From Thioalkalivibrio sp. K90mix (GTDB lineage Bacteria; Pseudomonadota; Gammaproteobacteria; Ectothiorhodospirales; Ectothiorhodospiraceae), in assembly GCF_000025545.1 (NCBI RefSeq), contig NC_013930.1, positions 1 to 64,000 of the forward strand: a stretch of 64,000 nucleotides of DNA, given 5' to 3'. The position numbers were made by a program, and so were the translations under genes. This document shows, piece by piece, positions 1 to 64,000 of this stretch. Numbering within the stretch: the stretch's first letter is position 1; the number at the start of each line of letters is the position of its first letter. Below the pieces are notes generated by a model that saw only the letters and a program-made list of their open reading frames with translations, did not search any database and was not told where the DNA came from.

Positions 1-56
1 ACGGTAGATCCGCCAGCACCGCGGCCGGCGGTGCGATGTCGCAAGGAGGCGATTCG

Positions 57-473
57 ATGTCGAAAGAAAACATTCGAGCAGAGTTCTCGACCGACCGGGA
101 CGGTTGGGGTTGGCTTCAGGATCAGATGACCCGTGGGCGCCCTGGTCTTCACACGATGGCGGCCCTGGTGGGGGCGATGGTCGCGCTTGCTATCACAGCG
201 CTCGTGGAAGGCAGTGTGCGTTTCGAGCAGCTTGCGCTGGTGGGGGTCGGTTTAGTCTGCTACGTCCTGCTGAGTCTCGTGGCAGCGCTGGGTCGTCAGG
301 CCGATGGTGTTGTCGAGCATGGTGGATGTGCGGCGACGGCCTTGCCGGTTTTCGTGAGCGCCTGCGTGATCGGTCTTGGGTTGACGCAGGTGGTTGCGGG
401 CATGGTTGTAGCGTCCGCCCTGGTGCCGATGGTGGCGCTGATGATGGTGGCGGATCGCTTCTGCTCGAAGTAG
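57..473 (+). CDS. small multi-pass membrane protein, unknown function
   Basis: I do not recognise the family. The 138-residue product has a charged N-terminus of about 35 residues followed by three or four hydrophobic stretches (near residues 35-57, 63-82 and 94-132) that look like membrane helices. The ATG at 57 is chosen over the in-frame ATG at 36 because a strong AAGGAGG lies 8-9 bases before it. The gene is followed by a promoter-like motif and then the SSB-like gene, so it probably ends a separate transcription unit. Confidence 0.65.
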   Translation: MSKENIRAEFSTDRDGWGWLQDQMTRGRPGLHTMAALVGAMVALAITALVEGSVRFEQLALVGVGLVCYVLLSLVAALGRQADGVVEHGGCAATALPVFVSACVIGLGLTQVVAGMVVASALVPMVALMMVADRFCSK

Positions 474-490
474 CGGTTTGCGACCTGGGA

Positions 491-528
491 AACGACCTTT
501 GCGGGTGTCAGTCTCGCGCGCGTAGGAT
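491..528 (+). promoter_or_regulatory. AACGACCTTTG motif with TAGGAT, candidate promoter
   Basis: AACGACCTTTGC at 491-502 is followed 32 bases after its first base by TAGGAT (523-528). The same motif with the same 32-base offset to TACGAT lies at 41006-41043, and close variants (AACGACCTTTGACA) occur at 8095 and 24507. It precedes the SSB-like gene and its hairpin-rich leader (about 570-650). Confidence 0.4.
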
Positions 529-663
529 GGAAGCTGATAGAAGCCCGACGCTGGGGTAACAAGCGACCGGGCCTTTCGGCCTTTTCCCACCGGGGAGATT
601 CATCATTCCCCGAGTGGGAAGGATGCGTCTCCCCTTCTCAACCAGAGATAGGAGACGTTTTCC

Positions 664-1422
664 ATGATGACGACAGACAGTAACTTCACGTTGCTGGGGG
701 AGCTCGGGGTTCACCCCGAACCCCTGAATATCCGGAGCGGTACCGCAGTGCGGTTGTCCATCGCTCAGGATAAGCCGGGAGGTGACCGTGGCTGGATCAA
801 GGTCATCGCTTTCGGCAAGGCGGCTGAGGCTGCGCTCTCGTACGCCAGGAAAGGTGCTCTTGTCTCTGTGAAGGGACACATGGAGCCCAAGCGTATCGAG
901 GTTCATGGCACCACCCTTACGACCGTTACCCTGATTGGGGAGCACATTCGCGTCGTACGGGCGGCTGTCGATCCTGATGACGGCGTTATCCAGGGCTTGG
1001 AGGATTCCGGGTCTGAAGGCAACACGGAGCCCACCCCAGAAACGAAGCCCAAACCGGATCCGGTTGCGGTGGCGCAGCAAGCGCCCCCGGTGACCGGTGT
1101 CGGGATGAGCTTCAATTTTGGTCAGGGTTCTGACTCAGGTTTTGCGTCAAGCTCACCGCGCCGGGAACGGCGTTCACCACCCTCCCCTGAGCCCTCAACC
1201 TCTGTAGAGCGCAAAGAGCCGGTCTACCGCACGTCGGAGGAATCGCGTTCACCGCGGTTTCAGCCACGCGTGGTTACGGCTGAGGAGCGTATGCAGGAAC
1301 TCGAGCGTTCAGGAGAAACCACCCATGAGCCGCAAGAGCGGTCGAAACCTTCCCTGGGAAAGCCCCCCCGTCCGGCCCCTGCCAAGCAGCAGGAGCCGCC
1401 GCTGGGTTTTCGGTGGGAATAG
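664..1422 (+). CDS. SSB-like single-stranded DNA-binding protein
   Basis: Residues 1-100 resemble an OB-fold single-stranded DNA-binding protein: a short N-terminal strand, a segment with W-I-K-V-I-A-F-G-K resembling the SSB W/F-V-A-F strand, a K-G strand (VSVKGHMEPKRIE) and a closing strand. Residues 105-252 are Pro-, Ser-, Glu- and Arg-rich and probably disordered. The usual acidic DDDIPF tip is absent; the protein ends in GFRWE, so partner binding through a standard SSB tail is doubtful. An AGGAG lies about 10 bases before the ATG. Hairpins at about 570-640 form the leader. An SSB role in plasmid replication or transfer is inferred. Confidence 0.6.
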   Translation: MMTTDSNFTLLGELGVHPEPLNIRSGTAVRLSIAQDKPGGDRGWIKVIAFGKAAEAALSYARKGALVSVKGHMEPKRIEVHGTTLTTVTLIGEHIRVVRAAVDPDDGVIQGLEDSGSEGNTEPTPETKPKPDPVAVAQQAPPVTGVGMSFNFGQGSDSGFASSSPRRERRSPPSPEPSTSVERKEPVYRTSEESRSPRFQPRVVTAEERMQELERSGETTHEPQERSKPSLGKPPRPAPAKQQEPPLGFRWE

Positions 1423-1511
1423 CGCATTCCGCGCTTCTTTAGCCCCTCCTCGGGTTTTGTGCTTATTCAGCGGTCCCGGTGGAGCGGGGTCGCATGTTCA
1501 GGAGAAACACC

Positions 1512-1982
1512 ATGCGAAAGATGAAGCTCGTGATTGTTGTTCTGGCATCCCTGGTGATGGTCGGTTGTGCGAATACGCCGATCGGCAGCGGGGACTACTC
1601 CGTCAATCAGGCCCGGACTCCGGGTACCGTTGTGAACGGAACCGTGACTGATATCCGTAGTGTTCGGGTCCAGGAGGACTCGCGTGCGGGTCAGCGTGGA
1701 ACCATTGGCGCCATTGCCGGTGCTGCGGCGGGAGCTGCGGTAGGCAACCAGGTAAGCGATGGTGCGACGCGACGGATCGCGCAGACCGCGGCAGCAGCGG
1801 CGGGATCGGCGATTGGCTCTCGAGCTGATCAGCGGATGGCGCAGCAGCAAGGATTGGAGCTCCAGGTAGAGCTTGAAGACGGTCGCCAGGTGGTTGTCAC
1901 CCAGGGCGTCGACCAATCCTTCGGTGTAGGTCAGCCGGTCCGGTTGATTCGTCACGGAAACACCTACCGGGTCACCCAGTAG
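1512..1982 (+). CDS. glycine-zipper outer-membrane lipoprotein (SlyB/Pcp-like)
   Basis: The 156-residue product begins with a lipoprotein signal: a basic start, a hydrophobic core and the lipobox L-V-M-V-G-C at about residues 14-19. Residues 65-105 contain two Gly/Ala-rich helices (GAIAGAAAGAAVGNQV and a second copy) typical of the glycine zipper 2TM family, followed by a small basic beta-rich C-terminus. By family it should sit in the outer membrane or periplasm. The ATG at 1512 follows CAGGAGAAACACC, a ribosome-binding context reused by many genes here; upstream in-frame starts lack it. Confidence 0.8.
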   Translation: MRKMKLVIVVLASLVMVGCANTPIGSGDYSVNQARTPGTVVNGTVTDIRSVRVQEDSRAGQRGTIGAIAGAAAGAAVGNQVSDGATRRIAQTAAAAAGSAIGSRADQRMAQQQGLELQVELEDGRQVVVTQGVDQSFGVGQPVRLIRHGNTYRVTQ

Positions 1983-2129
1983 GAGCTTGATCGCGGGCCT
2001 GTCCCGCGTAAACTTCACCCCGGTCGGGTTGGCGGCACCTTGAGTCTCCCGGTTGAACCGGGGATCATGGCCTCCGCCAGCCTTGCTGGTTCATTCAAGA
2101 CCTCCAAGGTTGGAGGCAAGGAGAAAACC

Positions 2130-4537
2130 ATGTCGGAAGTAATCTCGGGCGATGTTGCCCGTAACACCCAGGACGTTCCCTACCAGGCGGCCTCGCTGGG
2201 TATCTGGGATAGCAAGTACCACCTCAAGGATATGAATGGGGCGCCGGTTGACGGTGACCTCGATGGCATGTTCAGCCGGGTGGCCGCAGACCTCGCCTCC
2301 GAGGAACCGGAAGAAGTTCGCGAGAAGCACGAAGCGGACTTCCGTTGGGCCTTGGAGAATGGGGCGATCCCTGCGGGGCGTATCCTGTCCAACGCAGGGG
2401 CGCAGGCCTTCAAGCCCGCGACCACCCTGATCAACTGCACGGTATCCCGAACGGTTCGGGATTCGATGCGGGATATCCTGGAAGCCACCGTGGCGGCCGG
2501 GATGACCCTGAAGTCTGGAGCCGGTATCGGTTACGACTTCAGCACCCTCCGTCCGAAGGGGGCCACCGTATCCGGCGCTGGTGCCGAAACGAGTGGTCCG
2601 CTCACTTTCATGGACATCTTCGATGCCACATGCGCCACCGTGTCCTCCGCTGGAGGGCGTCGCGGGGCGCAGATGGGCACCTTCGATATCGGGCACCCGG
2701 ACGTGGAGCAATTCATTGCTGCGAAGCGCGCCAAGGGGCGCCTGACCAAGTTCAACCTGTCTCTGCTCATTCGCGACGAGTTCGTGGAAGCCGTCAAGGC
2801 TGACGCGGACTGGAAGCTGGCCTTCCCCTTGCTCCCCAGCGAGTCGGAGGAAGACCACGAGATCATCTACCGCGACTGGCCGGTGATCGAGGATGGGTAC
2901 ACGTTGGACGATGACGGCCGAGTGGCATGCCGTGTGTATCGCACGGTGCGTGCTCGGGAGCTGTGGGACAAGGTCATGCAGTCGACCTTTGACCACGCGG
3001 AGCCGGGGTTCATTCTCGTGGATCGTATCAACGAGATGAACAACAACTGGTTCTGCGAGACCATCAGGGCCACCAACCCGTAAGTAACCATGCGGCCTGC
3101 TGCGGTGACGCAGCATGGAAACACCCGATCTGATCGACTTGGAAATCCCGGCGGGGATGACAGGGGGCAAGCAGGGAGCGATCCCGTGCAGCCTGAACGA
3201 CTGAGTGATTGGGCTCTCCTGGGAGCAGGAGATGGAGCGACAGTCTGGACTCCCGGATAACGCCGTTCGATGTTCGCGTCGAACCCAGAAACGGGAGAGG
3301 GAGCGCCGAAGCGCCTCCCCGCCCTGCCTTCGGGCCGGGTCAGTAGCCGGGTAGCCGGTGAAAGTAACAGTGCGGTGGTGAACAGCCCTTACCTCCGGAT
3401 GGCGCCTGCCTGTTGGGCAGCGTCAATCTGACGCGGTTTGTGAAGGACCCCTTTACGGAGAAGGCCGAGTTCGACTGGGCCCGGTTCAAGAAGGTGGTGC
3501 GGATCTTCACGCGGATGCTGGACAACGTCGTGGATCGCTCGGGCTTGCCTCTTGAGGCGCAGCGCGAGGAGATCATGCGCAAGCGTCGTCACGGCATGGG
3601 GTTTCTCGGTCTCGGATCGACGATGGCAATGATGGGGCTTCCCTACGGGGAAGCGGGCTCTCTGGCCTTTACGGAAGAGGTGGCCCAGGTGATGGCAGTC
3701 GAGTCCTGGAAGATGGGTCTGGAGCTGTCGAAGGAAAAGGGACCGGCTCCGGTCCTGGACGAGGACTTCGAGATCACGCCGAAGATGATGCGGCAGCGTC
3801 CGGAGATGGCTCGCGACGGGTATTCCGTAGGCGATGTCATCAAGGGTCGTGTTCTGCATGCCCGGTACAGCCGGTACATGCAGCGCATCGCTGAGGTGGA
3901 GCCGAAGTTGGTGGAGGAGTTGGCCGAGCATGGCGCCCGGTTTACGCACGCCACCTCGATCGCCCCCACCGGGACGATTTCCCTGTCCATCGGGAACAAT
4001 GCCAGCAATGGCATTGAACCCTCCTTCATGCATCACTACACCCGGAACGTCATCGTGCCCGGCAAGCAGTCGAAGGAGTCCCAGGACGTCTATTCGTTCG
4101 AGCTGTTGGCCTATCGGTACTTCGTCAACCCGGAAGCGGGTCCGGAGGAACTGCCGGCCACGGCGCGAAGCGCGAATGACGTCTCGGTATCCGAGCATGT
4201 GCAGGTCCAGGCGGCGGCGCAAAAGTGGGTGGATTCGTCCATCTCCAAGACCGTCAACGTTCCCACTGAGATCGACTTCGGTGATTTCGAGAACGTGTAC
4301 CTGGAGGCGTTTGAGAGTGGCCTGAAAGGTTGTACCACCTACCGGTACAACCCGAAGTCCGCGATGGGCGTCCTCATGGACCCGAAGCAGCTCGAGAAGG
4401 AAACCTTCACGTTCGTTCAGGACAACGGCGAGGAGGTCACGCTGCGTGGCAACGAAAAGGTTTGGCACAACGGCCAGGAACACACGGCCGCCAACCTGTT
4501 CGCCGCGATTGAGGAGGGGTACTACGGAATGCTGTAG
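2130..4537 (+). CDS. nrdJ: class II (B12-dependent) ribonucleotide reductase large part NrdJa, interrupted by a group I intron
   Basis: This is a join of 2130-3081 and 3375-4537 encoding about 704 residues. NrdJ reduces ribonucleotides with adenosylcobalamin. Visible motifs: INCTVS (Cys103, redox partner), GAGIGYDF, and, across the splice junction, N-P-C-G-E-Q (Asn316, Cys318, Glu320) with L-P-P-D-G-A-C-L-L-G-S-V-N-L. Removing 3082-3374 restores the catalytic N-x-C-x-E in frame; the codon of the thiyl-radical Cys318 is split T|GT. Without splicing, translation stops at 3083. The usual Cys-rich tail is missing here and is supplied by the next gene, as in the split NrdJa/NrdJb of Pseudomonas. 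The ATG at 2130 has AAGGAG upstream and follows a CCTCC/GGAGG hairpin (about 2100-2116). No B12-riboswitch boxes were seen. Confidence 0.93.
3082..3374 (+). ncRNA. group I self-splicing intron in nrdJ (293 nt, no ORF)
   Basis: The boundaries come from restoring the conserved NPCGEQ codons. The 5' exon ends in CCGT (3078-3081), which pairs with GCGG at 3092-3095 to give P1 with the required U.G at the splice site. The last intron base is G3374. The 3' exon GTGGT (3375-3379) pairs with ACCAT at 3087-3091, directly beside the guide, as P10. A P7-like pairing joins GACTG (3199-3203) to CAGTC (3241-3245), and the hairpin between them, CTCCTG (3216-3221) with CAGGAG (3226-3231), fits P8. No homing endonuclease is encoded. 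The full fold and subgroup were not computed. Confidence 0.88.
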
Positions 4538-4610
4538 GCCCTGCTTTCAACCCCACCGGGGACACGTTCCCCGGCTGGGGGCGTGTACCCCTTTTTCAGG
4601 AGAGATCCAA

Positions 4611-5333
4611 ATGGACATGAAGGAAATCAAGAAGCCCATTATCGCCGTCCATCGCGGCGGCGGGCCCCAGGCCCCGGCGGAAAACAAGCCGGCGGACATT
4701 GACCCCCTGGAGCGGCGCATTTCGTCGCGGCCGGAAGGGGAGTTACCGGCAGTTTCACAGAAGATCTGCTACTACACCCAAGACGGCAAACAGACGGTCT
4801 ACCTGCTGGTCAGCTTCATGCCGGTCGAGGGTATGGTGGATGGCGAGAAGGTCGTGATTGAACGGCCGATCGAGTTCTTCCTGCCGACCGGGCAGCAGTC
4901 CGATTCGTACCAGTGGATCTCCGCGACCATGCGGAGCCTTTCCCTAGCCGCCCGCGGTGGCTATGCCGCACAGGCGCTAATGGACCTGCGTCAGGTGACG
5001 TGGGACAAGGGGCCAGTGCGGTGCGGATTGAATGAATACCGCAAGCCGGTGTATCACAACTCCGAAGCCGCCGCGATTGCCTATTCCATCCAGATGATCC
5101 TCTATCGTCGAGGGTTCCTGGACCTGGATGGCAACCAGCTCCCCTTGTGGGATTTGGTGGAGGCCTATCAGGGTCAAATCTCGCCGGTCCGTCCGGCGGC
5201 GGTCCAGACCCCGCCTCCGGGTGAAGAATCGGGCGTTCCGCAGCAGGGCGATTGTCCCCAGTGCGGCGGTGCCACCCAGATGATGGATGGCTGTCCGACC
5301 TGCCTCGACTGCGGGTATTCGAAGTGCTTATAA
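4611..5333 (+). CDS. nrdJb: class II ribonucleotide reductase accessory part NrdJb (TSCPD-type with Cys-rich tail)
   Basis: The 240-residue protein matches the C-terminal portion that single-chain NrdJ proteins carry after the barrel. Residues 55-175 resemble the TSCPD-like domain (I-E-F-F-L-P, W-I-S-A-T-M-R, A-A-I-A-Y-S-I-Q). The last 25 residues hold C-P-Q-C-G...C-P-T-C-L-D-C-G-Y-S-K-C, the zinc/thiol tail that re-reduces the active site. It starts 73 bp after nrdJa behind AGGAGAG and is followed by a terminator, so the two parts are probably made together and act as a complex. Confidence 0.85.
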   Translation: MDMKEIKKPIIAVHRGGGPQAPAENKPADIDPLERRISSRPEGELPAVSQKICYYTQDGKQTVYLLVSFMPVEGMVDGEKVVIERPIEFFLPTGQQSDSYQWISATMRSLSLAARGGYAAQALMDLRQVTWDKGPVRCGLNEYRKPVYHNSEAAAIAYSIQMILYRRGFLDLDGNQLPLWDLVEAYQGQISPVRPAAVQTPPPGEESGVPQQGDCPQCGGATQMMDGCPTCLDCGYSKCL

Positions 5334-5360
5334 GCCTTTGATTACACCGCAAACCCACAC

Positions 5361-5391
5361 CCCCGCGTTCATTTCGGACGCGGGGTTTTTG
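5361..5391 (+). terminator. intrinsic terminator after nrdJb
   Basis: CCCCGCGTTC and GACGCGGGG form a stem of eight to nine pairs around ATTTCG, followed by TTTTT, 28 bases after the nrdJb stop codon. Confidence 0.85.
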
Positions 5392-5407
5392 AGCACCCTT
5401 CGGGGTG

Positions 5408-5594
5408 CATTCCCGGGCGAATAAGGGTTCGTCGGGGAATGCACCCGGATCCATCCAGATCCAGGGGCCCTGCCCCGCTCCACCGTCTTTAAGCCAGCAC
5501 CCTCACCCGGTGTTGGATAAGGCGCGCATCGGGCATTCCCGAGCGTGATACACCCACCCTCCCCTTGAGCGGGAGGTTTTTCAGGAGAAACACC
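5408..5594 (+). ncRNA. structured leader RNA motif, copy 1
   Basis: First of four copies of a leader directly upstream of a gene start. The core (5483-5556) contains CCGTCTT, stem 1 CCAGCACC/GGTGTTGG around CTCACC, a second stem ending in GAGCGTG, and the conserved ACACCCA. A hairpin and CAGGAGAAACACC then lead into the ATG at 5595. Upstream, GGTGCATTCCC and GGGGAATGCACC (about 5403-5452) form a long stem that has a covarying counterpart in copy 2. Function unknown; a cis-regulatory RNA is inferred. Confidence 0.6.
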
Positions 5595-5837
5595 ATGACG
5601 GAACGAGAGTCGAAGCTGGTCTATTACGCAATGGCTCCGCGTGCCTACGCAGGGACCATCAGCGTGATCGAGGACGGCGACTTCCGCAGTTACTGGGTAC
5701 CCAAGCTGCGCGGGAAGATCGTCTGCCTGGACCGTAATCGTTTTAAGTTCGACCAGAAGCAAGCGGCGCTTGAAGAAGCCCGAGCATTTCGGGAGAGCTG
5801 TCGACAGGAAGCCCGTGAAGCGGGACTGATCCACTGA
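5595..5837 (+). CDS. hypothetical 80-residue protein under structured leader copy 1
   Basis: Family not recognised. The product is soluble and mixed in charge, with a beta-rich first half (YYAMAPRAYAGTISVIEDG) and a helical, Lys/Glu-rich C-terminal third. The ATG at 5595 has CAGGAGAAACACC before it and is the first start after the repeated leader RNA. A similar ribosome-binding context precedes the next gene 38 bp downstream, so the genes from here to about 7845 probably form one operon. Confidence 0.7.
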   Translation: MTERESKLVYYAMAPRAYAGTISVIEDGDFRSYWVPKLRGKIVCLDRNRFKFDQKQAALEEARAFRESCRQEAREAGLIH

Positions 5838-5875
5838 ACCCAACCGCCCTCTGGGCGCATTTGAGGAGAACCACC

Positions 5876-6139
5876 ATGCATTGCATCGGAAAGCGAGACG
5901 ACGAAGTCTATGTGGGCAACGCCTACGCGTATCACGGAGGTCTTGGGGTGCCGGAGTACCTGAGCCACCTGAAGACCGCCCGAGTCGGCGAAAAGGCGTT
6001 GGACCTGGACGGGAATCCACTCCCGCCGGATCTGCATCGCCCATTGTTCATTGGTCAGTCTGAAGTGGCGGAGTACAACCGCATCAAGGAGCATCAACTC
6101 ACCAGGATCCGCATGGGTCTGGGAGATGATCATGTCTGA
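5876..6139 (+). CDS. hypothetical 87-residue protein
   Basis: Family not recognised. It is a soluble protein with a His/Tyr-rich first half and a basic helical end. The start at 5876 follows GAGGAGAACCACC; an upstream hairpin uses CCGCCCTCTGGGCG. Its last 8 bases overlap the start of the HD hydrolase gene, so the two are translationally coupled. Confidence 0.7.
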   Translation: MHCIGKRDDEVYVGNAYAYHGGLGVPEYLSHLKTARVGEKALDLDGNPLPPDLHRPLFIGQSEVAEYNRIKEHQLTRIRMGLGDDHV

Positions 6140-6704
6140 TCGCGAAACGAAGCTGGAGGACCGGGCGCGTCGGTTTGCGACCGCAGCCCACGCGCGTGTG
6201 GGTCAGGTACGCAAGTACACCGGCGAGCCTTACATCGTGCATCCGGCCGCTGTCGTGGCGCTCGTGCGTTCGGTGGATCACACCGAGTCGATGTTGGCCG
6301 CTGCCTGGCTGCACGACACGGTGGAGGATACTGACGTCGAGCTGTCGGACATCGAGCGGGAATTCGGTGGCAAGGTCGCCTCCCTCGTCTACTGGCTCAC
6401 CGATGTGAGTCGGCCCGAGGACGGCAATCGAGCCGAGCGGAAGGCATTGGACCGGGCGCATCTTGCCCAGTCTCCAATGCCGGCCCAGACCGTGAAGCTG
6501 GCGGATCTGATCGACAACTCCCGTTCGATCTTTCGGCACGACCCGAACTTTGCGCGAGTGTACCTGCGCGAGAAGCGGCAACTGCTGGAGGTCATGCAGG
6601 AAGGCGACCGTCTCTTGCGAGCGGAAGCCTTTCGGCTGGTCGAAGACTACGAGGAGCGCCTGCGGGCCGATCTCCGAGAGAACCCCGCCATCCTGACCGC
6701 CTGA
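6132..6704 (+). CDS. MESH1/SpoT-type HD hydrolase, probable (p)ppGpp pyrophosphohydrolase
   Basis: The 190-residue protein is a stand-alone HD domain of the RelA/SpoT hydrolase type. It shows the order expected for that family: R-K-Y-T-G-E-P-Y-I-V-H-P (residues 22-33), the HD pair in A-W-L-H-D-T-V-E-D-T (about 55-64), and V-K-L-A-D-L-I-D-N-S (about 120-129). There is no synthetase, TGS or ACT domain, so it resembles small alarmone hydrolases, which degrade ppGpp. The start overlaps the preceding gene by 8 bp. Substrate assignment rests on family knowledge. Confidence 0.8.
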   Translation: MSDRETKLEDRARRFATAAHARVGQVRKYTGEPYIVHPAAVVALVRSVDHTESMLAAAWLHDTVEDTDVELSDIEREFGGKVASLVYWLTDVSRPEDGNRAERKALDRAHLAQSPMPAQTVKLADLIDNSRSIFRHDPNFARVYLREKRQLLEVMQEGDRLLRAEAFRLVEDYEERLRADLRENPAILTA

Positions 6705-6755
6705 ACGGCAACACCCCTACCCGCCCCTACGGGGGCGCATTCAAGGAGAAACACC

Positions 6756-7145
6756 ATGTCTGAACGCAACATCAAGCTGCCGGTCGACGGCATCGAAATC
6801 ACCCTCTCGGAAAACGAGCATGGGACATCGGGGACCGTCACGCACGATCCCGACCTGCCCGACATCGTGGGGAGTCTTGTGCTGGCGCATGCCTGCGCAG
6901 GAATCGATGTGGAAGATCCGGCGTACCTCGAAGGGCTGGAGACAGCCCTGGGGATGTACTGGAGCCATGTGGATCCCGACGCCCCGGGCGCGTTTTTAAT
7001 CGCCGGTCACAAAGAGGATGGCGAACAGCTCTACTGGAGTAACGACCAGGGCTGGGTGTCCGAGGATCAGGCCGACGTCTTTCACGACGCCAGCATTCGG
7101 GATCCGATGGGCGCCACGGGTCGAATCCAGACGCAGCCCCGGTAA
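6756..7145 (+). CDS. hypothetical 129-residue acidic protein
   Basis: Family not recognised. The product is acidic, with a beta-rich N-terminus (IKLPVDGIEITLSENE) and several short aromatic segments; no signal peptide, membrane helix or cysteine cluster was seen. The start follows a CCCCTACGGGGG hairpin and AAGGAGAAACACC. Confidence 0.7.
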   Translation: MSERNIKLPVDGIEITLSENEHGTSGTVTHDPDLPDIVGSLVLAHACAGIDVEDPAYLEGLETALGMYWSHVDPDAPGAFLIAGHKEDGEQLYWSNDQGWVSEDQADVFHDASIRDPMGATGRIQTQPR

Positions 7146-7187
7146 CTACTACCAACGCCCGTTGAGGGCTTCTTGAGGAGAAACACC

Positions 7188-7583
7188 ATGAGCGATACGA
7201 AAAACGTCCCGCTTCGTGCGGGCGACATCACCCTGGTGCTGGCGGCTCTGCGGGCCACGCAGTTGCTGTTCACGGATTCGCCGGATATCCGGTCGATCTG
7301 TGAGTGGAAGCTGCTGGACGAGGATGAGATCGAAGCGCTGTGCGAGAAGATCAACATCCGCCCCGAGTCCGGGTTCGACCTGGACGCCACCGAGCGCGGT
7401 ACCCTCTACTTTGCCCTGATGATGTGGGGCCAGTGGTCCGAGGGTCATCGCTTCAAGCAACAGGTGGCCCCGATCCTGGAAGACGGTTCGGAGTCGGATA
7501 CCAGCAAGCAGGCGGCGATCGAACTTCGTTTCCGCCTGAAAGACACGATCACCCCCGCTGAGCGTGCGGACCTGGTCGCGTAA
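7188..7583 (+). CDS. hypothetical 131-residue protein
   Basis: Family not recognised. It is a predicted soluble, mostly helical acidic protein. The start follows GAGGAGAAACACC and a small CCCGTTGAGGGC hairpin, 42 bp after the previous stop codon. Membership of the 5595-7845 operon is inferred from spacing. Confidence 0.7.
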   Translation: MSDTKNVPLRAGDITLVLAALRATQLLFTDSPDIRSICEWKLLDEDEIEALCEKINIRPESGFDLDATERGTLYFALMMWGQWSEGHRFKQQVAPILEDGSESDTSKQAAIELRFRLKDTITPAERADLVA

Positions 7584-7589
7584 CCCAAC

Positions 7590-7616
7590 GGGCACCCTTC
7601 GGGGTGCCTTTTTCTT
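7590..7616 (+). terminator. terminator-like hairpin inside a leader (possible attenuator)
   Basis: GGGCACCC TTC GGGGTGCC is followed by TTTTTC, and only a few bases later by the GAGGAG ribosome binding site of the gene at 7630. The hairpin is short of loop but could reduce transcription into the next gene. Confidence 0.55.
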
Positions 7617-7629
7617 GAGGAGAACCACT

Positions 7630-7845
7630 ATGTCATTTGCGAGCGATATGCTAGAGGCCCATGTCTGGGCGCTCGACGAGGGCTTTGTCCTCACCTACAC
7701 CTGTTCCTGCGGCCATGAATACTGGACCGCCTGGGACGGCGAGGTGGATGAGGATTGCCCCTCGTGCGGAACGACCAACGCCCCGACCGATGCCTGGTCG
7801 GCGGAGGACATTCGGGACGCAATGAAGGAGATAGCCATCACCTGA
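7630..7845 (+). CDS. small zinc-ribbon protein
   Basis: The 71-residue product has a C-S-C-G...C-P-S-C-G arrangement (about residues 24-50) typical of a rubredoxin-like zinc ribbon, flanked by acidic helices. It probably binds one zinc ion; partner unknown. The start is set by GAGGAGAACCACT just after the terminator-like hairpin. Confidence 0.75.
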   Translation: MSFASDMLEAHVWALDEGFVLTYTCSCGHEYWTAWDGEVDEDCPSCGTTNAPTDAWSAEDIRDAMKEIAIT

Positions 7846-7921
7846 ACAGCCAGCCTCTGGCGGGTGAAATCAATGCTTGTAGATCCAAGCGGAAATTCAC
7901 CCATCAGCCCAGGAGGCTGCG

Positions 7922-8053
7922 ATGTTCGACGATGTCGACTTCTCTGCCCTGTCCGAAAAGGACATTCTCACCCTTCTGCACATCCTTCGGGATTGCCGGA
8001 AGGATCCTTCCCTCCTCTATGAGCTGCGTGAGCGGCTCACTGAGGAGCTTTAG
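7922..8053 (+). CDS. 43-residue acidic helical protein
   Basis: A short ORF begins MFDDVDFSALSEKD and ends RLTEEL. It is preceded by AGGAGG at good spacing and followed immediately by a strong terminator, which argues that it is real and closes the operon. It looks like two amphipathic helices. Function unknown. Confidence 0.65.
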   Translation: MFDDVDFSALSEKDILTLLHILRDCRKDPSLLYELRERLTEEL

Positions 8054-8059
8054 CCCACC

Positions 8060-8086
8060 AGCCCCGCTTTGGCGGGGCTTTTTTTT
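8060..8086 (+). terminator. strong intrinsic terminator
   Basis: AGCCCCGC TTTG GCGGGGCT followed by eight T residues closes the operon ending at 8053. Confidence 0.92.
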
Positions 8087-8094
8087 GTCCGGGG

Positions 8095-8136
8095 AACGAC
8101 CTTTGACAACACCAAAGGCGTCGCGGGCTCTAATCT
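8095..8136 (+). promoter_or_regulatory. AACGACCTTTGACA motif upstream of a secreted-protein gene
   Basis: AACGACCTTTGACA (8095-8108) recurs exactly at 24507-24520. A TCTAAT/TAATCT box follows at 8129-8136, and TAATAC at 24541 in the other copy. The 20-base gap from TTGACA is long for sigma70, so it may instead be an activator site. Both copies precede genes of the same secreted family. Confidence 0.4.
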
Positions 8137-8177
8137 CAAGAGACCCTGGAAGAACCCCCTGGACAAGGAGCGTCCTG

Positions 8178-8615
8178 ATGACGATCAATTACCGTACTCC
8201 CCTGAACGCCCTGGCGGCCGCCGGCATGGCGCTGACCCTGGGCGGGGCCGCCTTCGCCGAAAGTGCCAACTACCGCGTCATCCTTCCCGACACCGCGAGT
8301 TTCGTGGCGACCGGTGGGGGTGGTAAAGAAGATCTCTGTGATGGGACGAGCGTCGAGGAGGTCTGGAAGTTCGAGGGGCATTCCAGCAGCGTCTACGGCG
8401 TCGCCGTCGACGGCGCCGGGAATGTGTACTCCGGGAGCCGTGACAACACCGTCCGCAAGATCGACCCGGACGGGAGCGAGGTCTGGAGCTTTACCGGGCA
8501 TTCCGATCGGGTCTACGGCGTCGCCGTCGACGGCGCCGGGAATGTGTACTCCGGGAGTCTTGACAACACCGTCCGCAAGATCCGCCAGACCAGTGACACG
8601 TGCACATCGGGCTAG
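8178..8615 (+). CDS. secreted protein with two propeller-like repeats (RVILPDT family)
   Basis: A signal peptide (residues 1-27, ending A-A-F-A-E) is followed by the motif N-Y-R-V-I-L-P-D-T, shared with four other secreted proteins in this window. Residues 70-140 hold two near-identical repeats of 40-41 residues (G-H-S...V-Y-G-V-A-V-D-G-A-G-N-V-Y-S-G-S-x-D-N-T-V-R-K-I), WD40- or SMP-like blades. Two blades cannot close a propeller, so this is either a truncated member or assembles with others. AAGGAG precedes the ATG at 8178. Confidence 0.75.
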   Translation: MTINYRTPLNALAAAGMALTLGGAAFAESANYRVILPDTASFVATGGGGKEDLCDGTSVEEVWKFEGHSSSVYGVAVDGAGNVYSGSRDNTVRKIDPDGSEVWSFTGHSDRVYGVAVDGAGNVYSGSLDNTVRKIRQTSDTCTSG

Positions 8616-8652
8616 CCCGCGTTCGGCATAACGGGGGTGCCACCCCTACCCC

Positions 8653-8684
8653 ACCCGTGTCGCCTCGGCGGCGCGGGTTTTTTG
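8653..8684 (+). terminator. intrinsic terminator
   Basis: CCCGTGTCGCC and GGCGGCGCGGG pair around a short loop and are followed by TTTTTT, 38 bases after the preceding stop codon. Confidence 0.8.
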
Positions 8685-8707
8685 TGTCCGGGGTGCCAAC
8701 CGAGAAA

Positions 8708-8736
8708 TCGACCGCTGTCCGGGTCTTGGCTACGCT
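8708..8736 (+). promoter_or_regulatory. TCGACA-family promoter (variant)
   Basis: AAATCGACC (TCGACC at 8708-8713) and TACGCT (8731-8736) with a 17-base gap match the promoter family that recurs through 9-40 kb. It drives the gene at 8769. Confidence 0.5.
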
Positions 8737-8768
8737 AGGAACGTGGAAGACATCCACGGACGGAAGCC

Positions 8769-9035
8769 ATGAGCAGTCATCACAAGAAGTACCGCCCCTA
8801 TATCCGCCGCCAGCACCCGGCCGACCGCGCCGATGATTTCAGCACAGCCCTGCGCCTGGCACTGTTTCAGGAGAACGGCTGGCGGGGCTGGGTTCTCGTG
8901 CAACACGGTGTACGCGGCAAGGTCGTGGAGATCGCCCGATCCCGAGGCGAGCTGATTCATTCGATGGTAGGTGCAGACGAGGGATTTCAGGCTTGGGCCC
9001 GGCGGGTTCAGGCGTTCGGCCCGCTTGTCGGATAG
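8769..9035 (+). CDS. hypothetical 88-residue basic protein
   Basis: Family not recognised. The N-terminus is His/Lys/Arg-rich (HHKKYRPYIRRQHPADR) and may bind nucleic acid; the rest is predicted helical. It starts 32 bp after a TCGACA-type promoter. The ribosome binding site is weak. Confidence 0.6.
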   Translation: MSSHHKKYRPYIRRQHPADRADDFSTALRLALFQENGWRGWVLVQHGVRGKVVEIARSRGELIHSMVGADEGFQAWARRVQAFGPLVG

Positions 9036-9106
9036 AGGCACACCCTACCTGCCCGGCGGGTCTGAAGCCGTTCCCCTGGCGTGGTGGGCGCTGACGCCCG
9101 AAGAAA

Positions 9107-9134
9107 TCGACAGACCCAAGCCGAGCGATAGCAT
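9107..9134 (+). promoter_or_regulatory. TCGACA-family promoter
   Basis: TCGACA (9107-9112), 16 bases, TAGCAT (9129-9134). The paralogous promoter at 18349-18376 has the same spacing and the same -10. The ATG at 9133 lies inside the -10 and is not used. Confidence 0.6.
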
Positions 9135-9165
9135 GGAAGCGAACAGTCAGAACAAGGAAGAACGC

Positions 9166-9423
9166 ATGGAACAGACCACACCGACACCCCCCGGATCCGA
9201 CGCTGACAGTGCGGATGCTCGACGCGGGCGCTTCCTGGTGGAGAACGGCGCCTGGTTGCGTTTCGGCGTGGATCAGGAATCGGAGGAAGACCGGAGTGCG
9301 GCGCTGGCGGTCCGTGTCCCGTTCAAGACCGATCTCTCGACGGTCGCCACCCGTGAGGACGCGGTGGATGCCGCAATCGAGGCCGCCGAACAAGCGACGA
9401 GCGAGGCGCATGGCAATGGCTGA
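9166..9423 (+). CDS. hypothetical 85-residue acidic protein, duplicated at 18408
   Basis: Family not recognised. Residues 25-85 are nearly identical to the C-terminal half of the product of the gene at 18408, which carries an extra helical segment of about 50 residues near its N-terminus. The start at 9166 follows AAGGAAG. The gene ends overlapping the next one, so the pair is translationally coupled, and the pair is duplicated as a unit. Confidence 0.7.
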   Translation: MEQTTPTPPGSDADSADARRGRFLVENGAWLRFGVDQESEEDRSAALAVRVPFKTDLSTVATREDAVDAAIEAAEQATSEAHGNG

Positions 9424-9590
9424 GACCGGCTACATCGTCCGCGCCTACCGATATCCGGTACTACCCGCGGCGTCCCCCGACTGGGAATCGACCCCTTATG
9501 CGCGGATCGAACCGATCAAGCGCTCGGCTCGGAGTCATTACCTCGCCCACAACGCGCGGTACCGCTACGAGATCCAGGCGGTTGAGGTGG
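9247..9590 (+). repeat. recent direct duplication, copy 1 (other copy 18662-19005)
   Basis: By reading, about 340 bases appear identical to 18662-19005. The block spans the end of one gene and most of the next. Divergence begins abruptly on both sides, which fits a recent duplication or gene conversion. Confidence 0.85.
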
Positions 9591-9703
9591 GAAAGAACGA
9601 CGGAGCGGTACAAGTCCTGTCTCGGGCGCCCCTACTGGAAGCTGCGCCCGAGCCGGGTGCCGCCCGGCTACGCTGGGTGTCCTGCGAGAACGGGGGCGCA
9701 TAG
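9410..9703 (+). CDS. hypothetical 97-residue basic protein, duplicated at 18823
   Basis: Family not recognised. The product is basic and beta-rich (TGYIVRAYRYPVLPA near the start) with no signal or membrane segment. The ATG at 9410 (or 9416) lies within the end of the preceding gene. The copy at 18823 differs mainly after residue 63. Confidence 0.65.
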   Translation: MAMAETGYIVRAYRYPVLPAASPDWESTPYARIEPIKRSARSHYLAHNARYRYEIQAVEVGKNDGAVQVLSRAPLLEAAPEPGAARLRWVSCENGGA

Positions 9704-9993
9704 TGTTCGCCCGCGGCCCAATGCCGGGCGCGACCCCCAAGGCAGACGCCCTGGGAAGGCTTCCTGGGGCTCGGTGCCGCCAGCGCGAGGCGCTCGGGAT
9801 TCGAGGGTATGTGGTCGAACTGCCCGATGGGCGCGCGATCGCCAGCGCCGGAAACGCCGGGAAGGCATGGGAAAAGGCCCTGGAATGGGCGCTAGGACAG
9901 GAACGGGAGCGAAAGGAACATGGAGCGAGTGACGAAAGAACACGTAGAGGAATGGGTGGAGAACCTGGTCCGCGCCAGCCGGCAGGCGGGTGA
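9703..9993 (+). CDS. possible small ORF overlapping its neighbours
   Basis: A GTG start touches the preceding stop codon. The central segment (GYVVELPDGRAIASAG, then a helical AGKAWEKALEWA) looks protein-like, but the last 74 bp overlap the better-supported gene at 9920 and the C-terminus there is low complexity. It may be real only in its first 70 codons, or spurious. Confidence 0.35.
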   Translation: MFARGPMPGATPKADALGRLPGARCRQREALGIRGYVVELPDGRAIASAGNAGKAWEKALEWALGQERERKEHGASDERTRRGMGGEPGPRQPAGG

Positions 9994-10384
9994 TCGCGAC
10001 AGCCGTGAGGTGGAAGTGGCCCGGCACCAGGTACTCGGCTTGCTCGAGCGCAGCCGAAAAGCCCTGGGAGAGGTCCGCAAGGAGCTGACCGACGCCGTCC
10101 ACGGGCCGTTGTTGCGGGACGGGAAAAACCGCGACGAAGGCGGACTCGACTTCTATCCCGATCCGGACCACATCTACGGGTGCGTCTGGCGGGCGTACCA
10201 TGCGATCAAACGACCGGTGCTCCCGGAGGCGGACTGGCGCGAGCGTGCCGCGCGGGCCTTGTGCCGCCAGCAAGATGACGACCCGGACGCCCCCGGCGAG
10301 TCGGACAATCACCAATACCGGTGGCAGGACTACCTGGAAATGGTGAAGGTCGTCGAACGGGAACATCAGGGCACGCGCGCATGA
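9920..10384 (+). CDS. hypothetical 154-residue protein
   Basis: Family not recognised. The first 75 residues are predicted helical and charged, possibly coiled coil; the rest is more compact with several aromatic residues. AAGGAAC lies just upstream of the ATG. It overlaps the next gene at ATGA, indicating coupling to the membrane protein at 10381. Confidence 0.65.
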   Translation: MERVTKEHVEEWVENLVRASRQAGDRDSREVEVARHQVLGLLERSRKALGEVRKELTDAVHGPLLRDGKNRDEGGLDFYPDPDHIYGCVWRAYHAIKRPVLPEADWRERAARALCRQQDDDPDAPGESDNHQYRWQDYLEMVKVVEREHQGTRA

Positions 10385-10914
10385 ACACGGAACCCCCTAT
10401 CGTCATCCGCCCGGCCATCCGGGCTTTCTACGGACGCCTGCTGATCGGCGCCGCCCTGCTGGCGGGCGGTCTGTATGCCCCGACCGCCGCCGCCGGCCTG
10501 GCGCGGCAGGAGTCGCAGCTGCTGCGGGATCTTGCCGGGGCCAGCTTCAACCTCCCCGGTCTGGGTGAAACAGGGATTGGCACCCTGGGGATGCTCCTGG
10601 GAATAGCCGGGGCCCTGGGCATGGCCGCCTGGATCATGCTGTCCCGGTACTACTACACCTGGCAGATGCACCCGGAGTACCTGCACGCCTCGGTCGGACT
10701 CGTCGCCAACAAGCAACGGGCGCTGTATTACGACAATGCTCGGATTCCAACCATCCGCCGCGGCATCATCGACCGGCTGCTCATGGTGGGGTCGCTGGAG
10801 GTGTCGTCCAGTGGCGCCGGCGGTGAGGGTGATTTTCGCATGGTCCGGATCTCCAACCCGGTCCGCCTCAAGCGCTCGGTGATGGAACGCATCGAGGCAG
10901 CCCGAGGCCGGTAG
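10381..10914 (+). CDS. membrane protein with a bacterial PH-like (bPH2) domain
   Basis: Two hydrophobic segments (about residues 18-40 and 65-93) are followed by a cytoplasmic module of about 80 residues: a Y-x-W-Q strand, then V-G-L-V...R-A-L-Y-Y-D-N-A-R-I-P-T-I, then G-S-L-E-V-S-S-S-G and a final strand and helix. This is the layout of YdbS/DUF304 bPH2 membrane proteins. Function unknown. It is coupled to the preceding gene by ATGA. Confidence 0.7.
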   Translation: MNTEPPIVIRPAIRAFYGRLLIGAALLAGGLYAPTAAAGLARQESQLLRDLAGASFNLPGLGETGIGTLGMLLGIAGALGMAAWIMLSRYYYTWQMHPEYLHASVGLVANKQRALYYDNARIPTIRRGIIDRLLMVGSLEVSSSGAGGEGDFRMVRISNPVRLKRSVMERIEAARGR

Positions 10915-11090
10915 TGGACCTGGAGAGCTGACAGCCACCGGCCCGAAGGCCAGTGAATACCGGTCGGAACCGGACATGGGTCCATCCATCTGACGTTTGC
11001 AACCACGGCCCCATCGGGACGTGAGATCCATTGGACCCGAACAGGGATAGCCTGCCACAGGCCCTGGCCTATGACGAGCGCCCTATAAAC

Positions 11091-11158
11091 TCGACAGATC
11101 CGCGGCGTTCGCTACGCTGAAGCCTCATTCAACGGAACCGGCCCGGAGCCGGCAGGAG
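11091..11158 (+). promoter_or_regulatory. TCGACA-family promoter with leader hairpin
   Basis: TCGACA (11091-11096), 16 bases, TACGCT (11113-11118). The leader carries the hairpin CCGGC-CCGGA-GCCGG (11138-11152) directly touching CAGGAG. The same layout recurs at 12558, 14061, 14589, 19979, 20721, 28501 and 29898. Confidence 0.65.
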
Positions 11159-11165
11159 AATCATC

Positions 11166-11405
11166 ATGGAACTGCGAATCAAAGGCACGGATACCCTGCT
11201 CAATGGCACCAAGGAAGTGATCGAAGGCGTCGCCCTGGTGCAAGGCATCGAGGAAGACGGTACGCCGATCTATGTAGGGGAAACCCAGGTCCACTGGAAT
11301 TCCCAACGGACCGTCCTGGAAGATGGCAAGGTGATCTGGGTCACCGAGGATGGCAAAGAGATCGCCCTCAACCCTGACCAAATCGAGAACGTCCCGGACG
11401 AATAG
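11166..11405 (+). CDS. hypothetical 79-residue acidic protein
   Basis: Family not recognised. It is beta-rich with repeated short strands (ELRIKGTDTLLNG, GTPIYVGETQVHW, KVIWVTEDGKEI), which suggests a small barrel or sandwich. It is the first gene behind a TCGACA promoter and hairpin leader. Confidence 0.7.
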   Translation: MELRIKGTDTLLNGTKEVIEGVALVQGIEEDGTPIYVGETQVHWNSQRTVLEDGKVIWVTEDGKEIALNPDQIENVPDE

Positions 11406-11418
11406 GAGGGGTGTCGCA

Positions 11419-11685
11419 ATGTACAGCAATAGCCATAACCGACCAGCATACAAGCGGGCCATTGGCCGCTTCCTTGTTCGGCCCTTGGTCGTTCCGGTCC
11501 TGGATTCACTAACGCTGTGGTCGTTCCGGTGGAAGCGCCTGAAAAATCCTGAAGATCAAGGCGGCAGGGTTGGTTCGGGCGTCTATTACCTCGACCCTCA
11601 GACGGGGCACCACCACCGGCGTGATTGTGCCGTGAGGATTTGCGAAGCGCGGGTGCGGAACACGAAGAACGCCCGCGGGCGCTGA
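11419..11685 (+). CDS. hypothetical 88-residue strongly basic protein
   Basis: Family not recognised. Arg/His-rich, with one short hydrophobic patch (FLVRPLVVPVLDSL) and a C-terminal H-H-H-R-R-D-C...C pair. ATAGGAGGGG precedes the ATG at 11419, 13 bp after the previous stop codon. Confidence 0.55.
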   Translation: MYSNSHNRPAYKRAIGRFLVRPLVVPVLDSLTLWSFRWKRLKNPEDQGGRVGSGVYYLDPQTGHHHRRDCAVRICEARVRNTKNARGR

Positions 11686-11699
11686 TGGGGAGCATCGGG

Positions 11700-11879
11700 A
11701 TGACGTCAAGACAACTGGGGGATCACACATTCACCGTCCGGGAGAAAACGTCCGGGTGGGCTGTGGTGCGCGACGACGGTTTCTTGATGGGGGTGGGATT
11801 CCCCACCGAGAAGAAAGCGCAAGACTGGCTTGACCGCGAGCTGGCGCTGGCCGAACAAGAAAAAGGAGAAGCCTCGTGA
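11700..11879 (+). CDS. hypothetical 59-residue protein, paralog of the product at 19151
   Basis: Family not recognised. The product aligns over nearly its full length with that at 19151: M-T-S-[RK]-Q-L-G, T-F-T-V-R, S-G-W, R-D-D-G and A-Q-x-W-L-D-R-E are shared. Predicted fold is three strands and a helix. It overlaps the next gene by GTGA. Confidence 0.7.
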   Translation: MTSRQLGDHTFTVREKTSGWAVVRDDGFLMGVGFPTEKKAQDWLDRELALAEQEKGEAS

Positions 11880-12070
11880 AAATCTTTGTCCTCATGGCGC
11901 AGCGCAAGTGCGACTACCCCAGGCAGTACGGCCCCGAGGCGCTGGCCTGCATGAGCGAGTACGAGCACGACGTCAATCCGTCCTGGCTGCATGAAAAGCG
12001 CGAATCCTACCTGAAGACGGACGAGCTCGAGTCGGTCTGCATCATCCCGCTGGAGGTCATCAGAGGATGA
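11876..12070 (+). CDS. hypothetical 64-residue protein
   Basis: Family not recognised. The GTG start overlaps the preceding stop codon (GTGA) behind AAAGGAG. It has two cysteines and a mixed charged composition. Its first strand (KIFVLMAQRKC) looks buried. Confidence 0.6.
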   Translation: MKIFVLMAQRKCDYPRQYGPEALACMSEYEHDVNPSWLHEKRESYLKTDELESVCIIPLEVIRG

Positions 12071-12123
12071 AGTTGAACGTCGACTCTCGCCCTCGAATGA
12101 CCCGATTGCAGCGGAGGTGACGT

Positions 12124-12486
12124 ATGCATAGCCACGAATCCTGCGACAACGACGAAACCAATAGGTCGCTCTTTGATCGGGTGGTGCTCATTGGGCCTGC
12201 TGTGTTTGTTGTGTTAGCGGTTAGTTGGTTAATCAGCGTTCTGCTTGTGATCGGCGCCGAGATCAGTGACGAGCGATATGAGGAAATCACCCAGATGGTC
12301 GAGGCTCAACCTGAGCTGAAGGGGACGGTCGCCCGCCTGATGGAAGGAGGATGCGGCCTGCCGGTTCGACATGGGACGTGTCTGACCTATTGGGACGCCC
12401 AGGAGATCGAAAAACGTTACGACATCCTGACCGGCAAAAAGATCAGCGATCGTCTGGCGCGGGACGTAGGGGTGTCCATCGACTAG
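12124..12486 (+). CDS. single-pass membrane protein, EISDERYE family, copy 1
   Basis: One membrane helix (about residues 22-44) is followed by a conserved module of about 75 residues: E-I-S-D-E-R-Y-E, M-V-E-A-x-P-E-L, G-T-V-x-R-L-M-E, a C-G...C pair, E-x-R-Y-[DE]-I-L-T-G and D-R-L-A-R-D. Paralogs lie at 16965 and 19363. The soluble part is probably periplasmic with one disulfide. GGAGG precedes the start. Confidence 0.7.
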   Translation: MHSHESCDNDETNRSLFDRVVLIGPAVFVVLAVSWLISVLLVIGAEISDERYEEITQMVEAQPELKGTVARLMEGGCGLPVRHGTCLTYWDAQEIEKRYDILTGKKISDRLARDVGVSID

Positions 12487-12557
12487 CCCGGCCGCCCCTG
12501 TACGGCACTCCTCGCCCCATCGGCACGGATGCACGCCCCGCGGTCCACTGCCAATAA

Positions 12558-12633
12558 TCGACAGATCCGGCGTCTTCGATACGCTGGAGTCTCCATCAAC
12601 GGATACCGGCCCGGAGCCGGCAGGAGCTTTTCA
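12558..12633 (+). promoter_or_regulatory. TCGACA-family promoter with leader hairpin
   Basis: TCGACA (12558-12563), 16 bases, TACGCT (12580-12585), then the ACCGGCCCGGAGCCGG hairpin and CAGGAG before the ATG at 12634. Confidence 0.65.
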
Positions 12634-13113
12634 ATGTCGCAACAGAACTACTATCGCAAGACCGTCACCGTGACCTTCTACGCCGAGAACCCGGAGGTAC
12701 TGGAGCAATCGGTCGAAGGTCTGGCTCAAGAAGCGGTTACGGGGGAGATCGTCGCGGATGCAGGCGACCAGAAGACCGAGACGATTTCGCCATTGGAGGC
12801 CGCCTACGGTCTGATCCGCGCGGGCTCCGAGCCCAGATTCTTCATGGATCTCCCGGACCCCGAACTGATTAACGAGAACCCCGAGGTCGAGGAGTGCATC
12901 GTCGCCCTGGCGCGCTGCGACATAGAGACCCCCGAGTTCGATGAGGCCCTTGGCCGCTTGCAGGCCATTATCGGTGTGAATTCCGGAGACCTGGCGGCTC
13001 AGTTCTTTTCGGGTATGGACTGGGCAAATATGGCCGCCAACGTGCGCCGCGACAAGGTCCGAGGCTACATCGGGGCCGAGCAGTCCCACGCCGATTCCGC
13101 CGTGAGCCGATAG
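12634..13113 (+). CDS. hypothetical 159-residue acidic protein
   Basis: Family not recognised. Acidic and soluble, with a beta-rich start (YYRKTVTVTFYAENPEV) and helical remainder. It is a single-gene unit behind its own TCGACA promoter and hairpin leader. Confidence 0.7.
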   Translation: MSQQNYYRKTVTVTFYAENPEVLEQSVEGLAQEAVTGEIVADAGDQKTETISPLEAAYGLIRAGSEPRFFMDLPDPELINENPEVEECIVALARCDIETPEFDEALGRLQAIIGVNSGDLAAQFFSGMDWANMAANVRRDKVRGYIGAEQSHADSAVSR

Positions 13114-13212
13114 GTCTGCGATCCACGACGCCCTCACTCCACACGACCGAAATCCGCCCGGCATCGTCCGGGCGGCGGACTCGGCCCGAAGCCGGCAAAG
13201 AGGATTACCACC

Positions 13213-13602
13213 GTGTCTCAAACGAACACTGAAAGCCCCTACCGCAACGTCCTTGTTGTTGTGCTGCCCGAGCGCCACATGCTGCCGCCGGATGGGGACG
13301 AATTCAAAGGGGATGATAGCGCCATCCCGGGCGTCTACAGCGTAGACGGCATCCCGGCTCGTGTGACCGACGATGAGGCCGCATACTACGCGCTGGAGAC
13401 GTTCCATGAGAGTCATGGGATCGCCTTCGTTGAAGACCTCGCGATCTTCGTGCTCGACACGAAGGCCGGTCGGCTGCTGAGCGAGGATGAAGAACCGACC
13501 GAGTGCGAGTCGATCGGCGGTGTGTCGTGCGAGAAAACCGGGACTGACCTTCCGCCGTGGCTCGTGACCCTCCTGCTCCGCGAACTGGACCCGCTGGGCT
13601 GA
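13213..13602 (+). CDS. hypothetical 129-residue protein, tandem paralog of the product at 13673
   Basis: Family not recognised. It shares with the product at 13673 the order L-V-V-V-L/L-I-L-A-T, D-D-[SR]-[AS]-[IV]-P-G-[VA]-Y, D-[GI]-I-P-[AR], D-E-x-A-Y-x-A-L-E-x-F-H and a V-x-D-T-x-[AT]-G-R-[LI]-L strand. The GTG start follows AAGAGG and a CGGCCCGAAGCCGGC hairpin. Confidence 0.65.
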   Translation: MSQTNTESPYRNVLVVVLPERHMLPPDGDEFKGDDSAIPGVYSVDGIPARVTDDEAAYYALETFHESHGIAFVEDLAIFVLDTKAGRLLSEDEEPTECESIGGVSCEKTGTDLPPWLVTLLLRELDPLG

Positions 13603-13672
13603 ACGAACGCCAGCGGCCCCATCCCACACAGTCACCGCGCCCCGGGGTCGGGCGCGAGGAGCGTTCCTGTTG

Positions 13673-13993
13673 ATGCCCGATACCTCTGAGCAGTCCAACC
13701 GATCACTCCTGATCCTGGCGACTGCGCACGGAGACATCACCGAACCGGACGACCGCTCAGTACCTGGCGCGTACCGGATCAGCGACATTCCCCGTGCGCT
13801 GCCCGACGAGGATGCGTACCTGTGGGCGCTGGAGGCCTTTCACCGCACCGTCGCGGTTGAACGACTGGAGGACTTTGATCTGAGTGTCGTGGACACCGGG
13901 ACGGGGCGCATCCTGCCGGCAGGGGTTGGGGCGGCGCCCGGCGGGGACGCCACCTGTCGCAAGGTGGCACAGCAACCAGTTACCAGGATGTAG
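13673..13993 (+). CDS. hypothetical 106-residue protein, tandem paralog of the product at 13213
   Basis: Family not recognised. Same small domain as the preceding gene, with a shorter C-terminus. The ATG at 13673 (TTG at 13670 is possible) follows GAGGAGCG. A degraded third copy with an internal deletion lies at about 19724-19960, together with the following promoter. Confidence 0.65.
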   Translation: MPDTSEQSNRSLLILATAHGDITEPDDRSVPGAYRISDIPRALPDEDAYLWALEAFHRTVAVERLEDFDLSVVDTGTGRILPAGVGAAPGGDATCRKVAQQPVTRM

Positions 13994-14060
13994 CACGCTT
14001 CGAGTTGGGGTGAGACACGGGGAATGCCCGTCAGAAACGGCGATCACACGCTCCAAAAAA

Positions 14061-14135
14061 TCGACAAGACCACGCGATTCGCTACGCTGGAGCCTCATTC
14101 AACGGAACCGGCCCGAAGCCGGTAGGAGAATCCCC
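14061..14135 (+). promoter_or_regulatory. TCGACA-family promoter with leader hairpin
   Basis: TCGACA (14061-14066), 16 bases, TACGCT (14083-14088), hairpin CCGGCCCGAAGCCGG, then AGGAG. Nearly identical to 19979-20053, including the upstream bases, so the two are duplicates. Confidence 0.65.
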
Positions 14136-14516
14136 ATGGAAACGATCAATGACATCAGCCCGGCCATCCTCATCGTCGGCAACCCTGTCGATGGTATGAG
14201 TCATATCGGCCCGTTCGCGGATGCCGAGGAGGCCAACGAATACGGCGACGGCCTGGATGAGGACTGGTGGGTGGTCACCCTGGCCGCACCCGAAATCGAG
14301 GATGCCGAGGAAACGGTCCTCACATTCCAGACGCGCCTCACCTCCGAGGATATCCCGGACGACTTCGAGGTGCGGCCGCTGCAACCGGGCGACGAGGCCC
14401 GCGACAAGGTGACCTGCCTGTCCTGCGGCCTGAGTTGGGACAATGCGGTAGCAACCGGAATCACGCCGACCCCGGCGGCGCGCTGCCCGTTCGAGCCGTT
14501 CCATCGGGGCGAATAA
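14136..14516 (+). CDS. hypothetical 126-residue acidic protein with C-terminal CxxC
   Basis: Family not recognised. An acidic, beta-rich N-terminal domain of about 90 residues is followed by C-L-S-C-G...C-P-F-E-P-F-H, possibly a small zinc site. Behind its own promoter and hairpin leader. Confidence 0.7.
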   Translation: METINDISPAILIVGNPVDGMSHIGPFADAEEANEYGDGLDEDWWVVTLAAPEIEDAEETVLTFQTRLTSEDIPDDFEVRPLQPGDEARDKVTCLSCGLSWDNAVATGITPTPAARCPFEPFHRGE

Positions 14517-14588
14517 CCCCCGAGTTCTCGAGAAACATCCGAGCGAGAGCCCACCGCAAGGCGGATCGACGGAGGGCGGGAGAAGAAA

Positions 14589-14665
14589 TCGACAACCCGC
14601 CCTCCTCGGCTATTCTGGAACCATACCCATCACGGATACCGGCCCGAAGCCGGCAGGAGAATACC
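14589..14665 (+). promoter_or_regulatory. TCGACA-family promoter with leader hairpin
   Basis: TCGACA (14589-14594), 16 bases, TATTCT (14611-14616), hairpin ACCGGCCCGAAGCCGG, AGGAG, ATG at 14666. Confidence 0.65.
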
Positions 14666-15037
14666 ATGAGTCATTCAGTCGATAAGGACCGCATCTTCAC
14701 CCTCGACTCGGGGGAGTTCGACGACTTTGGTGTGGACGTGTTCGCCCGCGCGCTGGAGGATTTGGACCTGTTCGCGCTGGGCGAGGCCTACGTGAACGCC
14801 GTGGCAGCCGGAGAAGCCCCGGCCCCTGGCATGACCCCGAATATCGGGTTCGCCGCGTGGCTGGAGGCGCAGGGCAAGATCGAGCGCCTGTCCGTCGATC
14901 GCCACCACACCGGTCGCACAGGGACGTTTATCCTGGCCCCGGGGCGCGATCTCGAGATGGCGACCCGCAAGGGGGAACGCGCCAAGGCGGACGCAGAGTA
15001 TCCGTATGCCGAACACGAGGGTCTGCACAAGGATTGA
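14666..15037 (+). CDS. hypothetical 123-residue protein
   Basis: Family not recognised. Acidic helical first half, then a basic segment with a short beta hairpin (RTGTFILAPGRD). No signal or membrane segment. First gene of a unit that probably runs to 16682. Confidence 0.7.
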   Translation: MSHSVDKDRIFTLDSGEFDDFGVDVFARALEDLDLFALGEAYVNAVAAGEAPAPGMTPNIGFAAWLEAQGKIERLSVDRHHTGRTGTFILAPGRDLEMATRKGERAKADAEYPYAEHEGLHKD

Positions 15038-15103
15038 GGTGATGCCGGAACGGCCAACAGCTAAGACCTTGGAACCCCATCGATCCACAGCGGAGATTCG
15101 ACC

Positions 15104-15445
15104 ATGAACAAGGAAGTGACCCGCAAGCAGGGGCCGCATGAAGTTCGACTGGAACGCACAGCGGCCGGGATCAACCTGCATCTCACCACCAATGGCGAGG
15201 ACTGGTATTCCGCCCCGGTCGACCGTGACACGGTCGCTCTGCTGGAGGGCGCGTCCCGGACGTTCGTGCGAGCCCTGGACGAGAGCCCCGCGGTTCAGCG
15301 GGCCCGGGAGCTGGTCGCCAGTCTCGAAGAAATGGAGGCCGAGAACCCGGATCTGCTGGAATACGTGCGGCACACCAGTCCCGGGCAGCGCATCGTCGAG
15401 CGACTCGATGCCTCGGCGCGAATGAAATCATCCAGGGAGGGGTAA
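15104..15445 (+). CDS. hypothetical 113-residue protein
   Basis: Family not recognised. A beta-rich start of about 45 residues is followed by two charged helices. The ribosome binding site is weak. The next gene starts 5 bp after its stop codon, so they are probably cotranscribed. Confidence 0.65.
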   Translation: MNKEVTRKQGPHEVRLERTAAGINLHLTTNGEDWYSAPVDRDTVALLEGASRTFVRALDESPAVQRARELVASLEEMEAENPDLLEYVRHTSPGQRIVERLDASARMKSSREG

Positions 15446-15450
15446 GTATT

Positions 15451-16107
15451 ATGTCGGATTACATGACGGTTCACGCCAACGAGGGACGCACGACCAATCG
15501 GTTCACCGTCCATGAGCTGCCCGATGGCTGCATTGGTGTCGAAGGCCCCAACGGGGTATCGATGCGCCTGCTCAACGCCCTGATGCGCGGCCTGTCAGAG
15601 GAGGAAGAAAACCTCCATTTGAGTATGGACCTGGCCGCACGGACCGGGTGGACCTTCTTCATCGGCCCGCCGGATGCGCTGGCGGCCCGCACCCGGGCAC
15701 TGGACGAGGACGCCAAGGCCAGCGCCCCGGGGCCGGATGCCCCGGTCATGGAGCGCCTGCGACACTGGGGCGCCCATGGCGAGCCCGGCCTGTCCGCCAA
15801 CACGCTGGCGGGCGCACTGAAAGCCGATCTCAACGGGGCGGATCTGCCCGAGGCCATCCATTACCCGCACGACCCCTCGGATCTGCGCCGGTGCCGCCTG
15901 CTGATCGATCAGGTGCCGGAAGCGGCCCCCGAGAGCCTGCGTCTGCTGCGCGCCGCCAGCCCGCAATGGGACGCCCTGGCGCGCGGGTGGGGCGCCCTGT
16001 GCGCCCGGATGGATCACGAATGCCCACAGTGGCGTGCCCCGGAGGGTGAAACGTTCGCCCTTCGGACCTACCGGCACCTCCAAGCGGTGATCGAGGGCGC
16101 GGACTAG
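15451..16107 (+). CDS. hypothetical 218-residue protein
   Basis: Family not recognised. Soluble, Ala- and Leu-rich, predicted mainly helical after a beta-rich start of about 35 residues. GGGAGGGG lies inside the end of the preceding gene, supporting the ATG at 15451. Confidence 0.65.
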   Translation: MSDYMTVHANEGRTTNRFTVHELPDGCIGVEGPNGVSMRLLNALMRGLSEEEENLHLSMDLAARTGWTFFIGPPDALAARTRALDEDAKASAPGPDAPVMERLRHWGAHGEPGLSANTLAGALKADLNGADLPEAIHYPHDPSDLRRCRLLIDQVPEAAPESLRLLRAASPQWDALARGWGALCARMDHECPQWRAPEGETFALRTYRHLQAVIEGAD

Positions 16108-16127
16108 CCCCGTCGAACGAGAACACG

Positions 16128-16682
16128 ATGCGAGACTTCACGACAACGCCCTCCCCGTGGGGGAACTACGGATTCATCGTTCGCCGAAGCGTTGATGGAC
16201 GGATCTTCCACCGGTCATTCCCGGCGAAGGTGGGACGGGATACGCCCGCGGAAATCGAGAGGGCCCGAGCCGCAGCCGAGGCCTTTGATCAAGAGCTTCT
16301 GGATGGACAGCAGGCCGCGCGAGAACGCAAAAAACGAGAACGACCCAGCAAAGGGATGTCGCCGGTCGGCGGGATTCAGCCCTATCTAGTCGACTATGCC
16401 TGGGGGCGCGAGCACGAGTACCGCGCCTTCATGGTCCGTAAGATGGTCAACGGCGATTTTCACCAGAAGTGCTTCTGGATACAGGACCATGGTGAGCGCG
16501 GCGCCTGGATCGCGGCCTGCAAGCATCTGGCGGTCATCGAGGGCATCGACCCCGAGCCGTTGATCGACCGCTACCCGGGAGAGGCGATTTGGGAGAAAGC
16601 GCGGGCGCTGCGGCGACATAACCGCGGTGAGCGCGTGCCGAAGGACGGGCTGGAGGGAACACCGTACGAAGATTATTGCTGA
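16128..16682 (+). CDS. hypothetical basic protein with two similar strand-helix units
   Basis: Not firmly recognised. The 184-residue product shows two related units: Y-G-F-I-V-R-R-S-V-D-G-R-I-F-H-R-S-F followed by a helix, and Y-R-A-F-M-V-R-K-M-V-N-G-D-F-H-Q-K-C-F followed by a helix. A three-stranded sheet plus helix of this style is found in AP2-like DNA-binding domains, but the match is by eye only. A basic linker (ARERKKRERPSK) joins the units. Confidence 0.6.
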   Translation: MRDFTTTPSPWGNYGFIVRRSVDGRIFHRSFPAKVGRDTPAEIERARAAAEAFDQELLDGQQAARERKKRERPSKGMSPVGGIQPYLVDYAWGREHEYRAFMVRKMVNGDFHQKCFWIQDHGERGAWIAACKHLAVIEGIDPEPLIDRYPGEAIWEKARALRRHNRGERVPKDGLEGTPYEDYC

Positions 16683-16877
16683 GCGGGTCGAGGGCGCGCG
16701 TCAGCAGAAGCGACCACGCCGAACCCCTATGTTCAGCGCGAACCGGGCGCGGTGAGCCCCTGCCTCACCCGTGTGGCGTTCCGGAATGCGCCGGGGCGAA
16801 TCCGAGAAGCCCTTCCGTTTCGCCGTGACAAGGGGATGGATTCGCGCGCCGCGCGAACACGAAGAGGCCATGGAAAA

Positions 16878-16905
16878 TCGACAAAAGGAAGTTGGAGTTC
16901 AGGAT
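16878..16905 (+). promoter_or_regulatory. TCGACA-family promoter, weaker -10
   Basis: AAAATCGACA (TCGACA 16878-16883) is followed after 16 bases by CAGGAT (16900-16905). It precedes the gene at 16965. Confidence 0.45.
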
Positions 16906-16964
16906 GGCCCCAGGACGTAGAAAAACAATTCGTGTTCTATTCACTGAGGAAAACGGAATACAAA

Positions 16965-17351
16965 ATGCCGTACGCCTTAATCATAATCATAGTCATAGGC
17001 ACCACACTGGTTTTGGAGGTTGTCTTGGGATCTAGTGCGTTCAGCACACCTAGTGCGTTCAACCCAGACTTGGGGGGCGAAATCAGTACCGAGGAATACG
17101 AACGACTGGGGCAGATCGTCGAGGAGCGGCCGGATCTGCATGCGATCGTTTTGGAGAAGCTGGAGAGCGGCTGCAAATACGGCGGCAACGTAAAGCCGAT
17201 GTGCATCCAGGAGGCGGAGCTTTCAAGCATTGAAGCGAGGTATGAGCGAACCGTCAATGCGCCACCCGTGGCGGATCTGCTTCAGTCGATCAGGATTGCA
17301 CAAGAGAGGGCGAACCACAGACCTCCCGAGGAGACGATCCTGGATAAGTAA
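16965..17351 (+). CDS. single-pass membrane protein, EISDERYE family, copy 2 (divergent)
   Basis: The start at ATG 16965 places a membrane helix at residues 3-24, as in the paralogs; the longer frame from 16752 runs through the promoter. The module E-I-S-T-E-E-Y-E, I-V-E-E-R-P-D-L, L-E-S-G-C...C and I-E-A-R-Y-E-R-T is recognisably that of the products at 12124 and 19363, with a longer C-terminal tail. Confidence 0.6.
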   Translation: MPYALIIIIVIGTTLVLEVVLGSSAFSTPSAFNPDLGGEISTEEYERLGQIVEERPDLHAIVLEKLESGCKYGGNVKPMCIQEAELSSIEARYERTVNAPPVADLLQSIRIAQERANHRPPEETILDK

Positions 17352-17389
17352 GGGAACGAGTGGGGCACAAGTGGGGCGCAGCCTGAAAA

Positions 17390-17465
17390 TCGACAGATCT
17401 GAAGGACTCGTTACGATGAAGCCTCCATCAACGCAAGCGGCGCAGAGCCGCTAAGGAAATATCCA
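17390..17465 (+). promoter_or_regulatory. TCGACA-family promoter with compensated leader hairpin
   Basis: TCGACA (17390-17395), 16 bases, TACGAT (17412-17417). The leader hairpin is AGCGGC-GCAGA-GCCGCT instead of CCGGC/GCCGG: stem bases changed on both sides while pairing is kept, followed by AAGGA. Confidence 0.65.
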
Positions 17466-18269
17466 ATGTCGAAGATCAACGAAGTCGTCACCCTCGCCTG
17501 CCACACGGCGTCTGGAGACCCGAGCGTCTACACCTACTCAACTGCGGTCGAGGCAGCCGAACGCGCAAAGGGGGTGCATATCGAACGGGCCCGCAATGCC
17601 GCCCTGAAGGCAGGCTATCAGGAGCCGATGGTGGCTTTTGACCGAGATCACCAATCGGAGCTGTCGAGCGGTGTCGAGGAAACCGGGCGCAAGGTTCAGC
17701 GCACCACCGATGCGACACGGTTCGCCCTGCTGGCGGTCACCGACTCCGTCCGGGACGAGGTGCAGTTCGAGGTATCCTGTATTCGCGGCGCAAAGGACAT
17801 GCACACCGCGGCGGAGGTGGCGCTGGTGATGCGCAAACCGGATCAGATGATGGATGCGTTTGTCCGTGGGGGTCTGCGGGTCGACGTCGCGCCGCCGGAA
17901 ATGCAGGCGCTTTTCGTGGCCGCCAGTCGCGTACAGGCCTGCGGTCATCTGGACGGGCTCGTCGCGCTGCAAGAGGCGGAGAAGCAACCCTCGCTCTCGG
18001 AGGCGTTCGAGGCGATCTGGGAACAGGGTGGCGTGCGCATGAGCGATGGATCGATTCACGGTGAGGTGGGTCACCTCGCCTACGTGGCGATTGACGAGGA
18101 CGACGGCGGCGCGATCAGCGATGCGCCGCGATTCTGGCGTCGGGCCATCAAGCTGGCGTACGGCGTGATGATCGAGGAACGAGAGGAAGGTTTCGGGCGC
18201 CCGCGAGAGGAAGATCTGTTGGGGCCCGGCTACTTCAAGCCCCGCGGTCCGGAGGCGGTGGCCGCATAG
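17466..18269 (+). CDS. hypothetical 267-residue protein
   Basis: Family not recognised. Soluble and mostly helical, with Ala/Glu/Arg-rich segments. It is a single-gene unit with its own promoter, hairpin leader and a following terminator. Confidence 0.7.
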   Translation: MSKINEVVTLACHTASGDPSVYTYSTAVEAAERAKGVHIERARNAALKAGYQEPMVAFDRDHQSELSSGVEETGRKVQRTTDATRFALLAVTDSVRDEVQFEVSCIRGAKDMHTAAEVALVMRKPDQMMDAFVRGGLRVDVAPPEMQALFVAASRVQACGHLDGLVALQEAEKQPSLSEAFEAIWEQGGVRMSDGSIHGEVGHLAYVAIDEDDGGAISDAPRFWRRAIKLAYGVMIEEREEGFGRPREEDLLGPGYFKPRGPEAVAA

Positions 18270-18296
18270 CGACCCCGAGAAAGGAAAACGCCTCTT

Positions 18297-18328
18297 ACCC
18301 GCGTCGCTTCGGCGGCCCGGGTTTTTCG
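18297..18328 (+). terminator. intrinsic terminator
   Basis: ACCCGCGTCGC and GGCGGCCCGGGT pair imperfectly and are followed by TTTTT, 28 bases after the stop codon of the preceding gene. Confidence 0.75.
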
Positions 18329-18348
18329 TTTGGGGATGGCGGAAGAAA

Positions 18349-18376
18349 TCGACAGGCCACGGCCGGGCGATAGCAT
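18349..18376 (+). promoter_or_regulatory. TCGACA-family promoter
   Basis: TCGACA (18349-18354), 16 bases, TAGCAT (18371-18376). Paralogous to the promoter at 9107-9134. Confidence 0.6.
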
Positions 18377-18407
18377 GGAAGCGAACTAACAGATCAAGGA
18401 GCCCCGC

Positions 18408-18836
18408 ATGGAACAGACGCCCTCGACCCCACGGCCAAAGGAATCAGGTGTGCGCCTGCACGAGATCCTGATTGAGCTGGCGGAGGTCCTCGGTGCGGAG
18501 GAAGACCCCGAGGCTTATATGTGGGACGTCAGCGACGTGCAGGACTGGTTGCATGAGGTGGCGGATCTGATGGCAGCCCTGCCCTCGGTGTCCGAAGTGG
18601 GTCACGAAGATGCGAATCAGGCGCAGGATGCGCGACGCGGTCGTTTCCTGGTGAAGCACGGCGCCTGGTTGCGTTTCGGCGTGGATCAGGAATCGGAGGA
18701 AGACCGGAGTGCGGCGCTGGCGGTCCGTGTCCCGTTCAAGACCGATCTCTCGACGGTCGCCACCCGTGAGGACGCGGTGGATGCCGCAATCGAGGCCGCC
18801 GAACAAGCGACGAGCGAGGCGCATGGCAATGGCTGA
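18408..18836 (+). CDS. hypothetical 142-residue protein, longer paralog of the product at 9166
   Basis: Family not recognised. The C-terminal 65 residues are almost identical to the product at 9166. About 50 extra helical residues (after residue 15, LHEILIELAEVLGAEEDP and on) separate the common N-terminal M-E-Q-T from the common C-terminus. The start follows AAGGAG. Confidence 0.7.
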   Translation: MEQTPSTPRPKESGVRLHEILIELAEVLGAEEDPEAYMWDVSDVQDWLHEVADLMAALPSVSEVGHEDANQAQDARRGRFLVKHGAWLRFGVDQESEEDRSAALAVRVPFKTDLSTVATREDAVDAAIEAAEQATSEAHGNG

Positions 18837-19005
18837 GACCGGCTACATCGTCCGCGCCTACCGATATCCGGTACTACCCGCGGCGTCCCCCGACTGGGAA
18901 TCGACCCCTTATGCGCGGATCGAACCGATCAAGCGCTCGGCTCGGAGTCATTACCTCGCCCACAACGCGCGGTACCGCTACGAGATCCAGGCGGTTGAGG
19001 TGGGC
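18662..19005 (+). repeat. recent direct duplication, copy 2 (other copy 9247-9590)
   Basis: By reading it appears identical to 9247-9590 over about 340 bases. Part of a larger collinear set of paralogs described among the findings. Confidence 0.85.
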
Positions 19006-19116
19006 AAGAAGGACGGAGCGGTTCAAGTCCTATCCCGGAAGACCCTGCTGGAAGCCACGCCCGAGCCGGGTACCGCCCGGATACGCTGGGTGTCCCGCGA
19101 GAACCGGGGCGAATAG
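18823..19116 (+). CDS. hypothetical 97-residue basic protein, copy of the product at 9410
   Basis: Family not recognised. Identical to the product at 9410 for the first 60 or so residues, then a few substitutions. Overlaps the preceding gene in the same way as its copy. Confidence 0.65.
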   Translation: MAMAETGYIVRAYRYPVLPAASPDWESTPYARIEPIKRSARSHYLAHNARYRYEIQAVEVGKKDGAVQVLSRKTLLEATPEPGTARIRWVSRENRGE

Positions 19117-19150
19117 TGTTCGCTGCGGCCGATGATTGGGGGGCATCGAG

Positions 19151-19366
19151 ATGACGTCAAAACAGCTGGGAGCCCGCACCTTCACCGTCCGGGCAAAACC
19201 ATCCGGGTGGTTTGTGGAGCGCGACGATGGGTTGGTTATAGGGATGGGTTTTTCCAGCGAGAAGGAAGCACAAGGCTGGCTCGACCGCGAGGTTGAACTG
19301 GCACGACAACAGCAAACGGAGCCTGGAAGGCCTGACCGAGAACATCACAACGGAGGTGAAAAGTGA
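19151..19366 (+). CDS. hypothetical 71-residue protein, paralog of the product at 11700
   Basis: Family not recognised. Same layout as the product at 11700 with a longer Glu/Arg/His-rich tail. It ends overlapping the GTG start of the membrane protein gene at 19363, preserving the B-C gene order of the 11.7-12.5 kb region. Confidence 0.7.
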   Translation: MTSKQLGARTFTVRAKPSGWFVERDDGLVIGMGFSSEKEAQGWLDREVELARQQQTEPGRPDREHHNGGEK

Positions 19367-19719
19367 GTACCGACGAACTAGACAACAACAACATCAACAA
19401 GATGACAGCCTGGGAGTGGGTTCGACTCTTCGCAATGGCCATCGGTTTGATAGTAGCGATTATCGTAATCATGACAACGGTGTATCCCAGTGAGATCAGC
19501 GACGAGCGATATGAAAAGGTCACCCAGATGGTCGAGGCTCACCCTGAGTTGCGCGGCACGGTCTCCCGTCTGATGGAAGAGGGTTGCGGGGTCGGCCGCC
19601 GCCATGCGCCATGCCTTACCGTTTCGAACTTCCGGGGAATCGAGCGCCGCTACGAGATCCTGACCGGCCAAACGCCCGGTGACCGTCTGGCGCGAGACCT
19701 GGATGTGGTTATCGAATAG
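19363..19719 (+). CDS. single-pass membrane protein, EISDERYE family, copy 3
   Basis: GTG start in a GTGA overlap behind GGAGGTG. One membrane helix (about residues 22-43) and the conserved E-I-S-D-E-R-Y-E module with its C...C pair, closest to the product at 12124. Probably anchored with the module in the periplasm. Function unknown. Confidence 0.7.
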   Translation: MSTDELDNNNINKMTAWEWVRLFAMAIGLIVAIIVIMTTVYPSEISDERYEKVTQMVEAHPELRGTVSRLMEEGCGVGRRHAPCLTVSNFRGIERRYEILTGQTPGDRLARDLDVVIE

Positions 19720-19723
19720 TCAG

Positions 19724-19960
19724 GGGAACCGCCTACGGCGACATCATCGAGCCAGGCGACCGTTCAGGTCCCGGATCGTACCGGGTCCGCAACATTCTCG
19801 GTGCCCTGCCGGACGAGGATGCGTACCGGTGGGCACTGGAGGCGCTTCACCGCACCCGGCGGCGATGCCATCTGGTGCAAGGTGGCGCAGGCAACCGCCA
19901 TCGGGATGCCGGGCCCTCCCAGTCGGAGTGCGACACGGGAAACACCCGTCAGAAACGGCG
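19724..19960 (+). pseudogene. degraded third copy of the 13213/13673 gene family
   Basis: Reading from about 19730 gives Y-G-D-I-I-E-P-G-D-R-S-G-P-G-S-Y-R and L-P-D-E-D-A-Y-R-W-A-L-E-A, matching residues 19-60 of the product at 13673. There is no start codon, and the frame then jumps to sequence matching 13950-14060 (3' end plus the next promoter), so an internal part is deleted. The following promoter and leader remain intact. Confidence 0.75.
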
Positions 19961-19978
19961 ATCACACGGTGCGAAAAA

Positions 19979-20053
19979 TCGACAAGACCACGCGATTCGC
20001 TACGCTGGAGCCTCAATCAACGGAACCGGCCCGAAGCCGGCCAGGAGAACGTT
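19979..20053 (+). promoter_or_regulatory. TCGACA-family promoter with leader hairpin
   Basis: TCGACA (19979-19984), 16 bases, TACGCT (20001-20006), hairpin CCGGCCCGAAGCCGG, CAGGAG. A duplicate of 14061-14135 now driving a different gene. Confidence 0.65.
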
Positions 20054-20269
20054 ATGTGCGAGAAAGCCCAATCACACTATGAATCCACCCTTGCCGAGAT
20101 GGAGGGCCTCATAGAACGCTTCCGCGGATTGGTCGCGCCAATGCCGCATCACGGAGACAAATGCGAAGACTCGCAGAAGCAGTGTCTCCTTCAGGCACTG
20201 TCGCAACTCGAGCAAACAGTCAACGGCCTCGAGCCGAAAGATTTCGCCAGCACAAGGAGCATACAGTGA
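20054..20269 (+). CDS. hypothetical 71-residue protein
   Basis: Family not recognised. Two predicted helices with four cysteines (Cys2 and C...C around residues 37-44). Its stop codon overlaps the start of the membrane protein at 20269, so the two are coupled. Confidence 0.65.
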   Translation: MCEKAQSHYESTLAEMEGLIERFRGLVAPMPHHGDKCEDSQKQCLLQALSQLEQTVNGLEPKDFASTRSIQ

Positions 20270-20718
20270 TGAAATGGAAGATTGGTGGACACGTTCTGCT
20301 GTTGGTCTCACTCGTGCTTCTGGTGGCGCTTCGGGGCTTTGAGATCCATCTTGGCGACGAGGACGTCTCAAGCGCCCTCAAGTCCTGGCTTGCGGTGGTG
20401 GCGGTCAACGGAACCGGCGGACTGATTTTCGCGGGGTATGGCTTGGCGGGCCTGACATGGAACAAGGCCCAGGGCAGCGCGCACGAGATGGCGGTAAAAC
20501 TCCTCGACGGCTTGTTCCTGATCAATTTGTCGTTGATCGGCGCCGCTGGGGTGATGTGGATCCTCCACGATGCGCAACAATCGCATTTGCCCGATGTGCA
20601 GGCATCCATGATCGCCCCCTTGGTAGCGGTTGCGGCCACTCTGGTCGTCCTGTTGATTGCGACCGAAATCCGGAATCATCTCGCGAGCCGAGAGGGATCG
20701 GGAAACGCGGAGCCGTAA
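20269..20718 (+). CDS. four-helix membrane protein, unknown function
   Basis: Four hydrophobic segments (about residues 6-23, 36-60, 78-100 and 113-133) with short loops and a basic C-terminus. ATG at 20269; GTG at 20266 is also possible. Family not recognised. Confidence 0.65.
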   Translation: MKWKIGGHVLLLVSLVLLVALRGFEIHLGDEDVSSALKSWLAVVAVNGTGGLIFAGYGLAGLTWNKAQGSAHEMAVKLLDGLFLINLSLIGAAGVMWILHDAQQSHLPDVQASMIAPLVAVAATLVVLLIATEIRNHLASREGSGNAEP

Positions 20719-20720
20719 AC

Positions 20721-20792
20721 TCGACAGATCCGGCCGGTTCGCTACGCTGAAGCCTCATTTAACGGAACCGGCCCGAAGCCGGCAGGAGAACC
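20721..20792 (+). promoter_or_regulatory. TCGACA-family promoter with leader hairpin
   Basis: TCGACA (20721-20726), 16 bases, TACGCT (20743-20748), hairpin CCGGCCCGAAGCCGG, CAGGAG, ATG at 20793. Confidence 0.65.
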
Positions 20793-21103
20793 CATGACAC
20801 CCCCGATTCGAGTACCTGACCTGCTGCGTGGACGATGACGCTGAAGCGATCGATGCGATGGTTAATGGGTCGACTGAGGTGTCCGCACGCACGTTCCGGC
20901 GCCGCTGTGACTGGACGCAGGCCAGCGAGATGCTCGGCTATGATCAGTGCCCGCCAGGATTGCGACTGGATACCGATTTCGCGGTCAGCTTCCACAAGAG
21001 TCACTTCAAGGGGCGGCCCTGCTATTACATCGTCCATAGCGCGATCGAGTACGTGTTTGTGAGCCCGGAGCACCGCGCAGAACGGATGGCGGAGGGCACC
21101 TGA
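20793..21103 (+). pseudogene. hypothetical gene frameshifted at a CCCCC tract
   Basis: The ATG at the expected distance from AGGAG opens a frame that stops after 14 codons. With one C fewer in the CCCCC run at 20797-20801, it continues as M-T-P-R-F-E-Y-L-T-C-C-V-D-D-D-A-E and runs to 21103 (about 102 residues). A GTG at 20828 could start a shortened form. The tract could be a slippage site, a switch, a mutation or a sequencing error. Family not recognised. Confidence 0.65.
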
Positions 21104-21414
21104 TGATCGACCTAAAACGACCCACATTCCCGGCCCTGATCTGGGAGCTTCGCAAACACTTTGAGCAGAGTGCCGCCACATGGGATGAAGACTGCCCCTG
21201 TGGGCGCGGACAGAAGACGCGCGGGCTGACCCCTTGCACCGACTGCATCATTGACGAGCTGGTTCGACGCGGGATCAGCCGCGATCTGGCCCTAGAGGCC
21301 CGCTGTGACCTGGCGGAAATCCGGGATCGGCAGCGACGCTTCAGCGAGAAGATCCAGACGATGCAGGAGACCGTTCAAGACAGCGTGCCAGCGCGAGGCA
21401 AGGACCGTGCGTGA
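21103..21414 (+). CDS. hypothetical 103-residue protein with Cys cluster
   Basis: Starts in a TGATG overlap with the preceding gene. Contains C-P-C-G-R-G...C-T-D-C (about residues 32-48), a probable zinc site, followed by a long charged helix. Family not recognised. Confidence 0.65.
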   Translation: MIDLKRPTFPALIWELRKHFEQSAATWDEDCPCGRGQKTRGLTPCTDCIIDELVRRGISRDLALEARCDLAEIRDRQRRFSEKIQTMQETVQDSVPARGKDRA

Positions 21415-21643
21415 ACGCCTGGCCCTGTTCCTGATTCAACTGGGACGCCTGCTGCACCCGCAGGTGGTGCGGGTGGCGGTCTATATACCCCCACGCGAGA
21501 TTTCGTTCGAGGACGCCGAAGCGGCGGAACAGGGCGCGGCGGCCGCCTTCGAGCGCGCCACCCGACACTGGCAAAACGAACGCCAGGCGGAGAAGATGCT
21601 GTGGGAACTCCGTCCCGAGTTGTGCGAAGACATGGAGCGTTAG
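21407..21643 (+). CDS. hypothetical 78-residue protein
   Basis: GTG start overlapping the preceding gene by 8 bp. A short hydrophobic first helix (LALFLIQLGRLL) and a strand are followed by a charged helix (EDAEAAEQGAAAAFERA). Family not recognised. Confidence 0.55.
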   Translation: MRERLALFLIQLGRLLHPQVVRVAVYIPPREISFEDAEAAEQGAAAAFERATRHWQNERQAEKMLWELRPELCEDMER

Positions 21644-21654
21644 AGGGGAGTCGA

Positions 21655-21954
21655 TTGAGTTACTCGGACACCATTTCGATTGGGTCGATAGCACTGCTTA
21701 TCGGCGGCGTCCTGGTGGTGGTCACGGTCCTTCTGTGGTGGCGCCGGGAGCTGGAGCGGGATCAGTGGAAGGCGCATTTCCTGCTACCGGCCCTGCTGCT
21801 GCTCGCGGGCACCTGGATTTTGCACGGGCATGAGACCTCCAGCGGTCAGACGGTGTACGACTGGCCGTTTCAGCGAAACGCCGTGGATCGCGAGTCCCTC
21901 GGCGATTTCGGGGTGCCCTCCGGCACTACACCTCAAGAGCGGATCGAACACTGA
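21655..21954 (+). CDS. two-helix membrane protein
   Basis: TTG start behind GAGGGGAG. Hydrophobic segments at about residues 8-28 and 42-58, then a polar C-terminal third. Last gene of the coupled set from 20793. Family not recognised. Confidence 0.55.
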   Translation: MSYSDTISIGSIALLIGGVLVVVTVLLWWRRELERDQWKAHFLLPALLLLAGTWILHGHETSSGQTVYDWPFQRNAVDRESLGDFGVPSGTTPQERIEH

Positions 21955-22336
21955 CTCGTATGAACCGCGCTCTTGGGTGTGCTGCAAGAACGGCTGCACC
22001 CCAGTGGAGCAGAAAACGCCCCACTGGAATGGTCACTCACAGAAAGGCTGTTGTCACTCGAGATCTGACGTGGCCGGGTCCGCAGAAGCGGATAGACAGC
22101 ATGCCACGCTTAATGCCTCGCGCCGTTATAGAACCGGGAACAGAAGAAACGGACGAGCTGAAAAACGACTTTGACCAAATGGCCCATGGTGTGCAGATTG
22201 GCGAGACAATCAATGGACAGAGGACGTCCGTATAAAACTCGATCACCAGGAAAGTCAGGCCCAAACGTTCCACTCCGCGCCGAAGCACCGCGTCATAACT
22301 AACCCGCTGGCGGTCACCGTCACCGCAGCGTTCCTT
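21955..22336. other. gap without a convincing gene
   Basis: Holds one weak frame (21960-22235) with no ribosome binding site and unlikely composition. From about 22175 the frame of the secreted gene at 22337 is open and encodes a plausible signal-peptide core, but it has no ATG, GTG or TTG. Confidence 0.5.
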
Positions 22337-23206
22337 ATGGTGGGTATAGGGAAGGTATCCGCTGGGGAATTCAGGATCGTGCTACCCGAAACCGCCGGCT
22401 ACACCAGCGCAGGGTCGGGGGCGAATGGGGCTCCGGAAGCCGCCGCAGAGGATTGCTACGACCCCGACAATATCGGCCAGGTCGGGGAATGGTCGGGTTG
22501 TGAGGGCATGCTTATCGTGGATGACCACATGCTGCGCGAAGCCGCCAGTAACGCGATCGGGATCAGGGGAGACGACTCCTTCAATGTCGCCCCAGGCGAT
22601 GCCTATGCGCCGGAGAACCTGACGGAGACCTTTACGTTCGAGCAGGACGGCCGGGATGTCTTCACCGGTCAGGTTGTCAATATGTCCAGTCTATTCCGTG
22701 ATTCTGACATGGATCTGGATATTGGCTACTGGGACACCTCCCGCGTTGAGAGTATGAGCCACATGTTCCGGGGTACTACGATGTTCAATCAGGACATCGG
22801 GAGCTGGAACGTGACCAGTGTCATCACCATGGAACGGATGTTTGATAGCGCAGAAGCATTCAATCAGGATATTGGTGGCTGGGATATGTCCAATGTCCGG
22901 GTGCTGTCCTCGATGTTCCGTTACTCCGGTAGCGTGTTCAATCAGGACATCGGCGGATGGGACACTTCGAACGTCGAAGCCTTCAATCATATGTTCCAGC
23001 GCAACAACGCATTCAATCAAGATATTGGCGGGTGGGATGTCTCGAGCGCGCGCGATGATTCGGACTTCGCGCGCATGTTTGAGAATACCGACGCATTCGA
23101 CCAGAATCTCTCGTGCTGGGATGTGGAGCACATCGAGGAGGTGCCAACGGTCTTTGGCGTCGGTGTGGACGACAGGCCTCGGTGGGGTGAGTCTCCGCCG
23201 TGCTGA
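22337..23206 (+). CDS. secreted BspA-like (DUF285-type) repeat protein, RVILPDT family
   Basis: Residues 90-270 carry repeats of about 25 residues of the BspA/DUF285 surface-protein type: F-N-Q-D-I-G-x-W-[ND]-[VTM]-S-x-V-x-x-M-x-x-M-F. Near the N-terminus is E-F-R-I-V-L-P-E-T, the motif shared with other secreted proteins here. From ATG 22337 the signal peptide is too short; the same frame upstream reads T-N-P-L-A-V-T-V-T-A-A-F-L, a proper signal core, but lacks a standard start codon. The true 5' end may be frameshifted. Confidence 0.75.
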   Translation: MVGIGKVSAGEFRIVLPETAGYTSAGSGANGAPEAAAEDCYDPDNIGQVGEWSGCEGMLIVDDHMLREAASNAIGIRGDDSFNVAPGDAYAPENLTETFTFEQDGRDVFTGQVVNMSSLFRDSDMDLDIGYWDTSRVESMSHMFRGTTMFNQDIGSWNVTSVITMERMFDSAEAFNQDIGGWDMSNVRVLSSMFRYSGSVFNQDIGGWDTSNVEAFNHMFQRNNAFNQDIGGWDVSSARDDSDFARMFENTDAFDQNLSCWDVEHIEEVPTVFGVGVDDRPRWGESPPC

Positions 23207-23293
23207 TAGATCGGACATGAGGCGCGACCGCAAGGTATCGCGCCCCACGCCCGGCCATGAACGAACAGAACACGATTCACAAGGATTGTGAAG

Positions 23294-24451
23294 ATGACCA
23301 CAGCGAACCAGGGACGGGTTCGAGTTGATCGGTCGGCCGTTCAGGTCGGCAAGCCCCTCCCCTTTTCCGTCTATGACCACCGCGGTCATCTGGTCATGCG
23401 AGCCGGGTACGTGCTGACGCGCGAAGCCCAGCTGGACCGGCTCCTGGAGCTCGGGATGTTTCAGGACCCCGATCCCGCACGGGAAGCCACGGCGAACCGG
23501 GATCGAAAGAATGTCCGTCAGGCGAGAGGACGGCCGATTGAGCGGCTGGAGGATCTCCAGTGGCAGGTGGGTCGCGTACTCGATCAGCTGGTCGCCGGCG
23601 ACGGAAACCCCGAGACCATGACGCACCGGGTCGTGCCGGAACTGACGGATCTGAGCGCAGCGTGCCCCGATGCCTTGATCGGTTATATCCACCAGGAACG
23701 GGAAGCACCCTACGGGCACACCCATGCCTTGAATGTGGCGGGACTCGTGCTGCTGCTTGGGCGTTCTATGGGGTTCGAGCCGTCGACGCTGAAGGCCAGC
23801 GCGGCGGCCGCCCTTACCGGCAATATCGGCATGGCGGATCTGCAAAACGTCCTCCTGCTACAGTCCGATCCGGTCACCGCCGAGCAACGCCGCGAGATCC
23901 AGTCCCATCCCGAGACCTCGGCGCAGATGCTGGAAGATGCCGGCGTGGTAGATTCCGCCTGGCTTCGCGTCGTGCGAGAACATCACGAACGCTGCGATGG
24001 GAGCGGGTATCCACGCGGCATCGGAGAGACGGCCATCCATCCGGGCGCACGCCTGGTGGCGGTGGCGGATCGTTACAGCGCGAGCATTTCGCCTCGGCAG
24101 TACAGGCCGCAGATGAGTTCACAGGAAGCGCTGCGCGAGATGTTTGCGGACCACAACGAAACGGCGCAGTGCCCGTATGACCGTGAGGTCCTGGCTGCCC
24201 TGATCAAGCTGCTGGGGGTATATCCGCCCGGCACCCGGGTCCGGCTTGCCAGCGGCGAATATGCCATCGTGGTGAAACGGGGGGCATCGAAATCCACCGC
24301 ACCACGGGTGGCGGCCTATGCCGACCGAAATGGGGCGCCCTATTCCGGTGGCCCCCTGGTGCGGGACACACGGGATCCGGACTACAACGTCCGCGGGATT
24401 GCGGAAACACCGCCGCCCCTGCCCTGCCCGCTCGCCGCGTTTTGGGTATAG
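23294..24451 (+). CDS. HD-GYP domain protein with degenerate HD motif
   Basis: The 385-residue protein has an N-terminal DUF3391-like region (residues 1-60) and an HD-GYP domain (about 115-310). The H-T-H segment and the GYP motif (H-H-E-R-C-D-G-S-G-Y-P) and V-A-D-R-Y are present, but the HD signature reads A-A-L-T-G-N-I-G-M where H-D is expected. Loss of two metal ligands suggests no c-di-GMP hydrolysis; a sensing or scaffolding role is inferred. ATG 23294 is preferred over GTG 23288 for its spacing from AAGGA. Confidence 0.8.
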   Translation: MTTANQGRVRVDRSAVQVGKPLPFSVYDHRGHLVMRAGYVLTREAQLDRLLELGMFQDPDPAREATANRDRKNVRQARGRPIERLEDLQWQVGRVLDQLVAGDGNPETMTHRVVPELTDLSAACPDALIGYIHQEREAPYGHTHALNVAGLVLLLGRSMGFEPSTLKASAAAALTGNIGMADLQNVLLLQSDPVTAEQRREIQSHPETSAQMLEDAGVVDSAWLRVVREHHERCDGSGYPRGIGETAIHPGARLVAVADRYSASISPRQYRPQMSSQEALREMFADHNETAQCPYDREVLAALIKLLGVYPPGTRVRLASGEYAIVVKRGASKSTAPRVAAYADRNGAPYSGGPLVRDTRDPDYNVRGIAETPPPLPCPLAAFWV

Positions 24452-24506
24452 ATACAGGGCTTGGCTTGCTCAGGCCGGTAACGCGGCGCCCACTACATCC
24501 ACGCAA

Positions 24507-24546
24507 AACGACCTTTGACAGGCGCGCTCGGGTGGCCGCGTAATAC
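24507..24546 (+). promoter_or_regulatory. AACGACCTTTGACA motif upstream of the LRR gene
   Basis: AACGACCTTTGACA (24507-24520) and TAATAC (24541-24546), the same motif and spacing as before the secreted gene at 8178. Confidence 0.4.
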
Positions 24547-24583
24547 AGGAATCCGAGGAATACGAAGGACAAGGAGCGTCCGC

Positions 24584-27500
24584 ATGCATCAGAAGGCCCA
24601 ATCCCCCCAGCTGCTGAAAAAACCGCTCGCGTTGGCGATCGGCGTGGTGCTGGCGAGCGCCTACCTCACCTCTGTATCGGCCGGGGAATCCGGTATCCGG
24701 GTGGTGCTACCCGACACCAGCGACAAGGTGGATACCGCCGGAATGACCCCGACCCCGGGGGATCCGGAGGTCTGGAACTCCTACGCCCACTCCGAAGGCT
24801 TTTCGACGGTCGGCGACTACGCCACGGATGATGTGGCTTTCAATAGTGAATCGGCCACCTGCCTGCCGATGGGTCCGGGCTGCGAAGACTTCAATGACTA
24901 CTTCCCCGAGCCGAACCCCGCGGGTGACCTGCGGTTCAACAGCAACGACCTGGTGAGTACGACCGGGCTGGAGACCATCGAGACGGTGGGGGGTGAACTG
25001 AACCTCAGTTTTAATGATCTGACCGACGTGGATGGGCTTTCGGGGCTGCGTGAAGTGGGCGGGACACTGAACCTGCGGGGCAACGACCTGACCGACCTGC
25101 GGGGACTGGGCAGCCTGCACACGGTGGGCGGTGCGGTCTTCCTGGACCGAAACGACCTCCAGACGCTGGACGGTCTGGAGAACCTGGAGGAGACGGGCAG
25201 CATTTACCTGTACGGGAACGACCTGACGGATATCTCGGCCCTGAGCGGGCTCCGTCGCGCGGGTGGCATCTTCCATCTGTACGACAACCCCCGCCTGGCT
25301 GACCTGTCGCCGCTGTCGAACATCGAAGACGATGTGGCCTTCCAGGGCTCATTCGGCGGTCAGGTCCGCATCGACGCCGGCATCCATGAGCGCGCGGGCT
25401 TCGTGCCGATCCAGGGCGGCGCCCTGTGCCAGGACCACAACGCCGATGCGTTCAACGATAGCTACGCCCAGCAGGCCGAGGTGTGCGCGGATGATACGAT
25501 GGAGGCCTCGGCCACCTGGAACTCCTACGCCCACTCCGAAGGCTTTTCGACGGTCGGCGACTACGCCACGAATGATGTGGCTTTCAATAGTGAATCGGCC
25601 ACCTGCCTGCCGATGGGTCCGGGCTGCGAAGACTTCAATGACCACTTCCCCGAGCCGAACCCCGCGGGTGACCTGCTGTTCAACAGCAACGACCTGGTGA
25701 GCACGGCCGGGTTGGAGACCATCGAGACGGTGGGGGGTGAACTGAACCTCAGTTTTAATGATCTGACCGACGTGGATGGGCTTTCGGGGCTGCGTGAAGT
25801 GGGCGGGACACTGAACCTGCGGGGCAACGACCTGACCGACCTGCGGGGACTGGGCAGCCTGCACACGGTGGGCGGTGCGGTCTTCCTGGACCGAAACGAC
25901 CTCCAGACGCTGGACGGTCTGGAGAACCTGGAGGAGACGGGCAGCATTTACCTGTACGGGAACGACCTGACGGATATCTCGGCCCTGAGCGGGCTCCGTC
26001 GCGCGGGTGGCATCTTCCATCTGTACGACAACCCCCGCCTGGCTGACCTGTCGCCGCTGTCGAACATCGAAGACGATGTGGCCTTCCAGGGCTCATTCGG
26101 CGGTCAGGTCCGCATCGACGCCGGCATCCATGAGCGCGCGGGCTTCGTGCCGATCCAGGGCGGCGCCCTGTGCCAGGACCACAACGCCGATGCGTTCAAC
26201 GATAGCTACGCCCAGCAGGCCGAGGTGTGCGCGGATGATACGATGGAGGCCTCGGCCACCTGGAACTCCTACGCCCACTCCGAAGGCTTTTCGACGGTCG
26301 GCGACTACGCCACGAATGATGTGGCTTTCAATAGTGAATCGGCCACCTGCCTGCCGATGGGTCCGGGCTGCGAAGACTTCAATGACCACTTCCCCGAGCC
26401 GAACCCCGCGGGTGACCTGCTGTTCAACAGCAACGACCTGGTGAGCACGGCCGGGTTGGAGACCATCGAGACGGTGGGGGGTGAACTGAACCTCAGTTTT
26501 AATGATCTGACCGACGTGGATGGGCTTTCGGGGCTGCGTGAAGTGGGCGGGACACTGAACCTGCGGGGCAACGACCTGACCGACCTGCGGGGACTGGGCA
26601 GCCTGCACACGGTGGGCGGTGCGGTCTTCCTGGACCGAAACGACCTCCAGACGCTGGACGGTCTGGAGAACCTGGAGGAGACGGGCAGCATTTACCTGTA
26701 CGGGAACGACCTGACGGATATCTCGGCCCTGAGCGGGCTCCGTCGCGCGGGTGGCATCTTCCATCTGTACGACAACCCCCGCCTGGCTGACCTGTCGCCG
26801 CTGTCGAACATCGAAGACGATGTGGCCTTCCAGGGCTCATTCGGCGGTCAGGTCCGCATCGACGCCGGCATCCATGAGCGCGCGGGCTTCGTGCCGATCC
26901 AGGGCGGCGCCCTGTGCCAGGACCACAACGCCGATGCGTTCAACGATAGCTACGCCCAGCAGGCCGAGGTGTGCGCGGATGATACGATGGAGGCCTCGGC
27001 CACCTGGAACTCCTACGCCCACTCCGAAGGCTTTTCGACGGTCGGCGACTACGCCACGAATGATGTGGCTTTCAATAGTGAATCGGCCACCTGCCTGCCG
27101 ATGGGTCCGGGCTGCGAAGACTTCAATGACCACTTCCCCGAGCCGAACCCCGCGGGTGACCTGCTGTTCAACAGCAACGACCTGGTGAGCACGGCCGGGT
27201 TGGAGACCATCGAGACGGTGGGGGGTGAACTGAACCTCAGTTTTAATGATCTGACCGACGTGGATGGGCTTTCGGGGCTGCGTGAAGTGGGCGGGACACT
27301 GAACCTGCGGGGCAACGACCTGACCGACCTGCGGGGACTGGGCAGCCTGCACACGGTGGGCGGTGCGGTCTTCCTGGACCGAAACGACCTCCAGACGCTG
27401 GACGGCCTGGAGAACCTGGAGGCGACGGGCAGAATTTACCTGTACGGGAACGACCTGACGGATATTTCGGCCCTGAGCGGGCTGCGTCGCACTGGCAACC

Positions 27501-28480
27501 GCTTCCATCTGTACGACAACCCCCGCCTGGCCGATCTGTCGCCGCTGTCGAACATCGAAGACGATGTGGTCTTCCAGAGCTCATTCGGCGGTCGGGTCCG
27601 CATCGACGCCGGAATCCATGAGCGCGCGGGCTTCGTGCCGATCCAGGGCGGCGCCCTGTGCCAGGACCACAACGCCGATGCGTTCAACGATAGCTACGCC
27701 CAGCAGGCCGAGGTGTGCGCGGATGATACGATGGAGGCCTCGGCCACCTGGAACTCCTACGCCCACTCCGAAGGCTTTTCGACGGTCGGCGACTACGCCA
27801 CGAATGATGTGGCTTTCAATAGTGAATCGGCCACCTGCCTGCCGATGGGTCCGGGCTGCGAAGACTTCAATGACCACTTCCCCGAGCCGAACCCCGCGGG
27901 TGACCTGCTGTTCAACAGCAACGACCTGGTGAGCACGGCCGGGTTGGAGACCATCGAGACGGTGGGGGGTGAACTGAACCTCAGTTTTAATGATCTGACC
28001 GACGTGGATGGGCTTTCGGGGCTGCGTGAAGTGGGCGGGACACTGAACCTGCGGGGCAACGACCTGACCGACCTGCGGGGACTGGGCAGCCTGCACACGG
28101 TGGGCGGTGCGGTCTTCCTGGACCGAAACGACCTCCAGACGCTGGACGGCCTGGAGAACCTGGAGGCGACGGGCAGAATTTACCTGTACGGGAACGACCT
28201 GACGGATATTTCGGCCCTGAGCGGGCTGCGTCGCACTGGCAACCGCTTCCATCTGTACGACAACCCCCGCCTGGCCGATCTGTCGCCGCTGTCGAACATC
28301 GAAGACGATGTGGTCTTCCAGAGCTCATTCGGCGGTCGGGTCCGCATCGACGCCGGAATCCATGAGCGCGCGGGCTTCGTGCCGATCCAGGGCGGCGCCC
28401 TGTGCCAGGACCACAACGCCGATGCGTTCAACGATGACTACGCCCAGCAGGCCGAGGTATGCGAGAGCGTTGAGGGGTAG
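24584..28480 (+). CDS. 1298-residue secreted protein with five 248-residue leucine-rich repeat blocks
   Basis: A signal peptide (residues 1-38, ending S-V-S-A-G-E) precedes the shared motif I-R-V-V-L-P-D-T. The rest is five tandem blocks of 248 residues. Each has a Cys pair (C-L-P-M-G-P-G-C), six leucine-rich repeats of about 20 residues (L-N-L-S-F-N-D-L, L-N-L-R-G-N-D-L, V-F-L-D-R-N-D-L, I-Y-L-Y-G-N-D-L types) resembling receptor-L/LRR surface domains, and a second Cys pair (A-L-C-Q-D-H...E-V-C). It is probably exported and exposed; ligand unknown. AAGGAG precedes the ATG. Confidence 0.85.
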   Translation: MHQKAQSPQLLKKPLALAIGVVLASAYLTSVSAGESGIRVVLPDTSDKVDTAGMTPTPGDPEVWNSYAHSEGFSTVGDYATDDVAFNSESATCLPMGPGCEDFNDYFPEPNPAGDLRFNSNDLVSTTGLETIETVGGELNLSFNDLTDVDGLSGLREVGGTLNLRGNDLTDLRGLGSLHTVGGAVFLDRNDLQTLDGLENLEETGSIYLYGNDLTDISALSGLRRAGGIFHLYDNPRLADLSPLSNIEDDVAFQGSFGGQVRIDAGIHERAGFVPIQGGALCQDHNADAFNDSYAQQAEVCADDTMEASATWNSYAHSEGFSTVGDYATNDVAFNSESATCLPMGPGCEDFNDHFPEPNPAGDLLFNSNDLVSTAGLETIETVGGELNLSFNDLTDVDGLSGLREVGGTLNLRGNDLTDLRGLGSLHTVGGAVFLDRNDLQTLDGLENLEETGSIYLYGNDLTDISALSGLRRAGGIFHLYDNPRLADLSPLSNIEDDVAFQGSFGGQVRIDAGIHERAGFVPIQGGALCQDHNADAFNDSYAQQAEVCADDTMEASATWNSYAHSEGFSTVGDYATNDVAFNSESATCLPMGPGCEDFNDHFPEPNPAGDLLFNSNDLVSTAGLETIETVGGELNLSFNDLTDVDGLSGLREVGGTLNLRGNDLTDLRGLGSLHTVGGAVFLDRNDLQTLDGLENLEETGSIYLYGNDLTDISALSGLRRAGGIFHLYDNPRLADLSPLSNIEDDVAFQGSFGGQVRIDAGIHERAGFVPIQGGALCQDHNADAFNDSYAQQAEVCADDTMEASATWNSYAHSEGFSTVGDYATNDVAFNSESATCLPMGPGCEDFNDHFPEPNPAGDLLFNSNDLVSTAGLETIETVGGELNLSFNDLTDVDGLSGLREVGGTLNLRGNDLTDLRGLGSLHTVGGAVFLDRNDLQTLDGLENLEATGRIYLYGNDLTDISALSGLRRTGNRFHLYDNPRLADLSPLSNIEDDVVFQSSFGGRVRIDAGIHERAGFVPIQGGALCQDHNADAFNDSYAQQAEVCADDTMEASATWNSYAHSEGFSTVGDYATNDVAFNSESATCLPMGPGCEDFNDHFPEPNPAGDLLFNSNDLVSTAGLETIETVGGELNLSFNDLTDVDGLSGLREVGGTLNLRGNDLTDLRGLGSLHTVGGAVFLDRNDLQTLDGLENLEATGRIYLYGNDLTDISALSGLRRTGNRFHLYDNPRLADLSPLSNIEDDVVFQSSFGGRVRIDAGIHERAGFVPIQGGALCQDHNADAFNDDYAQQAEVCESVEG
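24773..28480 (+). repeat. five 744-bp tandem repeats inside the LRR gene
   Basis: Units start at about 24773, 25517, 26261, 27005 and 27749. Units 2 and 3 look identical; units 4 and 5 share variants in their second half (for example A-T-G-R-I for E-T-G-S-I). The pattern implies recent unequal exchange. Confidence 0.9.
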
Positions 28481-28500
28481 TAGCTGACCTGAAAAGAAAA

Positions 28501-28577
28501 TCGACAAGAAGAACCGATTCGATACGATGACATCTCCTGACAACCTGGAGCCGGCCCAAAGCCGGACAGGAGGCTTC
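28501..28577 (+). promoter_or_regulatory. TCGACA-family promoter with leader hairpin
   Basis: TCGACA (28501-28506), 16 bases, TACGAT (28523-28528), hairpin GCCGGCCCAAAGCCGG, AGGAGG, ATG at 28578. Confidence 0.65.
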
Positions 28578-28904
28578 ATGCAGACCCTCTGCTCGTTCAC
28601 CCTCAACGAAAAGCGATTCGTTCAGGGGAAGAACGCCCTGAAGGATGTTCCGGAATCGTTCGGATTCTTCCGCAAGACGCGCGGCGGTCTGCTGCTGTTC
28701 CTGCGCAACGGTCGCCGTATTGGCGGGGTCCGCCGGGACGGGTTGATCTATCGATCCTCCAGGTTGGAGATCAACGGAAAACCCCGCTGGTGGCATCAGC
28801 CCGCGCCACCGGAGGAACTCGGCGGCCTCGAGTACATGAGTCTCGAGTCGCACGAGGAAGCCCGGAAAGCCCTGGAAATCGGGTTCGAGGCCCAACCCTC
28901 GTGA
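28578..28904 (+). CDS. hypothetical 108-residue basic protein
   Basis: Family not recognised. Beta-rich and basic, with strands such as GGLLLFLRNGRRIGGV, and an acidic helical tail. First gene of a unit probably running to 29853. Confidence 0.65.
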   Translation: MQTLCSFTLNEKRFVQGKNALKDVPESFGFFRKTRGGLLLFLRNGRRIGGVRRDGLIYRSSRLEINGKPRWWHQPAPPEELGGLEYMSLESHEEARKALEIGFEAQPS

Positions 28905-29221
28905 GAATCCCCTGCCCGGACTGTCAGGCGCACCCCGGGCAACTGCATCAGCCGGGGTGCAGCCTCGATCCGTGCCCGGCCTGCGGAAACGTATTCCGAT
29001 CCTGCCAGTGCCTGGATGACGGAACCCCTCGGGTCCGATGGACGGGATACTGGCAAGGCACCCTGGAATGTCGCGCGTTCGGGTGGTACGTCCGGCCCAT
29101 CGAGGGGCAAGGCGACGTGCGCTGTGGCCGCGACCATCCCGACGCCGTGGAAGACCTGAACCGGCTCGCACGCGATGCGATCTGGGATCCGGATCAGCTG
29201 CGGTACGAACGCGTCCAGTGA
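28901..29221 (+). CDS. hypothetical 106-residue protein with Cys/His clusters
   Basis: GTG start in a GTGA overlap. C-P-D-C...H...H-x-P-G-C-x-x-x-P-C-P-A-C-G...C-x-C in the first 40 residues suggests two zinc sites; the remainder is a compact aromatic domain. Family not recognised. Confidence 0.65.
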   Translation: MRIPCPDCQAHPGQLHQPGCSLDPCPACGNVFRSCQCLDDGTPRVRWTGYWQGTLECRAFGWYVRPIEGQGDVRCGRDHPDAVEDLNRLARDAIWDPDQLRYERVQ

Positions 29222-29240
29222 GGCACAGCGAGGCGTGAAT

Positions 29241-29477
29241 ATGGATCAAGACCAACTGGAGCGGATCACCAGCTTGCTCAAAGGTAGCTGGCCGATGGAA
29301 GAGGACGAGGCGCAGCACATCGCGACCAACTGCCTTGAGGTCCTGGAGCGTGACGCTGGGTATCGCGATCGGCTGACGCGCCTGATGCGGGTGCTGCCAA
29401 GCGAATGCGCGATGACCGCCGCCCTTGCCGCCAACCAGATGATCGGACTCCACAGTACCCGCAAAAGGGCTCATTAG
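29241..29477 (+). CDS. hypothetical 78-residue helical protein
   Basis: Family not recognised. Predicted all-helical and soluble; GGCGTGAAT precedes the start, so the ribosome binding site is weak. Confidence 0.55.
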   Translation: MDQDQLERITSLLKGSWPMEEDEAQHIATNCLEVLERDAGYRDRLTRLMRVLPSECAMTAALAANQMIGLHSTRKRAH

Positions 29478-29532
29478 GCCTTTTGCGCATCACCCCACGG
29501 AACCTGGCCCGTAGCCAAGGAGGAAAGCCCGC

Positions 29533-29853
29533 ATGCAACCCGACATTCTAAAAAGAATACCCACCCTGCCTCAGCGCCAGGATTCCCGCTCCGAACAGTT
29601 GCGCGACCTGCTCGCTGTCGCGAATCGGCTGGGCATGTACGACGCCGCCGATGCCATCCGGTCGATGTTCGACGCGAACACGCTACCCGCTGCGCCACAC
29701 GGATGCCACTGCGACCTCACCCCGGGGGAGCAGCCTGACGGCTGCGTCCTCGATGAGGGAAAGCCGGAGGACTGCGTGCATGCGCACCCGGGGATGCGCA
29801 AGGAGCAGTGCCACTATTGGCGCCTGGTGCAGGAACCCGGAGATGGGGTCTAA
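29533..29853 (+). CDS. hypothetical 106-residue protein with C-terminal Cys/His cluster
   Basis: Behind AAGGAGG and a hairpin-like leader. A helical first half is followed by H-x-C-x-C, C, D-C-x-H-x-H and C-H, a pattern compatible with metal binding. Family not recognised. Confidence 0.65.
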   Translation: MQPDILKRIPTLPQRQDSRSEQLRDLLAVANRLGMYDAADAIRSMFDANTLPAAPHGCHCDLTPGEQPDGCVLDEGKPEDCVHAHPGMRKEQCHYWRLVQEPGDGV

Positions 29854-29897
29854 CAAACGGAGTCACCGGCTACACCTGCTCAGACAGGCCCGAAAAA

Positions 29898-29971
29898 TCG
29901 ACAGATCCCGCCGCCCCGATAGACTGGCCCCCAACTCACGGATACCGGCCCGGAGCCGGCAGGAGCTCCAC
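29898..29971 (+). promoter_or_regulatory. TCGACA-family promoter with leader hairpin
   Basis: TCGACA (29898-29903), 16 bases, TAGACT (29920-29925), hairpin ACCGGCCCGGAGCCGG, CAGGAG. Confidence 0.65.
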
Positions 29972-30163
29972 ATGGATCAAGTATTCAGCCAGAACACCCT
30001 CCACGATCACATCGCCGCGCACGGAATGGGTGACCCAACCCCGGAGGGTTGCGCTCTGGGGCGCCGTCTTATCGAGACAGGCGATGATTATGCGACGGCC
30101 GCTCACGAAGTCGTGGCTCGGGGGCTGACGCATCCACCGGAGGAAGACGGTGATGACGATTGA
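29972..30163 (+). CDS. hypothetical 63-residue acidic protein
   Basis: Family not recognised. Single gene behind its own promoter and hairpin; helical with an acidic C-terminus (EEDGDDD). Confidence 0.65.
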   Translation: MDQVFSQNTLHDHIAAHGMGDPTPEGCALGRRLIETGDDYATAAHEVVARGLTHPPEEDGDDD

Positions 30164-30222
30164 TCGTCTGAAAGGCACCCCCCGACTCTGCGTGGAGCCG
30201 CCTAAGCCCCACCCACGAAAAA

Positions 30223-30250
30223 TCGACAGAAAGTGGGCGCGGCGGATACT
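30223..30250 (+). promoter_or_regulatory. TCGACA-family promoter
   Basis: TCGACA (30223-30228), 16 bases, GATACT (30245-30250), then AAAGGAA before the ATG at 30280; no leader hairpin here. Confidence 0.55.
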
Positions 30251-30279
30251 GACCGCGAACCCATTAAAAAGGAACCGGG

Positions 30280-30516
30280 ATGATTCCAGATAAACGCGTG
30301 AACTCCTTCCACGTCGGCCAGGTATGGGAAAGCCCTAAAGGGACCTTCTACCGTGTCATGGACCGCCAGCGCGGCGGCAAGGCCACCCTGCGCCTCGACG
30401 CAGACGGATCCGGCCGCAAGACGGTACGCGATTGGGATGCCGTGATCGGCTGGGTCTTGTACGGCGACCCCGAGCATGCGGACGAATACCCCACTGGACA
30501 GGAAACCCGGGCGTGA
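30280..30516 (+). CDS. hypothetical 78-residue protein
   Basis: Family not recognised. Beta-rich small domain (VGQVWESPKGTFYRVM, ATLRLDADG) resembling short SH3-like barrels. Overlaps the next gene by GTGA. Confidence 0.65.
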   Translation: MIPDKRVNSFHVGQVWESPKGTFYRVMDRQRGGKATLRLDADGSGRKTVRDWDAVIGWVLYGDPEHADEYPTGQETRA

Positions 30517-30776
30517 AGCGTTTCGCCCGCGAGTTCGAACTGGAGGAATGGGGTCAGGTGATCGCCATTCGCAACCAGACCGGGAAAGGTCAGCCCCGTG
30601 TGCTGATCTACGCCCAGCCACCGGGCTATGAGGTGGCCTCGGTCGGGGTGTTATTCGATCTCACACCCGAAGGCAACGACAAGGCCGATGCCTATTTCAA
30701 AGACCTCGATCTCGACCAGATCCGGGAGGCGTTGCAGGTACTGGTGGGTATGAACAAGAAAGCTGGAAGTTGCTAA
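30513..30776 (+). CDS. hypothetical 87-residue protein
   Basis: GTG start coupled to the preceding gene. A beta-rich core (GQVIAIRNQTGKGQPRVLIYA) and a C-terminal helix. Family not recognised. Confidence 0.6.
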   Translation: MKRFAREFELEEWGQVIAIRNQTGKGQPRVLIYAQPPGYEVASVGVLFDLTPEGNDKADAYFKDLDLDQIREALQVLVGMNKKAGSC

Positions 30777-30823
30777 CCAAACGCATCGGGGCGCGTGCCC
30801 GCACCTGCTCCGTGGGGCGCGGT

Positions 30824-31753
30824 TTATCCGCAGGCGCGTTTGGCTTTGCGGGCCATCCCGCCAAGGATCCTGCGAACGAGCGGCCGCAGAAAAGGCGTGA
30901 CATGCACGAGCGCCGCACCGAGCGGACTCAGGAGACGATAAAGCCCGACCAGAGGGGCACCATACCACTGGGCGCGCAAAGGCCCGTCCCGCCACGCACG
31001 AAGAGCCATGACGTCTGAGTGATTGAGGGTCTGGTAGACCGCCGTCGAAAACACCAAGAACGCGGGCATACGACGGGTGAACACCCGTAGAGAGCCTGAC
31101 GGGAAGCTGAAGGTGTCGGAGGAGCCTCGTGCCGTTCGCTCCTGGATGTATGCCGCAATCGCGGCCCAGCGCTCTTCCACCCTCTCCTGCTCGGTCTGAT
31201 GATCCTGACGCTCGATGTCCGCCAGCATGGCTCGGAGCACCCGGCCCTCCCGGCTCTTCAGCCAGTTCACGGTATGCGTCACATGCTCAGGCAGGTTCTG
31301 GACCGCAGACGCGTTGGCGATGCGGACGATGGCGGCATGCATCGGGCGACGCGCTGCCTCGGGGTTGTCGCGGTCGATCTCCACCGATTCACGCCGCTTC
31401 CCCGTATGGTATTCGCACAGCTCCAGGAGGAGTTCGAGCTGATCCACTTCGGGAAGTTGTCGGGGTACCAGGTTGAGAAAGCGCGTTGCCGTCTTCCCGG
31501 ACATCTTCACTCGGCCGGAGCGCCAGCGGGGAAGCGTCTCGATGGCGTAGTCGTGCGCGCTCGATCCAAACGCGCGTCGATAATTGTCGAACAGCGCATC
31601 CAGCTGTTCCTCGGAGAGCCGGAACAGCGTATCCAGAACCTCGTCCACAAACGGCGGGCCGATACGCCGGCGCAGCCGCTTGAAGTCCTCGATATGTTCG
31701 AGGGCCCGGCGCTGTTCACTCGATAGAGCACGCCCGCCGTAGTGGTAAGCCAT
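30824..31753 (-). CDS. hypothetical 309-residue helical protein
   Basis: Family not recognised. Charged, mostly helical; a more hydrophobic region near the C-terminus (about residues 255-295) is probably not a full membrane anchor. It is the first gene on the minus strand in this part and has a TCGACA-like promoter upstream at 31859-31832. It converges with the gene ending at 30776. Confidence 0.65.
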   Translation of the reverse strand: MAYHYGGRALSSEQRRALEHIEDFKRLRRRIGPPFVDEVLDTLFRLSEEQLDALFDNYRRAFGSSAHDYAIETLPRWRSGRVKMSGKTATRFLNLVPRQLPEVDQLELLLELCEYHTGKRRESVEIDRDNPEAARRPMHAAIVRIANASAVQNLPEHVTHTVNWLKSREGRVLRAMLADIERQDHQTEQERVEERWAAIAAYIQERTARGSSDTFSFPSGSLRVFTRRMPAFLVFSTAVYQTLNHSDVMALRAWRDGPLRAQWYGAPLVGLYRLLSPLGAALVHVTPFLRPLVRRILGGMARKAKRACG

Positions 31754-31831
31754 TCTGCTGTCCTTGCTCCAGGTCCGTAAAAGCCCAATCCGGGTGCCCG
31801 AGATCGCGCGTCAGAGGGTTTTGTTGGGGAA

Positions 31832-31859
31832 AGATCGCACGGGGGCCGCAATCTGTCGA
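31832..31859 (-). promoter_or_regulatory. TCGACA-family promoter, minus strand
   Basis: Reading leftwards, AAATCGACAG (TCGACA 31859-31854) is followed after 16 bases by CGATCT. The -35 side is clear, the -10 poor. Confidence 0.4.
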
Positions 31860-31969
31860 TTTAATCCGACCCACCCCCTCCCCATCGGGGGCGCAGTGGC
31901 GTTACAGTCGGGACAGAACCCGGTGATTGGGGCCGGGCCCCTCAAGCAAGGATGCGAAGGAGGTCAAGG

Positions 31970-32233
31970 ATGGCCGTGTACGTCGATGACGCACAGATCC
32001 CATTCGGTCGGATGGTGGTTTGCCACATGCTGGCCGACACCGAGGAAGAGCTTCATGCGATGGCGGAGCGTATCGGGCTCCACCGACGCTGGCACCAATC
32101 CCCTGGCACCTGGCGAAGCCACTACGATGTCGCCCTCGCCCGTCGGGAACTGGCGGTGCTGCATGGCGCGATCGAGATTACCCGCCGCGAGGCTGTCCGT
32201 GTTCGACGCAGACATCGGGCTATGTGCGCATAA
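31970..32233 (+). CDS. DUF4031 family protein
   Basis: The 87-residue product begins M-A-V-Y-V-D-D-A-Q-I-P-F-G-R-M-V-V-C-H-M-L-A-D-T-x-E-E-L-H-A-M-A, the signature of DUF4031, a small family common in phages and plasmids, and continues with H-Y-D-V and A-I-E-I-T-R-R-E. Biochemical role unknown. AAGGAGG lies upstream of the ATG. Confidence 0.85.
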   Translation: MAVYVDDAQIPFGRMVVCHMLADTEEELHAMAERIGLHRRWHQSPGTWRSHYDVALARRELAVLHGAIEITRREAVRVRRRHRAMCA

Positions 32234-32243
32234 AGGAGCAGCG

Positions 32244-32675
32244 TTGGAGATCGTTGAAGACGAAGTCGCAGTGCTGAACCAGACCGACGATGAAGAACGC
32301 GATCCACCCTGCTTCGGTTATGCGCCGAGCCTGAACTTTACACCGATCTTTTGGGGCTGGATGGAAGGTGTCGGCGAACGCTGCATCTGTATTGGCGCCT
32401 ACGTCGTGGATGCCTTCCAGAAGAAACGGCTACTGGCGCTCGCCTTGAATGACGGCGACTTGGATCGCATCTCCGGCGGCCGCGGTTCGCTCATCCGTAA
32501 CGACCTGATGCGAGTGTTTCAGTGCCCTCACCCATTCCCGTTACCGCCTCATATCACCCTGGGGCCCTCATCGATAATCGACGGTGTGAGCCATGAGTAT
32601 GCCGCAGAGATCGGGCTGCGCATCCGGGCCGCGCTGCTGCGCCCGGAAGGGCCCGAGGTGTACTGGATCCCATGA
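32244..32675 (+). CDS. hypothetical 143-residue protein
   Basis: TTG start behind AAAGGAG, 10 bp after the DUF4031 gene. Mixed alpha/beta with several aromatic and Cys residues (F-W-G-W-M-E-G-V-G-E-R-C-I-C). Family not recognised. It is probably expressed with the DUF4031 protein. Confidence 0.6.
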   Translation: MEIVEDEVAVLNQTDDEERDPPCFGYAPSLNFTPIFWGWMEGVGERCICIGAYVVDAFQKKRLLALALNDGDLDRISGGRGSLIRNDLMRVFQCPHPFPLPPHITLGPSSIIDGVSHEYAAEIGLRIRAALLRPEGPEVYWIP

Positions 32676-32801
32676 AGTCCCGGTGATCCAGGGTTCCGTT
32701 CATCGGGGGGTATAATGATGGCGGCCGAAATAGATCCATCTGAAAAGCCCTGGCCGCACGACAGTGTACATGCGGACAGGGGCGATAAAGACCGAAAACC
32801 C

Positions 32802-34013
32802 TTACCGGTCCGGGCTGAAGGCGCAGCGGATCCGATGCCGCTCACCCCAATCATTCGGAGGATCGATCCGGCTTTCCAGAACGCTCCCATCCTCCAGATC
32901 CAACGCGTATAGGGCGTCCTCACCATCGAATCGATGACCGCCCGGAACCTCTGTGGTGCTCCAGTAGTGAGAAACCGAAGAGGCACCAAAATCAACCGGA
33001 AGCTGGTCACGGTTTTCCCACAGAAGCTGAAGCTCGGGAAGGTTGGGGTGGTGCCACCCGCCGCCAAACTTAAGTCTGCATTCATTGCCCGTAATGTGAA
33101 TGCCGGGTATAGCGCTTGTGTTTGACGTACTCGGGAAGCTCGCGCCACTCCTGCTAAGGTGGTAGTGGAGAACAGGACCACCCCGAGCCGCGTAGAAGAT
33201 CCGGCGGCCATCGACTGATCCGGCGTACATCAGTTCTCGATATTTCTCGAGACCTCGGAAAACACCACGGTCTCCAACAGAGGCGTTTTCGGGGTCCAGT
33301 CGATCATCATGTGCCCCGTACGGCTCGGCGTGGCGCACACAGAAGGTCCGGGCATTAGAGCCTTTACGGTGTGAATCTACCTCGCCATTATTCGCGGTGC
33401 TCCAAATGCGGCCGTATGTCGTCTCCATTGGTTCGGAGATCCAGGCTCGCATGTGCGTAACAGTATCCATGAGCTCTCGGAATTCGGCGGCCGAAATTTC
33501 AAAGCTATCGATCTCCGAAGAGGAAGGTAGAAACCAGTCGGTATGCCCATGTTCGTCCATGTCTTCGCAGAAATGAACCGGCGTTTTTTGGGTGCGCCAG
33601 CTCATACCCATTATCTTGTGCCGAAGCTCGCCATCCCCGTTTGCCACTGAAGGAAGCCTCGGAAAGCTCGAGATTACGCCTTCCGTCCCCCATGCTCCGA
33701 AGGTCATGGTAGACGCGACATAGATCGCCCGCCCGTCCGAGTGCGTTCCTGCAAAGAAACTGCCGTCATCGCAGGTGTCCCCAGGTTCATCGCAACCAGA
33801 AGGAAGAGAGGGATTAGAGGACGAGGCCACCTGCTGTGAGGCGGCGGAAATCACAACGCGGTGGCCCGCGTTTTCAGCAGACAGGGAGTGCGAAGCCCCC
33901 ATCAAGGCCACCAGGGAGAGCTGTAACGCAATGGCAGCTCGGTTTCGGTTGACCGAAGGTTTCGAGAAAGACCGAAGCCTTCCTCCGAAAAAGCGCGCCC
34001 GAGGGCGGTTCAT
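32802..34013 (-). CDS. secreted protein with DUF1566-like domain(s), RVILPDT-like N-terminus
   Basis: An N-terminal basic region and hydrophobic core ending S-L-S-A-E-N are followed by G-H-R-V-V-I, aligned with the motif of the other secreted proteins here. Two DUF1566-like units follow: one around H-T-D-W-F-L-P-S-S-S-E-I-D...R-I-W-S-T...F-C-V-R, and one around G-W-H-H-P-N-L-P-E-L...Y-W-S-T-T-E...R-I-R-C-A-F. The ATG at 34013 fits AAGGATG spacing better than 34022. Export is inferred from the signal. Confidence 0.7.
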   Translation of the reverse strand: MNRPRARFFGGRLRSFSKPSVNRNRAAIALQLSLVALMGASHSLSAENAGHRVVISAASQQVASSSNPSLPSGCDEPGDTCDDGSFFAGTHSDGRAIYVASTMTFGAWGTEGVISSFPRLPSVANGDGELRHKIMGMSWRTQKTPVHFCEDMDEHGHTDWFLPSSSEIDSFEISAAEFRELMDTVTHMRAWISEPMETTYGRIWSTANNGEVDSHRKGSNARTFCVRHAEPYGAHDDRLDPENASVGDRGVFRGLEKYRELMYAGSVDGRRIFYAARGGPVLHYHLSRSGASFPSTSNTSAIPGIHITGNECRLKFGGGWHHPNLPELQLLWENRDQLPVDFGASSVSHYWSTTEVPGGHRFDGEDALYALDLEDGSVLESRIDPPNDWGERHRIRCAFSPDR

Positions 34014-34113
34014 GTCATTCATCCTTGAAGAGATCGATAAAACTGATAACGCGCATCGGAGACTACAGGGGGCTCCAAGGGTCGTTCAAACCACAAGCCC
34101 GATGATTCAGAAA

Positions 34114-34141
34114 TCGACGGGTCACAGGGGTCTGGTAGCGT
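34114..34141 (+). promoter_or_regulatory. TCGACA-family promoter (variant)
   Basis: AAATCGACG (34114-34119), 16 bases, TAGCGT (34136-34141), then a leader with CGGCCCAGAGCCG hairpin before the ATG at 34192. Confidence 0.55.
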
Positions 34142-34191
34142 GGTACCTCGATCAATGGAAACGGCCCAGAGCCGAAACGGAGCCCCCACCC

Positions 34192-34545
34192 ATGAGCGAC
34201 CCGGCACCAACCCCCGGAACCATCGCGGCACTGGCCGATATGCAGTCCCGCCAGCACGGCGAAGACCTCCTCGATGACCTGGTGCATGACCTACAGGACC
34301 GCGCCGCAGTCCAGCATCTCAACGAGATGGACGAAGGGGACGACGCCGAAGGTGCCCTGGCGTCCTTCTCGCGCGAAGCAGCCGACATCAACAACCGCGG
34401 ACCGTCCGGTCAGGTGCAGTGGCTCATCGAGCAGATGGGGGAACAGCGCGCCTATGCGGCGATTGAAGCCGCGGCCCGCCAGCGCGATCAAAACCTCAAG
34501 AAGAAGCTGATGTCGGCGGTGGCCCGCGAAGAGGCCCAGGCATGA
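34192..34545 (+). CDS. hypothetical 117-residue acidic helical protein
   Basis: Family not recognised. Predicted fully helical, acidic in the middle and basic at the C-terminus (ARQRDQNLKKKLM). Overlaps the UDG gene by ATGA, so it may act with it or control it. Confidence 0.65.
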   Translation: MSDPAPTPGTIAALADMQSRQHGEDLLDDLVHDLQDRAAVQHLNEMDEGDDAEGALASFSREAADINNRGPSGQVQWLIEQMGEQRAYAAIEAAARQRDQNLKKKLMSAVAREEAQA

Positions 34546-35159
34546 TCACGTTCGACTGCCAGCGATGCCGTCTGCACGAAACAGCCGAGCAGGTGGTGAA
34601 TCCGGACGGGGCTCGGCACTCGATCCTCGCGGTCGGGGAAGGCCCCGGCGCCATCGAGGATGACTATGGTGTGGGTTTTGTCGGAACAGCCGGCCAAACC
34701 CTTGAGCGCGAGATCCGTGCGGTCGCAGGGCTCGGCCGCCAGCAGTGGGCGCGGGCGAACATCGTACGTTGCCGCCCACCGGATAACCGGAAACCCCGGA
34801 CCGATGAAGTGAGCGCCTGCGCCGGCTGGCTGGACGCAGCGATTGATGGGATGGCGCCCCGCGTCATTCTGGCCGTCGGGGAGTCCGCCGGGCGGAAGCT
34901 CGCGAATGCAAGGATCCGGAAGGGCACCGCCTACCTTGGTCAGGTCCACCAACTGCTATCGGGGTTGAACCCGGACGCCGGCTTTATCCGTCATCTCCCG
35001 CACTATCGCCAGGTGCCTGTGGTCCCAATGCCGCATACGAGTGGCCTGGCATGGAATCGGCGCTACCGCCCCCCGGAGTCACCCGGGGACTCGCGCGCAA
35101 TCGCCGAACTGGGCCGCGATGCGATTCTTGCGGCATACCACATCCTCCGGGGTCAGTAG
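34542..35159 (+). CDS. uracil-DNA glycosylase superfamily protein (family 4-like)
   Basis: The 205-residue protein shows the UDG order: an N-terminal C-x-x-C (Cys6, Cys9), V-G-E-G-P-G-A-I-E-D-D-x-G-x-G-F-V-G-T-A-G (the water-activating loop), N-I-V-R-C-R-P-P-D-N-R-K-P and a second Cys a few residues on (four cysteines as in [4Fe-4S] family 4 enzymes), and P-H-T-S-G in place of H-P-S. It would excise uracil from DNA in base-excision repair. Coupled to the gene at 34192. Confidence 0.8.
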   Translation: MITFDCQRCRLHETAEQVVNPDGARHSILAVGEGPGAIEDDYGVGFVGTAGQTLEREIRAVAGLGRQQWARANIVRCRPPDNRKPRTDEVSACAGWLDAAIDGMAPRVILAVGESAGRKLANARIRKGTAYLGQVHQLLSGLNPDAGFIRHLPHYRQVPVVPMPHTSGLAWNRRYRPPESPGDSRAIAELGRDAILAAYHILRGQ

Positions 35160-35174
35160 GTTCGGCCCAACAAA

Positions 35175-35202
35175 TCGACAGACATTCGGCAGTCGGCATA
35201 CT
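35175..35202 (+). promoter_or_regulatory. TCGACA-family promoter with leader hairpin
   Basis: TCGACA (35175-35180), 16 bases, CATACT (35197-35202); the leader hairpin CCCGTCCGCAGCGGG then touches GCAGGAG. Confidence 0.6.
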
Positions 35203-35248
35203 GCAAGTCCACCCAACGTAACCCGTCCGCAGCGGGGCAGGAGAAACC

Positions 35249-35662
35249 GTGGAAAAGATCATCAACAACCCCGAGCACCCCGATCAGCCGCTGTACGCCG
35301 GTTATGTATTCTGGGACACCCGCGCCGACTTCTATGCAGCGGTGTACGCAGACACGGCGGAGGAAGCCAAGGAGAAGCTGATTGATCAAGAAGGCGAGCT
35401 GATGCTATTCGCCACCGTGGAGGATCAATGGTTCGGCGAAGGATACGTCGAGGAGGTCAAAGAGACGACGAAAGAGTATATGGATTCCCTGCCGGAACCG
35501 GACCCCCTCCGCCGCGCCCTGAAGATGATCAAGGCCCGTATCGAGGGGGCGTACGACGACGTCAACCTGATGGAATGGGGGCCGCTGGGAACCGATCCCT
35601 TGCGGGACATCGAGGACATGCTGAATAAGGCCCTGGCCGGAGCGCCGCTGGTGCGTACTTGA
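35249..35662 (+). CDS. hypothetical 137-residue acidic protein
   Basis: GTG start behind AGGAG. A beta-rich first 60 residues (Y-A-G-Y-V-F-W-D-T-R-A-D-F-Y-A-A-V-Y-A-D-T-A-E-E-A) resembles the product at 49718; helical C-terminus. Family not recognised. Confidence 0.65.
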   Translation: MEKIINNPEHPDQPLYAGYVFWDTRADFYAAVYADTAEEAKEKLIDQEGELMLFATVEDQWFGEGYVEEVKETTKEYMDSLPEPDPLRRALKMIKARIEGAYDDVNLMEWGPLGTDPLRDIEDMLNKALAGAPLVRT

Positions 35663-35740
35663 TATCCACCGGACACCGAGCTGGTCATGGAGCTGTGCGA
35701 TCCTGACACTCACACCCCAAGAACATGGAAAGGAGTCCGC

Positions 35741-36334
35741 ATGGAGACCCGCTATGACGCGCATCCGACGATCACCTGGGACGACTGGCTGACGGCCGCT
35801 GCGCCGGCACAGGGACCAAACCAGGGCGTCGTGCATGTCGTGCAGGGGATGGCAATGTCCACGGACGGATTGACACTGCACATGGAGGCCACGACCGCCG
35901 CTTGCGGGTGGTACCGGGAGTCCACGCATACGCCGCTGGATCCAAGTAACGAGGAATGGAGCTTCGATAGGGCCATGATGTGGATCTTTGAGCGCCGGGA
36001 CGCGCTGGAACGTACGCCCGCGCCCGATCGATTCTTTCGTGAACTCACGCCCTGGCCGGCCAATACCCGTGTCGCCATCGCCGCCGGCCGTTATGTGCGT
36101 GGGTGGGCATTGCCGCCCAGCGCACAGCCGCAGTGGGATGTCCGGCTCGCGGTGCCCGCTTCGCTGCTCCACCGTGCCCTCACTGGGCTGCTCGGCCCCG
36201 GCGAAACCATGAACGGGCTGCGCGCCGGGTTTCACGAATACCCGAGAGATCGCAGCGAGGTAACCGGAATCCGGATCGAGCATCCCGCCTCGGGGCGGGA
36301 GGTATTGATGCCCGTGTCACCGGTTGCGGACTAA
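35741..36334 (+). CDS. hypothetical 197-residue protein
   Basis: Family not recognised. Soluble, Trp-rich, mixed alpha/beta. AAAGGAG precedes ATG 35741, which is preferred over 35687. The secreted gene at 36362 follows after 27 bp. Confidence 0.65.
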   Translation: METRYDAHPTITWDDWLTAAAPAQGPNQGVVHVVQGMAMSTDGLTLHMEATTAACGWYRESTHTPLDPSNEEWSFDRAMMWIFERRDALERTPAPDRFFRELTPWPANTRVAIAAGRYVRGWALPPSAQPQWDVRLAVPASLLHRALTGLLGPGETMNGLRAGFHEYPRDRSEVTGIRIEHPASGREVLMPVSPVAD

Positions 36335-36361
36335 CACAACGCCATCAAGGAGGATGGCACC

Positions 36362-36823
36362 ATGAAACATTCGCGCCTGTATTGGGTATCAGTCATAGCC
36401 GCCACGGTAATGATGCTCTTGCTGGCTTCGGGTCACGCCGTCGCCTCGGAGGAGTATCGAATCATCCTCAACACGAACGACGTCGTGGAAACCCGAGATA
36501 CCTTCAAGTTGGGGGATCGCGGGGAGCGGACGAATGTCGAGTGCGAGGAGGCAGGCGGCGAGGTCTTTGAGAGCGATGACGGCCAGGTGATGTGCCGCTT
36601 CAACCGCGCCTCATGCCCGTCGGGATGGTCACTCAAGAACGGCTGGCGCTCGTACAGTGCGAATTACTGCGAAAGCTCGCCGACCTGCCAAAATCCGTGC
36701 TCAGCAAGCGGGACCCCCTTCTCCGAGAATGCCACCCAGCATTCCTGTGGTTACTCCACCGGTCCCGGGCCCTGTTACGCACGGACCTGCTACGCGACCC
36801 GGGAGGATGTGGGGTGTCATTGA
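36362..36823 (+). CDS. secreted Cys-rich protein, RVILPDT-like N-terminus
   Basis: A signal peptide (residues 1-29, ending A-V-A-S) is followed by E-E-Y-R-I-I-L-N-T, the variant motif of the secreted family. The C-terminal half has about a dozen cysteines (C-P-S-G-W, Y-C-E-S-S-P-T-C-Q-N-P-C, C-G-Y...C-Y-A-R-T-C-Y...G-C-H), implying a disulfide-rich extracellular domain. AAGGAGG precedes the ATG. Ligand unknown. Confidence 0.75.
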   Translation: MKHSRLYWVSVIAATVMMLLLASGHAVASEEYRIILNTNDVVETRDTFKLGDRGERTNVECEEAGGEVFESDDGQVMCRFNRASCPSGWSLKNGWRSYSANYCESSPTCQNPCSASGTPFSENATQHSCGYSTGPGPCYARTCYATREDVGCH

Positions 36824-37077
36824 TTCACAGCGTCATGCTCACCCTGAAGCAGGCACTGGCGGCGATACTGGCATTAGCCGCCGCCGTGGGATTCGCTGCC
36901 GTGGCGCTTTGGGTGGGTGTTCAGATCATGGGATCTGTCGAAACCGCTGGCTGGATCGCCTTTTTCGCCACGGCCGGCGGGCTTTACACCACAATGCTTA
37001 TCGCCCTTGTCGGCCTGGCGATGGTGGCGACAGCCGTGTCGCACTGGAACTGGGGTGACGACGGAGCGAGCCGATGA
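36814..37077 (+). CDS. two-helix membrane protein
   Basis: GTG start with GGGAGG 7 bases upstream, overlapping the previous stop codon. Two hydrophobic helices (about residues 12-36 and 45-75). Overlaps the nuclease gene by ATGA; the three genes 36362-38159 form a coupled envelope/secretion unit. Confidence 0.6.
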   Translation: MSLIHSVMLTLKQALAAILALAAAVGFAAVALWVGVQIMGSVETAGWIAFFATAGGLYTTMLIALVGLAMVATAVSHWNWGDDGASR

Positions 37078-38159
37078 TGCACCTTCTGCGACGCGGTGCC
37101 TTCGCGATCCTGCTGATAGTCCTACTTCCGTCCGCCGCGCTAGCAGACCTGCGCCTGGCAAGCTGGAACATCCAGCACCTCGGCTGGAACGTCGGGAAGG
37201 ACTACCCGGCCGTCGCACGCATCGCGGCGCAGTTCGACTTTCTGGCGATCCAGGAGGTGATGAACGCCGAGGGGATTTACCGCCTGCGTGACACCCTGGA
37301 AGACGCGACCGGTGCCGAGTGGTCCGTGTTGTACTCCGACGCGCTGGGCCGCAACACCTATCGGGAAAAGTACGCGTTCCTGTGGCGGGAGGCCGCAGTG
37401 GAGTATGTCGGTGGAGCGCTCACCTACATCGACGAGGCCGACCGGTTTGCCCGTGAGCCGTTCTCCGCGGTGTTTCGGTCCCGGGGCACGGATCAGCATT
37501 TCCTTGCCGCCACGGTTCACATCACCTACGGCGACCGTGTGGCGGATCGTGTCGAGGAGATCGAGGCACTGCGGCGGTACTGGGACTGGCTGGCGGACGT
37601 GATGCCGGAGTACGCCGGCGAACGCATCCTGTTCGGCGACTTCAATCTGCCGCCGCACCACGACGGTTGGGCCTCGATGCGGGCGGTGGCCGAACCCCTG
37701 GTGACCGAGGGCGCCACCACCCTATCCACGCATGACCGTCGCTACGCGAATCTGTACGACAATCTCTGGGTGCCGAAGGATCACACGCTACCCCTGGGGG
37801 ATGCCGGCATCCTGCCCTTCCCCGTCGTTCTGAGTGAGGTAACCGGGGTGTACTGGGATCACGAAAAGGCCCGCGACCGGGTCTCCGACCATGCCCCGGT
37901 GTATGTACTGTTCGAAGGAAACACGCTGCACGACGCGGTGGTCGCGGAGATCGCCGATCAAGAAGCGGGCTGCATCGATCTCAATCGCGCCTCGGTGAGC
38001 GAACTCACCGCCCTGCCCCATATTGGCGAGGCACGAGCGGAGGCGATCAAGGACGGGCGGCCGTGGAATGCCGTGCGAGACCTGAAAGAGATTCGCGGGA
38101 TCGGGGCTGGGCGTCTGGAGGAGATAAAGGCGAGAGGGGAGGCCTGCATCGAGCCTTGA
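37074..38159 (+). CDS. secreted endonuclease/exonuclease/phosphatase-fold nuclease with C-terminal helix-hairpin-helix
   Basis: A signal peptide (residues 1-24) precedes an EEP domain: L-A-S-W-N-I-Q-H (Asn), I-Q-E-V (Glu metal ligand), H-F-L-A-A-T-V-H-I, G-D-F-N-L-P (Asp/Asn) and S-D-H-A-P-V (catalytic His). Residues 300-361 carry a ComEA-like HhH unit (C-I-D-L-N-R-A-S-V-S-E-L-T-A-L-P-H-I-G...I-R-G-I-G), which by family binds DNA. It probably degrades DNA outside the cytoplasm. Confidence 0.85.
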   Translation: MMHLLRRGAFAILLIVLLPSAALADLRLASWNIQHLGWNVGKDYPAVARIAAQFDFLAIQEVMNAEGIYRLRDTLEDATGAEWSVLYSDALGRNTYREKYAFLWREAAVEYVGGALTYIDEADRFAREPFSAVFRSRGTDQHFLAATVHITYGDRVADRVEEIEALRRYWDWLADVMPEYAGERILFGDFNLPPHHDGWASMRAVAEPLVTEGATTLSTHDRRYANLYDNLWVPKDHTLPLGDAGILPFPVVLSEVTGVYWDHEKARDRVSDHAPVYVLFEGNTLHDAVVAEIADQEAGCIDLNRASVSELTALPHIGEARAEAIKDGRPWNAVRDLKEIRGIGAGRLEEIKARGEACIEP

Positions 38160-38181
38160 AGGGAGGTTCAGACCGCTGGTT

Positions 38182-38487
38182 TCAGCGTGCCTGAAGATCG
38201 AGCGCCGGGCTGTCGTCCCGGGAAGCGGCTTTACGCTCCCCCAAGACATTCCAGACAAGAAGATGACGATGCGGCGGAAAGGCCACGAAGCACGGGAGAT
38301 CCTGCTGGTCGCGGCGCCGCACCACGCGTAGCTCCAGGTGAAGCTGACTGGCATCCTGGTGGGTAATCGCCCGCTGACCGTCCTGCTGGGCCCGGAGGGC
38401 GCAATCCCGCTCAGGCCCCACATCCCGCCATTGATCGGAACCCTGATCCGGGTCGTTCCAGCGCGCCTGCGCAATCCATTGCGACAT
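38182..38487 (-). CDS. hypothetical 101-residue protein
   Basis: Starts MSQWIAQARWND behind GGGAGGGTGAG. Compact, basic and His-rich in its second half. Second gene of a short minus-strand operon. Family not recognised. Confidence 0.6.
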   Translation of the reverse strand: MSQWIAQARWNDPDQGSDQWRDVGPERDCALRAQQDGQRAITHQDASQLHLELRVVRRRDQQDLPCFVAFPPHRHLLVWNVLGERKAASRDDSPALDLQAR

Positions 38488-38573
38488 CCACTCACCCTCC
38501 CTGGTGTTCGTTTGCAACGCGCATGATGCCGTCCATCGAGCGGTCGTTCCACCGGCCGCTGCCGGCCGCGAGG

Positions 38574-38807
38574 TCAGATGGGGTCCTGTACGCGTGCCTC
38601 GACCCACTCGGCCAGCCGTCGACCATCCAGCGAGAGCGATCCCAGGCCAAGGACCTCCGTATCGGGGCCTCGCTCCACGGTGATGGAGGCGTTGTACAGC
38701 TCCGGATAGTCGAGGATGAACATCGAGTCCTCGAGGGCATCACGCAACCGGTCGAAGGTGGACTCGGGGATCTCGAATGCGACCACGATGCGAACGATCT
38801 GGGGCAT
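38574..38807 (-). CDS. hypothetical 77-residue protein
   Basis: First gene of the minus-strand unit. A small beta-alpha domain (QIVRIVVAFEIPESTFDRL...MFILDYPELYNASITVERG). Family not recognised. Its promoter lies at 38865-38838. Confidence 0.65.
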   Translation of the reverse strand: MPQIVRIVVAFEIPESTFDRLRDALEDSMFILDYPELYNASITVERGPDTEVLGLGSLSLDGRRLAEWVEARVQDPI

Positions 38808-38837
38808 GGAAACGCCTTTGAATGGGGTGATGGCCCC

Positions 38838-38865
38838 ACTATCCACGCCTCGACCCGGCTGTCGA
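38838..38865 (-). promoter_or_regulatory. TCGACA-family promoter, minus strand of a divergent pair
   Basis: Reading leftwards TCGACA (38865-38860), 16 bases, GATAGT (38843-38838). Back to back with the plus-strand site at 38895. Confidence 0.55.
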
Positions 38866-38894
38866 TTTTCCCGGCGCGCACCCGCGCGAGAAAT

Positions 38895-38927
38895 CGACAA
38901 AAGCGCGGGATCCGCTTCAATAGGATC
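38895..38927 (+). promoter_or_regulatory. TCGACA-family promoter, plus strand of a divergent pair
   Basis: AAATCGACA (38895-38900); the best -10 is TAGGAT at 38922 but with 21 bases between, or TTCAAT at 38917 with 16. AAGAGGA precedes the gene at 38955. Confidence 0.45.
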
Positions 38928-38954
38928 GAACCGACATTCAAGAGGATCTAAGCG

Positions 38955-39350
38955 ATGGCGAACAACAGCTGGGCCGAGATTGACCTGTACATTGCGGATG
39001 GTGCCAAAAAAGAGAAGGCCTGGGCGATCACGCGGGATGTCGATCACCCGGAGCAGTTCATCGCCTTCTACGGCACCTGGGACGAACGGAAGCGTCTGAC
39101 GGGCCGCAAGGCGACGGTGATGAGCGCCGCCAGCGCGGATGACAGGGCGTGGGAGAAGGAGCGCAAAGGCTACCGCCGGGTCCCGGGGTTCTGGATCAAC
39201 CTGGAGACGGGCAAGGTAATCGACCGCCCCCCGTCCCAGGCGGCCGCCGAAGCCGCGGCGGAAGCGGCGGCGGAGCGAAAGGCGCAAAAATCGATCGAGC
39301 GCGAATGGCTGAAAAACCGGGGTGATGCCCCGCGGCGGGCGCTGTTCTGA
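38955..39350 (+). CDS. hypothetical 131-residue basic protein ending RRALF
   Basis: Family not certain; the region K-G-Y-R-R-V-P-G-F-W after a strand-rich first half faintly recalls WGR-type domains, but I would not assign it. An Ala/Glu helix (AAAEAAAEAAAER) and a basic tail follow. It ends P-R-R-A-L-F, like two other proteins here (44179, 44899). Confidence 0.65.
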   Translation: MANNSWAEIDLYIADGAKKEKAWAITRDVDHPEQFIAFYGTWDERKRLTGRKATVMSAASADDRAWEKERKGYRRVPGFWINLETGKVIDRPPSQAAAEAAAEAAAERKAQKSIEREWLKNRGDAPRRALF

Positions 39351-39389
39351 GGCGCGGACGGCAACCCGTCAAATCCATTTGCCAAGAAA

Positions 39390-39724
39390 TCGACAAGCCG
39401 AAACGTTCTGGCAATCTGGACCCATCGAAACCAACACCGGTCGCCTGTGGCGGCTGAGGCGAAACACCGGCGGCCCCGGCCAACTGGAACAGGGGTGGGA
39501 TTTGCAGGCGAGTGCCCGAGGGATATGGCCCCGAAAACCCCTGCACCAAGGACTGCCGCCGGGCCATCGCGCCCATCTCCTCGGCAGGGCCAAGGGGAAA
39601 CGCCACCTCACGGCGCCGCGCGTTGCAGGTGACAACGCACAATGCAGCGGTTGCTCATGGACATCAGCGACCCCGTACCGACGCCGGCACCGATCAGGAC
39701 GATCAGGCCGGCGTTTTTTATGGG
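39390..39724 (+). ncRNA. 291-bp transcription unit copy A (candidate small RNA), inverted copy at 56535
   Basis: TCGACA (39390-39395), 16 bases and CAATCT (39412-39417) precede a 291-base block (39434-39724) that ends in a terminator: ACGCCGGC/GCCGGCGT stem with TTTTTT (39690-39719). The block reappears inverted at 56535-56825 with, by reading, one mismatch. Each copy has its own promoter outside the identical block. Frames inside are short or run through the terminator, so a small RNA is favoured over a protein, but a 35-codon frame (39522) exists. Confidence 0.55.
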
Positions 39725-39843
39725 TGCAAACGACGCTTTGACAGCGCTCACCGGCCCGGCCACCATGAACTCCGAGCAAGCATGCCGGGCGCAATGCCCG
39801 AATCATCCAGGGCAGGATGGAAACGGAAAAGGATTTTCAGATC

Positions 39844-40086
39844 ATGCAACGAAGCACCTGGAAGGTCGTCGCCGCGACCGCAATCACCCTGACGCTGTCC
39901 GCCTGCGGGCCCAGCCTGTCGCCAGAGGCGCAGGAGGTCGAGGGCTCCTTGACGGAGCGCCAACTCGAGCTTCTGGAACGCTCGGCCGATCGTCGCGGGC
40001 TAACCCGCGAGGAAGCGCTGGAGCAAATGGCAGAGGACTACGCCGAGATGGAGCAACGCTTCGGCAATCTGTCGGATCAGTTCTAG
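39844..40086 (+). CDS. small lipoprotein, tandem paralog of the product at 40186
   Basis: 80 residues: signal with lipobox L-T-L-S-A-C at about 16-21, then G-P-S-L-S-P-E-A-Q-E and a helical acidic tail. An AACGACGCTTTGACA motif lies upstream at 39729. A related lipoprotein follows with its own promoter. Confidence 0.75.
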   Translation: MQRSTWKVVAATAITLTLSACGPSLSPEAQEVEGSLTERQLELLERSADRRGLTREEALEQMAEDYAEMEQRFGNLSDQF

Positions 40087-40106
40087 CGTCGCCCTCCGAG
40101 AAGAAA

Positions 40107-40134
40107 TCGACAGCCTGGCGCCGAAGGGTACCTT
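40107..40134 (+). promoter_or_regulatory. TCGACA-family promoter
   Basis: TCGACA (40107-40112), 16 bases, TACCTT (40129-40134), upstream of the lipoprotein gene at 40186. Confidence 0.55.
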
Positions 40135-40185
40135 GAATGCCGGCTACAAAAGAAAGCCGCCAACCAACGACCGAGGTAAAAAGCG

Positions 40186-40419
40186 ATGAAGAAGATGACG
40201 ACCCTTCTATCCACAGTGACCCTGACCCTTCTGCTGGGCGCATGCGCCGGGGAAGAAAGCAATCTTTCTCCGGAAGCGCAGGAGCTCAAGGACAGCATGA
40301 GCGACTCCGAGCTCGAGGATTTCGAAGGCTACGCGAACATGATGGGAGCCACGCTTGAAGAGGCGCTCGAGGCCGAGGCCTCGGACATCGACGCGGGGCG
40401 ATCCGATGGTGAGTTCTAG
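40186..40419 (+). CDS. small lipoprotein, tandem paralog of the product at 39844
   Basis: 77 residues: lipobox L-L-L-G-A-C, then N-L-S-P-E-A-Q-E-L and a helical, very acidic tail. The shared L-S-P-E-A-Q-E and the E-E-A-L-E segment mark it as a paralog of the preceding gene. Function unknown. Confidence 0.75.
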   Translation: MKKMTTLLSTVTLTLLLGACAGEESNLSPEAQELKDSMSDSELEDFEGYANMMGATLEEALEAEASDIDAGRSDGEF

Positions 40420-40482
40420 GGTTCAGTGAACGGCCACCCAGACCTGGGGTGGGGCATCCCGCCCGGCTAACAGGAGAAACCA

Positions 40483-40944
40483 TTGAAACAGAAAGCACCG
40501 GATGCCCCCTCCCCATTCCCCAGCGAACCCCTGGAAGGACCCTTTGCAGCGCTTGAGTGGGAATGCCGGCGCTGGGAACAGCGCGAGCTCGGAATTGATC
40601 CAGAAGTAGGTGTGTTCTATTGCGAAGGCGCGAGCCTAATCGAGGGCGTCAGCGACCAGCACGGCGGCATCGTGCTCCGCGTACCTTGGCGGATCGAAGA
40701 GAACACCGAGGGTGATGCAGGTGCCCCGATCGTCCTGCGCATCAGCAGCCGCCAGGTGGAATTCGTGGACCTGTCCGCCATGGAGGAGATCGATCCGGAG
40801 CGGGCGGAGAGTGCGGAGTTTCGCAAATCGATGGCCTCGGATGTTATCCGCCAGCTTTCCAGTGTCTGGTGGGAAGGGGTTCGCTCCTGCATTCGGGCTC
40901 ACCCGGGCATGCTGCACCAGAATCAGCGAAATTGCGCTCACTAG
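40483..40944 (+). CDS. hypothetical 153-residue protein
   Basis: TTG start behind CAGGAGAAACCA. Mixed alpha/beta with Trp-rich helices; no signal or membrane segment. Family not recognised. Confidence 0.65.
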   Translation: MKQKAPDAPSPFPSEPLEGPFAALEWECRRWEQRELGIDPEVGVFYCEGASLIEGVSDQHGGIVLRVPWRIEENTEGDAGAPIVLRISSRQVEFVDLSAMEEIDPERAESAEFRKSMASDVIRQLSSVWWEGVRSCIRAHPGMLHQNQRNCAH

Positions 40945-41005
40945 CGGGGGTGTTTCGCGCCCGAGAATCACCGTGCGCCCAGCGCACATCCAGTGTCGCG
41001 CGAAA

Positions 41006-41043
41006 AACGACCTTTGCCGCCTGAAAAGGCTGCACGATACGAT
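41006..41043 (+). promoter_or_regulatory. AACGACCTTTGC motif with TACGAT
   Basis: AACGACCTTTGC (41006-41017) with TACGAT at 41038-41043 repeats the layout at 491-528. It opens the 41-50 kb gene series. The 41045-41218 leader contains GC-rich hairpins and ends in TTTTTTTGGAGG. Confidence 0.45.
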
Positions 41044-41218
41044 CAAGGCTCATTAGACCCCGCGCCAGGGTAACGGCGATCGGCTTCGGTTGATAATTGG
41101 GAGGTTTCGATCTCCTTCCGGCCGCCACGGCCACCCTGTTTCTTCTGGACAGGAATAACACCCACCCGGGGTCTACCGTACCCCGAGCGGGCGGTGACCC
41201 CTTTTTTTGGAGGTCACC

Positions 41219-41596
41219 ATGCTGAAATATCCAGCCCCTCTGCGGGCCATTCCCTATGGGGCGCCGCCCCAGGAAAACCGCCTGCTTCGCATCCCCATGA
41301 TCGCTCCCTCCTACGGGGGTACCGATACACCTCTCGTCGAGATTCCGTATCAGGTCTTGTTTTCGTTCACCGTGCATCACTTCCTCGAGCCGAACCGGCC
41401 CGCGGAATGGATCGTGGGAACGATGGAGGGATCGTTGCTGGTAATGCGCTATCACGAACGTTGCGTGCGTTTCATCGCCCCCTCGAACACGCCTGAAGCG
41501 CGATTCGAAAGCGATGCCTACGACGTCGACGATTTCCTCATGATGGATCGCAACTACACCCGTCGCCTTCTGTACGACATGGCGCTGGCCTCGTAA
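41219..41596 (+). CDS. hypothetical 125-residue protein
   Basis: ATG with GGAGGTCACC upstream. Beta-rich, Pro- and aromatic-rich protein without recognised motifs. First gene of the 41-50 kb series. Confidence 0.65.
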   Translation: MLKYPAPLRAIPYGAPPQENRLLRIPMIAPSYGGTDTPLVEIPYQVLFSFTVHHFLEPNRPAEWIVGTMEGSLLVMRYHERCVRFIAPSNTPEARFESDAYDVDDFLMMDRNYTRRLLYDMALAS

Positions 41597-41683
41597 GCGA
41601 GGCGCCTTCCCATACCCGCCGTTCCGGGCTTGCAAGACCCACCGCATGCCCGAACGGGGGGTATGCGCCGAAGGAGATCACCC

Positions 41684-41893
41684 ATGGAACTGAAGATGAA
41701 CGATTCCACCGGAGAGCGGCGCTCAGTGCTCGAAATCCGGGATGAGGATGAAGGGGTCTGGATCCGCGTCATCAAGCGCGTCCATGACTACCAGATCATC
41801 GTCTTCGACCTGAACAGCCAGAACGAGGTTGGCCGGGTCAGTCGCCGCCGTCGCAAGGCGGCCTTCGATTACGCCCGGGCCTGTGTGGCTTGA
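41684..41893 (+). CDS. hypothetical 69-residue protein
   Basis: Small beta-rich protein with a basic C-terminus (VSRRRRKAAFDYARA). GGAGATCACCC precedes the ATG, behind a GCCGTTCCGGGC/GCCCGAACGG hairpin. Family not recognised. Confidence 0.65.
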   Translation: MELKMNDSTGERRSVLEIRDEDEGVWIRVIKRVHDYQIIVFDLNSQNEVGRVSRRRRKAAFDYARACVA

Positions 41894-41916
41894 GGGTAGC
41901 TGAAAACCCCGCGGCT

Positions 41917-41948
41917 CCGGGGTGTGTTGATACCACGACACACCCCGG
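41917..41948 (+). other. perfect 11-bp leader hairpin
   Basis: CCGGGGTGTGT (41917-41927) and ACACACCCCGG (41938-41948) form a perfect stem with a 10-base loop and no T run, just upstream of the start at 41977. Every gene in this series has such a hairpin with unrelated sequence. Confidence 0.7.
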
Positions 41949-41976
41949 GCCGGGGGTGTGCGTTTGGAGATCACCA

Positions 41977-42558
41977 ATGGAAAACTTTCGCCACCCCTAC
42001 GGGACGCTGATCCCAATGGACAGCGCCAGCCCTTATGACCGCAAAACCCTGGCGTACTGGCGCCAGCTGGCGGAGCAGGAATCGAATCTCGACGACCTTG
42101 AGGTCGTGTTCTTGTTCGACACCGAGATCCTCGAAGATCCGGAATGCGGATCCACCGAAGGATTGGATCATGGCGGTCGCTGCTTCCTGCTGGATGACCC
42201 ATGGGAAGCCATCTGGGTTCATTCCCAGGAAGGGTTGACCCGTCGTGACGAGCTCGCCACCGCGTATGGAATGGGAACGGTCCACATCCATGAAAAAAGC
42301 GGCGGCGTGATTGCCGAAATCTGGCCGGATGTCCGTCGCAAGGCCCAGTCGGGCGGCGTACGACTGCCGTTCACGAAAGCCTTCGTCAGTCGCTCCGATG
42401 CCGAGGACTGGCTGGGTCGGATGTACCGGGATTCCGGGCTCTCGCCTCAGCAGACCCGGATGCAGACCCGTCAGGTTCAGGTGCTGGCGGAACGCGCCCT
42501 TTTGCGGGAGGTGTTCCGGGATCGCCTGAACAGCCCTCCCCGCAAGGTCGCGCTGTAA
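41977..42558 (+). CDS. hypothetical 193-residue protein
   Basis: Family not recognised. Acidic N-terminal half, basic helical C-terminal half. ATG 41977 follows GGAGATCACCA. Confidence 0.65.
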   Translation: MENFRHPYGTLIPMDSASPYDRKTLAYWRQLAEQESNLDDLEVVFLFDTEILEDPECGSTEGLDHGGRCFLLDDPWEAIWVHSQEGLTRRDELATAYGMGTVHIHEKSGGVIAEIWPDVRRKAQSGGVRLPFTKAFVSRSDAEDWLGRMYRDSGLSPQQTRMQTRQVQVLAERALLREVFRDRLNSPPRKVAL

Positions 42559-42657
42559 GCCGGCCTCGACACATGCCCGAAAACGGGCGTTTACCCAACC
42601 CTGTATCCGCGTGCTCCAATGGGGGCGCACGGATGCAGGCATTTCTAGGAGAGAACC

Positions 42658-43311
42658 ATGCAAAACACCGCCATTGCACATGAATCGATCTTCGGCGGCT
42701 TCGGCCGCATTATTCCCTTCGATCTGAAGCAGGAGCGTGAAGCCCTGCTGCAACTGGAATCCGCCTTGCGGATGGCCGAGAAGTTCCAGGAGCCGGCCGA
42801 AGAGATGCCGGTCGCCAGCCTTCGTATGAATGCATCCGGTGAGCTGGAAATCCACGCCATCGGGGCGGAAGCGATCCTGGAAGCCTTCGACGCCAACGGG
42901 GTCAGCCCGATCCATGCGGTCTGGAAGCTGCGGTCCGACTCGGACTGGCAGTACGAGCGCATGGTCTGGGCATTCGCCATCGGGGCCGTTCAGGCAGCCT
43001 ATGACGCCGCCGGTGCGGCCGGATATTTCGCCGAGCTGATCCCCGAAGTGCGCAACACGCTGATCAGTGTATGGGGTCGCAGTCCGGTATCGGTGACCAG
43101 CCCCGTGTTTGGCACGCGGGAGGAAGCGCTGGAATGGCTGGCGGACATGGCCGAGGAGGACACCATCGAGGTGACCCCCGAACGCCTGGCCGCGGGCAAG
43201 CCGGCCGCTACCCTGGAAATGGCCCTGGAGGATCTTCAGCGTCGTCACCAGATGATGGCCTGGAATCATCCGGTCGCCGAACCGGTCACTGAAATGGCCT
43301 TGCACGGCTAA
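42658..43311 (+). CDS. hypothetical 217-residue protein
   Basis: Family not recognised. Helical, Ala/Glu-rich soluble protein. Its leader holds the hairpin ATCCGCGTGCTCC/GGGGCGCACGGAT and AGGAGAGAACC. Confidence 0.65.
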   Translation: MQNTAIAHESIFGGFGRIIPFDLKQEREALLQLESALRMAEKFQEPAEEMPVASLRMNASGELEIHAIGAEAILEAFDANGVSPIHAVWKLRSDSDWQYERMVWAFAIGAVQAAYDAAGAAGYFAELIPEVRNTLISVWGRSPVSVTSPVFGTREEALEWLADMAEEDTIEVTPERLAAGKPAATLEMALEDLQRRHQMMAWNHPVAEPVTEMALHG

Positions 43312-43374
43312 ACCCAAAACCCACCCCGCCCTGGTCCGTTCGGACACAGGCGACCTTTCATGCATCCCTTCGGG

Positions 43375-43549
43375 GGTGCATACCCGAATCCATGGCGCGT
43401 GGGTTCCGGTATGCACCGCTGGATCGTGACGCCACGATCCGCTCCCGTCTTCATGCAGGCACCCTCACCCGGTGCCGAAGAAGCACGCTCGGAACCTCGG
43501 GCGTGAAACACCCAACACCGCCATCGGCGGTTCTTTCAGGAGAAGCACC
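43375..43549 (+). ncRNA. structured leader RNA motif, copy 2
   Basis: Upstream stem GGTGCATACCCG/CCGGTATGCACC (43375-43417) matches the stem before copy 1 with paired changes. The core (43444-43514) has GGCACC-CTCACC-CGGTGCC, then GAAGAAG and the stem CACGCTCG/CTCGGGCGTG type with GAACCT loop, then AAACACCCA. A final CCGCCATCGGCGG hairpin leads to CAGGAGAAGCACC and the ATG at 43550. Confidence 0.65.
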
Positions 43550-44179
43550 ATGCACTACACGAAAGGCCCTTATGGGGTCCTGCTCGATGTGGATATGCCC
43601 CCGAATACGTGGGACTCCCGCATTCATCGATCACTCGATGCGATACCCACTCTCGCTTTTGTTCATCGGCCCACCTTGGTCACGCGAGAAGAAGTGTCGA
43701 AAGGGCAGATTCTCCACGCGGCCAAGAATCCGCTCGACGTCGAAAAGATCACGCCGATTGTCGACGGGGACGAAGACTTCGACGGGCTTATCTGGCTCGT
43801 GGATCCGGAACAGGCGCATCAATTGGAACGGATCCGGTCGCTGCTGCACTACGGGCAGATCAGCCGGTTCCCCGATCAGGATGCCTGGATGGTATCGCCC
43901 GCGGTGGATCCGTCCGGAGTGACGGGGCCGATCCGGGCTCCAACGCCCAGCCATGTGATGGACGCCCTCGAGTACATGAAGGAAAACTTCAGCAATCTGG
44001 AGCCTCAGTCGGGGCAGGATCAGCGTCTGTGGCGTCTCGTTCGCGCGTTTGCCATCGAGGCCTCCGTGTTCCATTCAGACACCCAGGACGCCTCGGAATC
44101 CACTGAAACGGTGGTGCCGATGGAGGCCCAGTGGATCGAACGCGATCGTCAGGCGTGTCCTTCGCGGGCACTGTTTTAG
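43550..44179 (+). CDS. hypothetical 209-residue protein under structured leader copy 2, ending SRALF
   Basis: Family not recognised. Soluble, mixed alpha/beta, Asp/Pro-rich. It ends C-P-S-R-A-L-F, similar to the products ending at 39350 and 44899. The start is fixed by CAGGAGAAGCACC. Confidence 0.7.
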   Translation: MHYTKGPYGVLLDVDMPPNTWDSRIHRSLDAIPTLAFVHRPTLVTREEVSKGQILHAAKNPLDVEKITPIVDGDEDFDGLIWLVDPEQAHQLERIRSLLHYGQISRFPDQDAWMVSPAVDPSGVTGPIRAPTPSHVMDALEYMKENFSNLEPQSGQDQRLWRLVRAFAIEASVFHSDTQDASESTETVVPMEAQWIERDRQACPSRALF

Positions 44180-44227
44180 TACCCACACCGGGGCAACCCC
44201 TGCCCCGTTCTTTTCAGGAGAACCACC

Positions 44228-44899
44228 ATGGAGCACTTACCGCACTCCCGCCTGACGGGGGAGTCGCCGGAGGCCGTCGGTCGCCTGCTCGACCCCAAGC
44301 GGGATCGGGAAGCGATTGACGAGCTGATGGAGAAGGACTGGCAAACGGACTGGGCCCTGGCCGGGGCCGTGTCACTGGTCTGGCATCAGGATAACGCCGT
44401 CTCGGTGGCCGGAGTCGGCCGCTACGCCCTTCAGGACTGCCTGGACGCCCATGATCGCGGGGATTCGGGTCGGGGGCACCTGATTTTCGTGCCCCGGCAC
44501 GAAGGGATCCGATCCGCCGTTCTCGAAAACGTGATGCGGTTCGGTATCGAGCCCTGCGAAGGCGGTGAGTACCGCCGTTTCTCGGACTGGGTCTGTGAAG
44601 CCCTGGAACCCCAACTTCGGGACCAGGGCGCCCTTTGGACCTGGCCCGCCTGGCCGGTCAAGGGCGGTCACGATGACAGCCGCGGTTACATCATGCTGAC
44701 CCGCCCGGGGCGCGAGCGCGTCGCTGACATCCTCATCGAGGTCGGCAGCCCTCGAAAGCTGACCCGAGCCATCTGGTTCGAACTGGCCGCCGCCAACCTG
44801 ACGGACCGACGAGTCCGAAGTGAACTTCGGTCCGCCCGGGCCCCGTTGGGCGCCTGGCTGGGCGTACCGGATGGTGTCGAGCGACGATCCCTGTTCTGA
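44228..44899 (+). CDS. hypothetical 223-residue protein ending RRSLF
   Basis: Family not recognised. Soluble, Trp- and Arg-rich; ends V-E-R-R-S-L-F. CAGGAGAACCACC precedes the ATG behind a CGGGGC/GCCCCG hairpin. Confidence 0.7.
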   Translation: MEHLPHSRLTGESPEAVGRLLDPKRDREAIDELMEKDWQTDWALAGAVSLVWHQDNAVSVAGVGRYALQDCLDAHDRGDSGRGHLIFVPRHEGIRSAVLENVMRFGIEPCEGGEYRRFSDWVCEALEPQLRDQGALWTWPAWPVKGGHDDSRGYIMLTRPGRERVADILIEVGSPRKLTRAIWFELAAANLTDRRVRSELRSARAPLGAWLGVPDGVERRSLF

Positions 44900-45023
44900 A
44901 GTCGTAAATCCACGCCAGCCGATGCACTGCATAGCTGGCCTCTTCCCAATCTGTATCGCCCGCCTTTGGCGGGCCCCTATTTCCGGAGCCGCGCGCCCGT
45001 TTCTGGTCGATGCGCGATCCACT

Positions 45024-45129
45024 CCCGTCTTCATGCAGGCACCCTCACCCGGTGCCGAAGAAGCACGCTTGGAACCTCGGGCGTGAAACACCCACCACCG
45101 CCACCGGCGGTTCTTACAGGAGATACACC
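45024..45129 (+). ncRNA. structured leader RNA motif, copy 3
   Basis: Core nearly identical to copy 2 (CCGTCTTCATGCAGGCACC onward). The second stem reads CACGCTTG/TCGGGCGTG; the changed base keeps pairing as G.T. The final hairpin is CCGCCACCGGCGG, then CAGGAGATACACC and ATG 45130. Confidence 0.65.
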
Positions 45130-46497
45130 ATGAAAAAGCTGATGAAGTCTGATTCAGTGGATATCGACCTCAATGAGGTCGAAGGCCTGGAGTTGTGCGA
45201 CCCGGATTGTGGCCCGATGGGTTATGACGGGCCTGTGATTCGCCGGTTGTCGGAAAACCGGATCGCAGTCGGTCAACTCGTCCGGGACGATGATCCCGCG
45301 ATCTTCCAAATGTTGGAAGACGACAATATGGCGAACGTCGTCATTGCAGAAAACGCATCGACCGCCGAACTGGAAAGATTGCACGCAGCACTGGGGACCA
45401 CCGTCCACAACGGCGTGCTCGATGAACCTGTGTTCTCCGAGATGCTGGATCAAACCAACCGCCACGGACGGGCCTTGCTCGAGTCCTGGGTTCAGGACCT
45501 AGCAAAACGCACGCTGGACCCCGTGTTTCTTCAGGACGAAGACCAGGTGCAACGTCTCAAGGCAGTGGATCAGGATATGTTGCTGTCCCAGGAGATGAAT
45601 GACCCGGACCTGCGGGACTGGGCCATTCGGAACGCCCCGTCGAGCGTGACGATATCCGATGGATGGATCCGGTCGCGCATTCGGCGGGGTATTCGCAACC
45701 GGGATGAAAGCCTGGCGGATCTGGACTGTGTGAAGCGTCACTGCAACACCGCCGATCTTGCGAAAGAGCAGGCGAAAACCCTGCTCAACGACGCCCCTGA
45801 AGACCTCGATGAAGTCAACGTGGTCGAAGGCGCGGTGGATCAGTGGTGGGCGGATCTCGTGACGGAAGGCGGATTCGGTGACAAGTATGCCGTTCCGTTT
45901 AAACATGCGTACCACTCCTCGGCCGGTCCGATATCGCTGTCGGTCACCGGAACGTGGCCCGATTTCGGGGAACGGTTGGGGGGTGTCTGCCTGCTGGAAT
46001 CCGACCAGGTAGAGATGTGCCGCAAAGACGCGGACCTGTACGCCTTCACACGGTTTCGTCACGACAGGACCTGGGGTACGGCCGACGTCGAGCTCGACCC
46101 GGCGTTTGCCGAGGCCCTGGGCGTCGGCCGCTATATCCAGTTCAGTGATCTGAGAAAGGCTGAATCCACGATCCGCGAGTGGATGGATCAGGCCTGGAGG
46201 TCCGGTTCGGGCGCCTTCTGCGTCCTGCCCTCCGCGCGTGAACGCGGTTTTATCGAGGCCGCTGAAACCCTCGCCTCGATCATCGTTGATGAAATCGAGG
46301 ATGCGATGAACGGCAATGTGTTCGTCAGCATCATCGATATCCTCGAGTACGACCCGGTCGAAGGTGTCTGGCATGTCCTGGAGGATCAACAGCACACCTG
46401 TGGCGGATTCATCGGAGATGCCTGGGCCCGCGACGGGCTTGCGGACATGCTCCCCCGTGCGCAGGAAGAACCGGAACCCGCCGCACTGGCGGCGTAA
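45130..46497 (+). CDS. hypothetical 455-residue acidic protein under structured leader copy 3
   Basis: Family not recognised. One of the largest unknown proteins here: acidic, soluble, apparently multidomain, with a helical middle (residues 100-230) and an alpha/beta C-terminal half. It has no P-loop, Cys cluster or membrane segment that I can see. Confidence 0.75.
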   Translation: MKKLMKSDSVDIDLNEVEGLELCDPDCGPMGYDGPVIRRLSENRIAVGQLVRDDDPAIFQMLEDDNMANVVIAENASTAELERLHAALGTTVHNGVLDEPVFSEMLDQTNRHGRALLESWVQDLAKRTLDPVFLQDEDQVQRLKAVDQDMLLSQEMNDPDLRDWAIRNAPSSVTISDGWIRSRIRRGIRNRDESLADLDCVKRHCNTADLAKEQAKTLLNDAPEDLDEVNVVEGAVDQWWADLVTEGGFGDKYAVPFKHAYHSSAGPISLSVTGTWPDFGERLGGVCLLESDQVEMCRKDADLYAFTRFRHDRTWGTADVELDPAFAEALGVGRYIQFSDLRKAESTIREWMDQAWRSGSGAFCVLPSARERGFIEAAETLASIIVDEIEDAMNGNVFVSIIDILEYDPVEGVWHVLEDQQHTCGGFIGDAWARDGLADMLPRAQEEPEPAALAA

Positions 46498-46572
46498 TCC
46501 GAACCAACCTCGACCCCAACGCCCCGCGCTGCACTTTGGTGCGGCAAAGGGCCTTTTGAATGGAGAAGCACC

Positions 46573-46896
46573 ATGAAGAGCATTACGATTGAGCTGTACC
46601 CCGAGTCCAAGCACGAGATCGACATGCCCCTGACCGGGCGTGTCGAGATCAGCGAGGGCATGCTGGAGGAAGTGAAGACGTTGGCGCAGGTCTGCCGGCA
46701 ACATGGGCTGAACGCACTGCAACGCTTCGACTTCTCGCCGGAGTGGGACTGGGATGACACGACAGAGATGGATCTTCTCTGGGTGACAGAGGACAGTATC
46801 CGCTTCAGTGCCCGCCCCAAGCACATGGACCTGGAATTCGAGTCGCAGGATATTCTGCTGCGTGATCTCGAGGCCCAGTTCCAGGCGGCTCTTTGA
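46573..46896 (+). CDS. hypothetical 107-residue protein
   Basis: Acidic alpha/beta protein beginning MKSITIELYPESKHEIDMP. GAATGGAGAAGCACC precedes the ATG. Family not recognised. Confidence 0.65.
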   Translation: MKSITIELYPESKHEIDMPLTGRVEISEGMLEEVKTLAQVCRQHGLNALQRFDFSPEWDWDDTTEMDLLWVTEDSIRFSARPKHMDLEFESQDILLRDLEAQFQAAL

Positions 46897-46906
46897 GAGG
46901 TCGGTC

Positions 46907-47107
46907 ATGTCGGAAGCCGATGAGATCGCTCGCACGATCGTCCGCGTCGATGCACGACAGCCGAGGAGCCACGACGAGGCCTGTCAATGGGTCGCGCGTG
47001 ACTACATGCCCGATGCAGGACGTCAGGTCATCGACAACGTGGCTCAGGCCTGGATGGGGCGGGTGTCGTCATTCGACGGCAGCCACAACTGCCCAGCGTT
47101 CGACTAA
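46907..47107 (+). CDS. hypothetical 66-residue protein
   Basis: Starts 10 bp after the preceding stop codon behind GAGAGG. Helical, two Cys and several Asp/His. Family not recognised. Confidence 0.55.
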   Translation: MSEADEIARTIVRVDARQPRSHDEACQWVARDYMPDAGRQVIDNVAQAWMGRVSSFDGSHNCPAFD

Positions 47108-47309
47108 AACCCACAGCGGGATGTGCGCCTTGTGCGCACGCCCGCCTTACCCTTCTTCTGGACCCCTGCCGAATCGGCGCGGGTCTGCGCTCCTCCCATG
47201 GGCCTTCGGGCATCGCGCCGGGGGGATGCGCTACGCTGTAGATCCGCGATGTCCAAACTGCACGAACCGCCAAAGGGCATAGGGAGCATGCCAGGGCCAA
47301 GGAGAAGCT

Positions 47310-47747
47310 ATGCAAGCGCCGCCCGGACGCTCCCTGCTGTACAACCCCCGATCCATGCGTTTGAGTGAGTACAGCCTGTTTCTGGGCGTGCTGGTGGCCA
47401 TGATCGCCCCCTGGGCGCTGATGGCGCCGGGCGACTTCGGCGAATTCATTCTGCGCGCCTGGTTGCTGGTATCTCTGATGGCGGTCCTGCCACTGGGGCA
47501 GTCCCGGGTCATTACCCCCTGGGTCCGGCTTCCGCTGGGGGTAACAGTCTTCACGGTGACCGCCATTGGAAAAATGAACCTGGCGGTTCTGCATGGGCTG
47601 GAGGGGCCGACGGATCTCAGCAAGTGGCCCTGGGTGCCGGCACTCGTTTATGTCTTCGTGAGCTTCTTTGCGGCCCTCTTTATCGCCAACCGGCGCCAGA
47701 CCCGACGCATGGCCCTGGAATCGCGCGAATCGGAATCGGCCGTGTAA
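47310..47747 (+). CDS. four-helix membrane protein
   Basis: 145 residues with hydrophobic segments at about 20-42, 45-63, 70-90 and 105-125 and a basic C-terminus. AAGGAGAAGCT precedes the ATG. Family not recognised. Confidence 0.7.
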   Translation: MQAPPGRSLLYNPRSMRLSEYSLFLGVLVAMIAPWALMAPGDFGEFILRAWLLVSLMAVLPLGQSRVITPWVRLPLGVTVFTVTAIGKMNLAVLHGLEGPTDLSKWPWVPALVYVFVSFFAALFIANRRQTRRMALESRESESAV

Positions 47748-47845
47748 TCCGGCGCCCGTCATGCCGGGAAGAATTTGAACGAGGCCGGGGCGTGCGTTTT
47801 CATGGGGAAAAGGAATCCCCTAGCAGCTGAAAGGAGTCAGCGATC

Positions 47846-48379
47846 ATGCTTCAGCGCATCAAGAACTACCTGATCCGTCGCGCCGAGCGCACCCCCTACT
47901 TCCACCTCAAAGGCTACATGGAGCGCTACTGGCTGCTGGGCGGAACCGCCCGGGATCCGCGGCCGGTCATACAACGAGCCTGGGTGGGCAGCATCCTGGA
48001 CCGCTGGGTCGGCCGCCTGGTCTGCGTCCGGATCCACCGCATTCTCAGTTCCGATCACGATCGGCACCTGCACGATCACCCGTGTTCATCCGCAAGCCTC
48101 ATCCTGGAGGGCGGCTACTGGGAGATCTTCCCGAAGCGTCAGGACCAGCACCCGTCTGAGGATGCCGTTCACTACCGCCGCGTATGGCGCGGGCCGGGCA
48201 CCGTCGTGGTGCGCCGCGCTGGTACCCGGCATCGCCTGGAGCTCGAGCCCGGCGTCACGCCGGTCAGCCTGTTCGTGTTCGGCCCCCGCACGCAGAAGTG
48301 GGGGTTCTATACCGAATCGGGGAAGGTCTACTGGCGCGAGTACCTGGGCCTGGACCCAGCAGCGGAATCAGCCCCTTGA
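47846..48379 (+). CDS. cupin-like protein
   Basis: 177 residues. H-D-R-H-L-H-D-H-P (about residues 71-79), S-A-S-L-I-L-E-G-G-Y-W-E and R-R-A-G-T-R-H-R-L-E-L match the two histidine-bearing strands of a cupin barrel, so it probably binds a metal. Similar proteins occur in phages. AAAGGAG lies upstream. Substrate unknown. Confidence 0.65.
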   Translation: MLQRIKNYLIRRAERTPYFHLKGYMERYWLLGGTARDPRPVIQRAWVGSILDRWVGRLVCVRIHRILSSDHDRHLHDHPCSSASLILEGGYWEIFPKRQDQHPSEDAVHYRRVWRGPGTVVVRRAGTRHRLELEPGVTPVSLFVFGPRTQKWGFYTESGKVYWREYLGLDPAAESAP

Positions 48380-48410
48380 GGCGCCATGCGATCCCGCCGG
48401 TCGCCCTCCC

Positions 48411-48513
48411 ACCGTCTTCATGCAGGCATCCTCACCCGGTGCCGAAGAAGCGCGTTCGGAACCTCGAACGTGACACACCCAACGCTCCGACAGGAGCCCT
48501 TTAGGAGAGCACC
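48411..48513 (+). ncRNA. structured leader RNA motif, copy 4
   Basis: Core CCGTCTTCATGCAGGCATCC onward. The first stem is GGCATC/GGTGCC. The second stem reads CGCGTTCG/CGAACGTG: compared with copy 2, C-G became T-A and T.G became T-A, keeping pairing. Then ACACACCCA, a CTCCGACAGGAG stem and AGGAGAGCACC before ATG 48514. Confidence 0.65.
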
Positions 48514-49086
48514 ATGGAACCATCCATACCTTTGATTGGTATCAGCGGACCGGCTCGTTCCGGGAAAGACGCCACAGCGTCGATCCTGGTGGCGCGCGGG
48601 TTCGAACGGATCGCCTTTGCCGACCCCGTGAAGGCGGCGGTCGGGGCCCTTTTCCCGGACGTCGATCATTACGAGGACAAGGAACGGGTGATCCCGGAGA
48701 TTGGCAAAAGCTCGCGCGAGTTGCAGCAAACGCTCGGGACGGAATGGGGACGCCACATGGTTCATCCGAACCTGTGGCTGATCCTGGCCGATCGAGCGAT
48801 CGAAGCGGCCTTTGCCGCAGGAAAGCCCGGTGTGGTGATCTCGGACGTTCGTTTCGACAACGAAGCCGAGTTCGTTCGCAACCGGGGCGGCCTGGTCGTG
48901 CGTCTTCATCGTGAAGACCGCGAGCAAATCCGTTCTCATGCGTCCGAGGCGGGCATTGAGGATGCCCTCGTGGATGTGGAGCTGGACAACAACGCCGCTT
49001 CGTTGGAGGCCCTAGCGGCTGAGTTCGATCGGGTGGTGTGGCCGGTCCTGCGGGAACGCGATGCAACGCCTTCGTCGGTCGCCTAG
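48514..49086 (+). CDS. deoxynucleoside monophosphate kinase (phage-type)
   Basis: 190 residues: P-loop G-P-A-R-S-G-K-D-A-T-A (about 11-21), F-A-D-P-V-K, a central Q-Q-T-L-G-T-E-W-G-R and V-I-S-D-V-R-F-D-N-E-A-E, the arrangement of the phage dNMP kinase family. It would phosphorylate dNMPs to dNDPs, feeding DNA synthesis together with the ribonucleotide reductase. It has the fourth copy of the structured leader. Confidence 0.8.
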   Translation: MEPSIPLIGISGPARSGKDATASILVARGFERIAFADPVKAAVGALFPDVDHYEDKERVIPEIGKSSRELQQTLGTEWGRHMVHPNLWLILADRAIEAAFAAGKPGVVISDVRFDNEAEFVRNRGGLVVRLHREDREQIRSHASEAGIEDALVDVELDNNAASLEALAAEFDRVVWPVLRERDATPSSVA

Positions 49087-49182
49087 CCAGGCACCCGACC
49101 TTCACCCGTCCCCCATCCGGGGGGCGGGTCTACCCTACGCCGGCCATCCCGCCGGCTTTTGACCAGAGCAAGGAGAAACACA

Positions 49183-49644
49183 ATGGCGAACAACTACGAA
49201 ACGTCCACCATCCTCCAGACGATCCCGGATCGCCTTCTGAACGACCTGGATCATCGAGTGCTCCGCGAGATGGGTGCAACCATCGAGAAGACACACGACG
49301 GGTCGCACTATCTGTGCATGGAGGATTACTCGGTAGACTTCTGGTTCATCGAACCTGAGAGGCTGCCGGAGATCATCGGCCTGTTCCAGGACTGCTATCC
49401 GGAACCGGAGAAGGCCCCGAAGTGGGTGGAGCGCCTGCTGGAAGAGGTGCGGCGGATACAAAAGATCGATGAACTTCATCCGGGCGATCCACAAACCCTG
49501 GAGATCGATTTCAATGAAGTCGGGGTCGATTGGCACGACGTGCTGCAATCGCTCCTGGAAAAGCCCGAGAACACCGGGCCCGACCGCCTCGACGCCATCG
49601 AGATCAAGGCGGCCTACTGGTGCGAGAAGCCACGGCCCGCATGA
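49183..49644 (+). CDS. hypothetical 153-residue acidic protein
   Basis: Family not recognised. Helical, Glu/Trp-rich. Behind AAGGAGAAACACA and a CGGGTC-type hairpin. Confidence 0.65.
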   Translation: MANNYETSTILQTIPDRLLNDLDHRVLREMGATIEKTHDGSHYLCMEDYSVDFWFIEPERLPEIIGLFQDCYPEPEKAPKWVERLLEEVRRIQKIDELHPGDPQTLEIDFNEVGVDWHDVLQSLLEKPENTGPDRLDAIEIKAAYWCEKPRPA

Positions 49645-49717
49645 GTTCGGCGGGCATGTCACGCGCATCACCCGGGACGACATCGATGTCATTGGCATCG
49701 ATCATGTCCTGGAGTTC

Positions 49718-50035
49718 ATGCGCAAGGGTGGCTCCATCGACTTCGATGGGGGTCTGACGGCAACACCCGTTCAGCCCCCGAAGAAACCAGTGGTGCTGAA
49801 CGAGCCGGAGGACGGAGCCAGTCTGTACGAGGCTATCGTGACGCACGATGCCTCCTGCTCGGCCGTGATTCGCGTGTACGCGAACTCAACCGAAGAGGCC
49901 CGTGAGATGATGTCCGATAGTCAGACGCTTCAGAATGTTTCCTTCGATCTTGATGACGACAACATGCCCAATCAGTATTACCTGGGCGATGAGGACGCCA
50001 TCGAGAAGATCGACTGCAACGAATCGGCAGCCTGA
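49718..50035 (+). CDS. hypothetical 105-residue acidic protein, 5' end uncertain
   Basis: The conservative start is ATG 49718, but the frame upstream to about 49640 reads convincingly (F-G-G-H-V-T-R-I-T-R-D-D-I-D-V-I-G) and lacks ATG, GTG or TTG, so a frameshift or unusual start is possible. The Y-E-A-I-V-T...V-Y-A-N-S-T-E-E-A-R-E-M segment resembles the product at 35249. Ends before a terminator. Confidence 0.6.
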   Translation: MRKGGSIDFDGGLTATPVQPPKKPVVLNEPEDGASLYEAIVTHDASCSAVIRVYANSTEEAREMMSDSQTLQNVSFDLDDDNMPNQYYLGDEDAIEKIDCNESAA

Positions 50036-50046
50036 CCGCCAAACCC

Positions 50047-50092
50047 ACCCCCCCCGGCCCCGCGAAAGCGGGTCGGGGGTTTTTTGTGGGGT
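50047..50092. terminator. intrinsic terminator between convergent genes
   Basis: CCCCCCGGCCCCGC GAAA GCGGGTCGGGGG followed by TTTTTT; the reverse side has a weak A tract. It separates the plus-strand series from phoH. Confidence 0.9.
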
Positions 50093-50098
50093 GGCGGG

Positions 50099-51499
50099 CT
50101 AGAGGTGTTCCGACGCGAAAGCCGACAATCGCGAACGCTCGCCCTGGATCAGCGCCAGATGCCCGCCATGGTCGAACTCGCGGAAGCGATCAACGACGTA
50201 GGTCAGGCCGGAGGAGGTCTCGGTCAGATAAGGGGTGTCGATTTGGTCCAGATTGCCGAGGGCCACGATCTTCGTGTCGGGCCCGGCGCGGGTGATCAGG
50301 GTTTTCATCTGCTTGACCGTGAGATTCTGGGCCTCGTCGAGAATGATGTAGCGGTTGAAGAAGGTCCGGCCGCGCATGAAGTTCATCGAGCGGACCTTGA
50401 CGCGCTTCTCGATCAGGTCGTGGGTTGCCTGACGGCTCCAGTCGCCGCTGGAGTCATCGATGTCTACCAACGCTTCCAGGTTGTCCATCAGTGCCCCCAT
50501 CCAGGGCATCATCTTTTCTTCTTCAGTGCCAGGCAGGAAGCCGATGTCCTCGCCTACCGGGATCGTCGCACGGGTCATCAGCACCTCGCGATAGGTCTTG
50601 CGATCGAGGACCTGGGAGAGTCCGGCCGCCAGTGCCAGAAGGGTCTTACCGGTGCCGGCACCCCCGACCAGGGAAACGAAATCGATCTCGGGGTCCATGA
50701 GGAGACGCAAGGCATAAGCCTGCTCCCGATTTCGTGGCTTCACGCCCCAAGACCCCATGGCATTCAGGTTTAGGGCCTCGAGGACGGCGCTGGGGGCGTC
50801 GCGGTCGACCTCGAGCACCATCGCGTCTAGCGGCAGATCGCCTTCGAGATACACGAACTGGTTGGGGCAAAACTCACGGGTAATCTCCCCATGCACGCGG
50901 TAATAGTCCTTGCCGTTGTGCGTCCAGGACTCCACCGTGGACTCCAGCGACTCCCAGAAATCCGCCGCCAGGGCATCCGACCCGCGCGGCAGGAGGTCCA
51001 GGTCGTCCACGGCGTGATCGTTCCGGTAGTCCTGCGCCTCGATCCCGGCCGCCGCGGCCTTGATTCGAAGGTTGATGTCCTTGGTGACCAGGGCCACCTT
51101 GCGCTCAGGGTTCCGTTCACACAGCGCCATCGCACAACCCAGGATGGTGTTGTCCGCGACATCCACTCCGAGTCCGTCTGGAACATTCGACTCGTCGCCA
51201 CGCGACTGGAAGTACAGGTGCCCCGTAGGGCGTTGCTCGTCGCACAGGGCCGACTCCCCCATGGACAGCGCAATACCATTGAGCAGGTTCTGGTGGCCGG
51301 CGGCCTGGATTAGATCATCGAGGAAGCGACTGGCCTGGCGCGCATTGCGGGCCACCTCATTTTGCCCCTTCTTGTGGCGATCCAACTCCTCCAGTACGGC
51401 CATCGGGATGAACAGATCATGCTCGTGGAAGCGAAACAGGGCAGTCGGGTCGTGCATCAGCACGTTGGTGTCGATGACAAAAAAGCAGGGTTGAGCCAT
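50099..51499 (-). CDS. PhoH-family ATPase with N-terminal PIN domain (PhoH2-type)
   Basis: The 466-residue protein has a PIN RNase domain (F-V-I-D-T-N-V-L-M-H-D, then A-D-N-T-I-L and V-T-K-D-I-N acidic clusters, residues 1-150) followed by a PhoH ATPase domain with Walker A G-G-A-G-T-G-K-T and Walker B Y-I-I-L-D-E-A-Q-N. Family members combine RNA helicase and RNase activity, and phages often carry phoH genes. ATG 51499 is preferred because ATG 51511 would overlap the AAGGA site. Confidence 0.88.
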   Translation of the reverse strand: MAQPCFFVIDTNVLMHDPTALFRFHEHDLFIPMAVLEELDRHKKGQNEVARNARQASRFLDDLIQAAGHQNLLNGIALSMGESALCDEQRPTGHLYFQSRGDESNVPDGLGVDVADNTILGCAMALCERNPERKVALVTKDINLRIKAAAAGIEAQDYRNDHAVDDLDLLPRGSDALAADFWESLESTVESWTHNGKDYYRVHGEITREFCPNQFVYLEGDLPLDAMVLEVDRDAPSAVLEALNLNAMGSWGVKPRNREQAYALRLLMDPEIDFVSLVGGAGTGKTLLALAAGLSQVLDRKTYREVLMTRATIPVGEDIGFLPGTEEEKMMPWMGALMDNLEALVDIDDSSGDWSRQATHDLIEKRVKVRSMNFMRGRTFFNRYIILDEAQNLTVKQMKTLITRAGPDTKIVALGNLDQIDTPYLTETSSGLTYVVDRFREFDHGGHLALIQGERSRLSAFASEHL

Positions 51500-51613
51500 A
51501 GCAGAGAGCATCCTTTCTCGTTGGGTTCCAGTCCTTGGAGTGCCGTGCGCAGTAAGCGCTAGGGCGGCACATCCTCAGCGTGCCGCCGTGAGGGTTGGTC
51601 GTTCAAATCGACC

Positions 51614-53992
51614 TCAAGAGGCATACAGTGCGGCCGGGCGTTCCCAGACCGGCGGCTTGGCCTCCATCGGGGACGGTTCCAGCGGTTCCGGTCGATGCAG
51701 GCCAAAGCCCTGTCCGTAGTCGATGCCGATCTCGCGCAGTGACACCAGAAGGCGCGGGTCGGAGACGAACTCGGCAACCGTCTCCAGGCCCATCACATGC
51801 CCGATATGGTGGATGCTCTCCACCATTGCATGGTGAATCGGGTCCTCGGCCATATCGCGAACGAAGCTCCCGTCAATCTTGATGTAGTCGACCTTGAGAT
51901 CGCGCAGGTAGCCAAACGAGGACATGCCTACGCCGAAATCATCCAGCGCGAACCGGCAGCCCAGCCCTCGCAGCTCCTTCATAAAGCGGCTGGCCTGGTC
52001 CAGGTTGGCAATGGCCGCGGTCTCGGTGATCTCGAAGCAGATCCGGGAGGGGTCGACGCGTGTGTGGCGGAAGATCTTGGTAATGAAGTCGAGCATCTCG
52101 ATGTCGCATAGCGACTGCCCGGACAGGTTGACGGAGTAGCGGCCCTTGAACCCGCTTCCGGGGTTCGCCATGTGGGTGAGCACGCGGCGAATCACCCAGC
52201 GATCGATTTGCGGCATGATCCCGAAGCGTTCGGCGGCCGGGATAAACGTGCCTGGGGAGAGAAGCTCGCCTTTCTGGTCCAGAACGCGCACCAGGACCTC
52301 GGTGTACCCCTTCCCCTTCCCCGACACCGGGCAGATGTTCTGCCCGTGGAGCCACAGACGATCGGCCTCGATGGCCTCGCTGATTGCCTGCACACAGTGC
52401 ATGTGATCCTCGCAGTACGCCACGTTTTCGTCCCCCGAATGGGTAACGTGGATCCGGTTGCGCCCCGCCTCCTTGGCGAGGTAGCACGCGGCGTCCGCCT
52501 TGCTCATAAACTGCTCGGCATCCCCAGTGTCGGGGTCAATGGGGGCTACACCGATCGAGACCCCTACCGTAAAGACCTTGCCCTGCCACTCGAAGCGGCC
52601 CTCGGCCACGGATGCGCGGATCTTTTCCGCGATCGCCTCCGCCTCTCCAAGTGTGCAGCGTTCCAGCAAAATCCCGAACTCATCTCCCCCCAGTCGGGCA
52701 AGCACGTCGCTGCTGCGCAAGCGCTCCTGGAACTGCGTCGCAAGCTGGCGGAGCAGCTCATCACCCGCCGGGTGTCCGCAGGTATCGTTGACTACCTTGA
52801 ACTGATCGAGATCGAGATAGATCAAGCTGTGATCGATCCCATTACGACGCGCATGGATGACCATTTTGCGCAGGCGCCGCTCGAACTCAGCTCGGTTGGG
52901 AAGGCCGGTCAGCTCATCGTGGCGGGCCGCCCAGATCAGATCCCGTTCCAATGAGCGTGAGCGCGTCACATCGCGGAAGACCAGGGCCGCGCCTATGATG
53001 GCACCGGATCGGTTACGGATCGGCGAGGCGACCTCTTCGATCTCGTACTGCTGGCCGGTGCGCGACACCAGCATCTGGTCATGCCGCAGGCCCGAGGCCA
53101 TGCCGTCGTAGACGCACTCGGTCAAGGGGTGATAAATGCGGGTGCCACTGGATGCGTCGATCAGCATAAACACGTCGTCCAGGCGGTGGTTGACCGCCTC
53201 GTCATGCGTCCACCCCGTCAAATGCTCGGCGACAGGGTTGAGGTATTCGACATGCCCGCGCAGATCCGTCGTGATCACCGCATCCCCGATCGCGTGGAGC
53301 GTCACCTGGGCGCGCTCCTTCTCGTGGAAGAGTTCGGATTCCGAGCGGGCGGTGCGGCGATACACGAGCCACCCCGCCAGCAGCCCAACGATCAGAGACA
53401 GCCCGCCCAAAAGGGGTAATGCCACTATGGCCTTCGCATAGTCCGACGAGGACGAATCCCGGAGCGAGTCCGCCGCTTCGGCGTGGCGCCGCATCAGCTC
53501 CCCAAAAAACGCATCGAGCTCGGCGTGACGTGGGAGGAACGCATCCAGTTCCTCGATCGGAAGCGCGCCCAGTGCAGCCCGCTCAAGCGCGAGGCCCTGG
53601 GAGAATCCCGTGTCCGCCAGGGCCAATTGCCAGGCCTGATACTCATCGGATGCGGCTGTTTCGGAGTCGACCAACTGACGATACGCGTCGTGCAATACGT
53701 CAATACGATGATCCGCCTGCGCAAAGCCTTCGAACGCGTCGGCGTCTTCCCGAGAGAGTGACGCCTGAATGAGGTAGGAAGTCCGGTTTAATGCCGCGTG
53801 GCGTGCCTCGTAAAGGAGCTGAAGCGTCGTATTAGAAGTAACCAGCTGCTGCTTCTGCGATTGCGCATGCGCCAAGCGATCCATCCCGATCCAAATCAGG
53901 ATCAGGAGCAGAAAGAGAACGAAGCCAAAACCGAGAATGATGGCGGACGTTGAGCCTGTCCGCGATGACGCAATGTCCGTTTGCGATTCCAC
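51614..53992 (-). CDS. membrane-bound PAS-GGDEF-EAL cyclic-di-GMP enzyme
   Basis: The 792-residue protein has two membrane helices (about 18-36 and 188-210) bracketing a helical sensor, a PAS domain (about 230-350), GGDEF (R-L-G-G-D-E-F, about 440) and EAL. The EAL signature reads E-V-L; V-N-L-S, F-E-I-T-E-T, D-D-F-G and K-I-D-G-S-F are present, so both activities look possible. No inhibitory RxxD is obvious. A TCAAAGG-like site is weak; single gene. It may adjust c-di-GMP of the host. Confidence 0.88.
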   Translation of the reverse strand: MESQTDIASSRTGSTSAIILGFGFVLFLLLILIWIGMDRLAHAQSQKQQLVTSNTTLQLLYEARHAALNRTSYLIQASLSREDADAFEGFAQADHRIDVLHDAYRQLVDSETAASDEYQAWQLALADTGFSQGLALERAALGALPIEELDAFLPRHAELDAFFGELMRRHAEAADSLRDSSSSDYAKAIVALPLLGGLSLIVGLLAGWLVYRRTARSESELFHEKERAQVTLHAIGDAVITTDLRGHVEYLNPVAEHLTGWTHDEAVNHRLDDVFMLIDASSGTRIYHPLTECVYDGMASGLRHDQMLVSRTGQQYEIEEVASPIRNRSGAIIGAALVFRDVTRSRSLERDLIWAARHDELTGLPNRAEFERRLRKMVIHARRNGIDHSLIYLDLDQFKVVNDTCGHPAGDELLRQLATQFQERLRSSDVLARLGGDEFGILLERCTLGEAEAIAEKIRASVAEGRFEWQGKVFTVGVSIGVAPIDPDTGDAEQFMSKADAACYLAKEAGRNRIHVTHSGDENVAYCEDHMHCVQAISEAIEADRLWLHGQNICPVSGKGKGYTEVLVRVLDQKGELLSPGTFIPAAERFGIMPQIDRWVIRRVLTHMANPGSGFKGRYSVNLSGQSLCDIEMLDFITKIFRHTRVDPSRICFEITETAAIANLDQASRFMKELRGLGCRFALDDFGVGMSSFGYLRDLKVDYIKIDGSFVRDMAEDPIHHAMVESIHHIGHVMGLETVAEFVSDPRLLVSLREIGIDYGQGFGLHRPEPLEPSPMEAKPPVWERPAALYAS

Positions 53993-54128
53993 CCAAACAC
54001 TCCTTTGTTCGAGGGGGAGGGAAGCTCATGGGGTGCGACAACAAGAAAGCCGCCATCCAAGCGGCTTGAACCCTATACCGTTCAAGGGGGCTCGGTCAAT
54101 TCCGGGCACACCTCACGGGTTTTGCCTG

Positions 54129-54473
54129 TCAGGCGGACACCAGTCCAACAAGGCGATACAAGGCCAGCAGCGCAGTAACGCCACCGAGCCAGACGACATA
54201 GAACAACAGGCGACCGAAGTGCCTCCAGGGCGAGATGGATGAGGTCCATCGGGCCTGTGGATTCATGGCGGCCGACACCCAGAAAGACCAGACGAAGACC
54301 AGCCCCAGGACGGCGCCGTGCTCCTCCATCAAAGCCACCAGGATCGAAATCAGCACAATGACGCCCAGTAGAATCTTTTCGAGCGCAAACTGGGGTCTAT
54401 ACGAAAACACCTGACGCAAGGCCGAGGGGATCGTGGTGGGGATGCCGTCGGAAGGTGGTGTGTGCCGGGTCAT
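54129..54473 (-). CDS. three-helix membrane protein
   Basis: 114 residues with hydrophobic segments at about 35-50, 55-72 and 85-110. GAGGATCGACC precedes the ATG. Family not recognised. The IS605-type element inserted just upstream of it. Confidence 0.65.
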   Translation of the reverse strand: MTRHTPPSDGIPTTIPSALRQVFSYRPQFALEKILLGVIVLISILVALMEEHGAVLGLVFVWSFWVSAAMNPQARWTSSISPWRHFGRLLFYVVWLGGVTALLALYRLVGLVSA

Positions 54474-54524
54474 GGTCGATCCTCAAGTGCGGTCGGGTCT
54501 GACGCTCCATTCACGAGGACAAGC

Positions 54525-54640
54525 GTTGACTGCTCTCCGCCCTAAAGGACGGAGATTCCCAATTCATCGAGAACTGCCCATGCCACAATCACGGCGCAGG
54601 ACTGACATTCTCTCCAAGGGCGCGCACCGCCAGCCCGGCG
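54525..54640 (-). ncRNA. predicted omega RNA region at the tnpB 3' end
   Basis: In characterised elements the guide (omega) RNA overlaps the tnpB 3' end and the right-end hairpin. That hairpin is present here, and the sequence beyond 54525 would act as guide. Position inferred, not measured. Confidence 0.4.
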
Positions 54641-55710
54641 GCTTTGATGTTGACCGCGGCGTTCACGTCGCGGTCGTGTTCGGTGCAGCATTCGGGGCAG
54701 GTCCAGGTGCGAACGGACAACGGCAGTGCGTCGACCACATGGCCGCAGTGCGAACACCGTTTGCTCGACGGGTACCACGGGTCGATGGCGACCAGTTGCC
54801 GCCCGGCCCATTCGGCTTTGTACGCCAGTTGCCGGACAAACTCGCCCCAGCCCGCATCACTGATGGCTTTTGCCAGATGCGGGTTGCGCAGCATGTTCTT
54901 CACCTTCAGGGATTCGACGCAGATCACTTGGTTCTCGTTGACGATCTGGCGGGACTGCTTGTGCAAGCGGTCCATCCGGCAATCGGCGATTTTGGCGTGA
55001 AGTCGCGCCACCTTCTGTCGGGCCTTGGCACGGTTCTTCGAGCCGAGTTTCTTGCGGCTCAGTCGTCGTTGCGCCAAGGCCAGTCGGGCGGCGTATTTTG
55101 CCGTATGGCGGGGATTGCCGGTTCGATGCCCGTCGCTGGTGACGAACATGTCCTTCAGTCCGAGATCGATACCCACCATCTTCGGGGTGACGGGCCGCTT
55201 CTCGGGGTTGAACTCGCACAGGCAGCTCACGAAGTAGCGGCCGGCCGAGTCCATGGAGATGTTGATACTGGTGGGTTCGGAGGGAAGCGTCCGACTCCAC
55301 CGGATGTTCAAGGGCTCCCGGCACTTGGCCAGGAACAGTTGCCCTTCCCGGTACTGGAACGCCGAACGGGTGAACTCCGCCGACTGGCGGGCACGTTTCT
55401 TCTTGAAGTTCGGGTACCGGGCGCGGCCCGCGAAGAAATTCTTGAACGCGGTCTGCTGATGGCGAAGACACTGCTGAAGCGGCACCGAGCTGACCTCGTT
55501 GAGGAAGGCCGTTTCCTCGGCCTTTTTCATCGCGGTCAGGTAGGCGCTGGCCTCGGTATAGGCGATCTTCTCCTGGCGCTCAAAGAACGCATCCGTGCGG
55601 TAGCGCAGCACGGTGTTGTACACCAGGCGCACGCAACCGAACGTCCGCGCCAGAAGCACTTCCTGCTCCGGCGTCGGATAGAAACGGTATTTGTAGGCGC
55701 GCTTCACCAT
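54589..55710 (-). CDS. tnpB: TnpB RNA-guided nuclease of IS605-type element
   Basis: The 373-residue protein has the N-terminal Y-K-Y-R-F-Y-P-T-P-E-Q, the RuvC motifs G-I-D-L-G-L-K-D (first Asp), C-V-E-S-L-K-V-K-N-M (Glu) and D-R-D-V-N-A-A-V-N-I (last Asp), and a C-x-x-C...C-x-x-C zinc finger between the last two. All catalytic residues are present, so it is probably active as a reRNA-guided DNA endonuclease. Confidence 0.92.
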   Translation of the reverse strand: MVKRAYKYRFYPTPEQEVLLARTFGCVRLVYNTVLRYRTDAFFERQEKIAYTEASAYLTAMKKAEETAFLNEVSSVPLQQCLRHQQTAFKNFFAGRARYPNFKKKRARQSAEFTRSAFQYREGQLFLAKCREPLNIRWSRTLPSEPTSINISMDSAGRYFVSCLCEFNPEKRPVTPKMVGIDLGLKDMFVTSDGHRTGNPRHTAKYAARLALAQRRLSRKKLGSKNRAKARQKVARLHAKIADCRMDRLHKQSRQIVNENQVICVESLKVKNMLRNPHLAKAISDAGWGEFVRQLAYKAEWAGRQLVAIDPWYPSSKRCSHCGHVVDALPLSVRTWTCPECCTEHDRDVNAAVNIKAAGLAVRALGENVSPAP

Positions 55711-55741
55711 GTCTTACAGCTTACCAAGCGTTCTGTAACAC

Positions 55742-55984
55742 TCAACCACAAGGGCGCGCTTCCTCCTCGGCCTGAACGCCGAGGTCTCCGCGCGGGGGGG
55801 GTGATGAAAAGGCGGCATGCGGGTTCTGCTCACGCCATAGGGCTAAAGCTAGAGAGCGCTCGCGCACCAGGGGTCCACTGTACGCACTGTAGTGACGCCC
55901 GCAGCCGGGGCATCGAGCTTCCAGGGGATCGCCGACCAGGAAGTCGATCTGGCAGCCCAGGCAGAACAAGCGCTCTGATGTCAT
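55742..55984 (-). CDS. zinc-ribbon protein with 3' end replaced by an insertion element
   Basis: 80 residues starting M-T-S-E-R-L-F-C-L-G-C behind CAGGATATTACG. C-L-G-C...C-P-G-C suggests a zinc ribbon. The last ~17 codons (after H-A-A-F-S-S-P-P-P) are read from the left end of the IS605-type element, so the native C-terminus is lost. Second gene of the operon from 56312. Confidence 0.65.
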   Translation of the reverse strand: MTSERLFCLGCQIDFLVGDPLEARCPGCGRHYSAYSGPLVRERSLALALWREQNPHAAFSSPPPRGDLGVQAEEEARPCG

Positions 55985-56009
55985 CGTAATATCCTGCTGG
56001 GAGGGCAAA

Positions 56010-56312
56010 TCAGGCGGACTTGCAGAGCGAGAGGTGGCGCTTCGGGCGAATGTGTTCCTGCTCGCGAATACTTCCTTCGATCGCGCGCAGTGCGTTGTCT
56101 TCGCCAAGCACTTTCACCAGAAAGCGCGCCTGGTGCCGGGGGCTGGTATGCGGACTCGGGGCCTCCAGCGCGCCAAGGGCCTCGGGGCCGATGGCATCGA
56201 CGATCGAGCGTACCAACGGCTGCACCAGGGGGGCGCCAAATCGGGATGCAAGGTGCTCGCATTCCTCAGCGGCATTAAAGGTCGGGTGGTAAGCCAGCGC
56301 CTGTGCAGTCAT
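56010..56312 (-). CDS. hypothetical 100-residue protein
   Basis: Helical, with His-rich middle and basic C-terminus. AAGGAGGAGAG precedes the ATG. Family not recognised. First gene after the promoter at 56390-56363. Confidence 0.65.
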   Translation of the reverse strand: MTAQALAYHPTFNAAEECEHLASRFGAPLVQPLVRSIVDAIGPEALGALEAPSPHTSPRHQARFLVKVLGEDNALRAIEGSIREQEHIRPKRHLSLCKSA

Positions 56313-56362
56313 CTCTCCTCCTTGAGGACGATTGGTTGATTGGGGTTCTGGATCGCTCGCAA

Positions 56363-56390
56363 ATACTACTCACGACACGTTGGGTGTCGA
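56363..56390 (-). promoter_or_regulatory. TCGACA-family promoter, minus strand
   Basis: Reading leftwards TCGACA (56390-56385), 16 bases, TAGTAT (56368-56363), upstream of the operon at 56312. Confidence 0.6.
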
Positions 56391-56534
56391 GTTTCGTGAA
56401 TGGGGGAATCAGGACTTCGATCGATCAGCAATCCATTGCTAAGGGTGGCAGCCTCTGGCCCTCTGTGGCGCGCACTGTAGTGCGGCGTGACCGGACCTTC
56501 AAGTAGCGCAAGCGGATGGCGCGCTCACAACTGC

Positions 56535-56866
56535 CCCATAAAAAACGCCGGCCTGATCGTCCTGATCGGTGCCGGCGTCGGTACGGGGTCGCTGATGTCC
56601 ATGAGCAACCGCTGCATTGTGCGTTGTCACCTGCAACGCGCGGCGCCGTGAGGTGGCGTTTCCCCTTGGCCCTGCCGAGGAGATGGGCGCGATGGCCCGG
56701 CGGCAGTCCTTGGTGCAGGGGTTTTCGGGGCCATATCCCTCGGGCACTCGCCTGCCAATCCCACCCCTGTTCCAGTTGGCCGGGGCCGCCGGTGTTTCGC
56801 CTCAGCCGCCACAGGCGACCGGTGTGTTGTAAGGCCCCAGGTTGATCGATGCCGTGCGGCTGTCGA
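56535..56866 (-). ncRNA. 291-bp transcription unit copy B (candidate small RNA)
   Basis: Inverted copy of 39434-39724: TCGACA (56866-56861), 16 bases, CAACCT, then the 291-base block down to the terminator at 56568-56538. By reading one substitution separates the copies. Sequence outside the block, including the promoter spacer, is different, so selection or conversion acts on the transcribed part. Confidence 0.55.
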
Positions 56867-57180
56867 TTTTTTCGCTCCTTCGCACCTGGGGTTGAACCGC
56901 GTCCCTGCGATCCGTGCATCCGTGCCGGGCTCCTGCCCTAGTCTCCCTTGCCTCGTCCTGGGCCTGCGCTCCCTGCGCGCTTTTCCTGTTTTGGCGCTGG
57001 ATCCTTCCAGCTGCTCATCCCGGCTGTTCCGTTCCTGAGATGACTCCAGATTGCCCGAAGAAAACCGGTTGTCGATTTCTTGAAGGACGACCGCGAAAAA
57101 ACCGGAAATCCGAGCCGTCGACTTTTTGAAGAACGCGTGGCAGGGTCTAAAGAGCGAGTTGCAAAAGGACAAGGAACGTT
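56867..57180. other. intergenic region with further promoter-like sites
   Basis: Minus strand: TCGACA at 57075-57070 with CAATCT after 16 bases. A 26-codon frame follows (start about 57017). Plus strand: GTCGATTTCTTGAAGGACG (57071) and GTCGACTTTTTGAAGAACG (57117) are two similar boxes; TTGAAG with TAAAGA after 16 bases could drive the gene at 57181. No solid gene seen. Confidence 0.45.
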
Positions 57181-57411
57181 ATGACCGCACATACGGGGAC
57201 CATTACACCCCGTCAGATGCTACTGGGGGTCTACAAGGCCACTTCAGATGCCGCGCCCGTCGAGGTCCGCAGGATCGTCACGATGAATGAACTGGAGGCG
57301 GCCGATGAAGACGGCGGCGAGGCCGCGATGCTCGAGCTCATTGAAAGACGGGCGCACGAGCACGCCGCTCGGGGGAAGACCACGTCCTGGCCGGACCCGG
57401 ATAGCGCCTGA
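57181..57411 (+). CDS. hypothetical 76-residue acidic protein
   Basis: Helical, Glu/Ala-rich. AAGGAACGTT precedes the ATG. Family not recognised. Confidence 0.6.
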   Translation: MTAHTGTITPRQMLLGVYKATSDAAPVEVRRIVTMNELEAADEDGGEAAMLELIERRAHEHAARGKTTSWPDPDSA

Positions 57412-57442
57412 CACTAGAATGCTTGAACACTAGGGAGGGTGT

Positions 57443-57754
57443 ATGCAGATCCAGAACCGAACCATTACCGGACGCTCGATTCAGTGCGCGCGCGACGGTC
57501 AGCCCGCCGTCCTGCTTCGCATCGAACGACTGGAGCTGGAGGGAGGCCACCTCCGCGCTCAGGCGGTCTGGGCGGACAGCCTGACGCCGGCACCTGGCGG
57601 CGCGGTCGTGCTCGATGCAGCGGCGGCGCAGGAGCTTCCGGCGGATCCGGAACAGCAGGCCATCGACCTGCTCAGGCGGCTCGGATGGGTGCCTTCGGGG
57701 AAGATGCCAGGACCGCAAAGCTGGACCGACGCCCACGACCCCATGGGGTTCTGA
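57443..57754 (+). CDS. hypothetical 103-residue protein
   Basis: Beta-rich first half (RSIQCARDGQPAVLLRIERL), helical second half. GGGAGGGTGT precedes the ATG. Convergent with the operon ending at 57787. Family not recognised. Confidence 0.6.
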   Translation: MQIQNRTITGRSIQCARDGQPAVLLRIERLELEGGHLRAQAVWADSLTPAPGGAVVLDAAAAQELPADPEQQAIDLLRRLGWVPSGKMPGPQSWTDAHDPMGF

Positions 57755-57786
57755 ATCGCAGCCCCGGCCTCGACCAGTGGCCGGGT

Positions 57787-58212
57787 TTAGGAACCTTGCT
57801 CGTCTTCCGGCCCGCGGTCCGGTTTTTCCAGCAGCCGCGGCCCATGCTCCCGAAGGGACTCAAGACCGGTTTGCAGACTCAGACCGTGGATGTAGCCCTC
57901 CACCTCGGTCTTCGCGGATTCCTTGGCGGCCTCCATGGCCTCGACGAACTGGCTGTGGACATGCGACACGTTCTGCGGCGCATTCTCGAGCCGGATCTTC
58001 ATCGAAAGAACAGCGGCCTTCAGCTTGCCCTTGGGAATCGATCCTGGTGCCGAGGCCAGCGCCAACATGAGCCACAGAATGAGGGTGCAACGCTTCTTCA
58101 GAGCCTTGTACCTGACCTCAAGCGAGGCGACCACTCCGTCAATGGATTCCTGTCGAACGGGCTCCGCACCCAAGTCGAACCGGATTTCGTTCTCATCGTT
58201 GTACATCGACAT
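57787..58212 (-). CDS. hypothetical 141-residue helical protein, coupled to ligA
   Basis: Starts MSMYNDENEIRFDLG; the start codon lies 1 bp past the ligase stop codon (TAAaATG), so the genes are coupled. A moderately hydrophobic central helix (about residues 42-58) and a long amphipathic tail. Family not recognised. Confidence 0.65.
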   Translation of the reverse strand: MSMYNDENEIRFDLGAEPVRQESIDGVVASLEVRYKALKKRCTLILWLMLALASAPGSIPKGKLKAAVLSMKIRLENAPQNVSHVHSQFVEAMEAAKESAKTEVEGYIHGLSLQTGLESLREHGPRLLEKPDRGPEDEQGS

Positions 58213-58213
58213 T

Positions 58214-60172
58214 TTACTTGCCCCCTTCCATTTGGGCGGCCCAGGCCGCTTCATCCAGAATCCGAACCTGCTCCTTGCCCGCTTTTTCGTTGATGGCTTC
58301 GGCCTTCTTGCGCTTTGAGCCCGCTTTTTCACCACATACCAGGATCGTCGTCTTGGAGTTCACGCCGGATTGGATCGTCGCGCCTAGTCCGCGCGCCTGC
58401 TCCTCCAGCTCGCCCCGGCTCCCGAGGGTCAGGGTGCCGGTGAACACGATGGACTGCCCCGCCAGCGGGCCTTCGGCCGCGGCGCCCTCGCCCGCCAGCG
58501 GCGTGCGCTCCAGATTGAAGCCCAGACGAATCATGGCCTCGATGCGCTCGCGCTGCTCCTGCAACTGTTCGGCGATCGATGCGGAGGTGATGGGGCCAAA
58601 CCCCTCCACCGCCGCGATGTCCTCGGCCGTCAGGTTCGTGATCGACTCCAGCGGGTAGACCGCCAGCAGCTTGCGCGAGTCGCCGCGCCCGAGGTGACGC
58701 AGACCCAGTGCGGCCAGGAATCGCCAGTCCGGCACAGCCTCTCGGAGGCATCGCGCCAGTTCCCGCACGAGGTTGGAGGCCTGACCGGGGCCGAACCCCA
58801 TGCTCACAAAGGCCACAGCGTTCAGATCGAACAAACCGCGCAGATCCGTATGCCCGTTCTCGACCAAGACCTCAACGGTCTTCGGCCCGAACAGATCGGC
58901 ATTGCCCATGACGTGAAAGAAGTGGCGTAGCCGCGCTTCGGCCTGGGCCAGGCAGCCCACGGTATTCGGGCATACCGCGTACTCGCCCTCGACCTCAGCC
59001 TCGTGTCCGCAGGACGGGCAATGGGTCACGGTCATCGGTTCAGACGCCGGTTCCAGAACCCGCTCCAGCTTCGGGATCACGTCGCCCGCGCGACTGATCT
59101 CGATTTCGGCCCCGACCCCGAGCCCCTGCTGGGCCAGATTAGCCGCAGTGTGGGCGGTCACGTTCGAGATGCGCGCCCCGGTCAGAAGCACAGGATCGAA
59201 CTCAAGCACCGGGGTAATGCGCCCAGTGCGCCCGGTCTGGATGCGAATGTCGCGCACACGGACATGAGCGACCTCGCCCTTGGTCTTGAGCGCGACTCGC
59301 CATCGATGATGGTGGGATGTGGAGCCCATGTGGGCTTTCACCGTCTCATCCGTGACCTCCAGCACAACCCCGTCCGTGCGGTACGGCACGGCCTGACGCA
59401 GCGCCTCCATGCGTTCCTGCCAGCTTGCCATCACGACGGCGGCCGACGCCTGCCACGCGGGAAGCTGGCGATAGGGGAAGAAGATGATGGCTTGAGCATC
59501 CGCCGCCTTCTGATGATGCGGCTTGACCGTATCGGCCCCGACAAACCCCGCGACGAAATTGCGCGGATGCGGCATGCCGAAGGCCACCCGAATCTCGTCC
59601 TGAAAGAACATCTCCTCCAGCACCAGCTCGCCCGGGCCCGGCTCCATCGAGCCATCCGGCGTGCGCAGACCGCGCTCAAAGGCGTGGGAGATGTCGGCTC
59701 CGGCAAAACCGTTGCCGCGTGTGACCAGGCGGCCATCCGGGCGCTGCATTCCGGCAATGCCATCCAGCTTCGGGGTCATCCGAAACGTCAGGGTTTCGGA
59801 GCGGATGCCCAGCGCCTCGGCAGCGACCTCGACCCGCCCAAGGAAGCGGCGAAGCTCGTCCTCGGTGTAGGCCTTGTCGGTCGAGAGCATCGGGGTGTCA
59901 TGCTTGACCGTATCACCCTCGAAGGCTTCCCCCTCAGGTTCCACCGCCTTGAGGAACGGATGCTCCGGGTCTTTCTCCGACAGGGTGGCGATGAACAGGT
60001 GATCGTAGACCGCATCCGGCACCAGGGGCTGCCCGGCGCGGTAGGAGGCGTTCAGGCGCTCACAGGCGGTCGCCAGTTCATCCACAGTGCAGTCGCGGGG
60101 GTGCTTGAAGCCTGTGGGCAGCTCCACGGTGTCATCCATGACGGTGCTCTCCAGTGCCAGTTCGTGATTCAT
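58214..60172 (-). CDS. ligA: NAD+-dependent DNA ligase
   Basis: The 652-residue protein has the LigA order: P-M-L-S-T-D-K-A-Y (counterpart of S-L-D-N-A-F), the adenylation motif K-L-D-G (about 135-138), an OB region with G-R-T-G-R-I-T-P-V, a four-Cys zinc finger (C-P-S-C-G...C-P-N-T-V-G-C), helix-hairpin-helix repeats and a C-terminal BRCT domain (I-V-F-T-G-T-L). The middle of the nucleotidyltransferase domain is diverged from chromosomal enzymes. ATG 60172 has GGAG at good spacing. It seals nicks in DNA. Confidence 0.88.
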   Translation of the reverse strand: MNHELALESTVMDDTVELPTGFKHPRDCTVDELATACERLNASYRAGQPLVPDAVYDHLFIATLSEKDPEHPFLKAVEPEGEAFEGDTVKHDTPMLSTDKAYTEDELRRFLGRVEVAAEALGIRSETLTFRMTPKLDGIAGMQRPDGRLVTRGNGFAGADISHAFERGLRTPDGSMEPGPGELVLEEMFFQDEIRVAFGMPHPRNFVAGFVGADTVKPHHQKAADAQAIIFFPYRQLPAWQASAAVVMASWQERMEALRQAVPYRTDGVVLEVTDETVKAHMGSTSHHHRWRVALKTKGEVAHVRVRDIRIQTGRTGRITPVLEFDPVLLTGARISNVTAHTAANLAQQGLGVGAEIEISRAGDVIPKLERVLEPASEPMTVTHCPSCGHEAEVEGEYAVCPNTVGCLAQAEARLRHFFHVMGNADLFGPKTVEVLVENGHTDLRGLFDLNAVAFVSMGFGPGQASNLVRELARCLREAVPDWRFLAALGLRHLGRGDSRKLLAVYPLESITNLTAEDIAAVEGFGPITSASIAEQLQEQRERIEAMIRLGFNLERTPLAGEGAAAEGPLAGQSIVFTGTLTLGSRGELEEQARGLGATIQSGVNSKTTILVCGEKAGSKRKKAEAINEKAGKEQVRILDEAAWAAQMEGGK

Positions 60173-60228
60173 GGTCGATCTCCACCGGCTTCGGGCCGGA
60201 CATCCGCCGCCCGCGGCGGTCAACCGGA

Positions 60229-60438
60229 TCAGTCGTCATCCCGGTAGTAGTACAGGTACTCGTCCTCGTTCTTGTCCGTTTCGTCGAAAAGCGGAGCGCT
60301 CCGGTCATCGCGGGTGATGCTCCTAGCGCTGATGGAACCCTTTCGAACGAAATGCTTGAGCACCATGCCGCCGACCACCAGAAAGACCAGCAGGCCGATA
60401 AAGCCAACCAAAATCCAGGTTAATTCAGGGGAGAGCAT
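60229..60438 (-). CDS. single-pass membrane protein, 69 residues
   Basis: One hydrophobic helix at residues 8-28, then a cytoplasmic, basic then acidic tail ending D-E-Y-L-Y-Y-Y-R-D-D-D. Operon partner of ligA. Family not recognised. Confidence 0.65.
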   Translation of the reverse strand: MLSPELTWILVGFIGLLVFLVVGGMVLKHFVRKGSISARSITRDDRSAPLFDETDKNEDEYLYYYRDDD

Positions 60439-60440
60439 AT

Positions 60441-60716
60441 TCAGCGACCCTCAAGGGTTTCCTGAGCCCGCAGTTCGGACTCGACCCGATCCCGCGCGCC
60501 GCGCAGCCAGGGTTCATTGGGATCGAGCCCCAACCGGCGTCGTCCAATCGGGGTGTCGAGGTGGCCCATCACGTTTTGCAGGGCCTCCAGCAGCGCCCGG
60601 TGCCGATCTTCGTGGATGTACGCCGCATCCGTGTCGTGGATCCGGTCCACGCACCACGTCACCTCCGGGCACGCCTCCGGGTCGCCTTGCAGGTAAATCG
60701 TCTGGGGCATGGTCAT
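60441..60716 (-). CDS. hypothetical 91-residue acidic protein
   Basis: Start at 60716 with AAGGAGG 5 bases upstream. Acidic helical protein with two Cys (P-E-A-C-P-E-V-T-W-C). First gene of the minus-strand operon running to 57787. Family not recognised. Confidence 0.6.
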   Translation of the reverse strand: MTMPQTIYLQGDPEACPEVTWCVDRIHDTDAAYIHEDRHRALLEALQNVMGHLDTPIGRRRLGLDPNEPWLRGARDRVESELRAQETLEGR

Positions 60717-60797
60717 GCCGTCCTCCTTGGTCGCATCCTTACGCATCCTCCCATCGTTCGTTGAAAACCATGGCCGGTTCCGAATGAATGGATGACC

Positions 60798-60825
60798 AGT
60801 CTATCGAGGTGCACCCGCTTGTCGA
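60798..60825 (-). promoter_or_regulatory. TCGACA-family promoter, minus strand, for the ligA operon
   Basis: Reading leftwards TCGACA (60825-60820), 16 bases, TAGACT (60803-60798), the same -10 as at 29920. Confidence 0.6.
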
Positions 60826-60899
60826 TTTCTTTCAGCAAAGATCCGCGTGAACCTTCGCCCACTCGGGCGGGGAGGTAAGCGGGGGCCGCGCAAGCGGCC

Positions 60900-60975
60900 C
60901 TATTCGGGTGTCTTCTGCCCCTGCACATAAGCCTTGAGCGTCTCGATGGTGGCTCCGCCTGTCACACACAGCACG
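60900..60975 (-). pseudogene. tnpA (IS200-type Y1 transposase) 3' remnant
   Basis: Reads V-L-C-V-T-G-G-A-T-I-E-T-L-K-A-Y-V-Q-G-Q-K-T-P-E and a stop codon, the C-terminal helix of IS200/IS605 TnpA. The catalytic Tyr and HUH are gone. Confidence 0.75.
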
Positions 60976-61100
60976 ACCGGGACATCAATGCGGCACTGAA
61001 CATCAAGCACCAGGGCTTGATCCATTTGAAGGCGGAAGGGCTGTCCGTCTCTGCCCATGGAGGCTCGCGTAAATCCGGCATGTCGCCGGTTGCTGCCTAA
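60972..61100 (+). pseudogene. tnpB 3' remnant
   Basis: Reads H-D-R-D-I-N-A-A-L-N-I-K-H-Q-G-L and continues to a stop codon at 61098-61100. D-R-D-I-N-A-A is the last RuvC motif of TnpB. It differs from the tnpB at 54589, so it came from another element. Confidence 0.8.
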
Positions 61101-61134
61101 GAAGTGGGAAGCCTCGCCCGTGGCGCGTCAGCGC

Positions 61135-63435
61135 TTAGGGCGGGGAGCAGTCACTATCTCGGGGTCCGTCCGACACCCGGTACGACTCCAGAAGCAAGCG
61201 AACGGGGGTATAGAGCGGCTCGATGACGGCGCGCGGGTCCAGTACCCACAAGTGCCGATCCGTATCCTGTTCTGAACGGACCATGCGCCCGATCCCCTGC
61301 GCGGTCTGCCAGTAGGTCTCGGCCGCCTTGGACTCGAAGTTCGCCCGCCCCCGGTTGCGCGCCGCCTGGGAAATGGAGCGGTTGAGCCCCACCGGCAAAC
61401 GGGCGATGACCAGATCCGACACCTGACTCAAACCCTCCGACGTCAGGTTGATCCCGGTCCATGCGGCACCGGTGGCGAGCCACACCGGACGCTCCCCGTT
61501 TCGGCTCGACGCGACGAAGGCCTCGCGAAGGGCGGACAGCCGCGCGCCGGGGCCCTGGGCGATCAGACGCTCGCCCAGCGTATCGGCCAGACGTTCGGAC
61601 AGGCCCTCGATGTCCCGGTAGGCCGTCAGCAGGACCAATGTCCCCTGCTCCGCCCCCTCCGTGATCCGCGCAAGATCCCGTGCCGTATCGTCCAGCCATT
61701 GCTGAACCAGTGCGGCGTAGATTGCCGGGTCAGTTTCCGACGTGCTGGGCGGTCGACGCTCGGGGTTGCGCTCGATATGGGCGATCACATTGCCCCGCAC
61801 CCAGTCCGGGCGTACGGGCTTGAGGGTACGCAGACGCTCGCGCGGGAGCGCCAAAACCTGAGTGAGATGACGCGCCGAATACCAGCCCTGCGTATCCGAT
61901 ACGTCGGCTCGCCGCGAATCCCGTGTCGGGACATAAAGCGTGGCCGACATCAGCACCGCCGCGTCGACCTGCGACCACATGCGCTCGAACAGGCGCCGCA
62001 GCCCCTGACCACCCACCGCCAGCGACAGGTAGCCGCGCACCGGTGATGAGGACAGTTGCAGCAGGGCCCGTTCGCGCTGGGACGCCCGGAGAATCGAGCG
62101 TGTCCGCTTCAGCAGCGCGAGAAGGCCGGGATCGGCCGTGTGCTGGCGGGCCCTTTCCGCGCGCCCGATGAGGGCGTCAACGGCCTGGTGCAGCCGACCC
62201 GCCTGAACCTGAACCGCCGCATAGCGATCATCGCCCGGAAACAGCAGGATCTCCCCGCCCCGCTCGGGGAACCGGTTGTGCAAATCCTTCAGGACCTCTT
62301 CGACCGCCTCGAGGTCCCGCTTACCCGTCTTCAGCAACAACGCCGCGGGCAGTGAGCGCAAAAGGCGCGGGAGCTGATCCAGCGAGGCCGTCGGGGACAG
62401 GACGGCGTTGGCGTTTTCCTCGAACTGGTGGGCCTCGTCAAGCACAAGGACCTCGTGAGGCGGCAACAGGTAGCGCTCGAGGCCGATCATTCGGGCGTGG
62501 AGCGCGTACATCGCGTGCGTGCAGAACACGATCGGCGCATCCCCTTCCAGATCCCGTGCCGCCATTGCCGCCCGAATCCCCGGATCGGTTTCGCTTTCTG
62601 CGTCGCCTCCGATCTCCTCCGCCGACAGCTCCAATTCCTCCACCCCGTACCCATCCGGCAGCAGCGTGGCGAGATCATCGGTCAGGTGGGAGACCGGTTG
62701 TCCTTCAACCGACGCGAAGGCTGCGGTCGAGTCGGTTCGCCCCGCCGGCGCACCTGCATCCAGCCATTGCAGCAGGGCTGAACCCGAGGCCTGGGTCTCC
62801 GGGTCGGAACCCGACTGCATCAAGGAGGCGAGCTGGCGGGCGCGGCCGGCATGGAAGAATTGTGCCGCGCCGAGAAAGAACTGCATGGGTCGATTCAGCC
62901 CTGGGCAGGATCCGAACTCCCGCGCCAGTGCCGCCAGCACGCCCAGCGTGGGCCCGCACACCACCACCCGCTCGCGCCCGGCGGCCAGGGCATCCTCCAC
63001 CGCTTGTGCCACCGCGCGGCCCTTGCCGGTACCGGTGGCTGCCTCCGCCAGCAAGATCGCATTGGCCGCCAACCCCTCGGCCAGCGGAGCATAGAAACGT
63101 CCCTGCTCCGGGCGCATCCAGTCCGGGCCTTCCGCCCTCCGATCCGCGGCCTCTGTTCGCTTCGAACGTGGTTCCCCACCCGGCTGATTCAGGTGGCCGT
63201 GCAGGAGTTCGCTCAGTACCTCGGACCACGGCTCATCCCCCTGGCGCAGACCGGACAGCACGGCGAGATCCCGTGCCCCGAGATTGATGGAAATCGAGTC
63301 AAGGCCCACAGCCGGCAACCGCCGGCGGCGGGCGGTATGCGCCGCGGCGTGAAGGCGCTCCCGAAAGAAGCGGCTCTGCCCGGTGGCGGGGATGTCGGTG
63401 AGGCGTTCGGGGCTGTACTTGAGTCGAATCTGCAT
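61135..63435 (-). CDS. DinG-family helicase, probable type IV-A CRISPR CasDinG (Csf4)
   Basis: The 766-residue XPD/DinG-like helicase has Walker A A-T-G-T-G-K-G (133-139), L-V-L-D-E-A-H, L-M-S-A-T-L, T-G-A-A-W-T-G-I-N and Q-G-I-G-R-M-V-R-S. The four iron-sulfur cysteines of ordinary DinG are missing between motifs I and II, as reported for CRISPR-associated DinG. It is divergent from a Cas6-like gene. The last codons (S-D-C-S-P-P and stop) are read from the right end of the deleted IS605 element, so the native C-terminus may be altered. Start ATG 63435 follows AGGATGCAAGG. Confidence 0.75.
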   Translation of the reverse strand: MQIRLKYSPERLTDIPATGQSRFFRERLHAAAHTARRRRLPAVGLDSISINLGARDLAVLSGLRQGDEPWSEVLSELLHGHLNQPGGEPRSKRTEAADRRAEGPDWMRPEQGRFYAPLAEGLAANAILLAEAATGTGKGRAVAQAVEDALAAGRERVVVCGPTLGVLAALAREFGSCPGLNRPMQFFLGAAQFFHAGRARQLASLMQSGSDPETQASGSALLQWLDAGAPAGRTDSTAAFASVEGQPVSHLTDDLATLLPDGYGVEELELSAEEIGGDAESETDPGIRAAMAARDLEGDAPIVFCTHAMYALHARMIGLERYLLPPHEVLVLDEAHQFEENANAVLSPTASLDQLPRLLRSLPAALLLKTGKRDLEAVEEVLKDLHNRFPERGGEILLFPGDDRYAAVQVQAGRLHQAVDALIGRAERARQHTADPGLLALLKRTRSILRASQRERALLQLSSSPVRGYLSLAVGGQGLRRLFERMWSQVDAAVLMSATLYVPTRDSRRADVSDTQGWYSARHLTQVLALPRERLRTLKPVRPDWVRGNVIAHIERNPERRPPSTSETDPAIYAALVQQWLDDTARDLARITEGAEQGTLVLLTAYRDIEGLSERLADTLGERLIAQGPGARLSALREAFVASSRNGERPVWLATGAAWTGINLTSEGLSQVSDLVIARLPVGLNRSISQAARNRGRANFESKAAETYWQTAQGIGRMVRSEQDTDRHLWVLDPRAVIEPLYTPVRLLLESYRVSDGPRDSDCSPP

Positions 63436-63443
63436 CCTTGCAT

Positions 63444-63483
63444 CCTGTATAAACCAAACCATGTTTACTTTACAGCATACAGG
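63444..63483. promoter_or_regulatory. inverted repeat between divergent dinG and csf5-like genes
   Basis: CCTGTAT (63444-63450) and ATACAGG (63477-63483) are perfect inverted repeats 26 bases apart, enclosing AAACCAAACCATGTTTAC. The A/T-rich region also must hold both promoters. An operator is inferred. Confidence 0.45.
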
Positions 63484-63525
63484 CTCTGGACTACGGTAGG
63501 AAACGCTGACAACAAGGAGGTTCCA

Positions 63526-64000
63526 ATGTACTTCGCACACACCGTGCTCTGGCCGGGCAAACCGCCCGCCGCCTATCGCCGGATCCTCGCCTCACTCGTA
63601 CCCGATGAAGGCGAATTCCAGATCCCGCCGGAGATCTTCCACTACGGCCCCGATGGCAAGCCGCTTCAGGGGCTCTCGCCATTTCGGTTTTCGTCGAAAT
63701 CCGGTGACGGCGACCAGACCCAACTGGTGCTCTCAGCCATCGGGCCGCAGGCGGTTGCAATGCTGCGCCGCGAGACCTGGAAGATCACTCACCTGCTCAG
63801 TGAATCGAAGGGGCACCCGCTGGCGGATCGCACCCACACGGGCTACTGCGAACTGCGCGTCGCTCCGCGACCGGAGACATTTTTGGTAAACCACATGATC
63901 GCCGAGCGCCACCAGCGCGAGCGCGGCGCGTCGTCGGACCCCGAGGTAATTCGACGCAAGATCCTAGCGGGACTCGAAGCGCAATGCGCCCTGCTCGGCC
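63526..64000 (+). CDS. Cas6-like protein, possible Csf5 of type IV-A CRISPR-Cas (partial)
   Basis: The frame is open to the window edge (158 codons seen). Features of Cas6-like ferredoxin folds: an N-terminal hydrophobic strand (YFAHTVLWPG), H-Y-G-P-D-G-K-P-L-Q-G-L-S-P-F-R-F, and L-V-L-S-A-I-G-P-Q-A-V-A-M-L. In type IV-A loci the crRNA endonuclease gene neighbours dinG. AAGGAGG precedes the ATG. The assignment rests on these motifs and the context; no CRISPR array or csf1-3 lies in the window. Confidence 0.5.
   Translation, partial: MYFAHTVLWPGKPPAAYRRILASLVPDEGEFQIPPEIFHYGPDGKPLQGLSPFRFSSKSGDGDQTQLVLSAIGPQAVAMLRRETWKITHLLSESKGHPLADRTHTGYCELRVAPRPETFLVNHMIAERHQRERGASSDPEVIRRKILAGLEAQCALLG

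Follow-up and report, generated by a model that had tools for sequence, protein, structure and literature searches.

A four-copy structured leader RNA on a Thioalkalivibrio plasmid with a possible role in terminator read-through

Introduction

The put RNA of HK022 is about 70 nt long and forms two stem-loops; putL and putR act as antiterminator RNA, suppressing termination by binding RNA polymerase (PMC9378689). A repeated element on a plasmid of Thioalkalivibrio sp. K90mix resembles putL/putR in layout, with a length of about 70 nt, two adjacent stem-loops and two or more copies per mobile element. The genome consists of two contigs (2.99 Mb), and the window, meaning the whole stretch of 64,000 nt that was analyzed, corresponds to positions 1-64000 of contig C2. 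This contig is a plasmid of 240,256 bp and a relative of the MOBH/MPF_F (IncC-like) plasmids. Taken as a whole, the best explanation of the repeat is, in our judgment, a cis-acting structured leader RNA that controls read-through of terminator-like hairpins, with a probability of roughly 0.4.

Anatomy and position of the four copies

An earlier note on this DNA had described a structured leader present in four copies, each before a different gene. This description was borne out: all four copies lie on the + strand upstream of four unrelated genes, and covariance-model and pattern searches of the whole 2.99-Mb genome revealed no fifth core. The cores span 70-74 nt, and all four are followed by a start codon 32-38 nt downstream.

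5483-5556, + strand: copy 1 core (CCGTCTT, stem-loop 1, linker, stem-loop 2, ACACCCA)
43445-43514, + strand: copy 2 core (stem 1, 43458-43463/43471-43476; stem 2, 43484-43492/43497-43505)
45025-45094, + strand: copy 3 core
48412-48481, + strand: copy 4 core

Stem 1 has six pairs and a CTCACCC loop, while stem 2, which directly abuts the linker, has nine pairs and a loop of AACC (copies 2-4) or CATT (copy 1). Copies 2-4 read CCGTCTTCATGCAGGCA(C/T)CCTCACCCGGTGCCGAAGAAGC..., next stem-loop 2 and next GTGANACACCCA, with copies 2 and 3 almost identical and copy 1 further diverged. The shared GAAGAAG and GAACCT loop reported earlier are present in copies 2-4 only, copy 1 having GGATAAGG in place of the former and CATT as its loop in place of the latter. 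ACACCCA, at the 3' end of the core, is followed in order by the small hairpin 3, AGGAG and the ATG.

The genes that follow the leaders are:

5595..5837, + strand: gene after copy 1, 80 aa; plasmid pPRO1 has a homologue (45% identity) in this gene block
43550..44179, + strand: gene after copy 2, 209 aa, orphan
45130..46497, + strand: gene after copy 3, 455 aa, orphan
48514..49086, + strand: gene after copy 4, deoxynucleoside monophosphate kinase (PF21448/phrog_139)

No family was matched by the genes after copies 1-3, and protein searches with the orphan genes returned no relatives, the exception being the 80-aa gene in pPRO1, whose homologue there is without the leader. Copy 1 is located after a split ribonucleotide reductase (RNR), the large subunit of which is spread over consecutive frames at 2130-3083 (N-terminal part and first barrel half), 3575-4537 (second barrel half) and 4611-5333 (a C-terminal piece resembling a B12-dependent enzyme); about 490 nt separate the first two frames, where an intervening element is possible.

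Terminator-like hairpins and a proposed control of read-through

Besides hairpin 3 of each copy, we found similar hairpins around and within the gene runs that the leaders precede:

5361..5385, + strand: strong intrinsic-terminator-like hairpin closing the preceding RNR gene run
5558..5576, + strand: copy 1 hairpin 3, terminator-like, CCTCCC/GGGAGG then TTTTT, with the ATG 18 nt on
7590..7609, + strand: strong terminator-like hairpin within the copy 1 gene run, 20 nt 5' of the next ATG (7630)
43517..43531, + strand: copy 2 hairpin 3, ACCGCC/GGCGGT then TCTTTCAGGAG
44189..44207, + strand: terminator-like hairpin 5' of the second gene (44228) in the copy 2 run
45097..45111, + strand: copy 3 hairpin 3, ACCGCC/GGCGGT, with a tail that is not T-rich
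48484..48497, + strand: copy 4 hairpin 3, GCTCC/GGAGC

Hairpin 3 differs almost wholly in sequence among the copies with its fold retained, and ends 6-8 nt 5' of the Shine-Dalgarno (SD) sequence. A G+C-rich stem followed by a T run, as in intrinsic terminators, is found at copy 1, the only textbook case, and in borderline form at copy 2, but not at copies 3 and 4, which have poor T tracts. In addition to those at copies 1 and 2, terminator-like hairpins lie near the start codons of genes downstream of copies 1, 2 and 4. Across the plasmid, such a hairpin ends within 35 nt of the start codon in 9 of 46 gaps in the structured-leader blocks versus 2 of 189 gaps elsewhere (Fisher P = 9e-6, an optimistic value given that the blocks were partly picked by eye). 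The gap 5' of the gene at 7630 is only 46 nt long, leaving little room for a promoter past the terminator.

The common promoter of this plasmid, AATCGAC-N17-TANNNT, stands ahead of numerous genes in two regions, 8.7-40 kb and 68-145 kb. It has no strong + strand match in the 26.6 kb of structured-leader blocks, versus 14 in the adjoining 32 kb, and none was found close upstream of any of the four copies. The leaders are therefore probably part of long transcripts or stand behind another kind of promoter. Within the promoter-rich regions themselves (window 8700-40100 and C2 68-145 kb), several promoters are followed by ACGGA(A/T)ACCGGCCCG(A/G)AGCCGGCAGGAG, a hairpin directly 5' of the ribosome-binding site, and the genes with this promoter resemble an array of single-gene cassettes. 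The same part of the window encodes a 1298-aa leucine-rich-repeat protein (24584-28480), in which a 744-bp spacing of nested ORFs suggests near-identical tandem repeats. Some genes also occur twice, once close to each end of the circular contig (C2 236967-240145 and window 57-1982), the second copy holding an extra 1.25 kb or so.

With T-run hairpins directly before ribosome-binding sites and little promoter room after them, something must allow read-through, and we place control of this step first because a two-stem-loop RNA of about 70 nt ahead of such runs has the put layout. While being transcribed, the core would be recognized either by RNA polymerase itself, as in HK022 put, or by a bound protein. 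Recognition would alter read-through at the terminator-like hairpins ahead of a run's first gene and of genes further along it, which would couple expression of the gene runs to one signal. The sequence, position, uniqueness, preserved pairing and context of the core were observed here, and we infer its transcription, a factor acting in trans and the read-through step; on its own, control of read-through by the core is a tentative proposal that we hold to be rather doubtful. Searches for possible partners identified no NusG paralogue on the plasmid, the genome having the chromosomal one only, and no ProQ/FinO protein in the genome. If real, the leader would be an RNA element co-ordinating four plasmid genes.

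Folded leaders in related plasmids and access to the ribosome-binding site

At 225-231 kb, the plasmid carries a MoxR-type ATPase/DUF3150/CobT-like VWA/Toprim block, as found in IncC and other MOBH plasmids. We found that leaders in the same block are strongly folded in IncC plasmid pAR060302 (mean fold z -3.5, 91% below -2), a P. frederiksbergensis plasmid (-5.1), pPRO1 (-3.7) and a Rhodanobacter plasmid (-2.95), while a Citrobacter plasmid from another branch reaches only -0.97. On C2, leaders in the matching blocks are likewise folded: the leader fold z per 10-kb bin is -2.19 at 220-230 kb, -1.46 at 40-50 kb and -0.88 at 0-10 kb, with most other bins closer to zero and a value of -0.17 for 125 genes elsewhere. 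The four-copy leader seems to be a specialized form of such folded leaders, which stand before many genes in this plasmid family. In MOBH/MPF_F plasmids (pAR060302, L110 6119-24471; L109; L111; pPRO1, L121), strongly folded leaders precede the majority of genes in the ssb-exonuclease-MoxR-DUF3150-VWA block. In pPRO1 and IncC these leaders often contain an anti-SD segment, in some cases with an SD mimic on its 5' side, an arrangement that may form bistable switches. Attenuator-like layouts, in which the middle segment of a long hairpin could pair with one of two partners, 5' or 3', directly ahead of the ribosome-binding site, occur in other leaders at window 41684, 41977 and 42658 and at C2 226782, 227856 and 229779. 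Rfam gave no match in the IncC, Pseudomonas and Rhodanobacter stretches, and we found no published description of such folded leaders in the open literature.

It is possible, though we would not count on it, that MOBH/MPF_F conjugative plasmids, including the clinically common IncC, equip almost all genes of the ssb-exonuclease-MoxR-DUF3150-VWA core block with tailor-made structured leaders as an RNA-level control layer, working by ribosome-binding-site pairing in IncC and pPRO1 and by terminator-like hairpins in the C2 plasmid, with the four-copy leader as its shared-signal version. If real, the leader also points to a larger and apparently undescribed pattern in IncC-like plasmids, with folded leaders ahead of most genes in the core block; this pattern may outweigh the four copies in importance. 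Since IncC plasmids are well studied in E. coli laboratory strains, the wider claim could be tested immediately on available plasmids and RNA-seq data.

The ribosome-binding-site-pairing hairpins of the related plasmids probably control access to that site, and the main rival to read-through control extends this to the four copies: the core itself, or a protein that binds it, such as a CsrA-family protein of the plasmid, would govern access to the ribosome-binding site. Leader segments of the relatives exceed shuffled sequences in their pairing with the SD-to-start region (z 2.97 in pPRO1, 1.71 in IncC and 1.5 in the Pseudomonas plasmid), but on C2 the same comparison shows no enrichment (z 0.32 for the four leaders and 0.11 for the others). 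A model in which three segments switch to occlude the ribosome-binding site was lowered on this shuffle result. Within the copies, a CUCC immediately 5' of CCGTCTT is complementary to GGAG and, in copies 2-4, closes the predicted fold, and the copy 2 linker duplicates 8 nt of its own ribosome-binding site, AGAAGCAC; in the predicted fold of copy 1, however, the GGA of the SD stays open. The plasmid does encode a CsrA-family protein (C2 200075-200341, - strand; locus L036/L115), a candidate RNA-binding regulator of the leaders for which plasmid-encoded RsmQ offers a precedent (PMC9928087). A CsrA target leader would be expected to carry GGA in a hairpin loop of every copy; copies 2-4 have one at the stem 2 apex, and copy 1 does not. 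On balance, we regard translational control by the core as unlikely, if still the most serious competitor of read-through control.

Conservation of pairing in the core

The compensatory changes listed in the earlier note were confirmed for both stem 1 (GGCACC/GGTGCC, CAGCACC/GGTGTTG, GGCATC/GGTGCC) and stem 2 (CGCTCG/CGGGCG, CGCTTG/CGGGCG, CGTTCG/CGAACG), with all 15 pairs canonical in all four copies (60/60 pair cells). Eight of the 15 pairs vary. Two of these, G-C/A-U in stem 1 and C-G/U-A in stem 2, differ on both sides; the other six have one-sided changes, which give G-U pairs. In copies 1 and 4, 11 of 11 stem substitutions preserve pairing, and all 11 are transitions. When stem substitutions were placed at random with a 2:1 transition bias, the probability of keeping all pairs was 0.007 for copy 1 and 0.015 for copy 4, rising to 0.07 and 0.09 with transitions only. 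In a column-shuffle control, counted over the 11 pairs in register in a MAFFT alignment, 35 of 500 shuffles equaled the observed 100% pairing with two two-sided pairs, and slid registers were just 18-48% paired. The short lower stem CTT/AAG is invariant and therefore carries no covariation information. Core fold z-scores of the four copies are -4.1, -3.1, -2.2 and -1.5.

As all copies are paralogues from a single plasmid and no relative was found, covariation is weak; coming from only four related copies, it is supportive and not decisive. Structure is favored, although four paralogues cannot prove it. The earlier note would have taken a covariance search that yields only primary-sequence duplicates as refuting its reading; our search found no relatives beyond the four copies, so this outcome partly applies, although pairing is preserved among them. 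Based on preserved pairing, position and fold stability, the core is very probably an RNA structure selected as such, and a cis-acting structured leader, as proposed earlier, remains the best reading given the fixed orientation upstream of start codons, the kept pairing and the stable folding.

Near-identical copies 2 and 3, the restriction to four paralogues, the lack of relatives and the frequency of pre-gene hairpins on this plasmid would also fit a recently duplicated non-coding spacer, or generic mRNA-stabilizing hairpins, of no regulatory role. Against this, CCGTCTT, the CTCACCC loop and ACACCCA are unvaried across the copies while the flanks diverge, and the pairing-preserving substitutions in copies 1 and 4 point the same way, making such an origin improbable.

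The long upstream stem that the earlier note had seen at copies 1 and 2 is also real:

5400..5449, + strand: long imperfect hairpin 5' of copy 1, arms GGTGCATTCCC / GGGAATGCACC (22-nt arms, 86%)
43375..43417, + strand: long imperfect hairpin 5' of copy 2, arms GGTGCATACCC / GGTATGCACC (18-nt arms, 89%)

These two near-perfect inverted repeats have a GGTGCAT half-site in common, and no ordinary promoter was seen upstream of the copies, as might be expected if the repeats were operators or part of a promoter and any RNA structure were incidental. However, the shared core extends up to the ribosome-binding site, hairpin 3 retains its fold and not its sequence, and the one-sided changes in the core stems give G-U pairs, compatible with pairing in RNA but disruptive to a palindrome in DNA. 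We hold a DNA element to be a slightly less probable account than a duplicated spacer.

Search for relatives of the core

Covariance-model searches for the core covered 144 relatives as well as 47 genomes from the order and 369 from the class (overlapping sets that total somewhat under 560), and matched its own genome only. blastn against phages and plasmids gave no convincing relative, and pattern scans of viral contigs and, with the exact pattern only, of genome contigs from about 85,000 genome species produced only chance matches once model-scored. The CCGTCTT two-hairpin core was also not found in the IncC, Pseudomonas and Rhodanobacter plasmid stretches. We conclude that the core is a real, plasmid-restricted structured leader that is probably functional. 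Rfam 15 contains no family matching at the gathering threshold, and relaxing the limit to E values of 10 brought up chance-level matches only in the surroundings of the four copies. A riboswitch for a nucleotide or cofactor, suggested earlier along with a link to nucleotide metabolism, was rejected as very improbable: a dNMP kinase gene follows copy 4 and the split RNR precedes copy 1, but only one of the four genes is nucleotide-related, the other three belong to no family, no Rfam family appears even at permissive thresholds and the lack of cross-genome conservation would be unusual for an aptamer.

Comparison with known systems

One difference from HK022 put is placement, the core being 32-38 nt from the start codon with a hairpin in between. 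The boxA consensus is about CGCTCTTTA, and CCGTCTT(T/C)A of the core, which a stem-loop follows, resembles it; in a lambda-type nut site, boxA is followed by a boxB hairpin. The core sequence is, however, one base short of boxA and partly paired in the predicted fold. We know of no N-like protein for this plasmid, and the rrn boxA pattern of the host has a single match, outside any rRNA context. CsrA/RsmA-controlled leaders are comparable in that the plasmid encodes a protein of this family, and differ in that the hairpin loops of copy 1 are without GGA. Finally, the leaders of IncC, pPRO1 and the P. frederiksbergensis plasmid, while pairing with the ribosome-binding site beyond chance, unlike those of C2, share with them the plasmid family, the gene block, a fold directly 5' of the ribosome-binding site and a CCC-rich 5' flank.
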